Below, in pieces: positions 1-64,000 of a stretch of DNA of 64,000 nt. Source of the DNA: Actinomycetota bacterium (GTDB taxonomy: Bacteria; Actinomycetota; Acidimicrobiia; Acidimicrobiales; Ilumatobacteraceae); assembly GCA_016213625.1 (NCBI GenBank), contig JACQZZ010000075.1:1-64000 (forward strand), written 5' to 3'. Position 1 is the stretch's first letter. Every line of letters begins with the position of its first letter. The translations under genes were made by a program, and so were the position numbers. A model generated the notes under the pieces. The model was not told the origin of the DNA, searched no databases, and worked only from the letters and a program-made list of their open reading frames with translations.

Positions 1-904
<904 letters not shown>

Positions 905-954
905 GAGGCGTCCAGCCTGGCCCGCGTACGCGTGCCTTCCAACGTGATTTCTCT

Positions 955-960
955 TACGAT
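955..960 (+). promoter_or_regulatory. -10 box of a leaderless promoter for the DUF2752 gene
   Basis: TACGAT matches the actinobacterial -10 pattern TANNNT and ends 7 bases before the ATG at 968. Transcription would therefore begin at or next to the start codon. The same spacing recurs before several other genes in the window, which argues for the ATG at 968 over the one at 959 that overlaps this box. Confidence 0.5.
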
Positions 961-967
961 GCCGTTC

Positions 968-1405
968 ATGCAGGTCGCGCTCACCTCCTCCACGGATTGG
1001 AAGCAGCGCGCCACACCGGTGCTGTGCGGGTGCGCACTGGCCGGCGCCGCCGCCTATGTGGCGCTCAACGACCCGGCGGCACCCGGCAGCCGGTTCCCCG
1101 AATGCGCCTTCCACGCAGCCACCGGCCTGTGGTGCCCGGGCTGTGGCCTCACCCGCGGATTCCACCAGCTGTTCAACGGTCACTTCATGTCGGCGCTGGG
1201 GCTCAACCTGTTCGTGCCCCTCGTGCTGGTGGTCGTCGTGGGCAGTTGGCTCACGTGGACGCTGTCGGCATGGGGCCGTGCCGTGCCCTGGCGACACACC
1301 ATCACTGCCGGGCGATGGCTCAGCGTGGGCATGCCGGCGTTGCTCCTCGCCTACGGCGTGCTGCGCAACCTGCCGGTCGCGCCGTTCAGCGCGCTCGCGC
1401 CCTGA
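968..1405 (+). CDS. DUF2752 family membrane protein
   Basis: The product is 145 residues with about three hydrophobic segments. It carries the family hallmark WCPGCGLTRGFH around residue 52, a Cys-x-x-Cys motif typical of DUF2752. The biochemical role of this family is not established; the paired cysteines are suggestive of metal or redox chemistry at the membrane, but this is inference. The start at 968 is preferred because a -10 box sits 7 bases upstream. The gene ends 3 bases from the convergent lipoprotein gene, with no terminator hairpin between them. Confidence 0.8.
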   Translation: MQVALTSSTDWKQRATPVLCGCALAGAAAYVALNDPAAPGSRFPECAFHAATGLWCPGCGLTRGFHQLFNGHFMSALGLNLFVPLVLVVVVGSWLTWTLSAWGRAVPWRHTITAGRWLSVGMPALLLAYGVLRNLPVAPFSALAP

Positions 1406-1408
1406 CGA

Positions 1409-2428
1409 TCAGGGAACGACGGGCGGCGTGGTGTCGCCGGGCACCGGTCCGCCCGATGCGACACTCGATTCGGGCGGCGCAGCAGTCGTTGTGGGTGTCG
1501 ACGTCGGCGGCTTGGAGGTCGCCGTGACAGTCGGGTCCGAGCCACCGGTGGACGTGGTGCTGCCACCCGACCCGCCGTCGGTGGTCGTCGTCGACCCCGA
1601 GGGCTTCTTCGTGGTGGTCGGGGTGGAGCCCGGCTTGAGCGTAGTGCCGGTGACGGGGCCGCCCGAGTCGTTGGTGTAACTGCTGGTGAGGCACTTCCCG
1701 GGCGTGGTGGGCGCGTGACCGAGCGCGAATGCCACGTTGGCGGCCAGGCCCTCCCGCCCGATCTCGGTGAGGTGCAGGCCGTCGGCCCCGGTGAAGTCGG
1801 GTCGATCGGCCGTGACCTGCGCCCATTGCACGAGGTGCACGTTGTCGTACTTGTCGGCCATCTCGCGGATGACGTCGTTCACTTCCACGCGTGACTCGGT
1901 GAACTCGCTGACCGTGAGCAGCACCACCGGGCCCGGCGACAACCGGGTGACGATCTTCTCCAGCTGGCGTCGATATTCGTCCTGGTCACCGCCGTAGTTG
2001 TTCCCCAGCAGCACCACCCCGACATCCCAGCCGGCGCTCAGACGCTTGTCGAGCACGGTGTTGCCGAACTGCACCGGCCGACTGGTCTCGGCGTTCACCT
2101 CGACCTGCCACCCCAGCGGCACGAGCGCCTCGCACATGTTGTTGCCGTAGCGACGCGAGGTGCTGGCCAGCACCGAATCGCCGAGCAGGATGACCCGGTT
2201 GCCCTTCGCCAGCGCGCCCACCGTCTGCTGCTGGGGCAGGGTGCTCGTGGTGCCGACCACGGTGCTGTCGGGCGGCGCGGGCTCGGCCGAATCGGGCGTG
2301 GTGACGACCGCGGGAAGATCGCCCACCGGGACGGTGGGCTCGGGGTCCGACGCGGACGACGCCGCCGCCCCACAGGCGGAGACCAGGACCGCAGCGAAGA
2401 AAAGGAGGGTGACTCGCCGCAACAACAT
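1409..2428 (-). CDS. SGNH/GDSL-like lipoprotein with Thr/Ser/Pro-rich tail
   Basis: The product is 339 residues from ATG at 2428. The N-terminus is a lipoprotein signal: MLLRR, a hydrophobic stretch, then a lipobox ending VSACG. After a Pro/Thr/Ser-rich spacer, the SGNH core shows block I as ILLGDSVLAS and block V as ADGLHLTEIG (Asp-x-x-His), with a GNNYGG segment in the middle as the likely block III. These supply the usual Ser and Asp/His catalytic residues of esterases or O-acetyl hydrolases. The last ~80 residues are a low-complexity Thr/Ser/Gly/Pro tail, probably wall-spanning. It likely acts outside the membrane on a carbohydrate ester; the substrate is unknown. Confidence 0.8.
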   Translation of the reverse strand: MLLRRVTLLFFAAVLVSACGAAASSASDPEPTVPVGDLPAVVTTPDSAEPAPPDSTVVGTTSTLPQQQTVGALAKGNRVILLGDSVLASTSRRYGNNMCEALVPLGWQVEVNAETSRPVQFGNTVLDKRLSAGWDVGVVLLGNNYGGDQDEYRRQLEKIVTRLSPGPVVLLTVSEFTESRVEVNDVIREMADKYDNVHLVQWAQVTADRPDFTGADGLHLTEIGREGLAANVAFALGHAPTTPGKCLTSSYTNDSGGPVTGTTLKPGSTPTTTKKPSGSTTTTDGGSGGSTTSTGGSDPTVTATSKPPTSTPTTTAAPPESSVASGGPVPGDTTPPVVP

Positions 2429-2500
2429 GTGAACGCCCCATTGGAGCCGCCATGACCCCCAATTACAAGTCACGATGACGAGACAGGGATCACATTGGGA

Positions 2501-2923
2501 TCAATTGCGGGCGCGAAGTGCGTCTCGAATCTCGGTGAGCAACTCCACCTCGGTGGGTGCCGCCGGCTCGTCGCCCTTGGGGCGGCGCATCTTGTTGTAC
2601 GCCTTGATGATGAAGAACAGCACGAGGCCGGTGAGCAGGAGCGTCACGATCGAGGTGAGCAGCTTGCCGAACTCCAGGTAGGTGCCGTCGACGAGCATCG
2701 TCTCGCCGTCGGGCGACATCTTCGGCTCGTCGTTCAGCTTCACCCGGAACACATCGTTGAACGAGGGCTTGCCGAAGATGGCGGCGACCAGATTCATCAC
2801 GATGTCCTCGGTGAACACCTTGATAACGGCACCGACGGCTCCGGCGAGGATGACACCGACCGCCAGTTCGATCATGTTGCCGGTGACGATGAAGTCGCGG
2901 AACTCCTTGACGAAGCTCTTCAT
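2501..2923 (-). CDS. mscL: Large-conductance mechanosensitive channel MscL
   Basis: The product is 140 residues, normal for MscL. It has the conserved N-terminal helix MKSFVKEFRDFIVTGNMIEL, TM1 with the gate segment GVILAGAVGAVIKVFTEDIV, a periplasmic loop, TM2 (LLTSIVTLLLTGLVLFFIIKAYN) and a charged C-terminal helix. MscL forms a homopentameric pore that opens under membrane tension and releases solutes during hypo-osmotic shock. The ATG at 2923 is preceded by an AAAGGG ribosome-binding site. It is divergent from the flavoprotein gene at 3059, with 135 bases between them. Confidence 0.95.
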   Translation of the reverse strand: MKSFVKEFRDFIVTGNMIELAVGVILAGAVGAVIKVFTEDIVMNLVAAIFGKPSFNDVFRVKLNDEPKMSPDGETMLVDGTYLEFGKLLTSIVTLLLTGLVLFFIIKAYNKMRRPKGDEPAAPTEVELLTEIRDALRARN

Positions 2924-3058
2924 GGGATTGGCCCTTTCGCGGCGGGACGGGAGTGGATCGGGCCGAACCCTAGAACACGCTGCTCGAACCGTCGCGCGTC
3001 GGCCGCACTCACACCGGACGCTCTCACGCCGGCGCGACACCGAATTAGGGTCGCCGGG

Positions 3059-4474
3059 GTGTTCGATCTCGTCATCGTCGGAATGGGATCCGCCGGCGTC
3101 ACCGCCGCGGAGTTCGCGGCACGCCTCGATCTGAGCGTCGCCGTGGTGGAACGTGCCCGCGTGGGCGGCACTCGCCTGTGGACCGGATGTGTGCCGTCGA
3201 ACGCGCTGGTCGCCAGCGCCAAGGCCGCGCACACGATGCGCACGGCGGATCGGTGGGGCCTCGAGCCACTGGAACCGAAGATCGACCTCACGCGCGTGTG
3301 GCGCCGGGTGCGCGGCGTGCAGGCACAGATGGCCGCCACCAGCGACAACCCACAGACGTTCCGCGATCTCGGTGTGGAACTGGTGCACGGCGAGGCGCGC
3401 GTGTCCGGCCCCGATGAAGTGACCGTGCGCACCGACGACGGCCACGATCGCGTCCTGCGCACGCGGTTCGTGCTCGTGTGCACCGGCAGCCGGCCACGGA
3501 TACCCCCCATCGAAGGGCTCGATCCCAAGCGATGCCTGACGACCGACTCACTGTTCGAGGTGCAGGAACCGCCCGGCACCGTGGCCGTCATCGGTGGCGG
3601 GCCAGTGGGCGTGGAGATGGCGCAGGCGCTGCAGCGATTGGGCGTACAGGTCATCCTCTTCCAACGGGCCGCCACGCTCTTGCCGCGCGAGGAACCGTCG
3701 CTCGTGGCACGACTCACCCAGGTGCTCCAACGCGAAGGCGTGGTGGTGCATTGCACGGCCGATGTGCACCGCATCGACCACCAGGCGACGCGCACGGTCG
3801 TCATGGCCACGGTCGGCCACGACGGCAAGAAGGTCTCGGTGCCGGTGCAGGGCGTGCTCGTGGCGGTGGGGCGCACGCCTCGGTTCGACGACCTGGGGCT
3901 CGCCGAACTCGGCGTGCAGGCGAGCGAGCGCGGTATCGAGGTCGATGCCGCCGGGCGCACCTCGGTGCGCACCATCTACGCGGTGGGCGACGTCACCGGG
4001 CGGCCCATGCTCACCAACACCGCCGCCCACGAAGCGGTCGTCGCGGTGCGCGACATGTTCTTCCCCGGTCGTGGCTCCACCGATGCCATCGTGCCGTGGT
4101 GCACCTTCACCGACCCCGAGTTGGCGCACGTCGGACTCACCGTAGAGGCCGCAGAGGCCGCGTACGGCACCGACACCGATGTGTGGCGCTTCGACCTCGA
4201 GCACAACGACCGCGCCCGCACCGATGCGGTCACCGACGGCGGCATGGTGGTGATCACCGGCAAGGGCCGGGTGGTGGGTGCCCATGTGCTGGCCCCCGGC
4301 GCCGGCGACATCATCCACGAGCTCGCACTCGCCGTGAACCAGCAGTCGAAGCTGGAAGACCTGGCCGACCTGGTGCACGTCTACCCCACGCTGTCGAGCG
4401 CAGTGGGACAACTGGCCACGGAGGCCACCTACGAGAAGGCCCACCGTCTGCGCTGGTTGATGAAGCGGCGCTGA
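3059..4474 (+). CDS. FAD/NAD-linked disulfide-reductase family protein lacking the redox disulfide
   Basis: The product is 471 residues with the dihydrolipoamide dehydrogenase/mercuric reductase architecture: FAD-binding VGMGSAGVTAAE at the N-terminus, NAD-binding VIGGGPVGVEMAQ near residue 180, YAVGDVTGRP for FAD contact, and a dimerisation domain. The redox site usually reads GGTCxNxGCxPSK, but here it is GGTRLWTGCVPSN, so the first Cys is Arg39 and only Cys44 remains. The C-terminal HPTxxE dyad is also changed to YPTLSS. It is therefore unlikely to be a classical disulfide reductase. Mycobacterial LpdA, which also lacks the first Cys, and SthA-type transhydrogenases are possible analogues. 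The GTG start at 3059 follows a -10-like TAGGGT (3046-3051) by 7 bases. Confidence 0.85.
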   Translation: MFDLVIVGMGSAGVTAAEFAARLDLSVAVVERARVGGTRLWTGCVPSNALVASAKAAHTMRTADRWGLEPLEPKIDLTRVWRRVRGVQAQMAATSDNPQTFRDLGVELVHGEARVSGPDEVTVRTDDGHDRVLRTRFVLVCTGSRPRIPPIEGLDPKRCLTTDSLFEVQEPPGTVAVIGGGPVGVEMAQALQRLGVQVILFQRAATLLPREEPSLVARLTQVLQREGVVVHCTADVHRIDHQATRTVVMATVGHDGKKVSVPVQGVLVAVGRTPRFDDLGLAELGVQASERGIEVDAAGRTSVRTIYAVGDVTGRPMLTNTAAHEAVVAVRDMFFPGRGSTDAIVPWCTFTDPELAHVGLTVEAAEAAYGTDTDVWRFDLEHNDRARTDAVTDGGMVVITGKGRVVGAHVLAPGAGDIIHELALAVNQQSKLEDLADLVHVYPTLSSAVGQLATEATYEKAHRLRWLMKRR

Positions 4475-4491
4475 CCGCTCGGGTCAGTGCC

Positions 4492-5184
4492 TCACGCGAA
4501 CACGGCGTCGGGCTGCGCGATGGCATCGGCGCACGCATCGGGGTCGGCGATCTCGGTCCACTCCACCGCCGTGGCAGGCGACGACTGGATGCCATCGCGC
4601 CAGGCGTCGAGGAACACCATCGGCCACACCTTGCCGCGGCGCACCTTCCATTCGTTGCCGGGACACGGCCACGAGATGCCGAAGTGCGTGTGGCAGGCGG
4701 AGTTGCGAGCGTTGCCCGTCTGGCCCATCACCCCCAGTGGGTCGCCCGCGTCCACCTCCTGGCCGGGCGCGACCGCCGTCGACTCGAGGTGGGCGAAGTA
4801 GTACCGCACGCCATCCACGCCGATGACGCTGACGTATTTGCCGCCCCTCGTGGACCACGCGTTGACGGCCGGGTCCCACGGATCGAAGTCGCGCACCTGG
4901 TCCACCGTGCCGTTGGTGGGCGACACCACGAGGGCGCCACAACCGAACACGTCGATCGCCGGGTAGTCGTGGTGATCGTCGCCGTAGCTGACCTTCCGAC
5001 CGGTGAACGGGAACGTGTACACCGGCGCCGACCGTGTCGTGGTGTTGACGGTGGTCGTGGTGTCGACGGTGGTCGTGGTGTTGACGGTCGTGGTCGATGA
5101 CTCGGGCAGCGACGACGTGGTGGGCGCGGCGACCGCTGGGTCGTTCGCGCAGGCCGTCAGTGCGAACGCCCCTGAGAGCAGCAT
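4492..5184 (-). CDS. M23-type peptidase lipoprotein
   Basis: The product is 230 residues. A short signal with lipobox ALTACAND is followed by a Thr/Val-rich spacer of repeated TTTV units and then an M23 (LytM) domain. This shows the zinc ligands of the family: a His/Asp pair in HHDYPAIDVFG and the HxH motif in CHTHFGIS, plus YYFAHLES between them. M23 enzymes are extracellular zinc endopeptidases that cut peptide cross-links in peptidoglycan. The ATG at 5184 lies 8 bases after the stop of the upstream MFS gene, so the two are probably co-transcribed. No close ribosome-binding site is visible; a GGAGG at about 5210 is rather far. Confidence 0.85.
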   Translation of the reverse strand: MLLSGAFALTACANDPAVAAPTTSSLPESSTTTVNTTTTVDTTTTVNTTTRSAPVYTFPFTGRKVSYGDDHHDYPAIDVFGCGALVVSPTNGTVDQVRDFDPWDPAVNAWSTRGGKYVSVIGVDGVRYYFAHLESTAVAPGQEVDAGDPLGVMGQTGNARNSACHTHFGISWPCPGNEWKVRRGKVWPMVFLDAWRDGIQSSPATAVEWTEIADPDACADAIAQPDAVFA

Positions 5185-5192
5185 CGCCAGGA

Positions 5193-6443
5193 TCAGTGAC
5201 CGAGATCCTCCAATCGGTCGACGTTCCGCAACGACGGGAAGGCGATCCACCACACGCCGACGATAGCCATCGTGGCCACGCCGCCACCGACCACCGTGGC
5301 CGGCACGCCGATGGCCTGCCCCACGAGGCCGCTCTCGAACGCACCGAGTTCGTTCGATGCGCCGATGAAGACGTTCTCCACCGCCATCACGCGGCCGCGC
5401 TTCTCGTCGGGCGTCACCAGTGGCACCAGCGAGCCGCGGATGAACACACTCACCATGTCGGCAGCGGAGGCGATGATGAGCGCGGCGAACGCGACCGCGT
5501 AGCTGTGGGTGAGTCCGAGCACCACCGTGGAGGCGCCGAACACCGCCACCACCACGAGCAGCTTGCGCCCGACGTGGCGACGCACCGGACGGAAGGCGAT
5601 GGCGATGGCCATCGTGGCCGCACCGATGCCGGGTGCCGCGCGGAGCCAGCCGTAGGCGATGTCGCCGACCCCCAGCTGCTCCTCGGCGATCGCCGGCAAC
5701 AGCGCGACCGCCCCGCCGAACAACACGGCGAACAGGTCGAGTGAGATCGCGGCGAAGAGGATGGGCGTGCGACGGATGAACAGGAGGCCTTCGATCGCGC
5801 TGCGGAACGTGGGCTTCTCGTCGGGATCGGGCGGATCGGGTTGACGCTCGAACTTCAGGCCCCCGATGAAGAACATCGACGCTGTGATCAGTATCGAGGA
5901 TGCCGTGTACGCCACCCACGGATCGATCGCGTAGAGGAACCCCGACATCGCCGGGCCGAGGATGGTGGCGGCCGTCCAGGTGGCGGAGTAGAGCGCGATG
6001 ACCCGAGGCAACCCGCCATCGGGAGCCACCATCGGCGGCATCGTGCGCGTCGCCGGCGCGAGGAACGCCCGAGCGATGCCGTAGCAGAAGGCGATGATGA
6101 ACAGCGGCCACACCTCGGTGGGATCGCTCAGCGCGTAGAACAACAGGGCGATCGACGTGAGCACTTCACCGCCGATGGCGATGAGTGCCACCTTCTTGCG
6201 GTTGAACCGGTCGGCCACGGTGCCGGTGACGAGCACGAGGAGCGCCGCAGGAAGGAATTCGCAGAGGCCGATCCATCCCAGGTCGGCGGATCGGCCGGTG
6301 ATGTCGTAGGCCTGCTTGCCCAGTGCGGCGGCCTGAAGTGCAACGCCCGTGAACAGCACACCGTTGGCGATGAGCAGCGCTCGCACGCTGCCGAAGCGCA
6401 GCACGTCGCCAGTGGACATCGGGGTGGGTTCGGCGATCTGCAC
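5193..6443 (-). CDS. MFS transporter (EntS/MFS_3-like)
   Basis: The product is 416 residues with about 12 hydrophobic segments and the MFS loop motif GTVADRFNRKKVALI between helices 2 and 3. The overall pattern resembles the EntS-like/MFS_3 branch that exports siderophores or drugs; the substrate cannot be read from the sequence. The start is either GTG at 6443 or ATG at 6419 (MSTGDVLRF), with no decisive ribosome-binding site. It runs divergently from the amidase at 6483 and is followed closely by the M23 lipoprotein gene. Confidence 0.85.
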   Translation of the reverse strand: MQIAEPTPMSTGDVLRFGSVRALLIANGVLFTGVALQAAALGKQAYDITGRSADLGWIGLCEFLPAALLVLVTGTVADRFNRKKVALIAIGGEVLTSIALLFYALSDPTEVWPLFIIAFCYGIARAFLAPATRTMPPMVAPDGGLPRVIALYSATWTAATILGPAMSGFLYAIDPWVAYTASSILITASMFFIGGLKFERQPDPPDPDEKPTFRSAIEGLLFIRRTPILFAAISLDLFAVLFGGAVALLPAIAEEQLGVGDIAYGWLRAAPGIGAATMAIAIAFRPVRRHVGRKLLVVVAVFGASTVVLGLTHSYAVAFAALIIASAADMVSVFIRGSLVPLVTPDEKRGRVMAVENVFIGASNELGAFESGLVGQAIGVPATVVGGGVATMAIVGVWWIAFPSLRNVDRLEDLGH

Positions 6444-6482
6444 GGTCGAAACAACGTAGCCCGAAGGTGCTACACAGCACCC

Positions 6483-7919
6483 ATGACTTCACTTGCCGAC
6501 GACACCCGCTGGCTCGACGCCACCGACACCGCCGCACTGGTGCGCAGCGGACAGGTTTCTGCCAGCGAGATGCTCGACGCGGCCATTGAACGCATCGAGA
6601 CCATCGACCCTGCGCTCAACGCCGTCATCATCCGCTGGTTCGACCACGCCCGCGATCTCGCCAAGGGCGCACTGCCCGACGGCCCGTTCCGCGGCGTGCC
6701 GTTCCTGCTGAAGGACCTGTGGGCGCACTTCGAGGGCCAGACCCTCAGCAATGGGAACCAGGCGTTGAAGGACGCGGCGCCGATCTCTCCAGCCGACACC
6801 ACCCTCGTCGCCCGCTTCAAGCGCGCCGGGCTGGTCACCGCGGGTCGCACCAACAGCCCCGAGTTCGGCAGCCTGCCCTGCACCGAGCCGCTCGCCTGGG
6901 GGCCCACGCGCAACCCCTGGAACACCGACCACTCCCCCGGTGGCAGCAGCGGCGGTTCCGCTGCCGCGGTGGCCGCCGGCATGGTGCCCATCGCGCACGC
7001 GAGCGATGGCGGGGGCAGCATTCGCATCCCCGCGTCGTGCTGCGGACTGGTGGGCCTGAAGCCGTCGCAGGGCCGCATCACCCTCGGGCCCTACCGCGAC
7101 GAGAGCAACCTCGGGGTGGAGCTGTGCGTCAGCCGCAGCGTGCGCGACACCGCGGCGCTGCTCGACGCGGTGCACGGCCCTGGTGTGGGCGACACCGTCA
7201 TCGCCCCGCCGCCCACGCGCAGCTACCTCAGCGAGGTCGGGGCCCCGGTCGAGCCGCTGCGCATCGGTCTGCTGGATCACCACCCGTTCGGTCCGGAGGT
7301 GCACCCCGAGTGCGCTCAGGCGGCACGCGACACCGCCGCACTGTTGGAGTCGCTCGGCCATCATGTGGAGCGCGGATTTCCGTCGGCGATGGCGAACGCC
7401 GATTTCGCTCGCCGCTTCGGCGCGATGTGGAGCACCAACATGGGCGCGTCGTTCGCCCGTATCGAGGCGCAGATCGGTCGTCCGCTCGGCCCCGACGACG
7501 TGGAGCTGGTCAACCGCGTGCAGGCCGAGTTCGCTCGCGGTGTCAACGGGGTGGACTACGCGCTCTCGCTGTCGGCCAACGTCGAGTTCCGCCGCGCCGT
7601 GCAGCAGTGGTGGACCGAGGGCTGGGATCTGCTCCTCACCCCCACCCTGGCCGAGCCGCCGGCTCCCATCGGCACCTTCCTCAACGACGAGCAGAACCCC
7701 ATGGCACCCATGGCGAGGGCGGGCCAGTACGTGGCGTTCACCCCGGCGTTCAACGCGAGCGGGCAGCCGGCCATCAGCCTGCCACTGCACTGGACGCCAG
7801 AGGGGCTGCCGGTGGGGGTGCAGCTGGTGGCCGCCTACGGACGCGACGACCTGTTGCTGCGAGTGGCCGCCCAACTGGAGGAAGCGAACCCCTGGGCGCA
7901 TCGCCGCCCCACCCTCTGA
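6483..7919 (+). CDS. Amidase-signature family amidase
   Basis: The product is 478 residues. The amidase signature is complete: catalytic Lys in PFLLKDLW (~residue 80), the Gly/Ser-rich segment GGSSGGSAAAVAAG containing the cis-Ser, and the nucleophile Ser region DGGGSIRIPASCCGLVG. It hydrolyses a carboxamide bond, but the substrate is not evident. It is unlikely to be GatA of the tRNA amidotransferase because no gatC or gatB is adjacent. The gene stands alone, divergent from the MFS transporter. Confidence 0.88.
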   Translation: MTSLADDTRWLDATDTAALVRSGQVSASEMLDAAIERIETIDPALNAVIIRWFDHARDLAKGALPDGPFRGVPFLLKDLWAHFEGQTLSNGNQALKDAAPISPADTTLVARFKRAGLVTAGRTNSPEFGSLPCTEPLAWGPTRNPWNTDHSPGGSSGGSAAAVAAGMVPIAHASDGGGSIRIPASCCGLVGLKPSQGRITLGPYRDESNLGVELCVSRSVRDTAALLDAVHGPGVGDTVIAPPPTRSYLSEVGAPVEPLRIGLLDHHPFGPEVHPECAQAARDTAALLESLGHHVERGFPSAMANADFARRFGAMWSTNMGASFARIEAQIGRPLGPDDVELVNRVQAEFARGVNGVDYALSLSANVEFRRAVQQWWTEGWDLLLTPTLAEPPAPIGTFLNDEQNPMAPMARAGQYVAFTPAFNASGQPAISLPLHWTPEGLPVGVQLVAAYGRDDLLLRVAAQLEEANPWAHRRPTL

Positions 7920-7973
7920 ACCACCTCGCCGACGCGCAACACACCTGCTCACGACCCTCTTTCGTCGAATCGG

Positions 7974-8002
7974 TTGACATGACATCAATGTGATGTCATA
8001 GT
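7974..8002 (+). promoter_or_regulatory. Sigma-70-type promoter of the RHH/DUF4097 operon
   Basis: A perfect -35 TTGACA (7974-7979) is followed 17 bases later by -10 CATAGT (7997-8002). The spacer is almost entirely a 19-bp perfect inverted repeat (7980-7998). A DNA-binding protein on this repeat would block RNA polymerase directly. Confidence 0.75.
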
Positions 8003-8030
8003 GATGTCACACCGACATCATTTCGATGTC
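7980..8030 (+). promoter_or_regulatory. Cluster of GACATC/GATGTC inverted repeats (operator array)
   Basis: TGACATCA-ATG-TGATGTCA (7980-7998) is a perfect palindrome with a 3-base centre, inside the promoter spacer. It is followed by TGATGTC (8002-8008) / GACATCA (8014-8020) and a further GATGTC (8025-8030). In total five half-sites alternate in orientation over 51 bases, an arrangement expected for cooperative binding of dimeric ribbon-helix-helix proteins. One is encoded by the second gene downstream, so autoregulation is the simplest reading. Confidence 0.7.
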
Positions 8031-8058
8031 TCCCCCTGAACGAGATGAGGAGTTCGCC

Positions 8059-8175
8059 ATGTTCCCCGAATGGAATCCCTACCTGCAGCGCATCAAGCAG
8101 GACGACCACCAGCGCCGCCTGCGCCACGTCGAGCGTGTCGCCGAGTACCGCCCCACGCGCAAGCCGCGCCACTGA
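8059..8175 (+). CDS. Small basic protein, 38 residues, first gene of the operon
   Basis: The predicted product begins MFPEWNPYLQ and is rich in Arg, His and Asp/Glu (highly charged after residue 10), with no membrane segment. A GAGGAG ribosome-binding site lies 6-8 bases before the ATG at 8059. The stop at 8173-8175 is 2 bases before the start of the ribbon-helix-helix gene, so it is almost certainly translated as part of this operon. I do not recognise a family. It could be a toxin, a regulator partner or a leader peptide; the sequence alone does not decide. Confidence 0.65.
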   Translation: MFPEWNPYLQRIKQDDHQRRLRHVERVAEYRPTRKPRH

Positions 8176-8177
8176 CC

Positions 8178-8639
8178 ATGCGTACCCAACCCGTCGTCAA
8201 GGCGCTCCAGACCGCCGTCCGCACCCAGGCCGCGATGGCCGGGGCCGACTCGGCCGTCGAGGACGCGGTGGCCCAGTTGCTGGAGGCCATCGAGCCGGCC
8301 CTGCAGCTGGCGGTCATGCAACTCGCCGAGCAGGCAGCCATCGAGGTCGACGCACAACTCCCCGACCACGCGGTGGAAGTCGTCCTCCAGGACGGCGAAC
8401 CCACGCTGCGCGTCACCGAGGCGAAGGCGCCCCCCGCCGACGCACCGGTCGGCGAACCCAGCGAGGAGTTCGACGCGCGCATCACCCTTCGGCTTCCCCC
8501 ATCGCTGAAGGAGGCCGTCGAGCAGGCGGCCGTCACCCAGGGCGCGTCGGTCAACGCCTGGGTGGTCGACGCCATCGACCGCACCGCGAAGAAGGCCCGC
8601 CGTCGCGGCGGCGCGTACACCGAGGAGTTCGACCTGTGA
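8178..8639 (+). CDS. Ribbon-helix-helix (HicB/Arc-like) DNA-binding protein
   Basis: The product is 153 residues. The N-terminal ~80 residues form a helical, Ala/Glu-rich region (AVAQLLEAIEPALQLAVMQ). The C-terminal part, from ITLRLPPSLKEAVEQ through GASVNAWVVDAIDRTAKK, has the strand-helix-helix layout of Arc/MetJ/HicB antitoxin-type repressors, with a basic extension KKARRRGG. It probably binds the GACATC/GATGTC repeats upstream of the operon. The gene sits between the 38-aa peptide gene and the DUF4097 gene, and its stop overlaps the next GTG start (GTGA). No classical toxin gene such as HicA is adjacent. Confidence 0.75.
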   Translation: MRTQPVVKALQTAVRTQAAMAGADSAVEDAVAQLLEAIEPALQLAVMQLAEQAAIEVDAQLPDHAVEVVLQDGEPTLRVTEAKAPPADAPVGEPSEEFDARITLRLPPSLKEAVEQAAVTQGASVNAWVVDAIDRTAKKARRRGGAYTEEFDL

Positions 8640-9406
8640 GCAGTCCCACCCGCGCACTCCACCGCCTCGAAGTGGGCTCGCTCCCGCGACTCGAGGTCGA
8701 CGTCGTGGCAGGCGAGGTGCGAGTACGCACCGGGCAGCCGGGCGTGGTGGCGATCACCATCGAGACGAACGACGCCTCGCAGATCGAGGTCACCCAGACG
8801 GGCGACACGGTCAGCGTGCACAAGCCGTGGGGCTGGAGCGGGCGCCGTCGACAGGTGCTGGTGCACGCCGAGGTCCCCGAGGGCACCGACATCGTCGTCA
8901 CGGCCACGTCCGCCGAGGTTCGCCTCGACGGCTCGTTCGGTGCCACCAAGGTGCACACCGTCTCCGGCAGCATCACCGTCGGCACCATCGAACGGGGCGA
9001 GGTCGACTCCACCTCAGGCGACGTGAAGCTGCGCACCACCGGCGCGCTCGAGGCATCCACCATTTCGGGCGATGTCACGGTCGGGCACGTACGCGGGCGG
9101 CTGAAGGCGTCGCTCACCTCCGGCGACCTGCGCGCCGACCGCGTCGACGGCGACGCCGAAGTGGCCACGATGTCGGGCGACGTGGCCATCGGTCGATGCG
9201 ACGGCGACGACATCGCCATCCGCAGCGTGTCGGGCGATCTGCGGCTCGCGCTCCCCGGGGGCATCCGGGTCGAACCCGACATCGCCACCGTCAGCGGGAA
9301 GGCCGTCCTGCCCACTGCACCGGCCGCGCCCACCCCGGGCGAGCGCCGACGAGTGCGACTTCGCTTGCGCACCGTGTCGGGCGACATCCGGCTCGAGCGC
9401 TGCTAG
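8636..9406 (+). CDS. DUF4097 family beta-strand repeat protein
   Basis: The product is 256 residues starting at GTG 8636, which overlaps the stop of the upstream gene by 4 bases. The protein is a ladder of short strands with recurring SGD turns (TSGDVKLR, ISGDVTVG, TSGDLRAD, MSGDVAIG, VSGDLRLA, VSGDIRLE), the pattern of DUF4097/DUF4098 adhesin-like beta solenoids. No signal peptide or membrane segment is visible, so it is predicted to be cytoplasmic. The function of the family is poorly defined; some members sit with membrane-stress regulators. Co-translation with an RHH regulator suggests a regulated sensing or scaffold role, which is inference. Confidence 0.8.
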   Translation: MSSPTRALHRLEVGSLPRLEVDVVAGEVRVRTGQPGVVAITIETNDASQIEVTQTGDTVSVHKPWGWSGRRRQVLVHAEVPEGTDIVVTATSAEVRLDGSFGATKVHTVSGSITVGTIERGEVDSTSGDVKLRTTGALEASTISGDVTVGHVRGRLKASLTSGDLRADRVDGDAEVATMSGDVAIGRCDGDDIAIRSVSGDLRLALPGGIRVEPDIATVSGKAVLPTAPAAPTPGERRRVRLRLRTVSGDIRLERC

Positions 9407-9412
9407 CGCGTC

Positions 9413-10192
9413 CTACGGCTTGATGATGAGTGCGTCGTCGATGTGCGGCACGTCGATGCCCCATCGCACCATGCCCTCCTCGACGCGTTTGATGAGCGTC
9501 TCGATGCACTTCACCCGCGCGTAGCGCTTCTGCTCGCCGGCGATCACGTCCCACGGCGCGAGCTTGTGGTGCGTGCGCTCGAACATCTCTTCCGCTGCCC
9601 GTTCGTAATCGCGGTTCTTCTCGCGGTTGCGCCAGTCCTCGTCGGTGAGCTTCCACGCCTTCAGCGGGTCTTGACCACGGCTTTGGAACCGTCGGAGTTG
9701 CTCGTCGTCGCTGATGTGGACGTACATCTTCACCAGGATGAGGCTCTCGATGCACAGCGACTCCTCGAAGTCGACGATCGCCTTGTAGGCCCGCTTCCAC
9801 TCGTCGCGTGAGCAGAAGCCTTCGATGCGCTCGACCAACACTCGGCCGTACCAGCTGCGGTCGAACACACCCATGTGCCCGAGGCCGGGGAGCTCGGTGT
9901 AGAAGCGCCAGAGGAAGTGGTGTTCCTTCTCCAACCTGGACGGGGCGCCATAGCTGACCACCCGGTAGTGCCGGGGGTCGAGGTGGCTCACCATGATCTT
10001 GATGGCACCGCCCTTACCGGCTGCGTCGGGTCCCTCCATCACCACGAGGATGCCCGGGCCGACAGGACCGCCGAGTTGGCCACCCAGTGCCAGCCGCAGC
10101 TGGAGGAACCGTCGTTGCGCCACCAGGACGCGCTTGTCGTACTCGTCCCGGTCGAGCCGCGGCGACAGGTCGAGCTTGTCCAGGAGCCCCAT
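9413..10192 (-). CDS. Polyphosphate kinase 2 family protein
   Basis: The product is 259 residues, the length of a single-domain PPK2. Walker A is seen as EGPDAAGKGGAIK (~residue 55), Walker B as GVFDRSWYGRVLVER, and the conserved FEESLCIESLILVK segment follows. PPK2 enzymes transfer phosphate between polyphosphate and nucleotides; class (NDP or NMP as acceptor) cannot be assigned safely from these motifs. ATG at 10192 (MGLLDKLD) is chosen as the start; an upstream in-frame extension looks non-coding. The gene is convergent with the DUF4097 gene and follows the SDR gene by 23 bases. Confidence 0.9.
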   Translation of the reverse strand: MGLLDKLDLSPRLDRDEYDKRVLVAQRRFLQLRLALGGQLGGPVGPGILVVMEGPDAAGKGGAIKIMVSHLDPRHYRVVSYGAPSRLEKEHHFLWRFYTELPGLGHMGVFDRSWYGRVLVERIEGFCSRDEWKRAYKAIVDFEESLCIESLILVKMYVHISDDEQLRRFQSRGQDPLKAWKLTDEDWRNREKNRDYERAAEEMFERTHHKLAPWDVIAGEQKRYARVKCIETLIKRVEEGMVRWGIDVPHIDDALIIKP

Positions 10193-10215
10193 GATCCAGA
10201 ACCTAGTCGGCGGCG

Positions 10216-10989
10216 TCAGCGCGCGGTCCAACCGCCGTCGACGATGACGCTCTGGCCGGTCATGAACGAGCTGCCCGGCCCCGCCAACAACAGGAGTGCG
10301 GCATCGAGTTCGTGCTCGTCGCCCATCCGCGGAATTGGTGACATCGTGGCGATGAACCGTTGGCTGCCCTCGTCGGACTCCATACCGGCGGTCATCTCAC
10401 TGCGGAACCAACCCGGGCACAGCGCGTTCACCCGCACCCCTTTGCGAGCCCACTGTGCCGCCAGTTCGCGGGTGAGGTTCACCACCGCACCCTTCGACGC
10501 GCAGTAGTGCGCCTGCTTCACCGGCGAGGCGGCCACGTGGCCGAGCATGCTGGCGATGTTGACGATGCTGCCGCCGCCGTGGGCGATCATCGTGGGCGTC
10601 GCCAACTTGCACAGATGCCAGATGGCGGTGACGTTCAGTTCCATCGTGGCGCGGAACTCCTCCAGCGACTCTTCCTCCACCGCCACCTTGTGGCCGATGC
10701 CGGCGTTGTTCACCAACACGTCGATGCGGCCGAAGCGGTCGATGGTTGCCTGCACGAGGCGTTCGCGGTCCTCCGCCACCGAGAGGTCGGCAGCGACGGC
10801 CAATGAATTGGGCAGGTCGGCCGACAACGCTTCGAGGCGATCGGCGCGCCGCGCCGCCACCACCACGTTGGCGCCCACCGCGTGCAGCACGCGGGCGAAA
10901 CGGTCACCGAGCCCGGCGGAGGCTCCGGTGACGATGGCGGTGCGGCCGTCGAGTCGGAACAGGTCGAGAGGATTGCCCACGGAGGTCAT
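10216..10989 (-). CDS. Short-chain dehydrogenase/reductase
   Basis: The product is 257 residues. Classical SDR features are in order: cofactor motif TGASAGLG (~residue 21), NNAG (~residue 95), a catalytic Ser in IASMLG, Tyr-x-x-x-Lys as YCASK, and the C-terminal VIVDGGW typical of FabG-like enzymes. It is an NAD(P)-dependent oxidoreductase of unknown substrate. The ATG at 10989 has a -10-like CAGAAT 6 bases upstream on the minus strand. It is divergent from the LLM oxidoreductase, with a 34-bp palindrome between the two starts. Confidence 0.88.
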   Translation of the reverse strand: MTSVGNPLDLFRLDGRTAIVTGASAGLGDRFARVLHAVGANVVVAARRADRLEALSADLPNSLAVAADLSVAEDRERLVQATIDRFGRIDVLVNNAGIGHKVAVEEESLEEFRATMELNVTAIWHLCKLATPTMIAHGGGSIVNIASMLGHVAASPVKQAHYCASKGAVVNLTRELAAQWARKGVRVNALCPGWFRSEMTAGMESDEGSQRFIATMSPIPRMGDEHELDAALLLLAGPGSSFMTGQSVIVDGGWTAR

Positions 10990-11006
10990 CCGAGGATTCT
11001 GGAGTA

Positions 11007-11040
11007 CCCGTGCAGCAGAACTTAAGTTCTGCTGCACGGG
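11007..11040. repeat. 34-bp perfect palindrome between divergent oxidoreductase genes
   Basis: The arm at 11007-11023 (CCCGTGCAGCAGAACTT) is mirrored exactly at 11024-11040 with no spacer. It lies in the 68-base gap between the SDR start (10989) and the LLM start (11058). The position between divergent promoters favours a regulator-binding site over a terminator, though the RNA could also fold into a long hairpin. Confidence 0.8.
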
Positions 11041-11057
11041 GGCGCGACGATGCGGGG

Positions 11058-11963
11058 ATGAAGGTTCGCATCGGGTTCGGATTCGGCGTGCGCACCAAAC
11101 TGAACGACAGCGGCTTCGGTGAGGTGGTCGACGCGCTCGAGGCGCTGCGGTTCGACAGCCTGTGGCTGAGCGAGCGCATCGGCGGCGATGCACCCGACCC
11201 TCTGGTGGCGATGGCGTTCGCCGCAGGCCGCACCACCAAGCTCAAGTTCGGGATGAGCGTGATGGTGCTGCCCGGACGCAACCCAGTGGTGTTGGCGAAG
11301 GAACTGGCCACGCTCGACCGCATCTCCAACGGGCGGCTGCTGCCGGCGTTCGGCCTCGGCGTCGCCGACCCGCACGAACAGCAGGCGTTCGGCGTCGAGC
11401 GAGGCGACCGAGCGAAGCTGTTCAACGAAGCCATCACGGTGTTGCGCGGGTGCTGGGCCGAGGGCTCGTTCACCCATCACGGTGAGCACTTCCACTACGA
11501 CGACCTCCGCGTGCTGCCCAAGCCGCGCCAGCACCACGTCGACATCTGGCTCGGCGGCATCGCCCCGTCGGAACTGCGTCGCGTCGGTCGCCTGGCCGAC
11601 GGCTGGCTGCCCAGCTTCGTCACGCCTGACGACGCGGCCCGAGGGCGGGAGGTCATCGAGGCCACCCTCGCCGAACACGGCCGCTCGATCGACGCCGATC
11701 ACTACGGCGCCCTCATCCCCTACTCGCTCGGCCCCGTCCCCGAGGCGGTGTTGGCGGGGTTGGCCCAGCGGCGCCCCGATCTGGAGGACCCCTCGGTGCT
11801 CATCCCCCGGGGCTGGGACGAGCTGATGTCCACCATCGATCGCTTCGTGGCCGTGGGCACGAGCAAGTTCGTGATCCTGCCCATCGTGGAGCCGGCGTCG
11901 CCCACCGAGTGGGTGGCGCACCTCGAGCAGGCGGCCCCGATTGTGCTCGCTCGGCAGACCTGA
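11058..11963 (+). CDS. LLM class (F420-type) flavin-dependent oxidoreductase
   Basis: The product is 301 residues with a luciferase-like TIM barrel: N-terminal MKVRIGFGFGVRT, LEALRFDSLWLSER, VMVLPGRNPVVLAKELATLD and GRLLPAFGLGVADPHEQQAFG. The latter are typical of actinobacterial F420-dependent enzymes of the TIGR03854-like group. Such enzymes use reduced F420 (or FMN) for hydride transfer to a small organic substrate that cannot be inferred here. It shares the palindrome-containing intergenic region with the divergent SDR, suggesting common control. It ends 9 bases from the convergent GGDEF-EAL gene. Confidence 0.85.
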   Translation: MKVRIGFGFGVRTKLNDSGFGEVVDALEALRFDSLWLSERIGGDAPDPLVAMAFAAGRTTKLKFGMSVMVLPGRNPVVLAKELATLDRISNGRLLPAFGLGVADPHEQQAFGVERGDRAKLFNEAITVLRGCWAEGSFTHHGEHFHYDDLRVLPKPRQHHVDIWLGGIAPSELRRVGRLADGWLPSFVTPDDAARGREVIEATLAEHGRSIDADHYGALIPYSLGPVPEAVLAGLAQRRPDLEDPSVLIPRGWDELMSTIDRFVAVGTSKFVILPIVEPASPTEWVAHLEQAAPIVLARQT

Positions 11964-11972
11964 CCGGCGCGG

Positions 11973-13943
11973 TCAGACGCGCAACGGCGCGGTGCCCAAC
12001 AGGCCCAACGCCTGCGCGGCCGGCAGCGGCCGGGAGAACAGGTAGCCCTGCATGGTGTCGCACCCCAGGCCGAGCAGATCGTCGCGGGCGGCCTCGGTCT
12101 CCACGCCCTCGGCGACGACGGTGAGACCCAACTGGTGACCCAGCTCGATCACCGAGGCGACGATGGCCCGGTCCTCCGGACTCGTCTCCATCGCCAGCAC
12201 GAACCCGCGGTCGATCTTCAGCTCGCTCACCGGCAGGTGCCCCAGCGAGCCGAGTGATGTGTAGCCCTGACCGAAGTCGTCGAGGCTCACCTTCACTCCC
12301 GCCGCGTTCAACTCCTCGAGCAGCGCCGTCGCACGCACCGGGTCGGTGGCGAACGACGTCTCGGTGATCTCGAGCACCAACTGATCGGCGCGTACACCGT
12401 GGGCCGCGAGTCGGTTCATGATCCAACCCGGGAGGTCGTCGCGCAGATTGCGAGCCGAGATGTTGACCGCCATCGACAGCTCGGGGTACGACCGCGACCA
12501 TTCCGCCAACTGGGTGAGTGCCGTGTCGACCACCCAGTGGGTCAGCGGACTGATGAGGCCGGTGCTCTCCGCGATGGGGATGAAGTCGTTCGGGGGCACC
12601 ATGCCTCGCGTGGGGTGCACCCACCGCACGAGCGCCTCGAAGGCCACGACTCGCCCGGTCGCGGCCTCCACCTTCGGCTGATAGTGCAGCACCAGTTCGT
12701 CGGCGCCGATGGCCCGCCGGAGTTCGGCGATGAGGCCCAGCCGTTTGGGATCGAACTCGTCGACGCCGGGGTGATACCGGACGATGGCGGCGCGAGCGGT
12801 CTTGGCCGCATAGAGGGCCAGGTCGGCACGCTGCACCAGGCTGTCGGCGTGGTCGGCATCGCACGGCCACATCGCGTAGCCCATGCTCGCCTCCACGCTC
12901 ACCACCACACCGCCCAGCTCGGCTTCCTGCGCCAGGTAGTCCTGCAGTCGGCGCAGGATGGCCTCCACGGAGTCGGAGCGAACACCGGGAAGGATGACAC
13001 CGAACTCGTCGCCGCCCAGCCGGGCCACGGTGTCACCGGGACGGAGCGCAGCGGTGAGCCGCTCGGCCACGATGCGCAGGAGTGCGTCGCCGTTGCGGTG
13101 CCCGAGCGTGTCGTTGACCTCCTTGAAGCGGTCGATGTCGATCACCACGAGCGCCACGTCGGTTCCGAGCCGTCCCGCCGCGGCGAGCGCGGCGTCCACC
13201 CGGTCGGCGTAGATCGCGCGGCCGGGCAACCCGGTCAGTTGGTCGTGCAGCGCGACGCGCTCGGCCTGCTCGGAGTGTCGGCGGACGCGACGCGCCACCG
13301 ACAGCACGAGCGCCGCCAGCACCATCCAGAGAATGGCCAGGCCGACGACGATGGTGAAGAGGAGTCGGTTCAGGGTGTGCTGCTGACCTTCGGCGATGGG
13401 CGCATAGGGCAGGTACATCTCGGCCACACCGACCACCCGATCGGGCTGGCCGACTGCGTACAGGGCGATGTATGCCTCCACAGCCGGGGCACCGTCGACC
13501 TGCTTGCCGTCGACTGCGTCCGACCCGACGGTGGTGAGCGCGACCAGCGAACCCAGTTCCACGGCTTCCTGGACCTCAGGGTCGATGATGGCGTCGCCGG
13601 GGCCGGCCGCCGGGTCGGCCGCGTCGAACACGATCTGCCCGTCGTTGGTGCGCAACCGCAACTGCAGCACCGTGCCCCGCTCGAGCAGGGTGCTGGTGGT
13701 GCGGGCGATGTCGACTCGCTCGTCACTGGTGAGTCCGAGGCTGAACGGCTGGCCGCGGAGGAACGGTTCGAGGGCGGCAGCCGAGACCGTGGCGGCGTGC
13801 GCTCGGGCCTCCTGGATGGCGTCGCGTTCGATTTCTGTGCGGAACGTGTGGGTGAGGACGAACCCGAGCCAGACCACGGGCACGAGCGTGACGAGTGCAT
13901 AGGCGCCAAAGCGACGAAGCCCTCCCCACCCGGTCGTTTCCAT
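11973..13943 (-). CDS. Membrane GGDEF-EAL cyclic-di-GMP protein
   Basis: The product is 656 residues. TM1 (~12-32) and TM2 (~192-215) bracket an extracytoplasmic sensor region of about 155 residues. A GGDEF domain follows with intact GGDEF at 310-314, then an EAL domain with EALVRW at 436-441, NISARNL, EITE, DDFGQGYTS, LKIDRGF and AEGVET. All expected metal and catalytic residues of the EAL domain appear present, so the protein could both make and degrade c-di-GMP, with one activity perhaps dominant. The sensor domain is not a family I recognise. The gene is divergent from the subtilase gene, with 140 bases between them. Confidence 0.92.
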   Translation of the reverse strand: METTGWGGLRRFGAYALVTLVPVVWLGFVLTHTFRTEIERDAIQEARAHAATVSAAALEPFLRGQPFSLGLTSDERVDIARTTSTLLERGTVLQLRLRTNDGQIVFDAADPAAGPGDAIIDPEVQEAVELGSLVALTTVGSDAVDGKQVDGAPAVEAYIALYAVGQPDRVVGVAEMYLPYAPIAEGQQHTLNRLLFTIVVGLAILWMVLAALVLSVARRVRRHSEQAERVALHDQLTGLPGRAIYADRVDAALAAAGRLGTDVALVVIDIDRFKEVNDTLGHRNGDALLRIVAERLTAALRPGDTVARLGGDEFGVILPGVRSDSVEAILRRLQDYLAQEAELGGVVVSVEASMGYAMWPCDADHADSLVQRADLALYAAKTARAAIVRYHPGVDEFDPKRLGLIAELRRAIGADELVLHYQPKVEAATGRVVAFEALVRWVHPTRGMVPPNDFIPIAESTGLISPLTHWVVDTALTQLAEWSRSYPELSMAVNISARNLRDDLPGWIMNRLAAHGVRADQLVLEITETSFATDPVRATALLEELNAAGVKVSLDDFGQGYTSLGSLGHLPVSELKIDRGFVLAMETSPEDRAIVASVIELGHQLGLTVVAEGVETEAARDDLLGLGCDTMQGYLFSRPLPAAQALGLLGTAPLRV

Positions 13944-14083
13944 AGGTCTCAGCTATCGGCAAGCGATCCTCAAATCTTGAGGGAAATCAGAGATTCAAGA
14001 AAACCGCAAACTGTGGTTGAGCCGCTGCGTTCCGTGCCGATAAGGAATATGGTTCAAGTAGAGCCCAGCGCAAGGAGACTGCC

Positions 14084-15859
14084 ATGAAGGGCCACACCGA
14101 GCAACACAGCAGGATCGGACGGTGGCTCCTCGTCATCTCCGCCACTCTTCTGCTCGCGCTGAGTGCCACCCCCACCACATCGGCATTCGCCGATTCCAAG
14201 GGTGACGATCGGCACGAAGCGGCGGATGATCTTCCCCTCGGGTCGATGTACCACGTGGTGGACCAGATCGGCGCTCGTCAACTGTGGCAGCAGGGCATCA
14301 CCGGCGCGGGCGTCAACGTGGCGCTCATCGACACCGGCTTCGCTCCCGTCCAGGATCTGCTGGACAGCGGACGGGTGGTCCAGGCCGTCGACCTGTCCGC
14401 CGAGTCCGGCGTCGAGCAGGCCGTGTACGTCGACAACTACGGTCACGGCACCCACATGGCCGGCATCATCGCCGGTCGCTCCCCCGGCGTGAACCCTGCG
14501 CTCGCGGCCGACCACCCCGAATGGTTCCTGGGCGTTGCTCCTGACGCGCAGATCGTCTCGGTGAAGGTGGCGGACAACACGGGTGGCGCCGACATCTCGC
14601 AGGTCATCGCCGGCGTCGACTGGGTCGTCGATCACAACGCCGAGCTCAATGTTCGTGTCATCAATCTCTCGTACGCCAGCGGCTCTGCCCTGCCGTACAA
14701 CACCGATCCGCTCACCTACGCCCTCGAGCGGGCGTGGAACGCGGGCATCGTGGTGGTCGTGGCCGCCGGCAACGACGGCCGCAGGTCGAACGCACTCGCC
14801 AGCCCCGCCCTCGATCCGTACGTGATCGCAGTCGGCGCGGTCGAGGCGAAGGACAACGGCGGCTTCAAGGTCCCGGTGTGGGCCTCTGCCGGTGACGGCG
14901 TCCGCAATCCCGACCTCGCCGCCCCTGGTGCGCACATCGACAGCCTCCGGGCGCCGCTGAGCCGCATCGACATCGAACACCCCGAGGGCTACGTCGATGA
15001 GTTCCTGTTCCGCGGGAGTGGTTCGTCGCAGGCCGCCGCCGTGGTCTCCGGCGCCGCCGCACTGCTGATCGACTCCAACCCGAACCTGCAGCCCGATCAG
15101 GTGAAGGCCCTGCTCACCTCCACCACCTCCAAGGTCCGTGGCGGCAAGGCTCGCCAGGTCGGCAGTGGCCTGGTGCAGGTCGACGACGCCGTTGCCGCCG
15201 GTCGGGTGAGCGTGCCCGTCGCCGATCAGAACTGGGCTCCGTCCGACGGTTCAGGGTTGCTCGAGGCCGCCCGTGGGCCGCTGCACATGGTGATCAACGA
15301 CGTGCCGCTCGTCGGCGAGTACACGGTGCTCGGCGCCGAATGGAAGGGCACCGACTGGCCGGGCACTCGCTGGGCCGACCCCGAAGCCCCCATCGCCACC
15401 CCGTCCGGCGTCCGCTGGTCCGGTGGTTCGTGGATGGGCGTGCGCTGGTCGAGCGCGGCATGGACGGGCGTGCGCTGGAGTGGCGTCCGCTGGTCCGACC
15501 TGGCATGGGATGGCGTGCGCTGGAGTGGCGTCCGCTGGTCCGGTGGCACGTGGGACGGCGTCCGCTGGAGTGGCGTGCGCTGGTCGTCCGATGCATGGTC
15601 CGCCGAATCGTGGACCGGTGTCCGCTGGAGCGGGACGAGTTGGACCGACGCGACCTTCGCTGCCGCCATCTGGGACGGTGTGCGGTGGAGCGGCGTTCGC
15701 TGGTCCGGTGATCGTTGGGACGGTGTCCGCTGGAGTGGCGTACGCTGGAGCGACGTGACATGGGACGGCGTTCGCTGGTCGGGTGTCCGGTGGTCGGGTG
15801 TCCGCTGGAGCGACGGTACTTGGTCGGGCCTTGCCTGGGCTGGCGGTAGCTGGGGGTGA
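14084..15859 (+). CDS. Secreted S8 (subtilisin-like) serine peptidase with GVRWS repeat tail
   Basis: The product is 591 residues. A signal peptide (~1-36, hydrophobic LLVISATLLLALSATP) precedes the S8 domain, with catalytic Asp83 (ALIDTG), His121 (YGHGTHMAG), the oxyanion region AAGND and Ser315 in a GSSQAAAVV context, where subtilases usually have GTSxAxP. After ~residue 440 the protein is a Trp-rich tail with 16 copies of GVRWS, often as W-D-GVRWS-GVRWS pairs. An AAGGAG site precedes the ATG. The stop overlaps the GTG start of the GGDEF-EAL gene (GTGA), so the protease and the c-di-GMP protein are co-translated. The tail is probably a surface-binding or stabilising module; this is inference. 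Confidence 0.9.
   Translation: MKGHTEQHSRIGRWLLVISATLLLALSATPTTSAFADSKGDDRHEAADDLPLGSMYHVVDQIGARQLWQQGITGAGVNVALIDTGFAPVQDLLDSGRVVQAVDLSAESGVEQAVYVDNYGHGTHMAGIIAGRSPGVNPALAADHPEWFLGVAPDAQIVSVKVADNTGGADISQVIAGVDWVVDHNAELNVRVINLSYASGSALPYNTDPLTYALERAWNAGIVVVVAAGNDGRRSNALASPALDPYVIAVGAVEAKDNGGFKVPVWASAGDGVRNPDLAAPGAHIDSLRAPLSRIDIEHPEGYVDEFLFRGSGSSQAAAVVSGAAALLIDSNPNLQPDQVKALLTSTTSKVRGGKARQVGSGLVQVDDAVAAGRVSVPVADQNWAPSDGSGLLEAARGPLHMVINDVPLVGEYTVLGAEWKGTDWPGTRWADPEAPIATPSGVRWSGGSWMGVRWSSAAWTGVRWSGVRWSDLAWDGVRWSGVRWSGGTWDGVRWSGVRWSSDAWSAESWTGVRWSGTSWTDATFAAAIWDGVRWSGVRWSGDRWDGVRWSGVRWSDVTWDGVRWSGVRWSGVRWSDGTWSGLAWAGGSWG
15407..15856 (+). repeat. In-frame tandem repeats encoding 16 GVRWS units
   Basis: The 3' end of the subtilase gene is built of near-identical short units encoding GVRWSG or GVRWSD separated by W-containing spacers. 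Codon choice varies between units (gtc/gtg/gtt, cgc/cgg), which means the protein repeat is older than any recent DNA duplication. Confidence 0.9.
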
Positions 15860-18390
15860 GCCAGGAACGCGGCACCGTCCTGCGGATCTGGACGCTGTCC
15901 GCCCTGATGGCAGGTGCCGCTGTCGCACTCATCGAGCGACTCCCCGATGAGGGACAGGCATTGCGACCCGCGGGGTGGTGGCTGGTCCCCATCCTCGCAG
16001 CGCTCTACGCACTGGCGGAGCGCACCGTCTTCCACTTCGAGTTCCGTCGTGAAGCGATCTCGTTCTCCATCAGCGAAGTGCCCACGGCGTTCGCCCTGGT
16101 GTACCTCGCACCATGGCCCTCCGTGGGCGCCCGCATCGTCGGCAGCCTGTTGATGATCACGCTGCGGTGGCGGCAGAGCATGCAGAAGCTGCTGTTCAAC
16201 GCCGCACTGTTCGCACTCGAGCTGGCCATCGCCTATTCACTGGTGCGGCTCATCACCGGGCGGTGGGGCGACGACGCCGCCACGATCGTGGTGGCGCTCA
16301 CCATCGCCACGGCCGTGTCCACCGCGCTCAGCTCGGTGTTCGTGGCGCTGGCCATCAGCTTCATGGAGGGCGGCTTCTTCGAGCGGCTCGTGGGCGAGAT
16401 GCGCATGGCCGTGCTGGTCGCCCCGCTCAACGCCATGGTCGCCGCGGCCATGGTGGCACCCACCCTCGTGTCGCCGTGGCTCACCATCATCGCCGCGGTC
16501 CCGCTCGTCGCCTTCTGGGCGCTGTTCCGCGGGTACGGCAACCTCGAGCAACGCTTCCGCGATCTCGACGCACTGCACGGGTTCGTGCGCAAGGTGGGGC
16601 CCACCCTCGACCTCGCCGAACTCGCCGGCACCGCCGCCACCGAGTCCGCCATCCGCCTGCGCGCCCGCCGGGCGTCGGTGGTGGTGTTCGACGAGACGAA
16701 CGGCAACCGCCGCCATGACGTGGGCGACCCCCTGCCCCAGCTGCCCACCGGCCTGGGCGACCATCGTTGGTCCACCGTGTTCGACCACCCCGAGGCTCGC
16801 CGACTGGAGCTCGAGGAGGCCACGCTCTGGGGCCTGGAGCGCCTGGCCCGAGTGGGCGAAGTGATCGTCGCCCCCATCGCCGACGGAACGACGGTGCTGG
16901 GCGTGTTGGTCATCGCCGAGCGCGATGGCGTGGAGGACCGCTTCCACCCGGCCGACGTGGCCCGCGTGGCCACCATGGTGGACCAGCTGGCGCCGAGCAT
17001 GCGCAAGGCGATGCTGCACCAGCGCATCGAGTTCGAGGCACGCCACGACGGACTCACCGCACTCCCCAATCGCTCCTCGTTCGAGCGCCTGGTCGATGCG
17101 GCCATCGCCGACATCGAGCACGGCTCTGCCGACGTCGACGACGACGGCGTGCTGGGCGTGGTCATCATGATGGACCTCGACCGGTTCAAGGAGGTGAACG
17201 ACACCCTTGGTCACCACGCCGGCGACAGCTTGCTCATCGACTTCGCCCATCGCATCCGGTCGTCGCTGCAGCCGGGAGACGTGCTGGCCCGTCTGGCCGG
17301 CGACGAGTTCGCCGTGCTGTGCCGCCGCACCGTCGATGGCATGCACCAGCTGTCGGCCGCCCTGGTGAACGAGGCTCGCCGCCCGTTCAACATCGACGGG
17401 CTCGAGGTCGTGGTCACCATGAGCGTGGGTGTCGCCCCGATGGTGGGCGCTGTGAAGGACGCGAGCACCATGCTGCGCCGGGCCGACATCGCGATGTACA
17501 CCGCAAAGAACCAGCACACCGGCTACGAGCTGTACCGCGACGAGATCGACCGCCGCACGCCGGCCCGTCTGAGCATGCTCGGCGACCTGCGCAACGCGCT
17601 GGAGCACCACGACCTGCAGGTGCACCTGCAGCCCAAGCTCGACCTGGCCTCCGGCGTGGTCATCGGTGTGGAGGCACTCGCCCGGTGGACCCACCCGCAG
17701 CGCGGGTACGTGTCGCCGGAGGACTTCGTGCACGTGGCCGAGGAGACCGGCCTCATCAAACAGCTCACCGACCTGGTGCTGGAGGCATCGGTCGAGCAGT
17801 TGCGCCGTCTGCGCGACCACGGTCATCACCTGGGCCTGGCCGTGAACCTGAGCACGCACGACCTGCTCGACGAGTTGCTGGCCGACCGTGTGCTGCGCCG
17901 TTTGGATCAGTACGACGTGGATCCGGCGCTGTTGACGCTGGAGATCACCGAGTCGTCGTTGCTCATCGACGCACCCCGTGCCCGCACCACCATCGACCGC
18001 CTGAACCGGGCCGGCATCCGCCTCTCGGTCGACGACTTCGGCACCGGCTACTCGTCGCTGAGCTACCTGCGCAAGCTGCCGGTGAGCGAGTTGAAGATCG
18101 ACCGCAGCTTCGTCAGCAACCTGCTCCTGGAGGACCAGGACGAGGTGATCGTGAAGTCGATCATCGACCTCGGCCACAACCTCGGCATGCAGGTGGTGGC
18201 CGAAGGCGTGGAGACCGACGAGATCATGAACCGCCTGCGCGGCTTCGGTTGCGACGTGGCCCAGGGCTTCGGCATCTGCCGCCCCATCCCGTTCGATCAG
18301 TTCCTCACCTGGCTGAGCGCCACCGGCCATCCGAGCCGCCGCAAGGACCCGCTCAGCGCCGAGGAATACAGCGACGACCCCATCAACTGA
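15856..18390 (+). CDS. Membrane GAF-GGDEF-EAL cyclic-di-GMP protein
   Basis: The product is 844 residues, starting at GTG 15856 inside the stop of the subtilase gene. About seven hydrophobic segments occupy residues 8-225 as a membrane sensor of MASE-like appearance. A GAF-like region (~250-385) follows, then GGDEF with the variant AGDEF at 481-485, and EAL with EALARW at 606-611, EITES, DDFGTGYSS, LKIDRSF and AEGVET. AGDEF can still be catalytic, and the EAL motifs are intact. Coupling to a secreted protease suggests the enzyme controls, or is controlled by, an extracellular proteolytic event. Confidence 0.92.
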   Translation: MSQERGTVLRIWTLSALMAGAAVALIERLPDEGQALRPAGWWLVPILAALYALAERTVFHFEFRREAISFSISEVPTAFALVYLAPWPSVGARIVGSLLMITLRWRQSMQKLLFNAALFALELAIAYSLVRLITGRWGDDAATIVVALTIATAVSTALSSVFVALAISFMEGGFFERLVGEMRMAVLVAPLNAMVAAAMVAPTLVSPWLTIIAAVPLVAFWALFRGYGNLEQRFRDLDALHGFVRKVGPTLDLAELAGTAATESAIRLRARRASVVVFDETNGNRRHDVGDPLPQLPTGLGDHRWSTVFDHPEARRLELEEATLWGLERLARVGEVIVAPIADGTTVLGVLVIAERDGVEDRFHPADVARVATMVDQLAPSMRKAMLHQRIEFEARHDGLTALPNRSSFERLVDAAIADIEHGSADVDDDGVLGVVIMMDLDRFKEVNDTLGHHAGDSLLIDFAHRIRSSLQPGDVLARLAGDEFAVLCRRTVDGMHQLSAALVNEARRPFNIDGLEVVVTMSVGVAPMVGAVKDASTMLRRADIAMYTAKNQHTGYELYRDEIDRRTPARLSMLGDLRNALEHHDLQVHLQPKLDLASGVVIGVEALARWTHPQRGYVSPEDFVHVAEETGLIKQLTDLVLEASVEQLRRLRDHGHHLGLAVNLSTHDLLDELLADRVLRRLDQYDVDPALLTLEITESSLLIDAPRARTTIDRLNRAGIRLSVDDFGTGYSSLSYLRKLPVSELKIDRSFVSNLLLEDQDEVIVKSIIDLGHNLGMQVVAEGVETDEIMNRLRGFGCDVAQGFGICRPIPFDQFLTWLSATGHPSRRKDPLSAEEYSDDPIN

Positions 18391-18426
18391 CCGGGCCCGA
18401 GTGCCAGGCGCCCATGCGAGTGGCGA

Positions 18427-18541
18427 TCAGTGCTTGGTCAGCAGGTCCTTGGCCGTGTCGTCCAGGAACCCCTTGTTGTCCATCGTGCCGTTCTGGTGGT
18501 GGAGCGGGGGGTTGACCTGGTGGTCGCCGACCGCGCCTGAC
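18427..18541 (-). pseudogene. 3' remnant of an unidentified gene in a second frame
   Basis: The frame ending with TGA at 18427-18429 encodes GDHQVNPPLHHQNG, then TMDNKGFLDDTAKDLLTKH (about 35 residues), directly after an in-frame TAG near 18541. The composition is ordinary for a soluble protein, unlike the tail of the overlapping gene. It is probably the 3' end of a gene that lost its 5' part when it was joined to the hypothetical gene at 18438-18983. No family is recognised, and the call rests on codon sense only. Confidence 0.35.
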
Positions 18542-18983
18542 TACCGAGCGCGACGACGAGGCCGTCGGGGTCGGCGACGGTGACGGTCACTCCCGGGTGC
18601 AGGATGCGGCCGGTCGGTTCGATCCCGGCGACCGGGTCGAAGAACCGGATGCACACACCCCGCTCGCTGTTGGTGGCGAAGGTGATGCCGCGGTCAGCGA
18701 ACGACAGCCGGGGCGGGCCGATCACCTTCCACACGTGGTAGGGACCCGACTCGACGACTTCGGCGATGTTGCGGAACGGGGTCGACATGGTCCAAGGCCC
18801 GAAGCGGATGGAGAGTTGACGATCGCGGATCTCGACGTACGCCCGCGACTCGGTCGCGGTGAACGCTCGAGCAGCGACGCCGACCGCGCCGTCGAACCGG
18901 AACCCGAATCGTTGGGTGTTCGCCGGCACGGGTTCGACCGTGGCCGTTCGGCGAGCTCGGGGCGTTGCGACGGATTTGGACAT
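18438..18983 (-). CDS. Conserved hypothetical protein with replaced C-terminus
   Basis: The product is 181 residues from ATG at 18983. Residues ~20-140 (QRFGFRFDGAVGV through TVTVADPDGLVVAL) look like a conserved actinobacterial family of unknown function that contains KVIGPPRLSFADRG and RGVCIRF. The last ~35 residues are an improbable Thr/Arg/Ser-rich run. In another frame the same DNA reads as a sensible short protein end, DDTAKDLLTKH, with its own stop at 18427. I infer that the authentic 3' end was replaced at a junction near 18540. No membrane segment is seen. Confidence 0.6.
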   Translation of the reverse strand: MSKSVATPRARRTATVEPVPANTQRFGFRFDGAVGVAARAFTATESRAYVEIRDRQLSIRFGPWTMSTPFRNIAEVVESGPYHVWKVIGPPRLSFADRGITFATNSERGVCIRFFDPVAGIEPTGRILHPGVTVTVADPDGLVVALGSQARSATTRSTPRSTTRTARWTTRGSWTTRPRTC

Positions 18984-19050
18984 GACTGCTCGATACCCGA
19001 TCGCCACAGGGTTCAAACGACACGACTGCACACGCCCGAGCCGAACCCCA

Positions 19051-19104
19051 ATGCGAAGCGCCGCTCGCCTCATGATGAAGAGAGCGGCTCTTGCTGTTGC
19101 AGCC
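19051..19104. repeat. 54-bp direct repeat, copy A (degenerate terminator)
   Basis: Identical at 52 of 54 positions to 20460-20513, the sequence just downstream of tRNA-Glu. One of the two differences falls in the hairpin arm (19057-19066 against 19082-19091), so this copy is a slightly damaged terminator stem. Together the copies bracket the Fic gene. Confidence 0.85.
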
Positions 19105-19135
19105 GCCCTTCGGCTGACGGCCAGTTGTTCGAGCG

Positions 19136-20332
19136 TCAGGGGCCGGGCCGCTGGCGGCGGCCGGTGCGGGCGGCGAACGCGTCGAGCGCCCCCAGCACGT
19201 CCGGGGCGCGCCACAGCCGGTCGCGCTTGTTGTTCGTGAACTCGACGAGCACGCCAGCGTCGACGAGCGGCTGGAGCGCCCGATACACGTTCGTCTGCGG
19301 GATATCGAGCTCACGGCTCAACGAAGGCGCGTTGACCACTGGGTGCCGCATCGCGATCTCGGTGACCTTCCATGCGGCTGCGTCGCGGCGGGCCTTCACA
19401 CGTTGCCCCCAGTCGGCACGGACACGGTGCAGGTCAGCGACGAGCTGCCGGCCGTTGGCGAGCGCAGCGAACGTGGCGTCGGCGAACCGTTCGACGATCG
19501 GGACCGGGTCGCCGTCGCGGTATGCGCCGAGCGCGGCGAAGTACGAGTCGATGTCGGTCAACAAGCCGGCTGACACGGGGACGGTGACGTGGCGGGTGAG
19601 GCGTGCGTGGCGCAGTTGTGCGTGGACGAGCGCCCGCCCGACACGGCCGTTGCCATCAGGAAACGGGTGGATCGTCTCGAACTGGGCGTGGGTGATCGCC
19701 GCGTGTGCGAGGGTCGGGATGTCGGTGCGGGCAATGAACCGGATCAGGTCGTCGATCGCGGCCGGCACTCGGTCCTGGTGCGGGGGGATGAACTGCGCGG
19801 CGTGCGGGCTGTAGTCACCGCCACCGATCCACACTTGCTGGTCACGCCACCGTCCGGCGATCGCAGGAGCGCTGTCGCGCAGGAGCGCGTCATGCATGTT
19901 GAGGATCGCCGGCCCGTCGAGTTGGTCGGCGAGCGCGATCGCAGCACTCATCGCCCGTTCGTTGGCGACGATCAACGCTGCGTTGCGGTTCCCATGGCCG
20001 AGTTCGGCTTCGGCGATCGCTCGGGCGGAGGCGGTCAGGTTCTCGATCTTCGACGACGCAGCGGATTCCGAACGGAGCAGGATCGCAGCGAAGGGGGCGA
20101 TCTCAGCCCCGGCCTCGGCGTCGAAGCGGGCGATCTCCGTGCTCGCGTCCTCTGCGGCGGCCAGCACTGCGGCCTGGAGGGTGACCTGCTCGTCGGCGAT
20201 CGCCGGCGGGATCGCAGCCTGATACGGCTGGCGGGCGAGCAGGCGAGCCTGGCGTGACGCCGGTACGTCGTCACGGCTGTGCCAGTCGCAGGCTTCGAAG
20301 TCGACGGCCGGCCAGGCCACGCGATCGTTCAT
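19136..20332 (-). CDS. Fic family protein (class II, with C-terminal winged helix)
   Basis: The product is 398 residues. The catalytic Fic motif HPFPDGNGRVGR lies at about residue 210, and a class II-type inhibitory motif SSKIEN precedes it at about residue 90. A C-terminal helix-turn-helix (ALQPLVDAGVLVEFTNNKRD, following LSRELDIPQTNVYR) is also present. Fic enzymes transfer AMP or related groups from nucleotides to protein side chains; the target is unknown. The start ATG at 20332 has a GAGGAGG site just upstream. A 9-8-9 inverted repeat lies 14 bases upstream and may be bound by the protein's own winged helix. The gene lies between two copies of a 54-bp repeat, suggesting a small inserted cassette. 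Confidence 0.9.
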   Translation of the reverse strand: MNDRVAWPAVDFEACDWHSRDDVPASRQARLLARQPYQAAIPPAIADEQVTLQAAVLAAAEDASTEIARFDAEAGAEIAPFAAILLRSESAASSKIENLTASARAIAEAELGHGNRNAALIVANERAMSAAIALADQLDGPAILNMHDALLRDSAPAIAGRWRDQQVWIGGGDYSPHAAQFIPPHQDRVPAAIDDLIRFIARTDIPTLAHAAITHAQFETIHPFPDGNGRVGRALVHAQLRHARLTRHVTVPVSAGLLTDIDSYFAALGAYRDGDPVPIVERFADATFAALANGRQLVADLHRVRADWGQRVKARRDAAAWKVTEIAMRHPVVNAPSLSRELDIPQTNVYRALQPLVDAGVLVEFTNNKRDRLWRAPDVLGALDAFAARTGRRQRPGP

Positions 20333-20345
20333 CACCCTCCTCTTG

Positions 20346-20371
20346 GTATCACTTATGGTCAGAAGTGATAC
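20346..20371. promoter_or_regulatory. Inverted repeat upstream of fic
   Basis: GTATCACTT (20346-20354) and AAGTGATAC (20363-20371) are perfect 9-base arms around an 8-base centre. The repeat lies immediately upstream of the Fic gene's ribosome-binding site. It is a likely operator, possibly for autoregulation. Confidence 0.65.
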
Positions 20372-20459
20372 TATCCTGTCGGTTGGGTATCGGTTGGCAC
20401 TCAGCCGCCCTTCCGAACCGTCGGGTGCGAGTCCGTTCACGTCGACGTCGGCCGGGAAC

Positions 20460-20513
20460 ATGCGAAGAGCCGCTCGCCTCATGATGAAGGGAGCGGCTCT
20501 TGCTGTTGCAGCC
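20460..20513. repeat. 54-bp direct repeat, copy B, at the 3' flank of tRNA-Glu
   Basis: This copy includes the last five bases of tRNA-Glu and the terminator hairpin after it. Copy A lies at 19051-19104 in the same orientation. The 1,355 bases between them hold the fic gene. Confidence 0.85.
20466..20500 (-). terminator. Terminator hairpin after the tRNA-Gln/tRNA-Glu pair
   Basis: AGAGCCGCTC (20466-20475) pairs perfectly with GAGCGGCTCT (20491-20500) around a 15-base loop. On the minus strand it begins 9 bases after the 3' end of tRNA-Glu. A U-run is weak, as is usual in high-GC actinobacteria. Confidence 0.7.
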
Positions 20514-20581
20514 CCAACGGGATTCGAACCCGTGCCGCCACCTTGAGAGGGTGGTGTCCTAGGCCACTAGACGATGGGGCC
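20509..20581 (-). tRNA. tRNA-Glu (anticodon CTC)
   Basis: The 73-base minus-strand sequence folds into a cloverleaf: acceptor stem GGCCCCA/TGGGGCT with one G-U pair, a D-arm with GTCTAGTGGCCTAGGAC, anticodon stem CCACC/GGTGG with loop CTCTCAA, and T-arm ACGGG-TTCGAAT-CCCGT. The anticodon CTC reads GAG codons. CCA is not encoded. It lies 32 bases downstream of tRNA-Gln in the same orientation. Confidence 0.93.
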
Positions 20582-20613
20582 AAGCTGCAGCGGCGGCCCT
20601 GGAGCCGCCTATG

Positions 20614-20688
20614 TGGTTGGGGAGCAAGGAATCGAACCCTGAATAACAGAACCAGAATCTGCTGTGTTGCCTGTTACACCACTCCCCA
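20614..20688 (-). tRNA. tRNA-Gln (anticodon CTG)
   Basis: The minus-strand cloverleaf has acceptor TGGGGAG/CTCCCCA, discriminator A and an encoded CCA (20614-20616). The anticodon loop TTCTGGT gives CTG, which reads CAG, and the T-arm contains GGTTCGATTCC. It is co-oriented with tRNA-Glu. A GGCGGC/GCCGCC hairpin (20592-20609) lies between them and may be a processing site. Confidence 0.93.
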
Positions 20689-20749
20689 TCGGGTCACCCC
20701 GAAGGCTCCGAAACTCTAGCAACGCCCCTGCGAATCGCCACCTTTGAAA

Positions 20750-21445
20750 TCAGCCGGTGATGCGCAGCAAGCGGTCGAAGCCGATGATGCGACCCACCGA
20801 GATACCGGCGGCCTCCTTCACCTCGTGCCACAGCCGGCCGGCGCCCTGCACGGGGCTGGTGCGAGTGGGCGACACGTAGGCGGTGAGGCCCAGCTCCTGG
20901 GCCACCAGGCGGATGCGCAGCGAGTGGAACGGGTCGCTGACCAGCAACACGGACTGCGCGCCCTGCGACCACAGCAGATCGCGTGCCAACCGCAGCGAGT
21001 CGTACGAGGTGGTCCCACCCACCTCCTGGATGGCATCGGCGGGCACCCCGCGGTCGACGAGATAGTTGGCCGACGCCTCGGCCTCCGTGAACCGATCGCC
21101 GGGTTGGTTGCCGCCGGAGGTGATCACGGTGGGCGCCAGCCCCTGTTCCCACAGATCGACGACGTGGTCCAGGCGCGCCGCCAGTTGCGGCGACGGCGTG
21201 CCGTCGTACTGTGCCGCACCCATCACCACGATGGCGTCCACCGGACGGGCCTGGTCGCTGTTCCCGGTGCGGTGCACCAGCCACAGGTTGGTGGCGTAGT
21301 ACACCGCGGTGAGCGCCACCACGGCGAGGACACCCAGCACGACCCGCTTCACCCATCGGCGGCGAGGCGCGGCGACGATCACGTCGTGCTCCTCGGTGTC
21401 GCCTCCCGCGGTCACCGGCAGCTCGTCGGTGGAGCCGTCGGTCAC
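20750..21445 (-). CDS. YdcF/DUF218 family membrane-anchored protein
   Basis: The product is 231 residues: a short cytoplasmic N-terminus, one membrane helix ([22 protein letters not shown], ~35-55) and an external DUF218 domain. The domain shows the family features [48 protein letters not shown] and [12 protein letters not shown]218 proteins (SanA/YdcF/ElyC) are linked to envelope metabolism, but their reaction is unknown. The GTG start overlaps the gltX stop by 4 bases, so it is translated with gltX. Confidence 0.88.
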
Positions 21446-22851
21446 CCGATGAGGCCCTCCAGCACCCGGAGGCGACGCAGTGTCTCGTCGCGGCCGAGGA
21501 ACTGCAGCGATTCGAACAGCGGCGGCCCGACCGTTCGGCCGGTGACGGCGACACGCACGGGTGTCTGGGCCTTGCCGGGCTTCAGTTCATGTGCCGCGGC
21601 CACACCTTCGAACGCCGTTTTGAGCGTCTCGGCCGACCACTCCCCCAACGCCTCGAACGCGGCGACGGTGTCGCGCAGCACGTCGATGGCCGACGGTGCC
21701 GCACTCGCCTTCGCCAGCGCGTCGTCGGTGAACAGCGGGGACTCCAGGAACAGGAAGTCGACCACACCGGGCGCCTCGGCCAGCGTGGTGGCACGAGGCT
21801 GGATGACCGGCGCCATCGCCAGGAAGGTCTGCTCGTCGAAGCGATCGGCGGGGAACGGTGCGTCGGGGGCGAACAGCCACGGGCGGCACGCCTCGAGGAA
21901 CTCCTCGGGGCTGAGCGCACGGATGTACTCACCGTTGAACGCGGCCAGCTTCTTCAGGTCGAAGAACGCCGACGAGTGGTTCACGTCCTCCAGCCGGAAG
22001 TCGGCCTGCATCTGCTGCCACGGCTGGATCTCGACGCCACCCTTGGGCGCCCACCCGAGGGTCATCAGGTAGTTCGACATCGCGTCGGCGAGGTAGCCCT
22101 CGTCGCGGTACATCTCCAGGGCCACCTTGTCGCGGCGCTTGGAGAGCTTCTTGCGGGCCTCGTTGACCAACACCGGCACGTGGGCCCACACGGGCGGCTC
22201 GTGGCCGAGCGCCTGCCAGATGAGCTGTTGCTTGGGCGTGTTCGGCAGGTGCTCCTCGGCACGGACCACATGGCTGATCTCCATCGCCATGTCGTCGACC
22301 ACGTTGGCCAACAGGAACATCGGTGAACCGTTGCCGCGCAACAGCACGAAGTCCTCGATGAGCGCGTTGTCGAACACCACGTCGCCGCGCACGAGGTCGT
22401 GCACCACCGTGCTGCCCGCGGGCACCTTGAACCGCAGCACGTGCCCCGGGCCGGGCCCGAGGCCACGGTCGCGCGACCAGCCCTGGTAGCCCTGAGTGCC
22501 CTCGGCCTTGTTGCGGGCCTCGATGTCGGCCGCAGTCATGTCGCAGTAGTAGGCGTGGCCGGCTTCGAACAGTCGCTGCGCCGCGGCGACGTGCTGCTCG
22601 GCGTAGTGGCTCTGGAAGTACGGACCCTCGAAGTGCGGGTCGTCGGAGTGGATGCCGATCCAGGCCAGCGCGTCGATGATGCCCTGGGTCCACTCGGGCC
22701 GGTTCCGGGCCTCGTCGGTGTCCTCGATACGGAGCACGAACGTGCCGCCCTGGCTGTTGGCCAGCGCCCAGTTCCACAGCGCGGTGCGTGCACCACCCAC
22801 GTGGAAGAACCCGGTGGGTGACGGGGCGAATCGATAACGAGGACCACTCAT
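21442..22851 (-). CDS. gltX: Glutamyl-tRNA synthetase
   Basis: The product is 469 residues, typical for bacterial GluRS. Class I motifs are clear: the HIGH-type sequence [18 protein letters not shown] at residue 8, IEDTD, and the KMSKS-type KKLSKRRD near residue 235. It charges tRNA-Glu. Many actinobacteria lack GlnRS and use a non-discriminating GluRS with GatCAB for tRNA-Gln, so this enzyme may serve both neighbouring tRNAs; the window does not prove it. It is coupled to the downstream YdcF gene, and a strong hairpin separates it from the upstream GDH gene. Confidence 0.96.
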
Positions 22852-22900
22852 GAGCCACCGAGGCTAGCGGTCGGCCCTTCCCCGCACCCGGGCGCCCCAT

Positions 22901-22945
22901 CTGGTCAGCGCCAGAAGCCGACTGGGGGCTTCTGGCGCTGACCAG
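22901..22945 (-). terminator. Long terminator-like hairpin after the glutamate dehydrogenase gene
   Basis: CTGGTCAGCGCCAGAAGCC (22901-22919) is perfectly complementary to 22927-22945, giving a 19-bp stem with a 7-base loop. It lies 14 bases after the GDH stop on the minus strand and before gltX. No U-run follows. Confidence 0.75.
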
Positions 22946-22958
22946 AACGCGAGAAGTG

Positions 22959-25900
22959 TCAGGCCATGAGGGCGAGGGTGCGCAACTGACGGACGGCGAC
23001 GGTGAGGGTGGTGACGTCGTGGGCGTCGACCCGGCGCAGGTCGGTGAGGATGGCGACCGAGGTGCCAATGAGGCGCTCGAACTGATGGAACCAGTCGGGC
23101 ACTCCACCCACCCGCAGCGCGTCCTCCGTGAGTTCGCTGATGGCGGTGACGAGGTCGTCGCGCAGGGCGGCGCGTGCCTGGGTCTGCCAGCGAGTGCTGC
23201 GCGGCAGGCCACCGACGGCGTCCCACAGCCAGCTGAGCTCCATCGCGTCGAACACCTGCCAGTACGCGGTGGCCACCTGCGACACCGGCAACTGCAACCG
23301 GGTGGCGAGGTCGATGACGTCGAAGCCGGTGTGCAGCAGTGGCCATTGCACGCTCCGCTGCGCCAGTTCCTCCGGCACGCCGGCGGCCAGCCGACCGGCC
23401 TCGGCCGCGAACGCGGTCTCGCGCATGCGCCCGACGAGGTGACCTTCGAGCGAGACGGACAGCTCGGCGATGCCCGACTTGAACTCACCGACGGCGGCAG
23501 CGATGTCGAGCGGCACGTTGCGATGACGCAGCAACCACAGCGTGGCGCGCTCGGCCATGGACCGCAGCTCGAGCAGTAGCTCCATCTGCATGTCGGCCTT
23601 GACCGAACCGGTGAGCGCATCCACCCGGTGCCACAGCCCGCTGAGGCCGAGGATGTCGCGGGCGGCCACCCACGCGCGGGCGATCTCGACCACGCTCTGG
23701 CCGGTCTCCTCCGACACGCGATGGTCGAACGAGATGCCCTGCAGGTTCACCAGCTCGTTGCCCACCTGGGTGGCGATGATCTCTCGGCGCAGGCGGTGAC
23801 CGAGGATCTCCGCGGCGTACTGCTCGCGCAGAGGCCCCGGGAAGTAGCGCACGAGCTCGGGCACCAGATACGGGTCGTCGGGCAGGCCGCTGCGGGTGAT
23901 CTCGGTGATGTTCGAACTCTTGGTGTAGGCGAGGAGCACCGAGAACTCGGGCGTGGTGAGCCCGGTGCCGTTGGCCTGTCGTTCGGCGATCTGACGATCC
24001 GTGGGCAGGAACTCGAGCGTCCGGTTCAACCAGCCCTCGGCCTCGAGGAGGTTCAGGTACCGACTGTGCACGTTCACCATCGGCAGCGCCTGTCGCCGGG
24101 CGATGGTGAGGGCCAGCGTCTGGGCGCGGTTGTCGTCGAGCACGAGCTCACCGACCTCGTCGGTCATCGCCGCCAGCACTTCGTTGCGGTGCTCGACCGA
24201 CAGCGAGCCGGACTGCACCGCGGCGCCGAGGAGGATCTTGATGTTCACCTCGTGGTCACTGCAGTCGACGCCCGCAGAGTTGTCGATGGCGTCGGTGTTG
24301 ATGAGGCCACCGGCGAGTGCGTATTCGACGCGTCCGCGCTGGGTGAAGCCGAGGTTGCCGCCCTCCCCCACCATGCGACAGCGCAACTCCGAGCCGTTCA
24401 CACGCAGGCCGTCGTTGGCTCGATCGCCCACTTCGGCGTGGGTCTCGCCGGTGGCCTTCACGTACGTGCCGATGCCCCCGTTCCAGAGCAGGTCCACCGG
24501 CGCACGAAGAATGGTGGAGACCAGCTCGACCGGAGTGAACGACTCGCGGTCGGTGCCCAATCGGCGCCGCGCTGCCTCGCTGAGCTCGATGGTCTTCAAG
24601 GTGCGCGGGTACACGCCGCCACCGGCCGAGATGAGCGACGTGTCGTAGTCGGCCCAGGTGCTGCGCGGCAGTTCGAACAGACGCTGACGCTCGGCGAACG
24701 ATGTCGCCGGGTCGGGGTCGGGGTCGATGAAGATGTGCCGATGGTCGAAGGCGGCCAGCAGCTTCACGTGCGGCGAGCGGAGCAGTCCGTTCCCGAACAC
24801 GTCGCCGCTCATGTCGCCGATGCCGACGACGGTGAGCTCGTCGCGCTCGACGTCCTTGCCCATGGTGGCCGCATGACGGCGCACGCTCTCCCACGCGCCG
24901 CGGGCGGTGATGCCCATCACCTTGTGGTCGTAGCCGGCACTGCCGCCGCTGGCGAACGCGTCGTCGAGCCAGAAGCCGTAGTCGCGGGCGATGCCGTTGG
25001 CGATGTCGCTGAACGTGGCGGTGCCCTTGTCGGCGGCGACCACCAGGTACGGGTCGTCGGGGTCGTAGCGCACGGTGTGCGGCGGGGGCACGACGTCGTC
25101 GCCGACGATGTTGTCGGTGAGGTCGAGCATGCCGGCGATGAACTGCCGGTAGCAGGCGATGCCCTCAGCGCGGAACTCGTCGGGGTTCGTGGGGGGTCGT
25201 TTGAGGACGAACCCACCCTTCGCCCCGGTGGGGACGATGACCGCGTTCTTCACGATCTGTGCCTTCACCAACCCGAGGATCTCGGTGCGGAAGTCCTCGC
25301 GGCGATCACTCCAGCGCAGCCCGCCGCGGGCGATACGACCATTGCGCAGGTGCACGCCTTCCACGCGCGGCGAGCACACCCACATCTCGAACATCGGCCG
25401 AGGCAGCGGCAGGTCGGGCACCTTCGACGGGTCGAACTTGAACGACAGCACGTCGCGGTTGCCCGCGTTGGGGCCGGGGCGGAACGCGTTGGTGCGCAAC
25501 GTGGCGTCGATGAGCGCGAGCAGGGCGCGCAACGTGCGGTCGTCGTCGAGGCTGGGGACGGCGTCGAGCGCCTCGACGAGTTGGAGGCGGTGCTGATCGA
25601 GCGCGTCGCGATCGGGACCGTCGCCCAACGGGTCGAACTTCAGCGTGAACAGCTGCACCAACTCGGCCGCGATGGCCGAGTGCCGCGCGAGTGTCGCCTC
25701 GATGTACTGCTGGCTGAACGGGAAGCCGATCTGGCGGAGGTACCGAGAGTAGGCGCGCAGGATCTCGACCTGGCGTGCGGTGAGCCCGGCGAGCAGCACC
25801 AAGCGATTCAGCCCATCGACCTCCACGGTGTTGCGGAACTCGGCGACGAATGCTCGCTGCACCTCGGCTCGAGCGGCGTCGGTGAGCTGCACACCATCGG

Positions 25901-26327
25901 GGATCTCCACCCCCACGTCGTGCAGCCACACGTTGCGGTCACCGAACGCGAAGTGGAAGGCACGCTCGTCGATGGCGCGGAAGCCGAGCTGGTCGAGCAG
26001 CGGCAGGAGGTCGGCGATGGGCACCGCGGAGCCGCCGTGGTACACGCGGAAGCGCCACTCGTGTGGACCGGCCTCGGTGAAGTGCATCATCGCGGTGTCG
26101 ACCGCTGCGTCGGTGTCGGTGTTCGAGGCGGCCAGCCGATCGATGATGGGCAGGTCGATGGCTGCGCTGTTGGGCCAGTTCAGCTCGTCGTACCCGGCAG
26201 GGATGACGGGCAGGAGGCGGGCGAGCAGCGCATCGGCTGCCGCGGCGCCGATCTCGGCCACCAACGCCTCGCGGGTGGCGGCCGACCAGTCATCGGCCGC
26301 CTCACCGGGGGCCACTTTGATGCTCAC
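22959..26327 (-). CDS. NAD-specific glutamate dehydrogenase, large type
   Basis: The product is 1,122 residues of the Bac_GDH family: the N-terminal helical region, the catalytic core with RGGLRWSDRREDFRTEILG and the substrate-Lys segment PTGAKGGFVLKRPP, GIGDMSGDVFGNGLL (NAD domain), and a long C-terminal helical region. The enzyme interconverts glutamate and 2-oxoglutarate with NAD, normally in the catabolic direction. Actinobacterial homologues such as the mycobacterial enzyme are ~1,600 residues, so about 500 N-terminal residues carrying regulatory domains are absent, and the size is nearer the ~115-kDa class. GTG start at 26327 with AAGGA upstream. It is divergent from the DUF2237 gene. 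Confidence 0.92.
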   Translation of the reverse strand: MSIKVAPGEAADDWSAATREALVAEIGAAAADALLARLLPVIPAGYDELNWPNSAAIDLPIIDRLAASNTDTDAAVDTAMMHFTEAGPHEWRFRVYHGGSAVPIADLLPLLDQLGFRAIDERAFHFAFGDRNVWLHDVGVEIPDGVQLTDAARAEVQRAFVAEFRNTVEVDGLNRLVLLAGLTARQVEILRAYSRYLRQIGFPFSQQYIEATLARHSAIAAELVQLFTLKFDPLGDGPDRDALDQHRLQLVEALDAVPSLDDDRTLRALLALIDATLRTNAFRPGPNAGNRDVLSFKFDPSKVPDLPLPRPMFEMWVCSPRVEGVHLRNGRIARGGLRWSDRREDFRTEILGLVKAQIVKNAVIVPTGAKGGFVLKRPPTNPDEFRAEGIACYRQFIAGMLDLTDNIVGDDVVPPPHTVRYDPDDPYLVVAADKGTATFSDIANGIARDYGFWLDDAFASGGSAGYDHKVMGITARGAWESVRRHAATMGKDVERDELTVVGIGDMSGDVFGNGLLRSPHVKLLAAFDHRHIFIDPDPDPATSFAERQRLFELPRSTWADYDTSLISAGGGVYPRTLKTIELSEAARRRLGTDRESFTPVELVSTILRAPVDLLWNGGIGTYVKATGETHAEVGDRANDGLRVNGSELRCRMVGEGGNLGFTQRGRVEYALAGGLINTDAIDNSAGVDCSDHEVNIKILLGAAVQSGSLSVEHRNEVLAAMTDEVGELVLDDNRAQTLALTIARRQALPMVNVHSRYLNLLEAEGWLNRTLEFLPTDRQIAERQANGTGLTTPEFSVLLAYTKSSNITEITRSGLPDDPYLVPELVRYFPGPLREQYAAEILGHRLRREIIATQVGNELVNLQGISFDHRVSEETGQSVVEIARAWVAARDILGLSGLWHRVDALTGSVKADMQMELLLELRSMAERATLWLLRHRNVPLDIAAAVGEFKSGIAELSVSLEGHLVGRMRETAFAAEAGRLAAGVPEELAQRSVQWPLLHTGFDVIDLATRLQLPVSQVATAYWQVFDAMELSWLWDAVGGLPRSTRWQTQARAALRDDLVTAISELTEDALRVGGVPDWFHQFERLIGTSVAILTDLRRVDAHDVTTLTVAVRQLRTLALMA

Positions 26328-26418
26328 TTGGACCGTTCCTTCCCGACGACGCTGTCGTGATGTACGTGCTCAAAGTGTGCCACAGGGGCACGCTGAACGG
26401 TGCCTGCGGCGACGGCGG

Positions 26419-26424
26419 TACATT
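26419..26424 (+). promoter_or_regulatory. -10 box of a leaderless promoter for the DUF2237 operon
   Basis: TACATT ends 6 bases before the ATG at 26431, and no ribosome-binding site is present. This fits a leaderless transcript. Confidence 0.5.
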
Positions 26425-26430
26425 CCGTCC

Positions 26431-26802
26431 ATGCAGCAGATCAACGTGTTGGGTGAAGTACTGCAACCGTGTTCGTTCGACCCGGTCACCGGCTACTACC
26501 GGACCGGGTGCTGCGAGAACCACGGCGACGACCCAGGGTTGCACGTCGTGTGCGTCGTCTGCACCGACGAATTCCTGGAGTTCTCTGCGTCCGTGGGCAA
26601 CGATCTCGCCACTCCGATGCCCCAGTTCGGCTTCACCGGACTGAGGGCCGGCGACCAGTGGTGCCTCTGTGCCGACCGTTGGCAGCAGGCCTTCGAGGCC
26701 GGCAAGGCCCCGAAGGTCCGCCTGTCGAGCACCCATGTGTCGGCGCTCGAATACAGCTCACTGAAGGACCTGCGGGCACACGCCGTGGATGCGCCGGCAT
26801 GA
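26431..26802 (+). CDS. DUF2237 family protein
   Basis: The product is 123 residues. It has the family signature NVLGEVLQPCSFDPVTGYYRTGCC at the N-terminus and LEYSSLKDLRAHA at the C-terminus, with conserved cysteines (CC, CVVCTDEFLEF, WCLCADRW) that could bind metal. The function is unknown. It heads a coupled set: its stop overlaps the crotonase start (ATGA). Confidence 0.88.
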   Translation: MQQINVLGEVLQPCSFDPVTGYYRTGCCENHGDDPGLHVVCVVCTDEFLEFSASVGNDLATPMPQFGFTGLRAGDQWCLCADRWQQAFEAGKAPKVRLSSTHVSALEYSSLKDLRAHAVDAPA

Positions 26803-27578
26803 GCGTGTTGGCCACTCGTCAGGGGCCGGTGTTCGTGGTCACCATCGACCGGCCGGAGGTGCGCAACGCGGTCGACGGTCCCACCGCGGCATTGTTGGCC
26901 GAAGCGTTCCGCGAGTTCGAGGCCGACGACGACCTGTCGGTCGCGGTGCTCACCGGCGCGCACGGCACGTTCTGCGCCGGTGCCGACCTGAAGGGCATCA
27001 GCGATGGGCGCGGGAACCGGGTGGACCGCGATGTGGCGCTCGACGGGCCGATGGGGCCCACTCGGATGCTGCTGAGCAAGCCGGTCATCGCCGCCGTCGA
27101 GGGATTCGCCGTCGCGGGTGGATTGGAGCTCGCCGTGTGGTGCGACCTCCGCGTCGCCGCCAGCGACGCGGTGTTCGGCGTGTACTGCCGCCGCTGGGGT
27201 GTGCCCCTGGTCGACGGCGGCACGGTGCGCCTGCCACGCCTCATCGGGCACAGCCACGCGCTGGATCTCATCCTCACCGGACGCGGGGTGAGCGGCGACG
27301 AAGCGGTGCGCATGGGACTGGTCAACCGGTCGGTCGCTCCGGGCACCGCACTCACCGCGGCGCTCGCGCTCGCGCACGAGCTCGCCGCGCTGCCCCAGGG
27401 GTGCATGCGACGGGACCGCCAGAGCAGCTACGACCAGTGGTCGCTGTCATTGCCCGACGCACTGGCCAACGAGACGCGACTGGGTCTGGACACCATCGCC
27501 AGCGGCGAGACGTTGCGCGGTGCGGCCAGGTTCGCCTCGGGCGAAGGACGGCACGGCGCATCGGCGGGCAGCGAATGA
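26799..27578 (+). CDS. Enoyl-CoA hydratase/isomerase (crotonase) family protein
   Basis: The product is 259 residues. Crotonase landmarks are TIDRPEVRNAV, the oxyanion-hole motif FCAGADLKGI (~residue 63), AVEGFAVAGGLELAVWCD, and WGVPLVDGGTVRLPRLIGH. The last replaces the usual two-Glu active site: the position corresponding to the second catalytic Glu is Asp, as in a subset of actinobacterial EchA-like proteins, so hydratase activity is not certain. Start and stop both overlap neighbours by 4 bases. Confidence 0.88.
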   Translation: MSVLATRQGPVFVVTIDRPEVRNAVDGPTAALLAEAFREFEADDDLSVAVLTGAHGTFCAGADLKGISDGRGNRVDRDVALDGPMGPTRMLLSKPVIAAVEGFAVAGGLELAVWCDLRVAASDAVFGVYCRRWGVPLVDGGTVRLPRLIGHSHALDLILTGRGVSGDEAVRMGLVNRSVAPGTALTAALALAHELAALPQGCMRRDRQSSYDQWSLSLPDALANETRLGLDTIASGETLRGAARFASGEGRHGASAGSE

Positions 27579-28522
27579 TCGACGTGCCGGTGGTGCACCT
27601 CCAGCGCTGGAGGGACGGCAGCGATCGCGACGGGGTGGCACGCACGGTTGACGAGGCGCTGTCGACGGTGGGGTTCTTCATGGTCGACGGGCACGGCGTG
27701 CCTGACGATCTGATCGCCCGTACGCGTCGGGCGTTCCTGGAGTTCTTCGCACTCCCTGACGCCGAGAAGGCAGCGGTCCGGATGCCCACGCTCGGGATGG
27801 CCGGGTGGGCACCGATGGGGATGGAGGCGAACGGTTACTCGTTCGGTCACGAGACGCCGCCCGACATGAAGGAGAGCTACCGGCTCGGCGCGCACGAACT
27901 GCCTGGGCGCGTGGCGTTGAGGGGCGACAACGTGTGGCCCTCCGAACCGATTGGCTTTCGGGCCGTGGTCACCGAGTACATGGCGGAGGTGGATCGGCTG
28001 CACATGGAGCTCCTGCGGGTGTGCGCCGCCGCGGCAGGCGTCGACGACCTCGACACGTTCGCGCGCTGTTCCACCCGCAATGACAACACCTTGAACGTGA
28101 ACTGGTATGCGCCCGCCACGCATCTGGGGTCGCCCCGCCCCGGGCAGTACCGCATCGGGCCGCACACCGACTTCGGCAGCATCACCGTGCTGCATCGCGA
28201 GCCCGGTTCGTCGGCGTTGCAAGTGCAACTTCCCGACGGCCGGTGGGTGGAGGCGCCCGTGGTCGACGGGGCGTTCACCATCAACGCGGGCGACATCCTG
28301 GCTCACTGGTCGGGCGGGCGGTGGCGATCCGCCGTACATCGCGTGCTCCCGCCGACTGACGACCGTCCCGACGAGTCGCTCCTTTCGTTGGTGTACTTCT
28401 GCGATCCCGACCCCGACACCGTGGTCACACCGCTGTCGGGTGATGCGCCACCGGTGCTCGCCGGCGACTACCTGCGGGCGAAGATCGAGGCCATCACAAT
28501 GGACTCGGCACGATGGACGTAG
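27575..28522 (+). CDS. Isopenicillin-N-synthase-like 2OG/Fe(II) oxygenase
   Basis: The product is 315 residues. An N-terminal DIOX_N region has GFFMVDGHGVPDDLI, and the jelly-roll core carries the iron ligands IGPHTDFGSIT (HxD) and SAVHRVLP (distal His). The Arg-x-Ser motif that normally anchors 2-oxoglutarate is not obvious (DESLLSLVYF at that place), so the cosubstrate is uncertain. The substrate is unknown. The gene is the third of a coupled set with DUF2237 and crotonase, which points to a shared catabolic or modification pathway for a small acid. Confidence 0.87.
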   Translation: MIDVPVVHLQRWRDGSDRDGVARTVDEALSTVGFFMVDGHGVPDDLIARTRRAFLEFFALPDAEKAAVRMPTLGMAGWAPMGMEANGYSFGHETPPDMKESYRLGAHELPGRVALRGDNVWPSEPIGFRAVVTEYMAEVDRLHMELLRVCAAAAGVDDLDTFARCSTRNDNTLNVNWYAPATHLGSPRPGQYRIGPHTDFGSITVLHREPGSSALQVQLPDGRWVEAPVVDGAFTINAGDILAHWSGGRWRSAVHRVLPPTDDRPDESLLSLVYFCDPDPDTVVTPLSGDAPPVLAGDYLRAKIEAITMDSARWT

Positions 28523-28596
28523 GAATCGTCTGATTCGGTGAATTGACGGGCACGACGTGGGCTGATTCACGGTGCATCAGCAGGTAGTGTCCTGCC

Positions 28597-28623
28597 GTGC
28601 TCGACAGAGGCCACCCCCTGTGA
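28597..28623 (+). CDS. 8-residue leaderless mini-ORF coupled to the next gene
   Basis: GTG at 28597 lies 6 bases after a -10-like TAGTGT (28585-28590) and opens a reading frame for VLDRGHPL. Its TGA (28621-28623) overlaps the GTG start (28620) of the following gene. This is the expected layout for translation initiating leaderless on a mini-ORF and passing to the main gene by coupling. No conservation evidence is available. Confidence 0.4.
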   Translation: MLDRGHPL

Positions 28624-29399
28624 ACGAGCGGCTGCGAGCCAATCTCCTCCCGGCGGAGGGGTCACGCGCGGAGACGTTCCGATCACCTCGCGCAGGTCAG
28701 CCCGGGGTGGTCCTGTGCTGCCATGCACCTGACGATCAGCGGGTGCTGCTCACGGAGTCCGCACCCACGTTCGCCGCGGCGGCGCAGGCGCATGGGTGGA
28801 CGCTCGTGCTCAGTTGCGAGCCCGGGTTGGACGAGGCCGCCCTGATCGCCTCGCTCTCCGATCGATTCGATCGCGTGCTCGCCGTTCCACCCGATGCGGT
28901 GATCACCGATCCGGAGTTCGACCCCACCGTCGACCAGTCCGGCGGATGGGGTACTGCCGTGGAACGGTTCGCCGACGGCGAGCTGGCCACGCGGGCCACC
29001 GCCATCGCGGTGCGGCGCGATGCGGTCGTCGCCGCGAATCCAGCGCGCTTCGAGCGGTTGCGCTCGCCGGCCGCTGCGGGTGTCGACCTCGGCCCGCGGC
29101 GCACCGATGTCGCAGTCGCGGCGCGCACCCTGCACGACATGTCGCCCGACGAGCTGCGCGACGTCATCCGCGAACTCGGCGCCGCCGACGAGTCGCACCG
29201 CGATCGCTTGCGCGAGTTGCTCGACCAGAGCGAGGTGGCCGTGTACGAGCAGGTGCGTGTGGAACGTCGCACCGGCGAACTGGTCGAGCAGATCCAACGC
29301 CTCGAGGCCGAGCTGGCCGCGATGCGGAACTCGAAGCTGTTCCGGGCGGTGGCGCCGCTGCGTCGCGTCTACGGCAAGTTGCGGGGCCACGGTGGCTGA
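28620..29399 (+). CDS. Coiled-coil protein at the head of the polysaccharide locus
   Basis: The product is 259 residues. Residues ~25-170 look like a globular domain with VVLCCHAPDD and TLVLSCEPG strands and an acidic patch. Residues ~190-245 form a coiled coil (RRTGELVEQIQRLEAELAAM), followed by SKLFRAVAPLRRVYGKLRG, a C-terminal motif often seen at the ends of polysaccharide glycosyltransferases and methyltransferases. No catalytic motif is evident. It overlaps the next glycosyltransferase gene by 8 bases. Likely an accessory or sugar-assembly protein; the function is not assigned. Confidence 0.65.
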   Translation: MNERLRANLLPAEGSRAETFRSPRAGQPGVVLCCHAPDDQRVLLTESAPTFAAAAQAHGWTLVLSCEPGLDEAALIASLSDRFDRVLAVPPDAVITDPEFDPTVDQSGGWGTAVERFADGELATRATAIAVRRDAVVAANPARFERLRSPAAAGVDLGPRRTDVAVAARTLHDMSPDELRDVIRELGAADESHRDRLRELLDQSEVAVYEQVRVERRTGELVEQIQRLEAELAAMRNSKLFRAVAPLRRVYGKLRGHGG

Positions 29400-30096
29400 G
29401 CAGTATCCCGTCTTTATCCCGGTGCGCGATCGCCTGGGTCCACTGCGCGATCTGGTCGCGTGGTTGGAGTCGGTCGGGCAGCAAGAGATCTGGCTCATCG
29501 ACAACGACTCCACCTACGGGCCACTCGTCGAGTACCTCGAGGCGTCGCCCCACCACGTGCTGCGACTGGGTCACAACGTGGGCCAGCGCTCGCCGTTCCT
29601 CAGCGGCGCCGTGCAGCGTCACGCGTTCGAACGGCACTTCGTGATCACCGATCCCGACGTGGTGCCCGACCCCGCGTGCCCGTCCGACGCGCTCGACCAC
29701 TTCCGCGAGTTGCTCGACCGGTACCCGCACATCGACAAGGTGGGCTTCGGATTGCGCATCGACGACCTGCCGGATCACTACCCACTGAAGCAATCGGTCA
29801 TCGAGTGGGAGGGCGAGTTCTGGTCACCCGACCTGGAGATCGAGCGGGGTGTGTTCGAGGCACCCATCGACACCACGTTCGCGCTGTACCGACCGCTCAC
29901 CGATCGCCGCCACCGCATGGACCTGGCACTGCGGACGGGACTGCCGTACGTGGCGCGGCACGTGCCGTGGTATCAGGATCCGTCGAACCTCACCGAGGAC
30001 GACGTGTACTACCGCGACCACGCCGACGCCACCATCAGCAACTGGGACAGAGACCAGCTGCCATGGTGGAAGCAGCGAGCGTTGGGTGCGGGCTGA
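29392..30096 (+). CDS. Family 2-like glycosyltransferase
   Basis: The product is 234 residues, starting at GTG 29392 inside the previous gene's 3' end. The fold cues are those of GT-A enzymes: PVFIPVRDRLGPLRDLVAWL, EIWLIDNDSTYGP and the DxD-type nucleotide/metal motif VITDPDVVPD near residue 85. It lacks membrane segments and is shorter than many GT2 enzymes, consistent with a cytoplasmic transferase. Donor and acceptor are unknown. Confidence 0.75.
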   Translation: MAEQYPVFIPVRDRLGPLRDLVAWLESVGQQEIWLIDNDSTYGPLVEYLEASPHHVLRLGHNVGQRSPFLSGAVQRHAFERHFVITDPDVVPDPACPSDALDHFRELLDRYPHIDKVGFGLRIDDLPDHYPLKQSVIEWEGEFWSPDLEIERGVFEAPIDTTFALYRPLTDRRHRMDLALRTGLPYVARHVPWYQDPSNLTEDDVYYRDHADATISNWDRDQLPWWKQRALGAG

Positions 30097-30136
30097 GCGC
30101 CGGGACGAGCCGCGAGTGGCTCAGTAGGCTCTGGGA

Positions 30137-31486
30137 ATGGTCATCGCAGGCACCGTCGCCGACTCCGGGCGAGACCTACCGAACGACGGCACCTCCTCGC
30201 GACCCCGTCCTCGAGTGAGATGGAGCCTCGTTGCGATCAGTTCGATCGCCGTGCTCGTGTGCACTGGCGGTCCGTCGTACTTCGCCGATGCTCACGTCAT
30301 CCACGGAGCCGATTGGGTCACGCTGTACCCGTTCGCTGCGGTCGCCATCAGCGGAGTGGTGCTACTCGTCAGCGCGCTCAACAACCTGCCGTGGAGGCAG
30401 TGGCCGTTGCCGGTCTTTCCCATCGCCGCATTCTGCGCGCTCGCGGTGTTGTCCGCGTGGTGGACCGTGTCGCCGGCTGTCACACCGCGAGCCGCCCTCC
30501 TCGGTGCGGGCATCGCTGCGTTTGGTTGCTGGTTCGGATGGAAGCTCGACATCGAGGAGCAAGTGTCGTCCGTCGCGATCGCCACCTCGGTGGCGGTGGC
30601 GGCCAGCGTGGTCATGGTGTACGCGAAGCCGGCGATCTCGCACTCCCCTTCCGACCTGTGGTTCCGCGGGTACAACGAGGAGTGGATCGGAATCTTCGGC
30701 AATCGGAACTCCCTCTCCGCCGTCGCGGCGCTCGGCATCCTGGCCCTCGTGGGGTGGTTCGCGCTCCGGCCAGGTTGGATGCGCGGGTTGGTTGCGACAC
30801 CCGCTGCCGTCATCGAGTTCATCACGCTGCGCCGAACCGGCGGCGACACAAGTTTGATCGCACTTGCCCTTGCCGGCTTGATGGGTGTGGCACTGTTCGG
30901 CGTATGGGCTATGCGTCGGGGTCGGGTGCCAGGGGCGGTAGTCGCTGGTGTCGCCGTGGGTGCCCTCGTGGCAGGGTGGTTCATCGTGTTCAGCCACTTC
31001 AACTGGTTTGCTGAGCATGTCGGCCGAAGCCCGACTCTGTCGTCCCGCCGGCTCATCTGGGCCGATGTACGCGGGGTCATCAGCGAGCGACCGCTCCTGG
31101 GCCACGGCTACTACGCATTCTGGGATCGCGTCGACCTCACTGCAGCCACCTACGCACGAATTGGCTCGGGATATGGCAGCGCACACAACTCCATGCTCGA
31201 GGTGTTCTTGATGCTCGGCGTCGTCGGGGCGGTGGTGTACATCGGCATCGTGCTCCTCACCGTGACAGGCGTGTTTCGCTCGGTGTGGGTGCGGCGATCG
31301 GTGTCCACGTGGTGGTGGGCAGTGGTCCTCACCTTCCTCATTGCCGAGAACCTCACCGAGAGCTTTGTTCTCTGGCACTCTTACATCTGGATGCTGTTCC
31401 TCGCGGCCGCACTGACTCCGTTCGCCCAGTTCGGGTCGAACGGTGCGGGCGAAGCGCCGTCATCCGAGAAGGCGACCTCGGTATAG
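30137..31486 (+). CDS. O-antigen ligase/polymerase family membrane protein
   Basis: The product is 449 residues with about 11 hydrophobic helices and a long extracytoplasmic loop near the C-terminus containing GHGYYAFWDRV and SAHNSMLEVFLMLG, the layout of the O-antigen ligase (Wzy_C/WaaL) family. It would polymerise lipid-linked repeat units or attach a glycan outside the membrane. A -10-like TAGGCT (30125-30130) ends 6 bases before the ATG, suggesting leaderless expression. A second polymerase-like protein is encoded at 36974. Confidence 0.82.
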   Translation: MVIAGTVADSGRDLPNDGTSSRPRPRVRWSLVAISSIAVLVCTGGPSYFADAHVIHGADWVTLYPFAAVAISGVVLLVSALNNLPWRQWPLPVFPIAAFCALAVLSAWWTVSPAVTPRAALLGAGIAAFGCWFGWKLDIEEQVSSVAIATSVAVAASVVMVYAKPAISHSPSDLWFRGYNEEWIGIFGNRNSLSAVAALGILALVGWFALRPGWMRGLVATPAAVIEFITLRRTGGDTSLIALALAGLMGVALFGVWAMRRGRVPGAVVAGVAVGALVAGWFIVFSHFNWFAEHVGRSPTLSSRRLIWADVRGVISERPLLGHGYYAFWDRVDLTAATYARIGSGYGSAHNSMLEVFLMLGVVGAVVYIGIVLLTVTGVFRSVWVRRSVSTWWWAVVLTFLIAENLTESFVLWHSYIWMLFLAAALTPFAQFGSNGAGEAPSSEKATSV

Positions 31487-31487
31487 T
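31482..31487 (+). promoter_or_regulatory. -10 box overlapping the preceding stop codon, leaderless promoter
   Basis: TATAGT contains the TAG stop of the ligase-like gene and ends 6 bases before the GTG at 31494. It would give a separate leaderless transcript for the sugar-nucleotide dehydrogenase gene. Confidence 0.55.
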
Positions 31488-31493
31488 CGGCAC

Positions 31494-32819
31494 GTGAATA
31501 TCTGCGTCGTCGCGCTCGGCAAGATCGGGCTTCCTCTCGCGGTTCAGTTCGCCCGAGCGGGTCACAAGGTGGTCGGCGCAGACATCAGCCAGCAGGCTGT
31601 CGATCTCATCAACAGCGGCGCCGCACCATTCCCGGGAGAAGCGCATCTCGATGTGTGGCTGCCCGAAGTCGTCGAGGCGAACTCCCTGCGCGCCACTACC
31701 GACACGGCGTCTGCCGTCGCCGACAGCGAGGTGGTCGTCGTCGTGGTTCCGTTGGTGGTCGACGGCGACGGTGTCCCCGACTTCAGAGCGCTCGATGACG
31801 CGACCGTCGACATCTCGCGTGGGCTCCGCCCCGGCACGCTCGTGAGCTACGAGACCACGCTGCCGGTCGGCACCACGCGCCATCGCTTCGCCGCCGCGTT
31901 GGCGACTGCCACCGGCCTGGAGTTGGGTGTCGATCTGTTCGTGTGCCACAGCCCGGAACGCGTCTTCTCCGGACGCATCTTCTCCGACCTGAGCCGCTAC
32001 CCGAAACTGGTGGGAGGCGTGGACCGACCAAGCGCGGAACGGGCGATCGACTTCTACGAGTCGGTGCTGACGTTCGACGATCGCCCCGACCTCGATCGAC
32101 CGAACGGAGTATGGGATCTCGGCTCGGCAGAGGCGGCCGAGCTCGCCAAGCTCGCCGAGACGACGTATCGCGACATCAACATCGCCTTCGCCAACGAACT
32201 CGCGACCTACTCCGACCGAATGGGAATCGACGTCTACTCGGTCATCGCCGCATCGAACAGCCAACCGTTCAGCCATATTCACCAGCCCGGAATCGCAGTT
32301 GGTGGCCACTGCATTCCCGTCTACCCCCGCTTCTATCTCGCCGGCGATCCTCATGCGGCACTTCCTGCCGCCGCCCGCACGAAGAACGAGTCGATGCCCT
32401 CTTACGCGGCCGAGCGCCTCGCAGCCGCCTACGGCGATCTCACGGGCGCCCTCGTCGCCGTACTCGGGGCGGCGTACCGCGGCGGGGTGAAGGAAACTGC
32501 CTTCAGCGGAGTCTTCCCGCTCGTCGAAGCGCTCAAGGCCGCCGGGGCGACCGTCGCGGTTCACGACCCGCTCTACTCAGACGAAGAACTCCGTTCGCTC
32601 GGATTCGAGCCGTATCACTTCGGCGACTCGTGCGACGCTGCCGTCGTGCAGTCGGATCACGCCGAGTACCGAGATCTCACCATCACCGATCTCACTGGCG
32701 TCAGCGTCGTCGTAGACGGCCGAAGGGTCCTGAGCGAGCGGGCGTTCGCAGCGCCAGCTGTCACGTTCATTCGGATCGGCCTGCCGACCCGCGTGCATGA
32801 AAGGGTCGAACCATCGTGA
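31494..32819 (+). CDS. UDP-sugar 6-dehydrogenase (WbpA/WecC-like)
   Basis: The product is 441 residues in three parts: an N-terminal NAD Rossmann domain (VVALGKIGLPLAVQFARAG), a central dimer region, and a C-terminal UDP-binding domain. The catalytic Cys is in GIAVGGHCIPVYPRFY (~residue 270), and the SPERVFSGR segment is typical. The GGHCIPVYP form is characteristic of UDP-GlcNAc/UDP-ManNAc dehydrogenases, not UDP-glucose dehydrogenase. It likely makes UDP-GlcNAcA, the entry to the WbpB/E/D-like steps encoded at 40842-43464. Confidence 0.88.
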   Translation: MNICVVALGKIGLPLAVQFARAGHKVVGADISQQAVDLINSGAAPFPGEAHLDVWLPEVVEANSLRATTDTASAVADSEVVVVVVPLVVDGDGVPDFRALDDATVDISRGLRPGTLVSYETTLPVGTTRHRFAAALATATGLELGVDLFVCHSPERVFSGRIFSDLSRYPKLVGGVDRPSAERAIDFYESVLTFDDRPDLDRPNGVWDLGSAEAAELAKLAETTYRDINIAFANELATYSDRMGIDVYSVIAASNSQPFSHIHQPGIAVGGHCIPVYPRFYLAGDPHAALPAAARTKNESMPSYAAERLAAAYGDLTGALVAVLGAAYRGGVKETAFSGVFPLVEALKAAGATVAVHDPLYSDEELRSLGFEPYHFGDSCDAAVVQSDHAEYRDLTITDLTGVSVVVDGRRVLSERAFAAPAVTFIRIGLPTRVHERVEPS

Positions 32820-32897
32820 TCTCGGTCGCCGACCTGAACGCGACTCGGCAACACACGACCACCCGATCGCTGACGTCGCGGCATCCCCGGGGACGGC

Positions 32898-33593
32898 ATG
32901 CCGACTGAATGGTCACCGACCGATCGCGAGGATCTGCAACGAAACTACGCGGAGATGCTCGATCCCGCCTATCGGCAGCGCTGGTCGCTCGAGAATCCAG
33001 GCAATGCTCTGGCATTCGAGGAGCGGAAGCGGCTTCTCGACAATCTCGTCGAGGGTCGTGTGCCGGGACCGTCGGTGGTACTCGATCTCGGTTGCGGCAG
33101 CCTCTCGGCGCTGCCGAAAGACCTTGCCAGATCAACCTTGATCGGGGTCGACCTGTTGTTCGGTCGGCTCCACGAGCTTGAACCGGGACACGCCGCGGCG
33201 CTGGTGAACGCCGACGGCTGCATGCTGCCGTTGCGGAGCGGTTCGGTAGACGTCGTGGTGATGTCGGTGATGCTCTCGTCGGTGCTCGATGGCGGTGCAC
33301 GCCGGCAGATCTGCGCCGAGGTGGACCGGGTACTGAGCCCCGGTGGGCTCGTCGTGTGGTACGACTTCCGATACCCCAGCCCCGGTAACCGAGCGACCAA
33401 GCGAGTCGGCAGACGCCAACTCACGGAGCTCTTTCCCGGGTACTCCGTCACGATTCGATCCGTCACGGTACTTCCGCCCGTCGCGCGGGCCCTGGGGGAC
33501 CACGCCGAGGTGTGGTATCCCCGCCTTCGAGCAGTTCCGGCATTGCGTTCACATCTCGCAGGAACCCTGACGAAGCCCGGAGCACTCCAATGA
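32898..33593 (+). CDS. Class I SAM-dependent methyltransferase
   Basis: The product is 231 residues. SAM-binding motif I is VVLDLGCGSLSALP (~residue 61); an acidic strand end GVDLLFGRL, then SVDVVVMSVMLSSVLD and LSPGGLVVWYDFR fill motifs II-III. Position in the cluster suggests methylation of a sugar or glycan end. It is coupled to the following glycosyltransferase (ATGA). Confidence 0.8.
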   Translation: MPTEWSPTDREDLQRNYAEMLDPAYRQRWSLENPGNALAFEERKRLLDNLVEGRVPGPSVVLDLGCGSLSALPKDLARSTLIGVDLLFGRLHELEPGHAAALVNADGCMLPLRSGSVDVVVMSVMLSSVLDGGARRQICAEVDRVLSPGGLVVWYDFRYPSPGNRATKRVGRRQLTELFPGYSVTIRSVTVLPPVARALGDHAEVWYPRLRAVPALRSHLAGTLTKPGALQ

Positions 33594-34822
33594 GAGTCTT
33601 GTTGATCACCCAATACTTCCCGCCGGAAGTCGGTGCCGCTCAGACACGCCTCCACGCAGTGACTCAAGAACTCGTTCGACGGGGCGATGAGGTCGATGTC
33701 GTGACGGCGGTGCCGAACTATCCGTTGGGGGCAGTCTTCCCCGAGTTCCGCCGAAAGCTGTCCGTTCACTCCATCGAACAAGGCGTGCGTGTGCATCGAG
33801 TCTGGATGTACCCCGCCATGGGAACGGGAGTGAAACGGTTGATCAGCTACGCGAGCTTCTCGGCGTCGAGTCTGTGGGGGCTCTGTCGGGCTCGCCGACC
33901 CGACGTCGTCGTCGTCGAGTCGCCGCCTCTCTTCGTCGCGGTGCCGGCGCTTCTGTACGGCGCGCTGATCAGGCGGCCCGTGGTGGTCAACGTCGCCGAC
34001 CTCTGGCCCGATGCAGCGGTCGCCGTCGGCGCGGTGTCGGATGGGCGAATCCTTCGTGCGATGTTCGCGCTCGAGCGGTGGGTCTATCGTCGCGCTCGCG
34101 CCGTGGGCACCGTCACCGAAGGAGTTCGCGACACGCTGCTGAACGACAAGCGGCTTCCGCCCGAGAAGATCGTGCTGCTCCCGAATGGGGTCGACACCGT
34201 CCAGTTCAGCCCCGACATCGTTCCTGGCACAATCCTCGTGGAGTTGGCGGTCCCCGATCGGCCATTCGTCGTCTACGCCGGCACCATGGGGCTGGCGCAC
34301 GGACTCGATCCCCTCTTCGACGCGATGGGTGTCCTGAAGGCAGCCACCGACACACCGCTCCTGCTGATGATCGGAGCCGGCTCCGAACGCGATCGACTCG
34401 AGCAGCGAGCCGCGGACGAAGGCCTGACCAACGTACTGTTCCGAGATCCCGTCCCCCCGACCGACCTCGCCCGATTGCTCCCCCTGGCGGTTGCAGGAGT
34501 GGTGACGCTCGCTGAGATCCCGCTGAACGAGAAGTCCCGTCCGGCGAAACTCTTTCCGCTCATGGCCGCGGGCCTTCCCATCCTGTTCACGGGGGGAGGC
34601 GAGGGAGCCGACGCCGTCCGCACCGCCGACGCGGGTATCGTGGTTCCCAACACTGCCGATGCCATCGCCGCTGGAATGCGCGACATCTGCGACCCGGCCA
34701 AGCGGGCCGTATGGGGAGAGAACTCGCGCCGAGCCGTGGAGACCCGGTGGTCGTGGCGTCAGCAGATCGATGCGTGGCATCACACACTTCGAGGGCTGGT
34801 AGATCGCGAACGGACGTCATGA
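33590..34822 (+). CDS. Family 4 glycosyltransferase (WbuB-like)
   Basis: The product is 410 residues with GT-B architecture: N-terminal MRVLLITQYFPPEVGAAQ, the middle WPDAAVAVGAV segment and NGVDTVQFSP, and the nucleotide-binding C-terminal half with VVYAGTMGLAHGLD and SRPAKLFPLMAAGLPILF. The family transfers amino sugars such as L-FucNAc from UDP-donors. The exact donor here is unknown. It is coupled on both sides by 4-base overlaps. Confidence 0.88.
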   Translation: MRVLLITQYFPPEVGAAQTRLHAVTQELVRRGDEVDVVTAVPNYPLGAVFPEFRRKLSVHSIEQGVRVHRVWMYPAMGTGVKRLISYASFSASSLWGLCRARRPDVVVVESPPLFVAVPALLYGALIRRPVVVNVADLWPDAAVAVGAVSDGRILRAMFALERWVYRRARAVGTVTEGVRDTLLNDKRLPPEKIVLLPNGVDTVQFSPDIVPGTILVELAVPDRPFVVYAGTMGLAHGLDPLFDAMGVLKAATDTPLLLMIGAGSERDRLEQRAADEGLTNVLFRDPVPPTDLARLLPLAVAGVVTLAEIPLNEKSRPAKLFPLMAAGLPILFTGGGEGADAVRTADAGIVVPNTADAIAAGMRDICDPAKRAVWGENSRRAVETRWSWRQQIDAWHHTLRGLVDRERTS

Positions 34823-35742
34823 CAGCACGCGTCGCAGTCACCGGGGCAGTGGGGTTCATCGGGCAGGCAGTTGTCTCGGCTCTCCAACGCTCGAACCATG
34901 AGCCGCTCGGACTGTCCCGCACCAAGCACCCATCCACGATTGCCGATGACCTGATCGACGTCGATCGCCTGACCGAACTCTTCATCTCCAACGACGTCAG
35001 CACGGTGTGCCACTGCGCGTGGACAGGGCACCCGCGCTCGACCGATGTCAGCCACCGCGACGAGATCCAGGGCAACATCACCAACACGCTGAATGTGGCG
35101 CTCGCCAGCGGCCGCGCCGGAGTCCGCCACCTCGTGTTCCTTTCGAGCGGGGGCGGTCGTCGAACGCACCTCGACGACGGGCGCCCCGCCCCTCCGTACG
35201 GTTGGGCGAAGGCCGTCGCTTCCGCTTCGGTGCTCGCCACGGCGGAGGCGTTCGGGTACACGGCGACGGTGCTCAGACCCACGGCCGTCTACGGGCCGGG
35301 GCAGGACCCGGCGAAGCGTCTCGGCGTCGTGTCGGTGTTCACCACTCGCCTTCTGCTCGGCGAGCCCCTCGAAGTGATCGGCTCCAACACCCGCCGCGAC
35401 TTTCTGCACGCCGACGATCTCGCCGACCTGGTGGTGCGATGCCTCGAGCAACGCACGCACGGCGAGTTCGACGTCGGCGGTCCGGAGGTGCTGTCGATCG
35501 ACGAAGTCATCAACGCGCTGCATGACATCACCCACATCGAACCAACGGTCAGGACGGTGCCCAGCAGTGGGGTCGACCCCGACGTCGTGCGGCTCGACAA
35601 CACCGCCGTCACTGCAGCAACAGGGTGGGTGCCGACCCGCACACTCGCGGCCAGCCTTCCCGACATCGTGTCGACCGTCTTGCGTCGACTCGACCTGCTC
35701 GAGCAGCAGCCGGATCTCGCCCATCGGCTGGGCGTGGCGTGA
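34819..35742 (+). CDS. NAD-dependent sugar epimerase/dehydratase (extended SDR)
   Basis: The product is 307 residues with the extended-SDR nucleotide motif TGAVGFIG, HLVFLSSGGG, catalytic YGWAK, the loop LRPTAVYGPGQDPAKR and RRDFLHADDLADLV. It acts on a nucleotide sugar or a related 4-keto sugar; the order within the locus does not reveal which. Start and stop are in 4-base overlaps with neighbours. Confidence 0.86.
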   Translation: MTARVAVTGAVGFIGQAVVSALQRSNHEPLGLSRTKHPSTIADDLIDVDRLTELFISNDVSTVCHCAWTGHPRSTDVSHRDEIQGNITNTLNVALASGRAGVRHLVFLSSGGGRRTHLDDGRPAPPYGWAKAVASASVLATAEAFGYTATVLRPTAVYGPGQDPAKRLGVVSVFTTRLLLGEPLEVIGSNTRRDFLHADDLADLVVRCLEQRTHGEFDVGGPEVLSIDEVINALHDITHIEPTVRTVPSSGVDPDVVRLDNTAVTAATGWVPTRTLAASLPDIVSTVLRRLDLLEQQPDLAHRLGVA

Positions 35743-36977
35743 CCACCAACGCACCAGAGCCGGCACCGACGGTGTTCATCACCGCCAGCGTCCCGATGAG
35801 CGTCAGCGAAGAGGCCTTCGTCCAGGACGAACTTGAGGCGATGCGTGCACTCGGCCACCCAATGGTCGTCGTGCCGATACGGCGCCACTGCCGATCGGCC
35901 AACGCAGCGGCCGTCTCGAGTGGGCTGGCCTCGGTCACGCTCGGGGAGCAACTCCTCTCCCTTCGGGTCATCGCTGGCGCCTTGCTCACACTGGCGCGGT
36001 CTCCGATCGCCGTCACCAGGGCTCTGTGGGCGCTGCTCCTTCGATCGGGGGGGCGACGCAATCTCCTCAACAACCTCGCTTCGACGCCCAAGGCATTGTG
36101 GGTGGCCCGGGAGGTGCGGCGTCGGCGAGCAACACATGTCCACTCCTATTGGCTCGGTCACACGGCAACCGTCGCGTGGATCGCGCACAAGGTCACCGGG
36201 GTGCCGTGGAGCGGCACCGGCTATCGGTGGGACATCGACGCCGAGAACCTCTTCGCCGAGAAACTCCCGACCGCTGCTTTTGTCCGCTGCGCGGACGAAC
36301 TGGGTCACGCGCGACTTCGCGTCGCATTGCTCGCCCATGGGTCGAAGTCCCCCCTCGTGCTCATTCGGACAGGAGTTCAGATGCCGGCGCCGCCCGACTG
36401 GGTGTCGCTGCCGGTGTCGGCGACAGTGGTGTGCTGCGTCGGAGCGTTCGTTCCGAAGAAGGCCCAGGATCTCCTCGTGCGGGCGTTCGCTCCGCTGCGA
36501 GCCGAGTTCTCGGGGGCCGAGTTACACCTCTTCGGGGAGGGCGACTGCGAGCCGATCATTCGGGGAGAGGTCGAACGGCTCGGTCTCGGGGAAGCCGTGG
36601 TGTTCCATGGCACTGTTCCGCTCGACGAGCTGCGGTCGTTCCTGTCCGGTCGCCCGGTCACGGTCTTGCCCAGCATCGTCACCACAGATGGGCAGCAGGA
36701 AGGCATACCCGTCACGCTGATCGAGGCCATGGCCCACGGGTCGCCCGTCGTGTCGACGCGCACCGGCAGCATCCCCAGCTTGGTCACCGACGGCGCAGGC
36801 GTGCTGCTCGAACCTGGCAACGTCGCCGACATCACGACAGCGCTGATCGCGTTCGCTCGAGATCCGAGCGCTGCAGATCAACTCGCCCGGACGGCGTACC
36901 GGCGTGTCCAGGAGGAGTTCGACCTCAGCGTCACCGCCGCCACGCTGGTGGACAAGATCTCGGGTGCCTCGCCGTGA
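35739..36977 (+). CDS. Family 4-like glycosyltransferase
   Basis: The product is 412 residues starting at GTG 35739. The N-terminal half has VHSYWLGHTATVAWIAH, and the C-terminal half VGAFVPKKAQDLLVRAF, LHLFGEGD and the donor-binding motif EGIPVTLIEAMAHGSPVVSTRTGSIP. This is the standard GT4 (GT-B) pattern with the conserved Glu of the EAMA motif. Substrates are not deducible. Confidence 0.87.
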   Translation: MTTNAPEPAPTVFITASVPMSVSEEAFVQDELEAMRALGHPMVVVPIRRHCRSANAAAVSSGLASVTLGEQLLSLRVIAGALLTLARSPIAVTRALWALLLRSGGRRNLLNNLASTPKALWVAREVRRRRATHVHSYWLGHTATVAWIAHKVTGVPWSGTGYRWDIDAENLFAEKLPTAAFVRCADELGHARLRVALLAHGSKSPLVLIRTGVQMPAPPDWVSLPVSATVVCCVGAFVPKKAQDLLVRAFAPLRAEFSGAELHLFGEGDCEPIIRGEVERLGLGEAVVFHGTVPLDELRSFLSGRPVTVLPSIVTTDGQQEGIPVTLIEAMAHGSPVVSTRTGSIPSLVTDGAGVLLEPGNVADITTALIAFARDPSAADQLARTAYRRVQEEFDLSVTAATLVDKISGASP

Positions 36978-38365
36978 CGTTGGTCAACAGCCTTCTGCTG
37001 GGTGTCACGCTCGCCTTGGTCGCGTACGCCCTCGGGTATCTCCTGCTGCTCAAGCATGCACCCGAGCCAGCCATGGCGATCTCCTTGCTCCTTGCGCCGT
37101 ACTGGACGTTGGCCGGAGCGATTCCCGTGTTGTTGGCGAAGCGATCCCAGCCACTGGCCGAGTACTCCTACCTCGAGCATCGGCTGTTTCCCATCTTCGT
37201 GGACGGAACCTACGCGTCCACGTTGCTGATCTACTCGGTGTTCGTGCTCGGTGGGCTGGGTGTCATCTCGGTCTTGACAAGGGGGATGACCACCGCCGGC
37301 CAGCGCCTCTCCAACTCGGAGTGGGCCGTTCTGTCCCGCCGTTTCGGTCATGTGTTCCTTCTGGTCGGAACCGGCGTGGGGCTCATCGTGCGGCTCGGCC
37401 TGTTCGTGTACCTCGTGCGCACGTCGAGTTCATCGAGCCTGTACGAGGCCACCCGCATCGTGCGTGGCGGCAACGCGCGTTTCATCCAGATGTATCAGTA
37501 CCTCACCTTCATGGTCGCGTACCCACTCGCGGCCGGCAGCGCACTCTGGCTCGCGTTTCCCGAGGCACGCCGCGCCTATCGCCGACGGACACGAGGGCTG
37601 ATGTGGGCCGCGTATTCGTCGATGCTGCTCGCGCTGCTCGCCGAGAACGCGATCCTCGGCAACCGTGCCGTACCGCTCGTCATGATGGGGGCGGTCACCG
37701 CTGGCTGGTTTCGTTGGCGCTACCTGCCTGCCAGCCGAACCACACGGCGCCCGCTTCGACGTCGGTTCGTCACGGTCGCCGCACTGGGGTTCCTCGTGCT
37801 CGGCACCATCGGCATCAGTCGCGGCGGAGCCCTCGACAGCCCGTCGGCTGTGGCACGAAGCCTGTCCTCGAACATCACCCACGTCGGGAATGTGTTTCTC
37901 CAGAGCACCCGCTCGTCGGAGAAGCTCGCAGCACACATGTCGTTGTACGGCGTTCTCGAACAGCCACGTCTGCACCTCGATGCGCTCTCGACGAACTCCT
38001 ACCAGGACTACGGCAGGCTCGTCGGCGCGCCACCGGACCAGGTGTTCACGGTCCACTACGTCGCAGCATGGTGGTTGCGACTCGGTGCCTGGGGGCTCCT
38101 GGCGGCGATCCTGACCTTCGCCGTCGTTGTCGCAGCGCTCCAACGAATCGCCACCGGCAGACCCACGCTTCGGTCCGCTGGATTCCGGTTGGCGGCGAGC
38201 ACCTTGCCCGCCGCCGGTGTCCCCGTCATCCTGCTTCGCAGCGGCCCGGAGTCGATACGAGCCGTCGTCGTCGAACTGCTCTTCATCCCCGGCATCGTGC
38301 TGTGGTCGTGCTTCGCCCTCGGCGGCCGGAGGGAGGTGGAGCGTGGTGTCGAGCATCAGGCGTGA
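36974..38365 (+). CDS. Wzy-like polysaccharide polymerase, integral membrane
   Basis: The product is 463 residues with about 12 hydrophobic helices and one large external loop (~285-345, LDSPSAVARSLSSNITHVGN onwards). These are the features of O-antigen/oligosaccharide repeat-unit polymerases, which share little sequence. Proximity to wzx- and wzz-like genes supports the assignment. It would join undecaprenyl-linked repeat units on the outer side of the membrane. It overlaps the next gene by 23 bases. Confidence 0.65.
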   Translation: MTLVNSLLLGVTLALVAYALGYLLLLKHAPEPAMAISLLLAPYWTLAGAIPVLLAKRSQPLAEYSYLEHRLFPIFVDGTYASTLLIYSVFVLGGLGVISVLTRGMTTAGQRLSNSEWAVLSRRFGHVFLLVGTGVGLIVRLGLFVYLVRTSSSSSLYEATRIVRGGNARFIQMYQYLTFMVAYPLAAGSALWLAFPEARRAYRRRTRGLMWAAYSSMLLALLAENAILGNRAVPLVMMGAVTAGWFRWRYLPASRTTRRPLRRRFVTVAALGFLVLGTIGISRGGALDSPSAVARSLSSNITHVGNVFLQSTRSSEKLAAHMSLYGVLEQPRLHLDALSTNSYQDYGRLVGAPPDQVFTVHYVAAWWLRLGAWGLLAAILTFAVVVAALQRIATGRPTLRSAGFRLAASTLPAAGVPVILLRSGPESIRAVVVELLFIPGIVLWSCFALGGRREVERGVEHQA

Positions 38366-39638
38366 CGCGTGGATCAACGCAGCGAGCAACATCGCACTGG
38401 CGGTGCTCGGCGTGGTGTCAGGGAGCATCATCAGCTACCGCTTCGGGGCAGAGGGCCGTGGGACGCTCGGCGCCGCTCAAGTCGTCGGGGCGCTCAGCGC
38501 AGGCTTCGGAGCGATGGGACTCGGCGACGCGCTCCTGTATTGGATCGCGTCGCAGCGACGCCTCACTCGCTCCCTCGTCATCACGGCGAGCGGCGTCGGC
38601 ACCGCAACGGCAACGGCGCTCGGTACCGGAATCGGCATACTGGTAGGTACTCGCATCGGGGGCACGAGTTCGGCGGCCGAGTTCACCGTCTTCTGCGCTG
38701 CAGTGGCCGGCACCACAGCGTTCTACACGATCCCGAGCGGGGCACTCCGCGGTGCTTCGGAGTTCGGACGATGGAATGCCCTGCGCCTGTCCGCAACGAT
38801 CTCGTGGATCGTGGCCCTCGTCATTGCAGCGTCGGTGAGCGACGAGGTACCGCTGCTACTGATCGCGGCCGTCTACTCGGCGGCCCTTCTCGTCCTCGGC
38901 GGACTCGCGCTCGTGAGGGTGCTCGTCACGCTGCCGACCATTTCGAGTGGCCGGACCGGACTGCGCCCACTGTTGGCGTTCGGCCTACCGTCGGCATTCG
39001 CCTGGGCACCGCTGTTGTTGAACGCGCGAATCGATCAGGTGGCCCTCGCCCTCAACAGTTCCGCCGGTGTGGTCGGCCAGTACGCCGCGGCAGCGGGCTA
39101 TTGCTGGGCGACGGTGCCGCTCGGCCAGGCGATCGCGAACCTCACCGCCCCACGCGTCGCGGCCGAACCCGACGCCCGCGCTCGAGGCGAGCGCCTCCGG
39201 AGCCTGAGCGGACTCGGTGTCACCGTGGTTGGTGTCTCTGGCCTCGTCGCATGGATTGCAGCTCCGTTCGCGATACGACTGTTGAACGGGAGCGGTTTCG
39301 ACGATGCGGTGGGAATCGCGAGAATCCTGCTGATCGGAGCGACGCTGCAAGGCAGCACCTTTCTCCTGGAGGAGGGAGCGAGAGGACTTGGCCGACCTCG
39401 CCTCGCGATGTTCGCGGAGATCGCCGGCCTCGTCGTGATGGTGACACTCCTCGTGCTCTACTCGGCTCGGGGGGCCACTGCGACCGCAACGGCCTCGACC
39501 ATCGGCTACGTCACCAGTTTCATGGCGATCGTGATCATGGTGTCGAAGGCGAGCGGAGTGAGTCCCGTACGGTTGCTCACCCCGCGCGGCCCTTCCGCGT
39601 TGCGCGGCGCTCGGGTCGTCGCGAAGCCAGCGGAGTGA
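38343..39638 (+). CDS. Polysaccharide flippase (Wzx/MurJ-like)
   Basis: The product is 431 residues with 12-14 hydrophobic helices and the small-residue pattern of MATE/MVF-superfamily flippases: NAASNIALAVLGVVSG at the N-terminus, a basic-start INAA segment, and NARIDQVALALNSSAGVVGQY in the middle. It would translocate lipid-linked repeat units across the membrane. The GTG start lies within the preceding gene, indicating co-translation. Confidence 0.82.
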   Translation: MVSSIRRDAWINAASNIALAVLGVVSGSIISYRFGAEGRGTLGAAQVVGALSAGFGAMGLGDALLYWIASQRRLTRSLVITASGVGTATATALGTGIGILVGTRIGGTSSAAEFTVFCAAVAGTTAFYTIPSGALRGASEFGRWNALRLSATISWIVALVIAASVSDEVPLLLIAAVYSAALLVLGGLALVRVLVTLPTISSGRTGLRPLLAFGLPSAFAWAPLLLNARIDQVALALNSSAGVVGQYAAAAGYCWATVPLGQAIANLTAPRVAAEPDARARGERLRSLSGLGVTVVGVSGLVAWIAAPFAIRLLNGSGFDDAVGIARILLIGATLQGSTFLLEEGARGLGRPRLAMFAEIAGLVVMVTLLVLYSARGATATATASTIGYVTSFMAIVIMVSKASGVSPVRLLTPRGPSALRGARVVAKPAE

Positions 39639-39681
39639 ACAGACCGTTGTCCAGTAACATCTGCCCGACAAGGAGGCCACC

Positions 39682-40830
39682 GTGGACGAACGCCCCCCGA
39701 TGACGCTGCCGAGTGCTCTGAGCGTGCTCCGCCGGTTCTGGTACATCCCGTTCGGACTGGCGCTCTTGGGTGCTGCCATTGGCCTGCTCACCGTTGACGA
39801 TTCGTCGGCTGCGAGCGCCGATACCAGCGTGGTGCTCAGCGGCGATCCGAGCGTCGAGTTCTTGAGCATGACATGGGCACCCGCGATGAAACTGGGCCCC
39901 TCCACGGACGCGCTCGCGGTTGCGTTGAAGAACGCCGAGACCACCGGCGAGTTGGGCGACGCGGTGGCAGAGACCGACCTCGCCGTCACCGCTCCTGCCC
40001 CAGACCGTATGAGCATCCGTGTGTCGGCAGCAAGTAGCGACCAGGCCAGCGTGGCCGTAGACGCATACGTGTCACTGGCACGGCAGCTTCGCCAGGCCGA
40101 CGCACGACAGGTTGCCGACGACACCCTCGAGTCGATCGAGGCCGTACGTGTCGCGCTGCAGGACTACGTCGATGGGGAGACGTCCACGGCCCAGCTCCCT
40201 GCCGACATCGATCTCGTCATCGTCGATCGCGGCGATGCCGCCGCAGAGCTGGTGAATCTCGGCCTCCTCGAACAAGCCGCACGACAGCTCCGCGAGTTCG
40301 ACGGCGGCGTCACCGCAACCACGAGCACCACCGATTCCGGTGGCGCCGTGGTGCCAGCCGTTCTTCTCGCCGTGGTGTTCTTCTCGTTGGGCGTTGTGCT
40401 GGTGTTGGTGTTCGGACCACTCGATCGTCGCGTGCGTCGTGTGTCCGACATCGAGAGGACCACCGACACGCCCGTCGTCGCCGTGACGAGCAATGGATCA
40501 GCGTGGCCCATCGAGGCTGCAATCTCGAGAGCGAGTTCGTCGAGGGTGTGGCTGGTCGCGGCTGGTCGCGGGACCGCGACGGAGACGGCGCAGTTGGCCG
40601 GATCGATCGATGTCGACGGTGTCGAGGTGCTTCCAGCACCGCTCGGGGGCGATGTCGTTCGCGCCGCGGTCGGCAGCGGCGAACCGGTGTTCATCATCGT
40701 GCGCTCCGGCGCTGACAGCGCCCGAGACATCCGCCGGACCGATCAATCACTTCGACAAGCAGGTGTTGTTCCTGCTGGCATCGTGCTGGTCAACGTCGCG
40801 GCTCGCGACGTCGTGGCCGCCTACACCTGA
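39682..40830 (+). CDS. Wzz-like chain-length protein with degenerate kinase-like tail
   Basis: The product is 382 residues: a hydrophobic segment near the N-terminus (YIPFGLALLGAAIGLLTV), an external helical region (~40-210), a second membrane helix (VVPAVLLAVVFFSLGVVLVLVFGPL) and a cytoplasmic C-terminal domain of ~130 residues. This is the topology of Wzz/BY-kinase proteins, but the C-terminal Rossmann-like domain has no Walker A motif, so it probably does not bind ATP. It likely controls chain length of the exported glycan. GTG start is fixed by AAGGAGG at 39670-39676. Confidence 0.7.
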   Translation: MDERPPMTLPSALSVLRRFWYIPFGLALLGAAIGLLTVDDSSAASADTSVVLSGDPSVEFLSMTWAPAMKLGPSTDALAVALKNAETTGELGDAVAETDLAVTAPAPDRMSIRVSAASSDQASVAVDAYVSLARQLRQADARQVADDTLESIEAVRVALQDYVDGETSTAQLPADIDLVIVDRGDAAAELVNLGLLEQAARQLREFDGGVTATTSTTDSGGAVVPAVLLAVVFFSLGVVLVLVFGPLDRRVRRVSDIERTTDTPVVAVTSNGSAWPIEAAISRASSSRVWLVAAGRGTATETAQLAGSIDVDGVEVLPAPLGGDVVRAAVGSGEPVFIIVRSGADSARDIRRTDQSLRQAGVVPAGIVLVNVAARDVVAAYT

Positions 40831-40841
40831 CCAGCCGGCCC

Positions 40842-41804
40842 TCAGACCGAGTGCACGGCTGCGACGGCAGCGGTCGCCAGCCGAAGCGCGCGCAGGCCAG
40901 CTGCTCCGTCCACTCGTGGAGGTGATCCTGTTCGAACACACTGAACGAAGTGGGCGAGCTCGAGCGCAAGTGGCTCCCCCCTGGTTTCGAGGAAGGGAAT
41001 CTCCACCACACTCGACTGCCGGTAACTGGCACCCTCATCGCTCAGGTACTCGTGCCGCGTCATCCGGTGGATCGTGATGTCCTGGCGCACGAGGTCGGCC
41101 ACGATGGTGCTGTCGTGCTGCGTGACCTCCACGGTGCGGATCTTCTGCTGACCGAGTCGACTCGTGTTGAACGTTGCCGTGAGCCCCGTCGAGAATCGCA
41201 TCGTGATGGAGGCGATGTCCTCGGTCGATCCGCGCACCGAACGCGCGACACCACTGATGTCGACCACCTCAGCCTCGGGTCCGGCGAGCGAGCAGACGAT
41301 GTCGATGTCGTGGATCATCAAGTCGAGGATCACTCCATCACCAATACGCGCGGAGTAGGGGCTGATTCGAGAGGCCTCGACATGGATGGGTTGGTCCAAC
41401 AGGCGCGGCAGTTCGGCGACAGCTGCGTTGAACCGTTCGATGTGTCCGACGGCCAGGATGATCCCACCATCCTCGGCAGCGCTGATGATCGCCTCAGCGT
41501 CGTCGACGTTCCCCGCGAGCGGCTTCTCCACCAGGAGGTGAACGCCTCGGGCCGCAAGTGCTTCCGCCGCACCTCGGTGAAACGGCGTGGGCAGCGCGAT
41601 GACCGCGGCATCGAACTCGGTGGTCAACTCATCGATCGACGCAGCGACCTCGACGTCGGCACCCCGAGCCGCTGCCCGCGCGCGCTCAAGATCGGCGTCG
41701 ATCACGCCCACCAGAATGGCGCCGGGAACGTTGCGAGCCACCCGAGCGTGGTTCGTGCCCATGATGCCGGCACCGACCACGACCAACCGGAGTCGATCGC
41801 TCAC
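40842..41804 (-). CDS. Gfo/Idh/MocA oxidoreductase (WbpB-like)
   Basis: The product is 320 residues. It has the NAD-binding motif VVVGAGIMGTNHARVA, the family catalytic EKP (LLVEKPLAG, ~residue 93), and GVILDLMIHDIDIVCSL with the conserved Asp/His. In the WbpB role it oxidises C3 of UDP-GlcNAcA. The GTG start overlaps the stop of the aminotransferase gene upstream, giving the order WbpD-WbpE-WbpB on this strand. Confidence 0.85.
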   Translation of the reverse strand: MSDRLRLVVVGAGIMGTNHARVARNVPGAILVGVIDADLERARAAARGADVEVAASIDELTTEFDAAVIALPTPFHRGAAEALAARGVHLLVEKPLAGNVDDAEAIISAAEDGGIILAVGHIERFNAAVAELPRLLDQPIHVEASRISPYSARIGDGVILDLMIHDIDIVCSLAGPEAEVVDISGVARSVRGSTEDIASITMRFSTGLTATFNTSRLGQQKIRTVEVTQHDSTIVADLVRQDITIHRMTRHEYLSDEGASYRQSSVVEIPFLETRGEPLALELAHFVQCVRTGSPPRVDGAAGLRALRLATAAVAAVHSV

Positions 41805-42901
41805 TTGGTCAACGCCTTCCGCACGCCGGCGACGATCGCTGAGAGCTCGTCGTCGGTCAGATAGGGATGCACCGGAAGGGACAGCACCTGCGACGCGGTG
41901 GAGAACGCCGCTGGGACCTCATCGGCGATGACGCCGGGATGCTGTCGGTAGCAGTCGTAGTCGAACACCACCTTGGGGTAGTAGATGCCGCATCCAATGC
42001 CCAGGGCAGTGAGTCGTTCGACGACGGCATCACGAGCGACGGCCGCCTCGTCGGTGATTCGGACGGTGAACTGGTGATACACGTGTGTGCGCCCGCTCTC
42101 GGGCTCCATCGGGACGACGAGCCCCGGGATGTCCGACAGACCCTCGCGAAGCCGTCCGGCATTGCGCTCGCGGGCGCGGTTGATGTCGTCAACACGTGCC
42201 AACTGCGGGATCCCCACGGCCGCCGCCAAGTTCGTCAGCCGATAGTTGTGGCCGGCGATCTCGTATTGGTAGCGCTGCCTCATCCCTTGGTTGCGAAGCA
42301 CCCGCAGACGATCTGCGAGATCGTCATCGTCGGTGGTGATCACTCCACCTTCACCCGTGTTGATGTTCTTCGTCGCGTACAACGAGAAACACCCCAGCCC
42401 GAAGCTTCCTGCGGCGCGCCCATGATACGAGGCCGCCACGGCTTGCGCCGCGTCCTCGACCACGTGGAGCCCATGCGTCGTGGCAAGGTCCATGATGGGG
42501 TGCATGTCGGCCATGCAGCCGTAGAGATGCACCGGCATCAGCACCTTCGTGCGTTCGTTGACGAGTGCAGCCATCTGGGTCGGATCGATGTTGAAGTCGG
42601 GGCCGATGTCGGCGAAGCGGGCGGTGGCGCCGGCTTCGAGGATCGCGTTGAGCGTCGCCACGAACGTAAACGGGGATGTGATGACTTCGTCACCGGGTTG
42701 CACACCGAGCACCTGCAACGCTGCGACGAGCGCTGTGGTGCCATTGTTCACGGCCACCGCATGCCGGACACCGTGGATCGCGGCGAAGTCTCGCTCGAGA
42801 CGCTCCACATACGCGCCTTGAGCGAGCTGGCCGGAGCGGAGCACCTCGAGGACGAGCGCTTCCTCCTCGGGTCCGATCCGGACGGTCGTGATGGGAATCA
42901 T
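41801..42901 (-). CDS. DegT/DnrJ/EryC1 aminotransferase (WbpE-like)
   Basis: The product is 366 residues. The PLP-binding Lys lies in LYATKNINTGEGG (~residue 181), with VEDAAQAVAASYHGRAAGSFG upstream and GHNYRLTNLAAAVG downstream, all DegT-family landmarks. A WbpE role, converting the 3-keto sugar to UDP-GlcNAc(3NH2)A, fits its place between the acyltransferase and WbpB-like genes. ATG at 42901 overlaps the preceding stop (ATGA). Confidence 0.9.
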   Translation of the reverse strand: MIPITTVRIGPEEEALVLEVLRSGQLAQGAYVERLERDFAAIHGVRHAVAVNNGTTALVAALQVLGVQPGDEVITSPFTFVATLNAILEAGATARFADIGPDFNIDPTQMAALVNERTKVLMPVHLYGCMADMHPIMDLATTHGLHVVEDAAQAVAASYHGRAAGSFGLGCFSLYATKNINTGEGGVITTDDDDLADRLRVLRNQGMRQRYQYEIAGHNYRLTNLAAAVGIPQLARVDDINRARERNAGRLREGLSDIPGLVVPMEPESGRTHVYHQFTVRITDEAAVARDAVVERLTALGIGCGIYYPKVVFDYDCYRQHPGVIADEVPAAFSTASQVLSLPVHPYLTDDELSAIVAGVRKALTK

Positions 42902-43464
42902 TCGGCTACCTTCTCTCGACACTCGTCGCACTGCATCACGCTGGGAGGTTGTGGATCTCGGCTCACCACGCGACCGCACCTACACACCCAGCCGAGGTGT
43001 CGTGCGGGCGTGCCGGCCACCAGTTCGTGGTCGGCGACGTCGTGGGTGACCGTCGCCCCGGCGGCGACCATCGAGTAGGCCCCGAGACGGTTGCCGCACA
43101 CGATGGTCGCGTTCGCGCCGATCGATGCCCCATCGCCCACCGTTGTCTCCGTGATCTTCCAGTCGGCGTTGAAGGCCCGTGGCACGAGATCGTTCGTGAA
43201 GGTGGCAGCAGGACCGACGAACACATCGTCACCGATCGTCACACCGTGGTACACGCTGACGTTGTTCTGAATCTTGCACCGATCGCCGATGACGACCTGG
43301 GTGTCGATGTAAACGTTCTTCCCGATGACACAGTGCGCTCCGACTGTGGCGCCGCCGCGGACGTGGGCATGGTGCCAGACACGGGTCTCATCACCGATCG
43401 AGGCACCAGTCTCGACGATGGCGGTTTCGTGAGCGTGTTGGCTGGGGTCGAACACGGCCGTCAC
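42898..43464 (-). CDS. Hexapeptide-repeat N-acetyltransferase (WbpD-like)
   Basis: The product is 188 residues from GTG 43464, chosen because it overlaps the upstream stop by 4 bases; ATG at 43494 is an alternative. It is a left-handed beta-helix with hexapeptide turns (IGDETRVWHHAHVRGG, IGKNVYIDTQVVIGD, IGDDVFVGPAAT) followed by AAGATVTHDV and AGTPARHLGWVC, and a C-terminal Cys-x-Cys...Cys-x-x-Cys pair that may bind zinc. It would acetylate the 3-amino group to give UDP-GlcNAc(3NAc)A. Confidence 0.87.
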   Translation of the reverse strand: MTAVFDPSQHAHETAIVETGASIGDETRVWHHAHVRGGATVGAHCVIGKNVYIDTQVVIGDRCKIQNNVSVYHGVTIGDDVFVGPAATFTNDLVPRAFNADWKITETTVGDGASIGANATIVCGNRLGAYSMVAAGATVTHDVADHELVAGTPARHLGWVCRCGRVVSRDPQPPSVMQCDECREKVAE

Positions 43465-45281
43465 GCTACCGCTGAGCAATTGGCTGCCATCCAACTGCGA
43501 ACGTCGGTCTGCGCGACCGGGATCTGCCGGGGATCCAACGGTGGAACGGCAGCGTGAGAGATGAGCTTGTGGCGAGGTCGCTCGTCGACCTCGTCGTCGC
43601 CGAAAAGTTCTTCGTGCAGCTTCTCGCCGGGGCGAAGGCCGGTGAACACGATTTCGACCGGCGGGTCAGCACGGGCCGTGAGCCGCAGCGCGACGTCGTA
43701 GATGCGCACGGGATCGCCCATGTCGAGCACCAGCACCTCGCCGGACGAACCGATCGCTCCCGCCTGAATCACCAACTGCACGGATTCGGGGATGGTCATG
43801 AAGAATCGGGTGACATCGGGGTGCGTGACGGTGACCGGTCCACCGTTCGCCACCTGATCTCGGAAGGTGTGGAGCATGCTCCCCCTGGATCCCAGCACAT
43901 TGCCGAACCTCACCGAGAGGTACGTCCCCGACGACGCGGTGGCAGCGAAGTGTGCCGTCAGGCGCTCGGCAACTCGCTTCGAAAAGCCGAGGACGCTGCA
44001 AGGATTCGCAGCCTTGTCGGTGGAGATGTTGACGAACACCTCCACGCCGACGCACTCGGCCGCACGCAACACGTTGAGTGTGCCGACCACGTTCGACTTG
44101 AAAGCCTCCGCAGGGTACGCCTCGAGGAGTGGAAGGTGCTTGAGTGCCGCCGCATGGAACACCACTTGGGGACGCCGATCGCGGAACAGGTCCATCAGGT
44201 TCTCGACGTCGCGGATGTCGGCCAGGAGCGTCTCGGGGGTGTCGAGGAGCGCTCTGCCATGGATCGACAGCTGCACCTGATGGAGCGCACTCTCATCGCG
44301 GTCGAGCATCATCAACTCCGACGGGTTGAATCGAGCCAACTGCCGACAGATCTCGCTGCCGATACTGCCTCCCGCGCCGGTGACCAGCACGCGCTTCCCG
44401 CGCAGATACGACGCGATCTCATCGAGATTCGTCTCGATCTGGTGGCGCCCGAGCAAGTCGGCTTCGCTGAGGTCCCGGATGTCGCTGACGGCAACTGCGT
44501 CCTCGAAGAGTTCGTTGTTCGGCGGCAGCACCTTCACTGCCAGACCGGCGGCCTGAGCCAGCTCGGCGATCTCGGTGATCGTTCGTGCCGACGCCGAGGG
44601 CAACGCAATGAGCAGCGTGTGAGCGTCGGTGAGTTCAGCGATCTCGGCCATCGAGGTGCGATCGCCCATGACGGGCACGCCCGTGATGCTCAGGCGCTGC
44701 TTCGCAGGATCATCGTCGATCAGCGCGACGGGCACGTACGGGGAGCTTCGGCTCCGAAGGAGCACGGTGATGACCTGCAGTCCCCCCTCGCCGGCGCCGA
44801 ACACGATGAGCCGTTCCGCCGTGCGATCGGTGGGCTTCCTCATCCACTCGAGGACCAATCGCCACACGTACCGAATACCGCCCATCATCATCAGCCCGAA
44901 TGCCCCACCGACGAGCACCGCGCTCTGCGGAATGGGCCGATCGGAAAGACTGCGGTTGATGAGAAAGAGTCCCCCGGTGGTGATGGCAGCCGTCAGGACG
45001 AGTCCCGCCACCTCGTCGTACGAGCCGTATCGCCACCGACGCCGGTAGATGCCGACGGCGAACCCGGCAGCGATCTGCAGACCTGCGACGAGCGGCAGAA
45101 TCCTCCAGAAGCCGCTGCTGTTCTCGTCGCTGAAGGTGAGATTGAACCGCAGATAGATCGCCAGTGCGGCCGCCAACGCCCAGGCCAGCACATCGAGAAG
45201 GATTCGAAACGGAGTGGCGAATCGGGCAGAGCGTCGGACGAGCAGGAGCGCGCGTTCCTGCAGTTCGAACGAGCCGGGCAT
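43461..45281 (-). CDS. Membrane nucleoside-diphosphate-sugar 4,6-dehydratase (PglF/WbpM-like)
   Basis: The product is 606 residues. Four hydrophobic helices (~20-140) are followed by a CoA-binding-like domain (RLIVFGAGEGGLQVI) and a C-terminal SDR dehydratase with TGAGGSIGSEICRQLA, FHAAALKHLPLLE, STDKAANPCSVLGFSKR and RFGNVLGSRGSMLH. This is the layout of PglF/WbpM/CapD enzymes that convert UDP-GlcNAc to a 4-keto-6-deoxy sugar. Catalytic Tyr of usual SDRs is replaced, as is normal for this group. It is divergent from the PglE/PglC-like pair and coupled downstream to the WbpD-like gene. Confidence 0.9.
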   Translation of the reverse strand: MPGSFELQERALLLVRRSARFATPFRILLDVLAWALAAALAIYLRFNLTFSDENSSGFWRILPLVAGLQIAAGFAVGIYRRRWRYGSYDEVAGLVLTAAITTGGLFLINRSLSDRPIPQSAVLVGGAFGLMMMGGIRYVWRLVLEWMRKPTDRTAERLIVFGAGEGGLQVITVLLRSRSSPYVPVALIDDDPAKQRLSITGVPVMGDRTSMAEIAELTDAHTLLIALPSASARTITEIAELAQAAGLAVKVLPPNNELFEDAVAVSDIRDLSEADLLGRHQIETNLDEIASYLRGKRVLVTGAGGSIGSEICRQLARFNPSELMMLDRDESALHQVQLSIHGRALLDTPETLLADIRDVENLMDLFRDRRPQVVFHAAALKHLPLLEAYPAEAFKSNVVGTLNVLRAAECVGVEVFVNISTDKAANPCSVLGFSKRVAERLTAHFAATASSGTYLSVRFGNVLGSRGSMLHTFRDQVANGGPVTVTHPDVTRFFMTIPESVQLVIQAGAIGSSGEVLVLDMGDPVRIYDVALRLTARADPPVEIVFTGLRPGEKLHEELFGDDEVDERPRHKLISHAAVPPLDPRQIPVAQTDVRSWMAANCSAVA

Positions 45282-45357
45282 TCCCTTGATCCTATTCCAG
45301 CGGGTCGCCAACGCCACGACATGGCATTCATGCGTGGCTCGGCGCCCCCGATGCAGG

Positions 45358-45363
45358 CACAAT
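45358..45363 (+). promoter_or_regulatory. -10-like box before the aminotransferase gene
   Basis: CACAAT ends 6 bases before the GTG at 45370, with no ribosome-binding site between. It is the same leaderless geometry seen elsewhere in the window. Confidence 0.4.
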
Positions 45364-45369
45364 GGATCC

Positions 45370-46566
45370 GTGCGCGACACCTTCCTGCCGTTCTCCCCTC
45401 CGTCCATTGGTGAAGAAGAGATTGAGGAGGTCATCGACACCCTTCGTTCCGACTGGATCACCACCGGCCCGAAGACCAAGCGATTCGAGGGCGAGTTCGC
45501 CGAGATGGTCCACGCTCCGGATGCTCTCGCAGTCTTCAGCTGCACCGATGCGCTCCAGGTGGCGCTCGCGGCGCTCGGCGTCGGCCCCGGAGACGCGGTG
45601 TTCACCACCACCATGACCTTCGCTGCCAGCGCCCACGTGGTGGAGCACCTCGGCGCCACCCCGGTCCTGGTGGACATCGAACGTGACACGCTGAATCTCG
45701 ACCCCGATGCACTGCGCGTCGCGGTGAAGCAGGTCCTCGGCGACGGCACGCTCACGCCCAAGGCCATCATCCCGGTGCACTACTCCGGCCACCCGTGCGA
45801 CATGGCCGCCATCGACGCCATCGCCGCCGAGTTCGGGCTCGCCGTGGTCGAGGACGCTGCGCACTCGCTGCCGGCCACTGTTGGCGACCGAACCATCGGC
45901 GACCCGGCCGCTCCCGACGGCGTCGTGCGCGCCACTGCCTTCAGCTTCTACGCCACCAAGAACATCACCACGGGTGAGGGCGGCATGCTCACCGGGCCGC
46001 CGGAGTTCCTCGACGAGGCACGTCTGTGGGCGCTTCACGGCATGAGCCGCGATGCATGGAAGCGGTACGGCCAGGGCGGATCATGGTTCTACGAAGTCAT
46101 CCGACCCGGCTTCAAGTGCAACATGACCGACATCCAGGCATCGCTCGGCCTGCACCAGCTCCGTCGCCTCGAGGGGTTCCAGGCGCGACGCCGCCAAGTG
46201 ATCGATCAGTACCGGGCGGGCCTGGGCGATCTCCAAGCCATCCAGTTGCCGATCGAGCGGCCTGGCGTCTCATCGGCGTGGCACCTCTTCCCGATCAGGC
46301 TGCGCCTCGACCATCTCACCATCGACCGATCGGCGTTCATCGATGCGCTCGGAGCGCGCAACATCGGGTCGAGCGTTCACTTCATCCCGCTGCACGTTCA
46401 CCCCTTCTACCGCGACAAGTACTCGCTCACCAACGAGCAGTTCCCAGTCGCGTGGTCCGAGTATCAGCGGCTCGTGAGCCTGCCGCTCCACCCTCGTCTC
46501 ACCGACTCCGACGTCCGCGACGTGGTGGAGGCCGTCCGCGAGATCGTCGAGCAGAACTCCAAGTGA
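45370..46566 (+). CDS. DegT-family sugar aminotransferase (PglE/PseC-like)
   Basis: The product is 398 residues. PLP-Lys motif FYATKNITTGEGGML near residue 198, VEDAAHSLPA before it and GFKCNMTDIQASLGLHQL after it place it in the DegT family. It would aminate the 4-keto-6-deoxy sugar made by the divergent PglF-like enzyme. It is coupled to a PglC-like priming transferase by a GTGA overlap. A matching PglD-type acetyltransferase is not obvious here. Confidence 0.88.
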   Translation: MRDTFLPFSPPSIGEEEIEEVIDTLRSDWITTGPKTKRFEGEFAEMVHAPDALAVFSCTDALQVALAALGVGPGDAVFTTTMTFAASAHVVEHLGATPVLVDIERDTLNLDPDALRVAVKQVLGDGTLTPKAIIPVHYSGHPCDMAAIDAIAAEFGLAVVEDAAHSLPATVGDRTIGDPAAPDGVVRATAFSFYATKNITTGEGGMLTGPPEFLDEARLWALHGMSRDAWKRYGQGGSWFYEVIRPGFKCNMTDIQASLGLHQLRRLEGFQARRRQVIDQYRAGLGDLQAIQLPIERPGVSSAWHLFPIRLRLDHLTIDRSAFIDALGARNIGSSVHFIPLHVHPFYRDKYSLTNEQFPVAWSEYQRLVSLPLHPRLTDSDVRDVVEAVREIVEQNSK

Positions 46567-47162
46567 GACAACGAATACTCGACGTCGTCGTGGCCTCGCT
46601 CGTCCTCGTCGTCGCGTCCCCGGTCATGGCCGTACTCGCCATCGCCGTCCGCCTCGACTCCGCTGGTCCGGTCATCTACCGCGCTCGACGCATCGCCCGC
46701 GGCGGCGACACGTTCACCCTCTTCAAGTTCCGCTCGATGAGGGTCGACCAGGCCGGGCCCGGCATCACCGTGCGCGGCGACGATCGGGTCACCCGCATCG
46801 GTGCGTTCATGCGACGCACCAAGCTCGACGAGCTCCCGCAGATGTGGAACGTGTTGAAGGGTGAGATGAGCATCGTCGGGCCGCGACCCGAAGACCCGGC
46901 ATACGCAGAGTGGTATCCGGACGACCTCCGCGCGATCTTCCGCTTCCGTCCGGGGATCACCTCGCCGGCGAGTGTGACGTTCCGCAACGAGGAAGAGCGG
47001 TTGGCAGAACTCGCGGCCGGCGGCGCTTCGCTCGAGGAGGCCTACAAGGTCGTGTTGGCCGAGAAGATCCCGATCGACCTCGCCTATTTCCCCACGCGGT
47101 CGAACATGTCTGACCTGCGCTGGATCGGCCGGACGGCCGTGGCGATGGTGCAGAGCCGTTAG
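46563..47162 (+). CDS. Priming sugar-1-phosphate transferase (PglC-like)
   Basis: The product is 199 residues, the small PglC size. One N-terminal hydrophobic segment ([22 protein letters not shown]) is followed by the polyprenyl-phosphate transferase core: [33 protein letters not shown] and IVGPRPEDP. It transfers a sugar 1-phosphate from UDP-sugar to undecaprenyl phosphate, starting repeat-unit assembly. It converges with the membrane protein at 47159, the two stops overlapping by 4 bases. Confidence 0.92.
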
Positions 47163-48424
47163 CTGGCGAACCCGGCAGGCAGCTGGAACAAACGAGCGAT
47201 GTAGATCGCTCCGGTGGTGACGTGGAGCACGAATGCTCCCCACGCCAAGTTCATGAGCGCACGCTGGAGGGGTGAATCGTTCGTCGCTCGAGCTCCTGAC
47301 GAGAGGGCCGCCGCCGAGGCGAGGAAGAGGACGAGCACGGCTGCGTGTGCTCCCCAGAACCAGTTGCCATCGAAGATCGGCGCGCCCGTCGTCCGATTTC
47401 GTTCACCCAACAGCGCCATCTGAAGCGTGGCCACCAACATCACCGACCAGGAACACCACAGCCACCACACTCCACGTTGGCGGCGGGCGACCACGCAGCC
47501 GGTGGCGAACAAGGGAAACAGGAGGGATTGGATCCAGGCCATGGCCGGTGACGCCGCGTAGAACTTCCACACCCTCAGTGGCTCCCAGGTGAACTCCGAG
47601 GGAACGACGAACGGGTCTGACCTCACCAGGACGAGTTGAACGACCAACACGATTGCGGTCGGAACTGCGCCCACGATGACCCAGACCAACAACCGGGTCC
47701 ACTTTGTTCGCAGCCGACGGCGAGAGCAGGTCACTCCCCACACCAGAACGACTGGAAGCGCAGCGAGGGCCCAGTTGGGCTTCATCAGGGCACTCAACGC
47801 CATCGCGAGGCCCAGTAGCGCTCCCCGCCTCAAGCTGAAATCGGTGAGGGCCCGATGCGCTGCAATCGCTGCCACGAGGACGAGAGGTAGCGCCGCGACG
47901 GAGGTCGAGTTGTGCCAGACCGTGCTCGAGAGTCGCCCGAGATAGATCGAACCCGCCAGGAGACCGTCGACGACCTGACCGTTTCTCGCGGGGACGCCGA
48001 TGCCCAGCACAGGGGTGCAGATCGCGCATCCGACAGCGACCAACACTGCGGCTCGGCGACTCGCCCCCCACTCCACCAGCGCGTGGCGTGACACCACGAC
48101 CTTGGCGACCACGGCGAGGGCAAGGAGGACGACCACCGCCGAACGGATGGGCACCAGGTGGCCGTTGAGCGACGCCAGGATGATGAGCGGCGACCACAGC
48201 GTGTAGGTGAACCACCGTCCCGACTCGAACTCCTTCTGCGCGATCTCCGTGTGGAGGATCAGGTCGGACGCGACGCCTGCCGATGTCATTCGGACGAAGA
48301 CGAGCAGCGAGAGCACCCCCACGAGGAGGAGCAGTCCGATCCAGAGGGCAGAGAGCCGAGACCGGTCGGGAACCTCGCGTGTACCCACATCGAGCTCCGA
48401 GGGACCGATGGCAGCCGAACTCAC
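47159..48424 (-). CDS. Integral membrane protein of the polysaccharide locus (GT-C-like?)
   Basis: The product is 421 residues from GTG 48424, which overlaps the acetyltransferase stop. About 10-11 hydrophobic helices and an external loop after helix 1 (TSAGVASDLILHTEIAQKEFE) are seen. An acidic first loop and large external C-terminal regions are reminiscent of GT-C glycosyltransferases, but no confident signature is present. Its position between sugar enzymes suggests glycan modification or export. Confidence 0.6.
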   Translation of the reverse strand: MSSAAIGPSELDVGTREVPDRSRLSALWIGLLLLVGVLSLLVFVRMTSAGVASDLILHTEIAQKEFESGRWFTYTLWSPLIILASLNGHLVPIRSAVVVLLALAVVAKVVVSRHALVEWGASRRAAVLVAVGCAICTPVLGIGVPARNGQVVDGLLAGSIYLGRLSSTVWHNSTSVAALPLVLVAAIAAHRALTDFSLRRGALLGLAMALSALMKPNWALAALPVVLVWGVTCSRRRLRTKWTRLLVWVIVGAVPTAIVLVVQLVLVRSDPFVVPSEFTWEPLRVWKFYAASPAMAWIQSLLFPLFATGCVVARRQRGVWWLWCSWSVMLVATLQMALLGERNRTTGAPIFDGNWFWGAHAAVLVLFLASAAALSSGARATNDSPLQRALMNLAWGAFVLHVTTGAIYIARLFQLPAGFAS

Positions 48425-49152
48425 CCCTGACTCCCGAGGTGCCAATGCAACCAGCACCCCATCGACACCACACCGAACCCGACCGACCGGTACATCCGCA
48501 TCGCCGAAGCGTTTCCTGCCTGGGTCACCACCGTCATTCGCCGGGCGCCGGCGGCGCGACACTGGAGGACCGCACGGCTGGCGAGCGCGTTGCCGAGCCC
48601 CGAACCCCGGGCCGCTTCTGCGACACCGATCAACCCGATCGAGCCTTCACCGGCGGAATCGACTCCGTACGTGACGTAGCCGAGGACATCGGACCCATCG
48701 AGAACGACATCGACCTCCCAACCATGAGCACCCGCATCGCGTAGCACCCATCGTCGATACAGATCCGAAGTCGCCTGCGGGTCGAGCGACGCATCACTCA
48801 CGAATCTGGAGATCGAATGGCTGCGAGCGGCCAGCTCAGCAGCCGCACTCAGCACGTCGCCGCTGGCGGCGACGAAGGATGGCTCGCCGGACGTGTTCGG
48901 CAGCGGCATGTTCTCGGGAATGTCGAGGAGGCATCGAACATCCGCGAACCGGAAGCCGCACTCCTCGGCCGCCACGATCAGCCCGACCGCGTCGAGCGGC
49001 AGGAGCACCTGCAGAAACTTGAACTCGCCCATCGCCGTCGTGAGCAGCGCGCTCAGCGCAGCGGGTGTCTCGCCATCCGCCACCACCACGCGAGCGGTGG
49101 CGACTCCCCAGAATTCGGTGTCCCAAGCAAGGGCCTCGACCATACTCGTCAT
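48421..49152 (-). CDS. GNAT acetyltransferase (WecD-like)
   Basis: The product is 243 residues. The N-terminal EALAWDTEFWGVATARV matches the opening of WecD-type dTDP-fucosamine acetyltransferases (L-W-D/E-x-x-F-F-G). The C-terminal half is a GNAT core with the acetyl-CoA loop GVAEAARGSGLGNALASRAV and AGNASAMRMYRSVGF. Likely N-acetylates dTDP-Fuc4N made by the WecE-like enzyme at 51877. ATG at 49152 overlaps the glycosyltransferase stop (ATGA). Confidence 0.75.
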   Translation of the reverse strand: MTSMVEALAWDTEFWGVATARVVVADGETPAALSALLTTAMGEFKFLQVLLPLDAVGLIVAAEECGFRFADVRCLLDIPENMPLPNTSGEPSFVAASGDVLSAAAELAARSHSISRFVSDASLDPQATSDLYRRWVLRDAGAHGWEVDVVLDGSDVLGYVTYGVDSAGEGSIGLIGVAEAARGSGLGNALASRAVLQCRAAGARRMTVVTQAGNASAMRMYRSVGFGVVSMGCWLHWHLGSQG

Positions 49153-50096
49153 CGGTCGTCGCCGATGACTCGACGCACGTGATACGACGGCCGGCGCATG
49201 GCGCGGAAGTGCACCCTGCCCAGGTACTCCCCGATCACCGCGATCGCGATCATCTGGATTCCTCCGACCAGCGAGAGCAGCGACGCGAGAAAGGTGAATC
49301 CCGGAACGGTTGACTCTCCCAGTATGAACCGGACCAGCACATAGGTGAGTGAACCGAATCCCAGCAGGCCCAACAGCAATCCAACGTAGGCCACCAGTCG
49401 AAGCGGAGCCGCGCTGTACCCGGTGACCATGTCGAACGTGTGCCGAATCAGCTTGGTGAGTGTGTACCCCGAGGTTCCCGACTCTCGCGTCGCCATGTCG
49501 ACCGCCACGGATCCCACCCTGCCGGTGCCCCACGACAGCAGGACATCGATGGAGACATACGGATCGTTCACCTCGCTGAAGGCGTCGCGGACATTGGTGC
49601 GAAAGCATCTGAACGCGCCGATTCGTTCGGCGTGTTCCACCGCAAGGGTTCGCCGCATCATCCACTTCACGCCTCGAGAGGCAAGCGACCGAGCTGCTCC
49701 GTGTTCCTCCTCAACCGGCGTTCCGTAGACCAGGTCGAGGTCGTCGGTGAGCGCTTCGACGAGGGTCGGTATCTCTTCCGGTAGGTGCTGGAGATCGTCG
49801 TCCATCGTGACCACGATCGGGCAGCGCGCACGACGGATCCCGGCGAGAATCGCCGCATGCTGGCCCGAATTTCGGCCCAATTGCACACCCCGCCAATGCG
49901 GCTTGTCTGCAATGATCGACTCGATGACCTTCCAACTGCCATCTCCGCCGACATCATCGACGAAGATGACTTCTGACGAATCGCCCAACACCTGATCCAA
50001 CCGCTGGCCGAGCTCGTGCAATGTGTTCTCTGCGCGATACACCGGGATCACCACCGTGACCATTTCGATGCGAAGCGGAGGGATGGGCGACGGCAT
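49149..50096 (-). CDS. Family 2 glycosyltransferase with C-terminal membrane helices (DPM1/GtrB-like)
   Basis: The product is 315 residues if the ATG at 50096 is used; GTG 50126 and ATG 50063 are alternatives. The GT-A domain shows VTVVIPVYRAENTL, VIFVDDVGGDGSW, LGRNSGQHAAILAGI and VTMDDDLQHLPEEIP. Two membrane helices (~250-310) follow. Such enzymes transfer a sugar to undecaprenyl phosphate for use by GT-C enzymes outside the cell. The coupled WecD-like gene suggests Fuc4NAc as a possible cargo, which is speculative. Confidence 0.85.
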   Translation of the reverse strand: MPSPIPPLRIEMVTVVIPVYRAENTLHELGQRLDQVLGDSSEVIFVDDVGGDGSWKVIESIIADKPHWRGVQLGRNSGQHAAILAGIRRARCPIVVTMDDDLQHLPEEIPTLVEALTDDLDLVYGTPVEEEHGAARSLASRGVKWMMRRTLAVEHAERIGAFRCFRTNVRDAFSEVNDPYVSIDVLLSWGTGRVGSVAVDMATRESGTSGYTLTKLIRHTFDMVTGYSAAPLRLVAYVGLLLGLLGFGSLTYVLVRFILGESTVPGFTFLASLLSLVGGIQMIAIAVIGEYLGRVHFRAMRRPSYHVRRVIGDDR

Positions 50097-50278
50097 GAGT
50101 GAAGAATTGGCTCGAAGGACGGTCACGACGATGAGCGCCCGAGGCCCCGACTATAGCGACGGGTCCTGGCCGCGTCGGCGATCGCCTCCACGGAGACTGC
50201 CGCGCCCGCAAGTACGCTCGCCCCATCGAACCGCTTCCCGACTCGACTGCGGCCACGCCGCCCCGCAGGAGGTGGTCC

Positions 50279-51943
50279 GTGCCGCTCGCGGGCGCCAGCA
50301 CGCTTCGTCTCTCGGCTGGCCTTGGATCGCTGGCCGTCGTCACACTTCTGTTCACCGGGGCCCGGTTCAGCACGAACGATGATGCCCTGATCCGGTCGCT
50401 GGCGAACGGCGATCTCGGTGGCACACCCAACAGCCACCTCGTGTTCGTCAGTTCGCTCATCGGCATGACGCTCAGCGTGCTCTACCACCTCACGGGTTCG
50501 GTGCCCTGGTACGCGATCCTCCTCAACTGCGTGGTCGTCGCCGCGAGTGTCGCGTGCGTGCGGCATCTCACTCGTGAGCGATGTGGGACGATCGTGGCAC
50601 TGCTCGCTGCGGCGCCCGCCCTCATCGTCGTGCTGTCACTGCAGACCTTCACCGCGGCAGCAATCCTCACGACCGCATGTGCGCTGGCGCTCCACAGGGA
50701 AGGCCTGATCGGACCCGAGCAGCGATCGAACGAGGCACTCGCCATCATCGTCCTGTGCCTAGGATTCAGCCTTCGATTCGATGGCGCCGTACTCGCAGTC
50801 ATTCTGTGCGAGGTCGTGCTGCTCGCGGGAGAACCCCGAGCATGGTCACGGCGTCACGCTCGCTTCCTGGCCATCGCAGCGGTGGCCGTGCTCGCGACGC
50901 GCGGACTCGACCTTCTCGTGTACTGGCTCGACTCCGGTTGGCGACAGTTCTGGGAGTTCGACCAGGTGCGAGGCCAACTGCACTCGACACCGCGGCTGGG
51001 GAGGTCACCACAGCTGACCGCGGGTCGGATTCGAGCAGGGTGGACTGAGGCCGATCTCGACCTCTTCCGTCGGTGGCTCTACACCGACCCTGACACGTAC
51101 ACCACCCCAGCCCTTTCGACGCTCGTCTCGGCCACCGACGACCTGCCGGCGACGCGCACCTGGAGCGACGCACTCGAGAATTCAGTACTGACGCCCTACG
51201 GCACGTGGCTGTGGTGGGCCGTTCCGACCGTCGCTTTGATCCTCGGCCGGTCGGTCCGTCGCGGCGCCGCCATGTTCGCCGGCATCGCAATGTGGTGCGG
51301 AGCCGGCACGTACCTGGCGATGTTCCAACGATTTCCTCAACGCGTCGCGGTGCCGTGCCTCGCTGCCCTCGCCCTGTTCGGAACGGCACGGGAGCTCCGC
51401 GATCTTGGTTCGGGCCGCCGACTTCTCTCACCGATCGCCATCGCCGCGGTCGCCTGCATCCCGGCGGCAGCGACGCTGGTGGGCGAAATCAATCGCGGAC
51501 AACGTGACCGCGAGCAACTCACTGCGCACACAGAGGCGATCGAGTCGCTGCCGGACGACACACTGCTCGTCGTCGTCGGCTCAGCGGTCAGACTCGAGGG
51601 TGAGTCAGCCTTCGCTCGCAGCGCTCTCGATGCTCGCCGAACCGTGGTGCTCTCGTGGTCGAACCTGTCCCCTGCGTACTTCGCCCAACTCGATCGAATG
51701 GGGATCGGTGAGCCGATCGAGGCAGCAGCGAGCCGGGATGATGTGATGCTGGTGGTGCCAGCGAACGAAGCGCCGCTCTATGTCGAGCTGTTGAACACCT
51801 GGCTGCTCGAGCGGGGCATCGCCGCTCCAATCGCCGTCCGATCGGAGGCCGGCGGCCTTGCATTCCTGGGGGGAGATCACCGAGGGAACGACAGTGCCGC
51901 CTCGAGCACTCGTTCGACCTCCGACTCTGAGAGCAGCGAGTAG
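50279..51943 (+). CDS. Integral membrane protein, GT-C/EPS-related
   Basis: The product is 554 residues from GTG 50279 with about 10 hydrophobic helices, and a soluble C-terminal region. The first external loop contains an acidic pair in ARFSTNDDALIRSLANGD, where GT-C transferases place catalytic acids. No family is recognised with certainty. The 3' end overlaps the convergent aminotransferase gene by 67 bases, covering the Ser/Asp-rich last 22 residues. Confidence 0.65.
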   Translation: MPLAGASTLRLSAGLGSLAVVTLLFTGARFSTNDDALIRSLANGDLGGTPNSHLVFVSSLIGMTLSVLYHLTGSVPWYAILLNCVVVAASVACVRHLTRERCGTIVALLAAAPALIVVLSLQTFTAAAILTTACALALHREGLIGPEQRSNEALAIIVLCLGFSLRFDGAVLAVILCEVVLLAGEPRAWSRRHARFLAIAAVAVLATRGLDLLVYWLDSGWRQFWEFDQVRGQLHSTPRLGRSPQLTAGRIRAGWTEADLDLFRRWLYTDPDTYTTPALSTLVSATDDLPATRTWSDALENSVLTPYGTWLWWAVPTVALILGRSVRRGAAMFAGIAMWCGAGTYLAMFQRFPQRVAVPCLAALALFGTARELRDLGSGRRLLSPIAIAAVACIPAAATLVGEINRGQRDREQLTAHTEAIESLPDDTLLVVVGSAVRLEGESAFARSALDARRTVVLSWSNLSPAYFAQLDRMGIGEPIEAAASRDDVMLVVPANEAPLYVELLNTWLLERGIAAPIAVRSEAGGLAFLGGDHRGNDSAASSTRSTSDSESSE

Positions 51944-53010
51944 AGCGGAAGCCTCACGAGACGCTCCGACACTCGATCGGTGACGGGCAGCTCTGCAGCT
52001 CCGAAGAGCCGGCCCTGTGGAGATGAGTGGAGTGGGACGTAGTGGAAGAGAGCGGCGATGCCCTTCGTCCGCATGTGCACGATGAACCGAGTCCGCACCT
52101 CCAGATCCGGAGCGAGCAGTGCAAACAAGTGCGACGGGTGTCGATACCCGTCGGGACATCGCTGCAGTTGAAATCCAGCATCGACGGCCCACTCTGCGAG
52201 CCCTTGTCGATATGCATTCCACACCCTGGAACGTCCCGCTTGGATCAGCTCGAACTCCTCCAGTTGCGAACACAGAAACGCCGCGAGCAGATCGGACATG
52301 AGAAAGCTCGACCCGAGCGACACCCACGAGTACTTGTCAACCTGTCCCCGAAAGAAGCGGCTCCTGTCGGTACCTTTCTCACGAATGATCTCCGCTCGTT
52401 CGACATGCCGTTCGTCGTTGAGGAGCAGCGCGCCGCCTTCGCCGCACTGAATGTTCTTCGTCTCGTGGAACGACAAGGTCGCCATGTCGCCAAGGCTGCC
52501 CAGAGGCTGTCCATCGATGCTCGCACCAAGGCCGTGAGCATTGTCCTCGATCAGCACGAGACCATGCTGATCGGCCAGCGAACGCAGTCGTCGCATGTCG
52601 CATCCGACGCCCCCGTAATGAACGACGACGATGGCCCTCGTGCGAGGGCTGATGGCGCGCTCCACCTCAGCGACGTCAATGTTCCATGTGGAGGGGTCGA
52701 TATCGACGAAGACCGGGCGACCGCCATGCAACGCGAACGCGTTCGCGGTCGACACGAACGTGAAGGACGGCACGATGACCTCGTCGCCAGGATCGAGGTC
52801 GAGAAGAAGAGCGCACATTTCGAGCGCATGCGTGCACGATGTTGTGAGCATGACCCGCCCGGATCCGGTCAGCCCTCGCAGCGTCTCTGAACCGACTCTG
52901 GTGTAGTGCCCATCTCCGGAGAGGTGGCCGCGCTCCGCAGCATCTGCCATGAACTCGAGCGCGCGCGTCGCCATGTACGGCCGGTTGAAGGGAATGTCGG
53001 GCAGCGTCAT
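51877..53010 (-). CDS. dTDP-4-amino-4,6-dideoxygalactose transaminase (WecE/RffA-like)
   Basis: The product is 377 residues. It begins MTLPDIPFNRPYMATRALEF and has SCTHALEMCALLLDLDPGDEV, VEDNAHGLGA-like IEDNAHGLGASIDG, and PLP-Lys motif SFHETKNIQCGEGGALL, which closely follow RffA/WecE signatures. It aminates dTDP-4-keto-6-deoxyglucose to dTDP-Fuc4N. No rmlA or rmlB is in the window, so the precursor must come from elsewhere. The gene is convergent with the membrane protein at 50279. Confidence 0.9.
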   Translation of the reverse strand: MTLPDIPFNRPYMATRALEFMADAAERGHLSGDGHYTRVGSETLRGLTGSGRVMLTTSCTHALEMCALLLDLDPGDEVIVPSFTFVSTANAFALHGGRPVFVDIDPSTWNIDVAEVERAISPRTRAIVVVHYGGVGCDMRRLRSLADQHGLVLIEDNAHGLGASIDGQPLGSLGDMATLSFHETKNIQCGEGGALLLNDERHVERAEIIREKGTDRSRFFRGQVDKYSWVSLGSSFLMSDLLAAFLCSQLEEFELIQAGRSRVWNAYRQGLAEWAVDAGFQLQRCPDGYRHPSHLFALLAPDLEVRTRFIVHMRTKGIAALFHYVPLHSSPQGRLFGAAELPVTDRVSERLVRLPLYSLLSESEVERVLEAALSFPR

Positions 53011-53186
53011 GCGGAGTGAGGAGCTCCAGATCCAGCGCGGGAGTCTCGCGCCCCGAACGCTAATCCACGACCGGGCATCCGGCGATGATGCCGCTCGCCT
53101 CTTGCCACGCATCTCACGAGCAAAGCTCCCTTGCTGGCGAGCTACCGACACACCCAGTTCATTTGCACTGAGTACCCTGTCCGGCG

Positions 53187-53846
53187 ATGCAGGCGACGGA
53201 CACGACGCAGGCGGCCAGGCCGCTGTTGCGAGGGTGGACGCACGCGGTCTCGTTTCCGCTCATGCTCATCGCCGGCATGGCACTCATCGTGCTGGTCAAC
53301 GCCACGGTGCCGTCTCGGTTGCTGCTCGGCGTCTACGTGCTGGGCACGGCCACCATGTTCTGCGTGTCGGCCATGTACCACCGCGGCCGGTGGCAGCCAC
53401 ACGTGAAGCTGCGCATGCAGAAGCTCGACCGGTCGGCCATCTTCCTGGCCATCGCCGGCGGGTACACACCCATCGCTGCGCTGTGCCTCGACGGGTGGAC
53501 GCTCGCAGCGGTGCTGGGCGGTGTGTGGTTCGGCGCGATCCTGGGCATGACCATCCAGTGGATTCCTGCGGTACCACGAGCGTGGAAGGGTGCCAGCTAC
53601 ATCATCGTCAGCTGGCTCGCCATCTTCACGCTGCCCGATCTCGCGCGGGGCTTGGGCACCACGGGCTTCCTTCTCATCATCGCCGGAGGCGCGTGCTACA
53701 CCGTGGGCGCCCTGGCGCTGGCCACCAAGTGGCCCAATCCTTGGCCGAAGGTGTTCGGGTTCCACGAGGTCTTCCACGCCTTCACGGTCGTGGCCGCGGC
53801 GCTGCAGTTCGTCGCCATCAGTTTCGTCGTGGCGCCCCGCCTGTGA
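53187..53846 (+). CDS. Hemolysin III (HlyIII/PAQR) family membrane protein
   Basis: The product is 219 residues with seven hydrophobic helices. The family's metal-binding motifs are present: SAMYHRGRW (His), LDRSAIFLAIAGGYTP (Asp) and GFHEVFHAFTVV (His-x3-His). The enzymatic role of bacterial members is unproven; eukaryotic relatives are receptors or ceramidases. It begins a three-gene coupled set with the pentapeptide and VOC genes. Confidence 0.9.
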   Translation: MQATDTTQAARPLLRGWTHAVSFPLMLIAGMALIVLVNATVPSRLLLGVYVLGTATMFCVSAMYHRGRWQPHVKLRMQKLDRSAIFLAIAGGYTPIAALCLDGWTLAAVLGGVWFGAILGMTIQWIPAVPRAWKGASYIIVSWLAIFTLPDLARGLGTTGFLLIIAGGACYTVGALALATKWPNPWPKVFGFHEVFHAFTVVAAALQFVAISFVVAPRL

Positions 53847-54502
53847 CCGTCCAGCGCGAGCCGGCGGCGCCGCGCCTCGGGTCGGTGGCGCCGGCGGAGC
53901 GTGTCGATCTCCTCGCCGACCTCGACTGGTTCGACGTCGAGGTGTCGCACGAGTTCGTCGGTGCGGCGCTCGAGGAAGCACAGCTGCGCGGCACGCGGTG
54001 CGTGTCGAGCGCGTTCACCAGCGCCCAGTTCCGCAAGGCCCGATTCGTCGACACCGTGTTCGAGCAGTGCGAACTGTCGGGCGCGCAACTCGACGAGACG
54101 GGTGCCACGAGGGTGGAGTTCCGCAACTGCCGCATGTCGGGCGTACAGGTGAATGCCTCCCGATGGAAGGACGTCGTGTTCGTGGGCTGTCGGCTCGACG
54201 GCGCCAACTTCCGCATGCTCACCGGCGAGCGCGTGTGGTTCGACGATTGCGTGTTGCGCCAGGCCGACTTCCGCGGGTCCACCATCGAGCACGCCCGGTT
54301 CCGCGGGTGCGACCTCACGGGCGCCGACTTCGCCCAGGCACGCGTCCCCGATGCCGTGCTCCACGGGTCCACCTTCGACCAGATGCGCGGCATCGACGGC
54401 CTCGTCCGGCCGGTCATCGACAGCGAGCAGGTGATGCCGTTCGCCGGCCTCCTGCTGACATTGCACGGCGTCGTGGTGAGCGACGAGGGGGAACCGACAT
54501 GA
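53843..54502 (+). CDS. Pentapeptide-repeat protein
   Basis: The product is 219 residues. The middle ~130 residues show pentapeptide A(D/N)LxX-type repeats, such as AQFRKARFVDTVFEQCELSG, VEFRNCRMSGVQ, ANFRMLTGERVWFDDC and ADFRGSTIEHARFRGCDLTG, expected to fold as a right-handed quadrilateral beta helix. Known members include DNA-mimic proteins that protect gyrase (Qnr, MfpA); whether this one does cannot be told. GTG 53843 overlaps the upstream stop. Confidence 0.85.
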   Translation: MTVQREPAAPRLGSVAPAERVDLLADLDWFDVEVSHEFVGAALEEAQLRGTRCVSSAFTSAQFRKARFVDTVFEQCELSGAQLDETGATRVEFRNCRMSGVQVNASRWKDVVFVGCRLDGANFRMLTGERVWFDDCVLRQADFRGSTIEHARFRGCDLTGADFAQARVPDAVLHGSTFDQMRGIDGLVRPVIDSEQVMPFAGLLLTLHGVVVSDEGEPT

Positions 54503-54882
54503 GGATGGGACTGGTGGCGCTCGTGGTGCGCGACTACGACGAGGCCATCGACTTCTACGTGCGCCGCGTCGGCTTCACGCTGGTGAGCGACGACGACATG
54601 GGCGGCGGCAAGCGTTGGGTGGTCGTCTCGCCTGGATCTGGGGCAGGACTGCTGTTGGCCCGGGCCGACCGACCGCGGCAGCACCGGCGCATCGGCAACC
54701 AGGCCGGCGGCCGGGTGGCGTTCTTCATGTACACCGACGACTTCACCGGCACCTACGAGCGCATGGCGGCCAATGGCGTCCGGTTCCTGGAGGCACCCCG
54801 CGCCGAGCCCTACGGCATGGTCTGCGTGTGGCAGGACCTGTACGGCAACAAGTGGGACCTGCTGGAGGACCGCGCCGTCTGA
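54499..54882 (+). CDS. VOC (glyoxalase-like) family protein
   Basis: The product is 127 residues with the two-module VOC fold: MGLVALVVRDYDEAIDFYVRRVGF and GRVAFFMYTDDFTGTYERM, ending CVWQDLYGNKWDLLED. The last is the usual metal-ligand strand of glyoxalases, with Asp in place of the common Glu. The reaction is unknown. ATGA overlap with the pentapeptide gene. Confidence 0.85.
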   Translation: MRMGLVALVVRDYDEAIDFYVRRVGFTLVSDDDMGGGKRWVVVSPGSGAGLLLARADRPRQHRRIGNQAGGRVAFFMYTDDFTGTYERMAANGVRFLEAPRAEPYGMVCVWQDLYGNKWDLLEDRAV

Positions 54883-54898
54883 ATTCTTCGATACCTGG

Positions 54899-54928
54899 TT
54901 GACAATCGAACATGTGTTCGACTACGAT
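54899..54928 (+). promoter_or_regulatory. Promoter of the DUF222-HNH gene with SOS box in its spacer
   Basis: -35 TTGACA (54899-54904) and -10 TACGAT (54923-54928) are 18 bases apart. The ATG at 54935 lies 6 bases after the -10, so the transcript would be leaderless. The SOS box fills the spacer. Confidence 0.75.
54906..54921. promoter_or_regulatory. LexA/SOS box
   Basis: TCGAACATGTGTTCGA is a perfect palindrome that fits the actinobacterial LexA consensus GAAC-N4-GTTC with both outer TC/GA bases. LexA bound here would cover the promoter spacer and repress the gene until DNA damage. Confidence 0.85.
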
Positions 54929-54934
54929 GATCTC

Positions 54935-56128
54935 ATGATCACCGCTCTCGCCACCAGTGCCGTCGCACTCGGCGGGGTCGCGCGTGCCTCGGTCATCCAG
55001 CTCTCGGTGGCCGAACTGAAGGTCGCTGCCATCGAACTGCAGCGCCAGATCGACCAGCTCACGGTGCAGCAGGCCCGGGTGTTGTCCGAGGCCGACCAGC
55101 GTCAGGCATGGCAGGGCACAGGCGCACGCAACGCCGCCGATTGGCTGGCCGGCGCCACGAAGTCGTCGTACGGCTCGGCGAAGCGGAAGCAGCAGTTGGG
55201 CGAGGCGCTGTCGCAGTCGCCCGATCTGTCCGCCGCGGTCGACAACGGAGAGGTCACGCCCGATGCGGCGAACGAGCTGGCCGATGCCGTGCTCAATCCC
55301 CCTGCCGGGGCCGACCCTGGCGAGCTGGTCGAGGCGTGCAAGGGCGCCTCGCCCACCGAGGCGCGCGACGCCGCCCGCCGGTGGAAGGAAGTCCACTCCG
55401 AGGAAACGCCCGAGCAGGCCGAGGAGCGGCGGTATCAGAACCGGTCGTTGCGCCACACCGAAGAGGTCGACGGCCAGATCACCATCAATGCCACCTTGCC
55501 CACCCTGCAGGCGCGTCAGGTGCTGAAGGTGTGTTCGTTCCTCGGCGGGAAGCCGTCGCAGACCGATACGCGCAGCACGGCGCAGCGCATGTGCGACGGG
55601 CTCATCCTCCTGGCCGATGCGTACGCCAAGGGCGAGGTGCGCGGCGGGCGCGAGAAGCCGACGCTGCTCATCACCTTCTCGGCCGACTCGTTCGAGGGCT
55701 CGAGCGACGAGCCGGGCGTCACCGACTTCGGCGACCGCATTCCGGCACACATCGTGCGCCGGCTGGCCGAACACGCCCAGTTGCAGCGGGTGCTGTCGAC
55801 CGGCAGCCACATCCTGGATCTGGGCCGCACCGAGCGGTACGCCACTGAGCAGCAGTACCGGGCGCTGATGGCGCTGCACGGTGGCTGCGACTGGGAGGGT
55901 TGCCACATCCCCGCGGCGTGGTGCGAGGTCGACCACCTGGTGCCCTGGGAGGAGGGCGGGGCCACCGATCTCGACAATCTCGGGCTCCTGTGCAGCCACC
56001 ATCACCACGAGAAGCACCGGCCAGGGGTGGTGGTCACCGGTGACGCCAGCGGCTACACGATCACGCTGGTCGACGGCACGGTGGTGCGGTGCGGGCCACG
56101 GGGCCGAACAGCCCAGGCGGCGGCCTGA
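54935..56128 (+). CDS. DUF222 / HNH endonuclease (13E12-type) protein
   Basis: The product is 397 residues. A long helical N-terminal DUF222 region (IELQRQIDQLTVQQARVLSE) with AADWLAGATKSSYGSAKR is followed by a C-terminal HNH motif: GCDWEGCHIPAAWCEVDHLVPWEEGG, DLDNLGLLCSHHHHEKH, with Cys pairs for structural zinc. The organisation matches the REP13E12 family, abundant in actinobacteria and thought to be of mobile-element origin. The upstream SOS box predicts induction by DNA damage. A bidirectional terminator hairpin follows at 56182. Confidence 0.92.
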   Translation: MITALATSAVALGGVARASVIQLSVAELKVAAIELQRQIDQLTVQQARVLSEADQRQAWQGTGARNAADWLAGATKSSYGSAKRKQQLGEALSQSPDLSAAVDNGEVTPDAANELADAVLNPPAGADPGELVEACKGASPTEARDAARRWKEVHSEETPEQAEERRYQNRSLRHTEEVDGQITINATLPTLQARQVLKVCSFLGGKPSQTDTRSTAQRMCDGLILLADAYAKGEVRGGREKPTLLITFSADSFEGSSDEPGVTDFGDRIPAHIVRRLAEHAQLQRVLSTGSHILDLGRTERYATEQQYRALMALHGGCDWEGCHIPAAWCEVDHLVPWEEGGATDLDNLGLLCSHHHHEKHRPGVVVTGDASGYTITLVDGTVVRCGPRGRTAQAAA

Positions 56129-56181
56129 ACGCGCGAACGCAACATCGGCTTCCCCGACAACTCGACGGTTCCGTTCGCGCC

Positions 56182-56210
56182 TGCGGGCGCCCCACTTCGG
56201 GGCGCCCGCA
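56182..56210. terminator. Bidirectional terminator hairpin
   Basis: TGCGGGCGCCCC (56182-56193) and GGGGCGCCCGCA (56199-56210) form a 12-bp perfect stem with loop ACTTC. It lies between the convergent HNH and EamA genes. Confidence 0.8.
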
Positions 56211-56287
56211 CGGTCGCGTCTCGGCACGGGTGCGTCCCCACGCCATCCCAGCCACGACAGGTAATGCGGGCAGGCGACTGGGCCCGG

Positions 56288-57229
56288 CTATGGGACAGGT
56301 GGCGTGGCGAGCCAGGCGTCGTCGGCCTCGGGCTCGGTCCGCGCGGCGCGCACGTTCACCCACTGGGCCAACAACACTCCGGCCATCACCACAGCAGCAC
56401 CGACGATCTTGACGCCGCTGACCGACTCGCCGAGGAACAGCACCGACCACACGATGGCCAGGGCCACTTCCATGGTCATGATCATCGCCACCACACCGGG
56501 AGCGATGTGGCGCATCGCCCGGAAGAAGCACACGTTGGCGATCACCGTCGGCACCAGCGCGAACAGCAGCACTTTCGGCACCACCACGCCACTCGGCACC
56601 ACCAGTCCCCCGCCGAACGCCAACGGCGCCATCACCAGCGCACCGCCGAGCACATTCCACGACGCCGACACCACACCGTCCACCGAATGCGGCATCACCC
56701 GGCTGCTGATGATCATGAACGCGGCCATGGCGAACGCCTGGGCCAGGGTCAGCCCCACACCCACTGCACTGATCTCGCCCACTCCCCCGAACAGCTCGGG
56801 GACGGTGAGCACCACCCCCACCATCACCACGCCGAGCGCCAGCCACGTGGCCGGCGACGCCCGATGATGGCCGAGGAGCGAACTGAACACCACCACCAGC
56901 ACCGGGTAGAGGTACACGAGCACGATGTACACCGACACGTCGAGGTAGTTGAGGGCCAGGAACCCCAGGTACACCATCAGCCCGAACAGCACCCCGAGGC
57001 CGAGGGCACGCCACCGTGGCAGGTCGAACGGGTCGGGCCCGCCGCGTCGGCGCCACAGGAACAGCGCCGCCCACCGCACCAGCGAGGCGATGCCGAACCG
57101 CCAGAACAAGAGCGACTCGGCGCCCAGCGACCCCAGCAGGTCCTTGCCGACGATGGACGACAACGAGTACGACAACGCCGTCGCACCTGCCCACATCACA
57201 CCGACGGTCGGATTGCGCCCGTCGCTCAC
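56288..57229 (-). CDS. EamA/DMT-family transporter
   Basis: The product is 313 residues with ten hydrophobic helices forming two EamA halves; typical segments are WRFGIASLVRWAALFL, YLDVSVYIVLVYLYPVLVVVFSSLLG and ALAIVWSVLFLGESVSGVKIVGAAVVMAGV. It is a secondary transporter of the drug/metabolite family, commonly for amino acids or metabolite export. GTG start at 57229. Confidence 0.88.
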   Translation of the reverse strand: MSDGRNPTVGVMWAGATALSYSLSSIVGKDLLGSLGAESLLFWRFGIASLVRWAALFLWRRRGGPDPFDLPRWRALGLGVLFGLMVYLGFLALNYLDVSVYIVLVYLYPVLVVVFSSLLGHHRASPATWLALGVVMVGVVLTVPELFGGVGEISAVGVGLTLAQAFAMAAFMIISSRVMPHSVDGVVSASWNVLGGALVMAPLAFGGGLVVPSGVVVPKVLLFALVPTVIANVCFFRAMRHIAPGVVAMIMTMEVALAIVWSVLFLGESVSGVKIVGAAVVMAGVLLAQWVNVRAARTEPEADDAWLATPPVP

Positions 57230-57291
57230 GACCTCTTCACGTGGGCCGACGCTACTGCCCGCGCCGTCGAGCTCACGGCCCCGACGAGTGC

Positions 57292-58383
57292 CTAGGTCTC
57301 GTCGCAGTATCCAGCGGCAATCGCGAGGCAGCCGTCGGGCAGTGGGCTTCCGCTCGACGCAGCCTGCGCCCTCACGACCGAGTTGTGCAGCGCGTTCTGG
57401 AAGGAGTCGTGGCTGGTCACCACCTCGCCGTCGCGGCCCACGCCCACGGTCTCGAGGCCGATCACGATTCGCCCGACACGCACGAGTGCGAGGTACTCCG
57501 TCTCCGGTCCGATGCGCTCCCCCTTCTCATCGAGCCACGTGAAGTCCCGCTCGACGAACGCCGACTGGTCGCCGACCGGCGCGAACACCCCGTCCTCCGG
57601 GATGAACCCCACCATGTTCGGCCACATGTCGACGGAGGCATCCACACAGCACGGGACCTCGGGCCCGATGTAGGCGGGGCGGCACCCGTTCACGAACCTC
57701 GGGTCGGCGGCGGCGTCGAACATCGCGATCGCCGCCGCCTCGTCGGGGAAGACCACGACGTACTGCGAGCCTCCGTCGATCGGAGGTCCGTGGGTGTAGG
57801 CCGCCCACTGCACGGCTGCGGGGCGCCTGGGGCCCTCGAACACGACGTCGACGAAGCCGGCGCACTCCGCGTGCGTCGCCGCCTTCGTGGCGTCGAGTCG
57901 GATCGGGTTCGAGTTCTGACCGATCGACGACCAGTCGGGCGCGTACTCCGTGGGTGACAGCAGCGTCGCCCGGGCGATGTCGTCGTCCGTCAACTCGACG
58001 GGGGCCTTCGTCGTCGACGACGCCACCGTCGGACTCGTCGCCGCGGGGGTGGTGCTCGTCGATTCGACCCCTCCCGCGGGCGATTCGACATCGTCGGCAC
58101 CTGATCGGGGAACCAGGGCGACGACCAGCACCGCCACCGCGGCGACTGCCGCCACGACGAGCGCAATGGCTCGCCATCGTGGCGACCTGGGGGACTCCGG
58201 AGACTCGGCCATGACAACCTCCACGTGGTCGGGGTGAGTAATCGGACGCAGGGAGTCGGCAATGAGCACGCCTGGGTCGCCGGCGACCAGCCGGCGAACG
58301 TCCGTCATCAACCGAGCGCGGACCTCGGGGTCAAGGCCGTGATCGGCTCCCGGCAGCACCAAGTGGTCGAACTGGTCATGCAT
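57292..58383 (-). CDS. Single-pass membrane protein coupled to ECF sigma gene
   Basis: The product is 363 residues. A cytoplasmic N-terminus of ~65 residues (with EVRARLMTDVRRLVAGDP) leads to a membrane helix (AIALVVAAVAAVAVLVVAL, ~72-90), a Thr/Ser/Pro-rich spacer and an external domain of ~230 residues with several cysteines (ECAGF, NGCRPAY, PCCVDASV). It overlaps the sigma gene by 8 bases, as anti-sigma factors do, but no HxxxCxxC zinc-anti-sigma motif is seen. A membrane sensor/regulator of that sigma is likely. Confidence 0.7.
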   Translation of the reverse strand: MHDQFDHLVLPGADHGLDPEVRARLMTDVRRLVAGDPGVLIADSLRPITHPDHVEVVMAESPESPRSPRWRAIALVVAAVAAVAVLVVALVPRSGADDVESPAGGVESTSTTPAATSPTVASSTTKAPVELTDDDIARATLLSPTEYAPDWSSIGQNSNPIRLDATKAATHAECAGFVDVVFEGPRRPAAVQWAAYTHGPPIDGGSQYVVVFPDEAAAIAMFDAAADPRFVNGCRPAYIGPEVPCCVDASVDMWPNMVGFIPEDGVFAPVGDQSAFVERDFTWLDEKGERIGPETEYLALVRVGRIVIGLETVGVGRDGEVVTSHDSFQNALHNSVVRAQAASSGSPLPDGCLAIAAGYCDET

Positions 58384-58891
58384 CGTCGAACTCCACGAGT
58401 GAGTAGTGCGAGCGGAACGCGGCCTTCGCCCGCATCAGCAGCGTTTCTGTCGCATGGAGCGAGCGACCGAATTCGGCGGCCACCTCTGCCACCGGTAGAC
58501 CGTCGACATAGCGCAGCACCAACGCCATCCGGTGCATCGCGCTCAGGCCGGCGAGCGTGCGAGCGGTGCGATTCGAGTCGAAGGACTCCTCCACGCCGGC
58601 CACCGCCTCCGCGGCGAATCCGACCGACTCGAGATGACGGCTGGCCCGCGCCTCACGCCGCCAGTGATCGGCGAGCTTGTGCCGGGCGATACCGACGAGA
58701 TAGGCGGTCGACAGATCGGGTACACGACCGTGCATCGCCTGCGACACGGCGGACAGCACCGTGTCGGACAGCAGGTCCTCGGCCACTGCCTTCGAGCCAC
58801 AACGACGCACGAGATAGTCGTAGACGACCGGCAGCGCGGCGTCGATCGTGTCGACGATCTCCACCTCCTGCGGTTGCCTCGCTGCGTGCAT
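58376..58891 (-). CDS. ECF-type RNA polymerase sigma factor
   Basis: The product is 171 residues. Region 2 (DYLVRRCGSKAVAEDLLSDTVLSA, AYLVGIARHKLADHWRREAR) and region 4 (MALVLRYVDGLPVAEVAAEFGRS, ATETLLMRAKAAFRSHY) are recognisable, the linker between them rich in Ala/Glu. The sigma would direct polymerase to a small regulon, possibly including its own operon. ATG at 58891 is used. Confidence 0.88.
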   Translation of the reverse strand: MHAARQPQEVEIVDTIDAALPVVYDYLVRRCGSKAVAEDLLSDTVLSAVSQAMHGRVPDLSTAYLVGIARHKLADHWRREARASRHLESVGFAAEAVAGVEESFDSNRTARTLAGLSAMHRMALVLRYVDGLPVAEVAAEFGRSLHATETLLMRAKAAFRSHYSLVEFDDA

Positions 58892-58953
58892 ACCTGCATA
58901 TCGTTTCGCACGCCGTGAATCCGAACGTCACGGCCGAAGGAATCTGCACTCCG

Positions 58954-59445
58954 ATGACGAGATCCCGCAGCGAGTACCGCCGCACCAGCCTCACCACCCG
59001 CACGCCGCTCCACTACGGCATCACCGCCGTCGCGGCACACACGGTGGATCGCGAGGTGCTCGCCACGTTGTTGCTCGACGCGTATCGAGGCACCATCGAC
59101 GACGAGGGCGAAGACCACGACGACGCGCTGGCGGCCATCGACCACTACCTCGGGACGATCATTCCCGAGCACTCAGTCGTGCTGTTCGAGGGCGACAGGG
59201 CCGTGGCGTTGTCGTTCGTGGTCGTCGTCGACGGTGTGCACTACATCGACCCGGTCACCACCGCTGCGTCGCACAAGGGTCGCGGACTCGGCACGGCTGC
59301 GGTGATGGAGTCGTTGCGGAGTCTCGCCGCCGCCGACGTGCACATCGTGGGCGCCACCATCACCGACGGCAACACGCCATCCGAGCGGCTGTTCACCTCG
59401 CTGGGCTTCACGAGGGTCGGCCGCTGGGGCACCTCGGCGGAGTGA
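58954..59445 (+). CDS. GNAT-family N-acetyltransferase
   Basis: The product is 163 residues with the GNAT core: SVVLFEGDRAVALSFVVVVDG, YIDPVTTAASHKGRGLGTAAVMESL (acetyl-CoA motif) and TITDGNTPSERLFTSLGFTRVGRWG. The substrate is unknown. Alternative start GTG at 58912 would add 14 residues. It ends immediately before a truncated GlsB-like fragment. Confidence 0.82.
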   Translation: MTRSRSEYRRTSLTTRTPLHYGITAVAAHTVDREVLATLLLDAYRGTIDDEGEDHDDALAAIDHYLGTIIPEHSVVLFEGDRAVALSFVVVVDGVHYIDPVTTAASHKGRGLGTAAVMESLRSLAAADVHIVGATITDGNTPSERLFTSLGFTRVGRWGTSAE

Positions 59446-59452
59446 TCTACAG

Positions 59453-59632
59453 TGCCCGACCGCCCTCGGGTTGCTCGGTGCGCTCGTCGGGTACTGGATC
59501 TTCGCCGGCCTGTTCGGCTGGGGCGACGAGGACACGTTCGACTGGGGTGGCATCGTCGGAGCGTTCATCGGCGCGCTGATCGTGGTGGGTGTCGGCTCGG
59601 CGCTGCTCAAGAAGTACGACGCCCGGCGCTAG
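59453..59632 (+). pseudogene. 5'-truncated GlsB/YeaQ-like transglycosylase-associated membrane protein
   Basis: The frame ending at TAG 59630-59632 encodes ALGLLGALVGYWIFAGLF, an acidic loop, then GGIVGAFIGALIVVGVGSAL and LLKKYDARR, the second half of a GlsB/YeaQ/YmgE-family small membrane protein. The usual first helix and its start codon are missing: the preceding bases belong to the end of the GNAT gene. Only a TTG at 59471 could start it. Probably a deletion remnant. Confidence 0.6.
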
Positions 59633-60078
59633 ACACCGCCGCGGAAGAGGGCGGTGAGGTCGAGCGACGGCACGTGCTGGTGCGACGCCAGCGACACGTA
59701 GGTGCACGCCAGCGCGTCGCGCCCGGCACCGAGCGCGGTGCCCACCAGACCCAGTGCGTCGGCCAGGTCGCGAGGCGGCGTGGCGTCGATGACCTTCACC
59801 CAGATGGCCTCTTCGAGCACGTTGAACGCAGTCTGTACCTCGCGGATGTCGAAGCCGGCCTCGAACCGCTCGTGCGCGACACGAGTGGCGTGGTCGATCA
59901 TCGGCACCAGGTCGCGTGTGGACACGCTCTCCACCACCAGGTCGAACAACTGACGCACCCGCAGACGAGCGGCATCCGGGCCGGCCTCGGAGTAGTGGCG
60001 CACGTCGGACAGCGCTGCGGCAGCGCTCTCGACGATCGCGTCGGCTTCGTGAGTGAGCACCTCGAGCACATCGGCCAT
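59629..60078 (-). CDS. RsbRD N-terminal-like helical protein
   Basis: The product is 149 residues, all-helical in appearance. The segment LVPMIDHATRVAHERFEAGFDIREVQTAFNVLEEAIW resembles the RsbRD N-terminal domain found in stressosome-related sensors and histidine kinases. No catalytic domain is attached, so it may act as a stand-alone sensor or partner. ATG at 60078 has an ideal AAGGAGG five bases upstream, which decides the start. Confidence 0.6.
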   Translation of the reverse strand: MADVLEVLTHEADAIVESAAAALSDVRHYSEAGPDAARLRVRQLFDLVVESVSTRDLVPMIDHATRVAHERFEAGFDIREVQTAFNVLEEAIWVKVIDATPPRDLADALGLVGTALGAGRDALACTYVSLASHQHVPSLDLTALFRGGV

Positions 60079-60148
60079 GACGGCCTCCTTCGACACGGTC
60101 ACCGTACCGCCGCGGAGCCCCACGACGGCCACCGAACGAGGGGACGCG

Positions 60149-61276
60149 TCAGCCGAGCAGCTTCTTGGCGATCACCATCCGTTGGATCTGGTTGGTGCCC
60201 TCGTAGATCTGGGTGATCTTCGCGTCGCGCATCATCCGCTCGACCGGGAACTCGTCGGTGTAGCCGTACCCACCCAGGAACTGCACGCAGTCGGTGGTGA
60301 CCTGCATCGCCACGTCGCTGGCGAAGCACTTCGCCATCGCGCCGGCCATTCCCAGTTCGGGATCTCCGACGTCGGCCATCGCGCACGCCCGGTACACCAG
60401 ACCACGGGCCGCCTCGATGCGCATCGCGCAGTCGGCCGCCATCCATTGCAGCCCCTGGTTGTCGGCCAACGGGCGACCGAACGTGCGGCGCTCCTTCAGG
60501 TACCCGACGGCGTAGTCGAGCGCACCCTGCGCGACGCCCACGGCCTGCGCGCCGATGGTGGGGCGGCTGCGGTCGAGTGTGTGCATGGCGATGGCGAACC
60601 CCTCGCCCACTTCACCGATTCGGTTGGCGTCGGGCACGCGCACCTCGTCGAGGCGGATGATGCCGGTGGGCGACCCCTTGATGCCCAGCTTGTGCTCGAG
60701 CTTCTCCACCTGCACGCCCCAGCCGGCCTCGACCAGAAACGCGGTGATGCCCTTGTGGCGATCGTCGGACGTGCGGGCGAACACGGTGTACAGGTCGCTG
60801 ATGCCCGCGTTGGTGATCCAGCACTTGGTACCGGTGATGACCCAGTCGTCGCCGTCGCGCACGGCACGCGTGGTCATCGAGGCCACGTCGCTGCCGGCAT
60901 CGGGCTCGCTGAGGCCGTAGCTGCACTGGCTGTCGCCGCTGCAGATGCGCGGGATGTAACGCGACTTCAGGTCGTGACTGCCGAAGTTGATGACCGGCAA
61001 CATGCCCAACTTGGAGATGAGGAACGACAGGCTCGTGCTCACGCACGCCCGCGACAGTTCCTCGGCCACGATGGCCTGATCCACCAGCGACGCGCCGTCG
61101 CCGCCGTACTCGACCGGATAGCTCAGCGACGTGAGCTCCATCCGCTTGAGCGCCTCGAAGTTCTCCCACGAGAACTCGCCGCGCCGGTCGAGCTCGGCAG
61201 CGTTGGGGGCGATCTTGTCGTCGCAGAACTGGCGGACGACCTTGCGGAACTCGTGCTGCTCCTCGGTGAGCAACAT
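60149..61276 (-). CDS. Acyl-CoA dehydrogenase
   Basis: The product is 375 residues, normal for the family. FAD/acyl-CoA motifs are SYGLSEPDAGSDVASM, WVITGTKCWITNAG, a DRSRPTIGAQAVG segment, QFLGGYGYTDEFPVER and the catalytic Glu in ITQIYEGTNQIQR (near residue 361). It catalyses the first beta-oxidation step on a short- or branched-chain acyl-CoA. The start ATG overlaps the stop of the hypothetical gene upstream by one base. Confidence 0.92.
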   Translation of the reverse strand: MLLTEEQHEFRKVVRQFCDDKIAPNAAELDRRGEFSWENFEALKRMELTSLSYPVEYGGDGASLVDQAIVAEELSRACVSTSLSFLISKLGMLPVINFGSHDLKSRYIPRICSGDSQCSYGLSEPDAGSDVASMTTRAVRDGDDWVITGTKCWITNAGISDLYTVFARTSDDRHKGITAFLVEAGWGVQVEKLEHKLGIKGSPTGIIRLDEVRVPDANRIGEVGEGFAIAMHTLDRSRPTIGAQAVGVAQGALDYAVGYLKERRTFGRPLADNQGLQWMAADCAMRIEAARGLVYRACAMADVGDPELGMAGAMAKCFASDVAMQVTTDCVQFLGGYGYTDEFPVERMMRDAKITQIYEGTNQIQRMVIAKKLLG

Positions 61277-61797
61277 CACAGACCGACCAGCTCGCGCCAC
61301 TTCCCCGGATAGGCGGCGGACACCTGCTGCGGGGTCATCCGCAACGTGGCCTCGGGCACCATGTCGACGAGGGAACGGGCCTCGGTGTAGTGGCCGTGGT
61401 GACCCAACCCGGCGAACAGCTCGCGACGGGCCGACACCAGCTCGGCCGGTGCGCTCGGATCGAGGAAGCCCCAGATGGTGAACGCGATGGTGAGGTCGTG
61501 CACCACTGGCGCACGGCTGAACATGCTGGCTCGCCGCAGCGCCACACCCAGGCAGCCCTTCACCGCGTCGGCGGTGTGCTCGCCGCTCTTCAGCTGCAGC
61601 CGCGGCTCGAAGCCCTTGGCGATCTTGAGCGCGAAACCCTGGTCGGGACCCTGATACCCGAGCTGCTCTCCGCTGGGCTGGAAGCCGGCGATGTCGGCCT
61701 TGCGCGTGGAGGTCCAGCCGGCGGGCACGACCTTCGGTGAGGCGTAGGAGCGCGACGTGTCGACGGCGGGCGTGGGTGCGAACTGAGGGGCTGCCAT
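61276..61797 (-). CDS. Conserved hypothetical protein upstream of acyl-CoA dehydrogenase
   Basis: The product is 173 residues with no signal peptide or membrane helix. Distinct stretches are ASPKVVPAGWTSTRKADIAG, YQGPDQGFALKIAKGFEPRL, VKGCLGVALRRASMFSRAPV and IWGFLDPSAPAELV. I do not recognise a family. The stop overlaps the acyl-CoA dehydrogenase start, so the two are co-translated and may share a role in acyl metabolism. Confidence 0.75.
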   Translation of the reverse strand: MAAPQFAPTPAVDTSRSYASPKVVPAGWTSTRKADIAGFQPSGEQLGYQGPDQGFALKIAKGFEPRLQLKSGEHTADAVKGCLGVALRRASMFSRAPVVHDLTIAFTIWGFLDPSAPAELVSARRELFAGLGHHGHYTEARSLVDMVPEATLRMTPQQVSAAYPGKWRELVGL

Positions 61798-61817
61798 AAC
61801 GGCAACCAGTCTGGCAC

Positions 61818-63446
61818 TCAGCCGGGCTGATGCAGCAAGCCGTACACGAGGCCTTCTTCGAGGGCTCGCCACGACGCTTCGATGATGTTGCTGCTGACCC
61901 CGATGGTGGTCCAGGTGCGCTCGCCGTTGCTGAAGTCGATGAGCACACGCGTGATGGCGCCGGTGGCTGTGGCGCCGTCGAGGATGCGCACCTTGTAGTC
62001 GGTGAGGTGCACGCGGTCGAGTTCGGGGAACGCCACCCGCAAGGCGTTGCGCAGTGCGGTGTCGATGGCGTTCACCGGACCGTTGCCCTCGGCGGTGAAC
62101 ACGTGTCGCTGGGCGGTGGCTGCGTCGCCTTCGCCCACCCACACCTTGACGGTGGCCTCGGTGGTGAAGTCGCCGCTGGGCAGCTCGTCGGTGATGACGC
62201 GCATGCTCTCGACCCGGAAGAACGACTGCTCCCAGCCCGACGAGCGGCGCATCAGCAGTTCGAGCGACGCATCGGCGGCCTCGAAGTGATAGCCCTCGTG
62301 CTCGAGCCGCTTCAGATCGTCGATCACCTGGTTCACCGCGGGACCGTCCATCGCCAGGCCCAGCTCCTGGGCCTTGATCTCCATCGTGGCCCTGCCGGCC
62401 ATCTCGCTGACCACGAACCGCGTGCCGTTGCCGACGAGCTCGGGGTCGACGTGCTCGTAGGCGTCCTTGGCCCGCTTGATGGCGCTGACGTGCAAGCCGG
62501 CCTTGTGGGCGAAGGCCGACGTGCCCACGTACGGCGCCTGCGGGTTCAGCGGCCGGTTGAGCACCTCGGCGACGTGCTTGCTGACACTGGTGAGCCGCTC
62601 GAGGCGACCCTCGGGCAGGCACTGCATGCCCAGCTTCAGCTGGAGGTTGGGGATGACGGTGGTGAGGTTGCAGTTGCCCGTGCGCTCGCCCAGACCGTTG
62701 AGCGTGCCCTGCACGTGGCCCGCACCGGCGAGCACCGCGGCCATGGAGTTGGCCACCGCGCACCCGGTGTCGTCGTGGCAGTGGATGCCGATGACGGCAT
62801 CCGTGCCCACCACCCGCTGCACGTCGGTGACGATCTGCGCCACCTCGTGCGGCAACGAACCGCCGTTGGTGTCGCACAGCACCAGGTGACTGGCACCGTT
62901 CACCACGGCGGCCTCGATGGCCCGCAAGGCGAACTCGGGGTTGCGCTTGTACCCGTCGAAGAAGTGCTCCAGGTCGACCATCACCCGGCGGCCGTTGGCG
63001 TGCAGGAAGTGCACCGAGTCGGCGATCATCGCCGCGCCCTCGTCGAGCGTGGTCTGCAGCGCCTCGAGCACGTGGTAGTCCCAGCTCTTGGCGACGATGC
63101 ACACCGCGCTGGTGTTGGCGTCGAGCAGGTTGCGCAAGGTGGTGTCGTCATCGACCTTGCCGCGGGGGCGCCGCGTGCTGCCGAACGCCACCATCGTGCT
63201 GGTGGTGAGGTGCAGTTCGTTGAGCGCCCGCTGGAAGAATTCGATGTCCTTCGGGTTCGCCCCTGGCCAGCCGCCCTCGATGTAGTGCACGCCCAGGTGG
63301 TCGAGTTGTTCGGCGATGCGCAGCTTGTCGTCGACCGTCGCCGACACGCCCTCCACCTGGAGGCCGTCGCGCAAGGTGGTGTCGAAGACCTCGACGCGCC
63401 GAGATGTGTCGTGATGAGAGGTGTCGTCATGGAGCGGAGTGTTCAC
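61818..63446 (-). CDS. cimA: (R)-citramalate synthase
   Basis: The product is 542 residues, the CimA length. The HMGL-like TIM barrel shows VEVFDTTLRDGLQVEGVS, HYIEGGWPGANPKD, LCDTNGGSLPHE and IGIHCHDDTGCAVANSMAA (metal His-x-His). The LeuA-type C-terminal allosteric dimerisation domain lies at ~400-535. It condenses pyruvate and acetyl-CoA to citramalate, the threonine-independent route to 2-oxobutyrate and isoleucine. GTG at 63446 follows GAAGGA by 8 bases. An Ile-rich leader and a terminator lie upstream, pointing to attenuation. Confidence 0.93.
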   Translation of the reverse strand: MNTPLHDDTSHHDTSRRVEVFDTTLRDGLQVEGVSATVDDKLRIAEQLDHLGVHYIEGGWPGANPKDIEFFQRALNELHLTTSTMVAFGSTRRPRGKVDDDTTLRNLLDANTSAVCIVAKSWDYHVLEALQTTLDEGAAMIADSVHFLHANGRRVMVDLEHFFDGYKRNPEFALRAIEAAVVNGASHLVLCDTNGGSLPHEVAQIVTDVQRVVGTDAVIGIHCHDDTGCAVANSMAAVLAGAGHVQGTLNGLGERTGNCNLTTVIPNLQLKLGMQCLPEGRLERLTSVSKHVAEVLNRPLNPQAPYVGTSAFAHKAGLHVSAIKRAKDAYEHVDPELVGNGTRFVVSEMAGRATMEIKAQELGLAMDGPAVNQVIDDLKRLEHEGYHFEAADASLELLMRRSSGWEQSFFRVESMRVITDELPSGDFTTEATVKVWVGEGDAATAQRHVFTAEGNGPVNAIDTALRNALRVAFPELDRVHLTDYKVRILDGATATGAITRVLIDFSNGERTWTTIGVSSNIIEASWRALEEGLVYGLLHQPG

Positions 63447-63489
63447 GGTGTGTCCTTCAGCAGGTGGGGGGTCGTCAGGAGAAATGAAA

Positions 63490-63511
63490 GAGCCGCCCGG
63501 AGGGGCGGCTC
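63490..63511 (-). terminator. Intrinsic terminator in the cimA leader (attenuator)
   Basis: On the minus strand GAGCCGCCC (63511-63503) and GGGCGGCTC (63498-63490) form a 9-bp stem with a CTCC loop, directly followed by TTTCATTT. It lies 43 bases before the cimA start and after the Ile-rich leader ORF, so termination here would prevent cimA transcription. Confidence 0.85.
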
Positions 63512-63513
63512 GG

Positions 63514-63544
63514 AGCGCAGATCGGCATGGGGCCGAGCTGCGCT
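63514..63544 (-). promoter_or_regulatory. Pause-type hairpin after the leader stop codon
   Basis: Arms 63532-63544 and 63514-63526 pair over 13 positions with one mismatch, around a 5-base loop. The first arm begins inside the leader stop codon, where a translating ribosome would melt it. In classical attenuators this is the 1:2 hairpin. Confidence 0.65.
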
Positions 63545-63593
63545 AGCAAATGATGATGATCGCGGTGTGGGCGAGCACTGACACGTCGGCCAT
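63543..63593 (-). CDS. Ile-rich leader peptide of cimA
   Basis: A 16-residue ORF, MADVSVLAHTAIIIIC, contains four consecutive Ile codons (ATC ATC ATC ATT) just before the end, plus two Val and one Leu. It ends at TAG 63543-63545, overlapping the first hairpin arm, with the terminator downstream. The layout is that of ilv-type attenuation leader peptides. No clear ribosome-binding site is seen. Confidence 0.75.
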   Translation of the reverse strand: MADVSVLAHTAIIIIC

Positions 63594-64000
63594 TCAACCC
63601 GCAAAACACGGCCCCGTCAACGTGAACATCCCGTGTGCAACTGGTGCAGCCTGTGCACAACCTGTGACTGAACGGTGGATGAACGAAAAACTTCTGTGAC
63701 TAACGCACAATGTCGGGGGATAACCCTGTGTGGACAGAAAAACCCTCTTGACCAGGGGAAACAGCTGTTGCAGAGTGATCCACGTACCGGCAAGCGCAAC
63801 GCCAACCGGAACCCGAGGAACGGTGCCGAGGAACCGAGACAGCCCGCAAGGGAGGTCGAGGGGAATCGGAGGGCCAACCGGGTTCACGAGGTGGAAAGCG
63901 GTGTCGGTGGAGGATGATCCTTGATCCTCACCGAAGAACCTTCACGGGGGAGGCGGTGGGGCGCTGGGGAGGACGAGCCGGGCAACCGGGGAGGCCGAAC
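63594..64000. other. 400-base region without a convincing gene; DnaA-box-like 9-mers
   Basis: Short open frames here have unlikely composition and no family features. On the minus strand the 9-mers TTGTGCACA, CTGTCCACA, TTAGTCACA and TTATCCCCC lie within about 120 bases (63650-63760) and match the actinobacterial DnaA box (TTGTCCACA or TTATNCACA) at 7 to 9 positions. This may be part of an origin, a DnaA-controlled promoter, or chance in a cimA upstream region. Confidence 0.35.

Follow-up and report, generated by a model that had tools for sequence, protein, structure and literature searches.

A Trp-tailed subtilase paired with a modular membrane sensor: a possible outside-in signalling cassette of Actinomycetota

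The 64,000-nucleotide stretch of DNA analysed here (the window), from a member of the Ilumatobacteraceae, encodes a subtilase with a tryptophan-rich tail directly upstream of a multi-domain membrane sensor, and the same pairing recurs within the class Acidimicrobiia and elsewhere in the phylum. We propose that the two genes form an outside-in signalling cassette, with the protease upstream of a modular membrane sensor, that has spread through Actinomycetota; we regard the chances of this reading as evenly balanced. The components are of known domain types. The open-access papers searched contain no description of the protease-sensor pair, and its combination with an exchangeable output has, to the extent that this could be checked, not been described before.

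The protease and its Trp-pentad tail

The protease gene comprises the following features.

14072–14077, plus strand: AAGGAG, read by eye as the probable ribosome-binding site for the protease, with the ATG 6 nt downstream
14084–15859, plus strand: S8 subtilase with signal-peptide-like N-terminus and Trp-pentad tail, 591 amino acids (ORF and domain search)
14084–14194, plus strand: signal-peptide-like N-terminus, about residues 1–37 (sequence inspection)
14303–15169, plus strand: peptidase S8 catalytic domain with D83, H121, N230 and S315 (domain search, alignment of 51 homologues, AlphaFold)
15341–15856, plus strand: Trp-pentad tail, W420–W590, with 16 GVRWS units within residues 442–576 (sequence and relatives)

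The protein matches the Peptidase_S8 model with E=3.9e-42 (145 bits versus a cut-off of 21.8). The D83/H121/S315 triad and the oxyanion residue N230 are intact, and the corresponding D/H/N/S residues are kept in 51 of 51 paired subtilases. In an AlphaFold2 model built with 33 homologues, pLDDT values for the catalytic domain are mostly above 90. By inspection the N-terminus (MKGHTEQHSRIGRWLLVISATLLLALSATPTTSAFADS) resembles a Sec signal peptide, and the protein looks like a secreted S8 subtilase. A first-pass annotation of this DNA had described it as a secreted subtilase with 16 GVRWS repeats, which is borne out by the S8 match and by the exact repeat count.

Two further genes of the window were recorded. 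A second GGDEF-EAL membrane protein is encoded divergently upstream of the protease (11973–13943, minus strand); it was considered as a third part of the cassette and rejected, its N-terminus being matched in none of 40 relatives' loci, and it looks incidental to the pair. An ORF at 19136–20482 (minus strand) carries a Fic-like motif (HPFPDGNGRVGR).

From W420 to W590 the tryptophans of the tail are spaced by 5 (or 10 or 15) residues throughout. Such a tail is present in nearly all of the homologues fetched from the class, built from differing units (GTRWT, GARWT, GNTWT, GQAWS, GLSWS), and around the Trp residues the tail statistics favour a small or polar residue at i-2, a polar one at i-1, Ser or Thr at i+1 and Gly at i+2. 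As a control, the genome's remaining four S8 matches were inspected and have neither a Trp tail nor a sensor of this kind nearby. The tail is more than a product of chance, since related subtilases share the five-residue Trp period with other unit letters and the other S8 proteins of the genome are tail-free. Tandem Trp-tailed subtilase genes occur at seven loci, sometimes before one sensor gene. At two further loci the contig ends indicate that contigs can break in or near Trp-repeat DNA, and draft genomes would therefore underestimate both the linkage and the tail length.

Pentapeptide repeats have the consensus A-(D/N)-L-S-G. Proteins with such repeats (PF00805, PF13576) likewise have a five-residue period, and the tail units ASWSG and VRWSG fit the consensus, with a central Trp where pentapeptide repeats have Leu or Phe. 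The protease scores 12.1 bits against PF13576, below the gathering score of 27, and a few members are matched weakly by the pentapeptide Pfam models (best member E=4.9e-4). These comparisons suggest a Trp-centred pentapeptide repeat, as a lead rather than a family membership. The AlphaFold2 model with 33 homologues yielded no confident structure for the tail (pLDDT under 50), and a Foldseek search with this model returned only subtilisins among the matches listed. The beta-fold suggested in the first-pass annotation, binding cell wall, glycan or lipid, is a conjecture for this tail, as is a quadrilateral beta-helix.

The membrane sensor

The TGA stop codon of the protease lies inside the sequence GTGA, and the sensor ORF begins with the GTG at 15856, giving an overlap of 4 nt; the overlap of stop and start noted in the first-pass annotation is therefore correct, with GTG as the start codon. 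The same annotation had named the neighbour a GAF-GGDEF-EAL membrane protein, and the domain searches agree, placing GAF, GGDEF and EAL domains behind a predicted multi-helix membrane domain.

15856–18390, plus strand: sensor, membrane domain-GAF-GGDEF(AGDEF)-EAL, 844 amino acids (ORF and domain search)
15856–16596, plus strand: membrane sensor domain, conserved partner of the protease (profile, AlphaFold, fold searches)
16609–16992, plus strand: GAF domain, residues 252–379 (domain search)
17038–17517, plus strand: GGDEF domain with AGDEF motif, residues 395–554 (domain search)
17584–18285, plus strand: EAL domain with EALAR and DDFGTG motifs kept (domain search, motif reading)

The EAL domain carries the motifs EALAR, DDFGTG, NLST, EITES, KIDRSF and EGVET. 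The GG(D/E)EF position reads AGDEF, and a motif of this type is active in the cyclase VCA0965 (PMC3974145). The sensor is likely to be a phosphodiesterase or a bifunctional c-di-GMP enzyme.

The AlphaFold model of the membrane domain has a pLDDT of 94.7. MASE9 (PF20972) is matched weakly by 18 of 45 relatives of this domain (best 6.2e-6) and not by the window's own domain; MASE9 is likewise placed N-terminally in signalling proteins, and the membrane domain may be weakly and distantly MASE9-like. A MASE9 domain coupled to a subtilase was not found in the literature searched. Foldseek matched the model to TmRibU (E=8.5e-4, TM 0.51/0.69), and the top 21 hits returned by VIA-align were all substrate-binding subunits of ECF or metal transporters (Z 9.7–14.8). 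The modelled domain thus resembles the fold of ECF S-components (RibU, FolT, NikM/CbiM), and no sequence kinship with these is detectable. It differs from them in its fusion to GAF and signalling outputs, in an additional C-terminal helix and possibly in an inverted orientation.

The loop charges suggest that the N-terminus, a conserved hairpin (residues 57–73) and an RRQ loop lie in the cytoplasm, and few residues of the predicted domain are extracellular. An extracellular ligand site as in ECF S-components consequently fits poorly, and the predicted cytoplasmic position of the hairpin is the main problem for a reading in which the domain binds an extracellular ligand. Conserved polar residues (E55, H60, S71, E74, K111 and N115) are found within the hairpin and where the next helices begin, and form a candidate ligand site.

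Conservation of the pairing and exchange of outputs

A protein search of 296 Acidimicrobiia genomes at E<=1e-40 returned 87 subtilase homologues in 49 genomes, and a profile built on the membrane domain of the sensor found 128 homologues, which lie in 79 of these 296. The sensor lies directly downstream on the same strand of 43 of the 87 subtilases, or 46 after closer inspection, the added pairs being one that had been excluded only by the distance cut-off (G019) and two others (L266, L270). Linked pairs span 15 family codes of the class. A co-occurrence analysis, as suggested in the first-pass annotation, revealed an association: the sensor family is present in 47 of the 49 genomes with a subtilase versus 32 of the 247 others, and the count per genus is 33/34 versus 22/114 (p=4e-17), both comparisons being made without phylogenetic correction. 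One genome of the same genus as the window has neither the subtilase nor the sensor.

Within the class, 85 of the 128 sensor-domain proteins have no adjacent subtilase. Together with 18 of 42 sensors beyond the class, this number suggests that the sensor domain also functions where a cis partner is absent. The upstream regions of 40 partnerless sensors were read, and two had a Trp tail at the contig edge; for several unlinked subtilases the contig stops within the repeat or close to it. Some of the missing links thus reflect assembly breaks. For paralogous pairs within genomes, the correlation of subtilase and sensor distances is 0.572 as paired versus 0.495 when swapped (sd 0.035; 38/2000), a modest mirror-tree signal that is consistent with pair-specific co-evolution.

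The pairing was also sought from the opposite side, with the membrane domain alone as the start of a search in genomes across Actinomycetota. This gave 42 sensor ORFs at 40 places outside the class. Directly upstream of 24 of the 42, on the same strand, lies an S8 subtilase, and all 24 are Trp-tailed; the sensors were picked among the better-scoring matches, and the fraction should not be read as an average for the phylum. A DNA-pattern scan for the tail in named genomes provided further pairs among the matches listed, namely in Dactylosporangium aurantiacum NRRL B-8018, in metagenome-assembled genomes labelled Acidothermus, Frankiales, Frankineae, Blastococcus and Thermoleophilia (labels that may be wrong) and, in divergent form, in one Acidimicrobiales metagenome-assembled genome. 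Every pattern match with a substantial S8 score had an in-frame tail, again among the matches listed, and many single matches were discarded as short ORFs or out-of-frame repeat DNA. Trp-tailed subtilases with no neighbouring sensor were found in Virgisporangium, in a metagenome-assembled genome labelled Chloroflexi and at several other loci.

The output of the paired sensor is variable. Across the 51 pairs it is GGDEF-EAL in 29, a histidine kinase in 19, a GGDEF domain cut by the end of the locus in one and something else in two. One of these two is a short membrane-GAF protein, after which comes a complete GGDEF-EAL copy; the other (L243:5351-8977, minus strand) ends in PAS, SpoIIE and HATPase_c_2 domains. 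In a phylogeny of the membrane domain, the well-supported branches require at least four changes of output, and parsimony gives six. These swaps, together with the catalytic residues kept in every paired subtilase, mean that the conserved unit is the subtilase plus the membrane domain, with the output exchanged. The link between the protease and its neighbour, proposed in the first-pass annotation, is real, and its conservation extends well outside this genome; c-di-GMP itself is not a constant of the cassette. In seven kinase cassettes of one family a gene for a CheY-like receiver domain lies just upstream of the subtilase, giving the order receiver-subtilase-kinase. All-against-all BLAST of the fetched flanks, complicated by shadow ORFs, revealed no further gene conserved alongside the pair, for instance one for a substrate adhesin.

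Direction of signalling and relation to known systems

In the proposed cassette, the first gene would supply a secreted subtilase with an intact active site, which its Trp tail would keep on or close to the surface of the cell, and the second an integral-membrane sensor that combines a constant partner of the protease, the membrane domain, with an interchangeable cytoplasmic output. Through proteolysis at the surface a signal would be created, removed or presented, and the membrane domain would sense it. The thing sensed could be a product of the protease or the protease itself, the latter through its tail, and in the window's cassette the consequence would be an altered c-di-GMP level, probably through hydrolysis at the EAL domain. 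We infer the outside-in direction chiefly from the kinase outputs, since the alternation of kinases and c-di-GMP enzymes suits a signal receiver and not a protease trap of the LapD type. A more far-reaching version is offered tentatively and is somewhat unlikely. It takes the Trp-tailed subtilase to be the obligate extracellular front end, acting either as a co-receptor or as an enzyme that generates the signal, of an S-component-like receptor fused to c-di-GMP, histidine kinase or SpoIIE outputs, and the whole to be an undescribed class of signalling system.

The sensor could instead control the neighbouring protease, and other genes, with no feedback of the protease on the sensor. Such co-regulation would agree with the same-strand, often close or overlapping arrangement of the genes and with the receiver genes adjoining some histidine kinase cassettes, and it also predicts conserved linkage and output swaps. 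However, the retention of one protease type and one membrane domain across outputs, with the signal of pair-specific co-evolution, exceeds what it needs, and we consider it unlikely.

In an inside-out scheme, the sensor would capture or release a surface protease according to its c-di-GMP state inside the cell, and so govern adhesin cleavage. Such control is suggested by the combination of a protease and a GGDEF-EAL membrane protein found in LapG and LapD (PMC3032545, PMC3032553). The histidine kinase and SpoIIE-type outputs make adhesion control of this kind improbable as a general function; moreover, the EAL motifs look catalytic, unlike those of a degenerate receptor, the membrane domain is without a large extracellular module, and no adhesin or other conserved third gene turned up in the fetched flanks. 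It is similarly doubtful that the tail is simply an export aid, a propeptide-like element or a substrate-binding part with no role in sensing, and that the two genes are associated by way of a common niche, for example the breakdown of proteins outside the cell. Trp-tailed subtilases with no adjacent sensor would accord with this, but the sensor family occurs in nearly all subtilase genomes and the tail is present in every linked subtilase found from the sensor side. Chance adjacency, the null named in the first-pass annotation, found no support and is refuted for the family by the conserved pairing: this recurs in 15 family codes and beyond the class and the whole genome holds only 15 EAL genes.

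To our knowledge, few systems join an extracellular protease and a transmembrane sensor into a single signalling unit. If the outside-in reading is true, a phylum-wide cassette with exchanged outputs would make extracellular proteolysis a common input to bacterial signalling, and a function would be assigned to the Trp-pentad tail and to the MASE9- or S-component-like sensor domain. The cassette is testable in cultured hosts.

Among NCBIfam subtilase families, the best-scoring for the protease is that of the mycosins, the S8 proteases of type VII secretion (TIGR03921). Its 155.5 bits lie under the cut-off of 278.75, and the protein has a Trp-pentad tail and a sensor neighbour instead. The Lap system works inside-out, in proteobacteria. 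LapG and LapD are a c-di-GMP system of a protease and a GGDEF-EAL membrane protein (PMC3032545, PMC3032553, PMC5231407), and the cassette is like them in that an extracytoplasmic protease is genetically tied to a membrane GGDEF-EAL protein. The protease described here, however, is a serine protease of family S8 whereas LapG is a cysteine protease, and the sensor has a multi-helix membrane domain where LapD has a periplasmic one; the window's sensor scores 134.9 bits against the LapD model, versus a cut-off of 1020. A c-di-GMP receptor is not found in all members, 19 of the 51 paired sensors having the output swapped for a histidine kinase, and no adhesin gene was found in the fetched flanks. 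The earlier remark that the domain types are unlike those of Lap holds for both the protease and the sensor families, and the cassette is not a Lap system.
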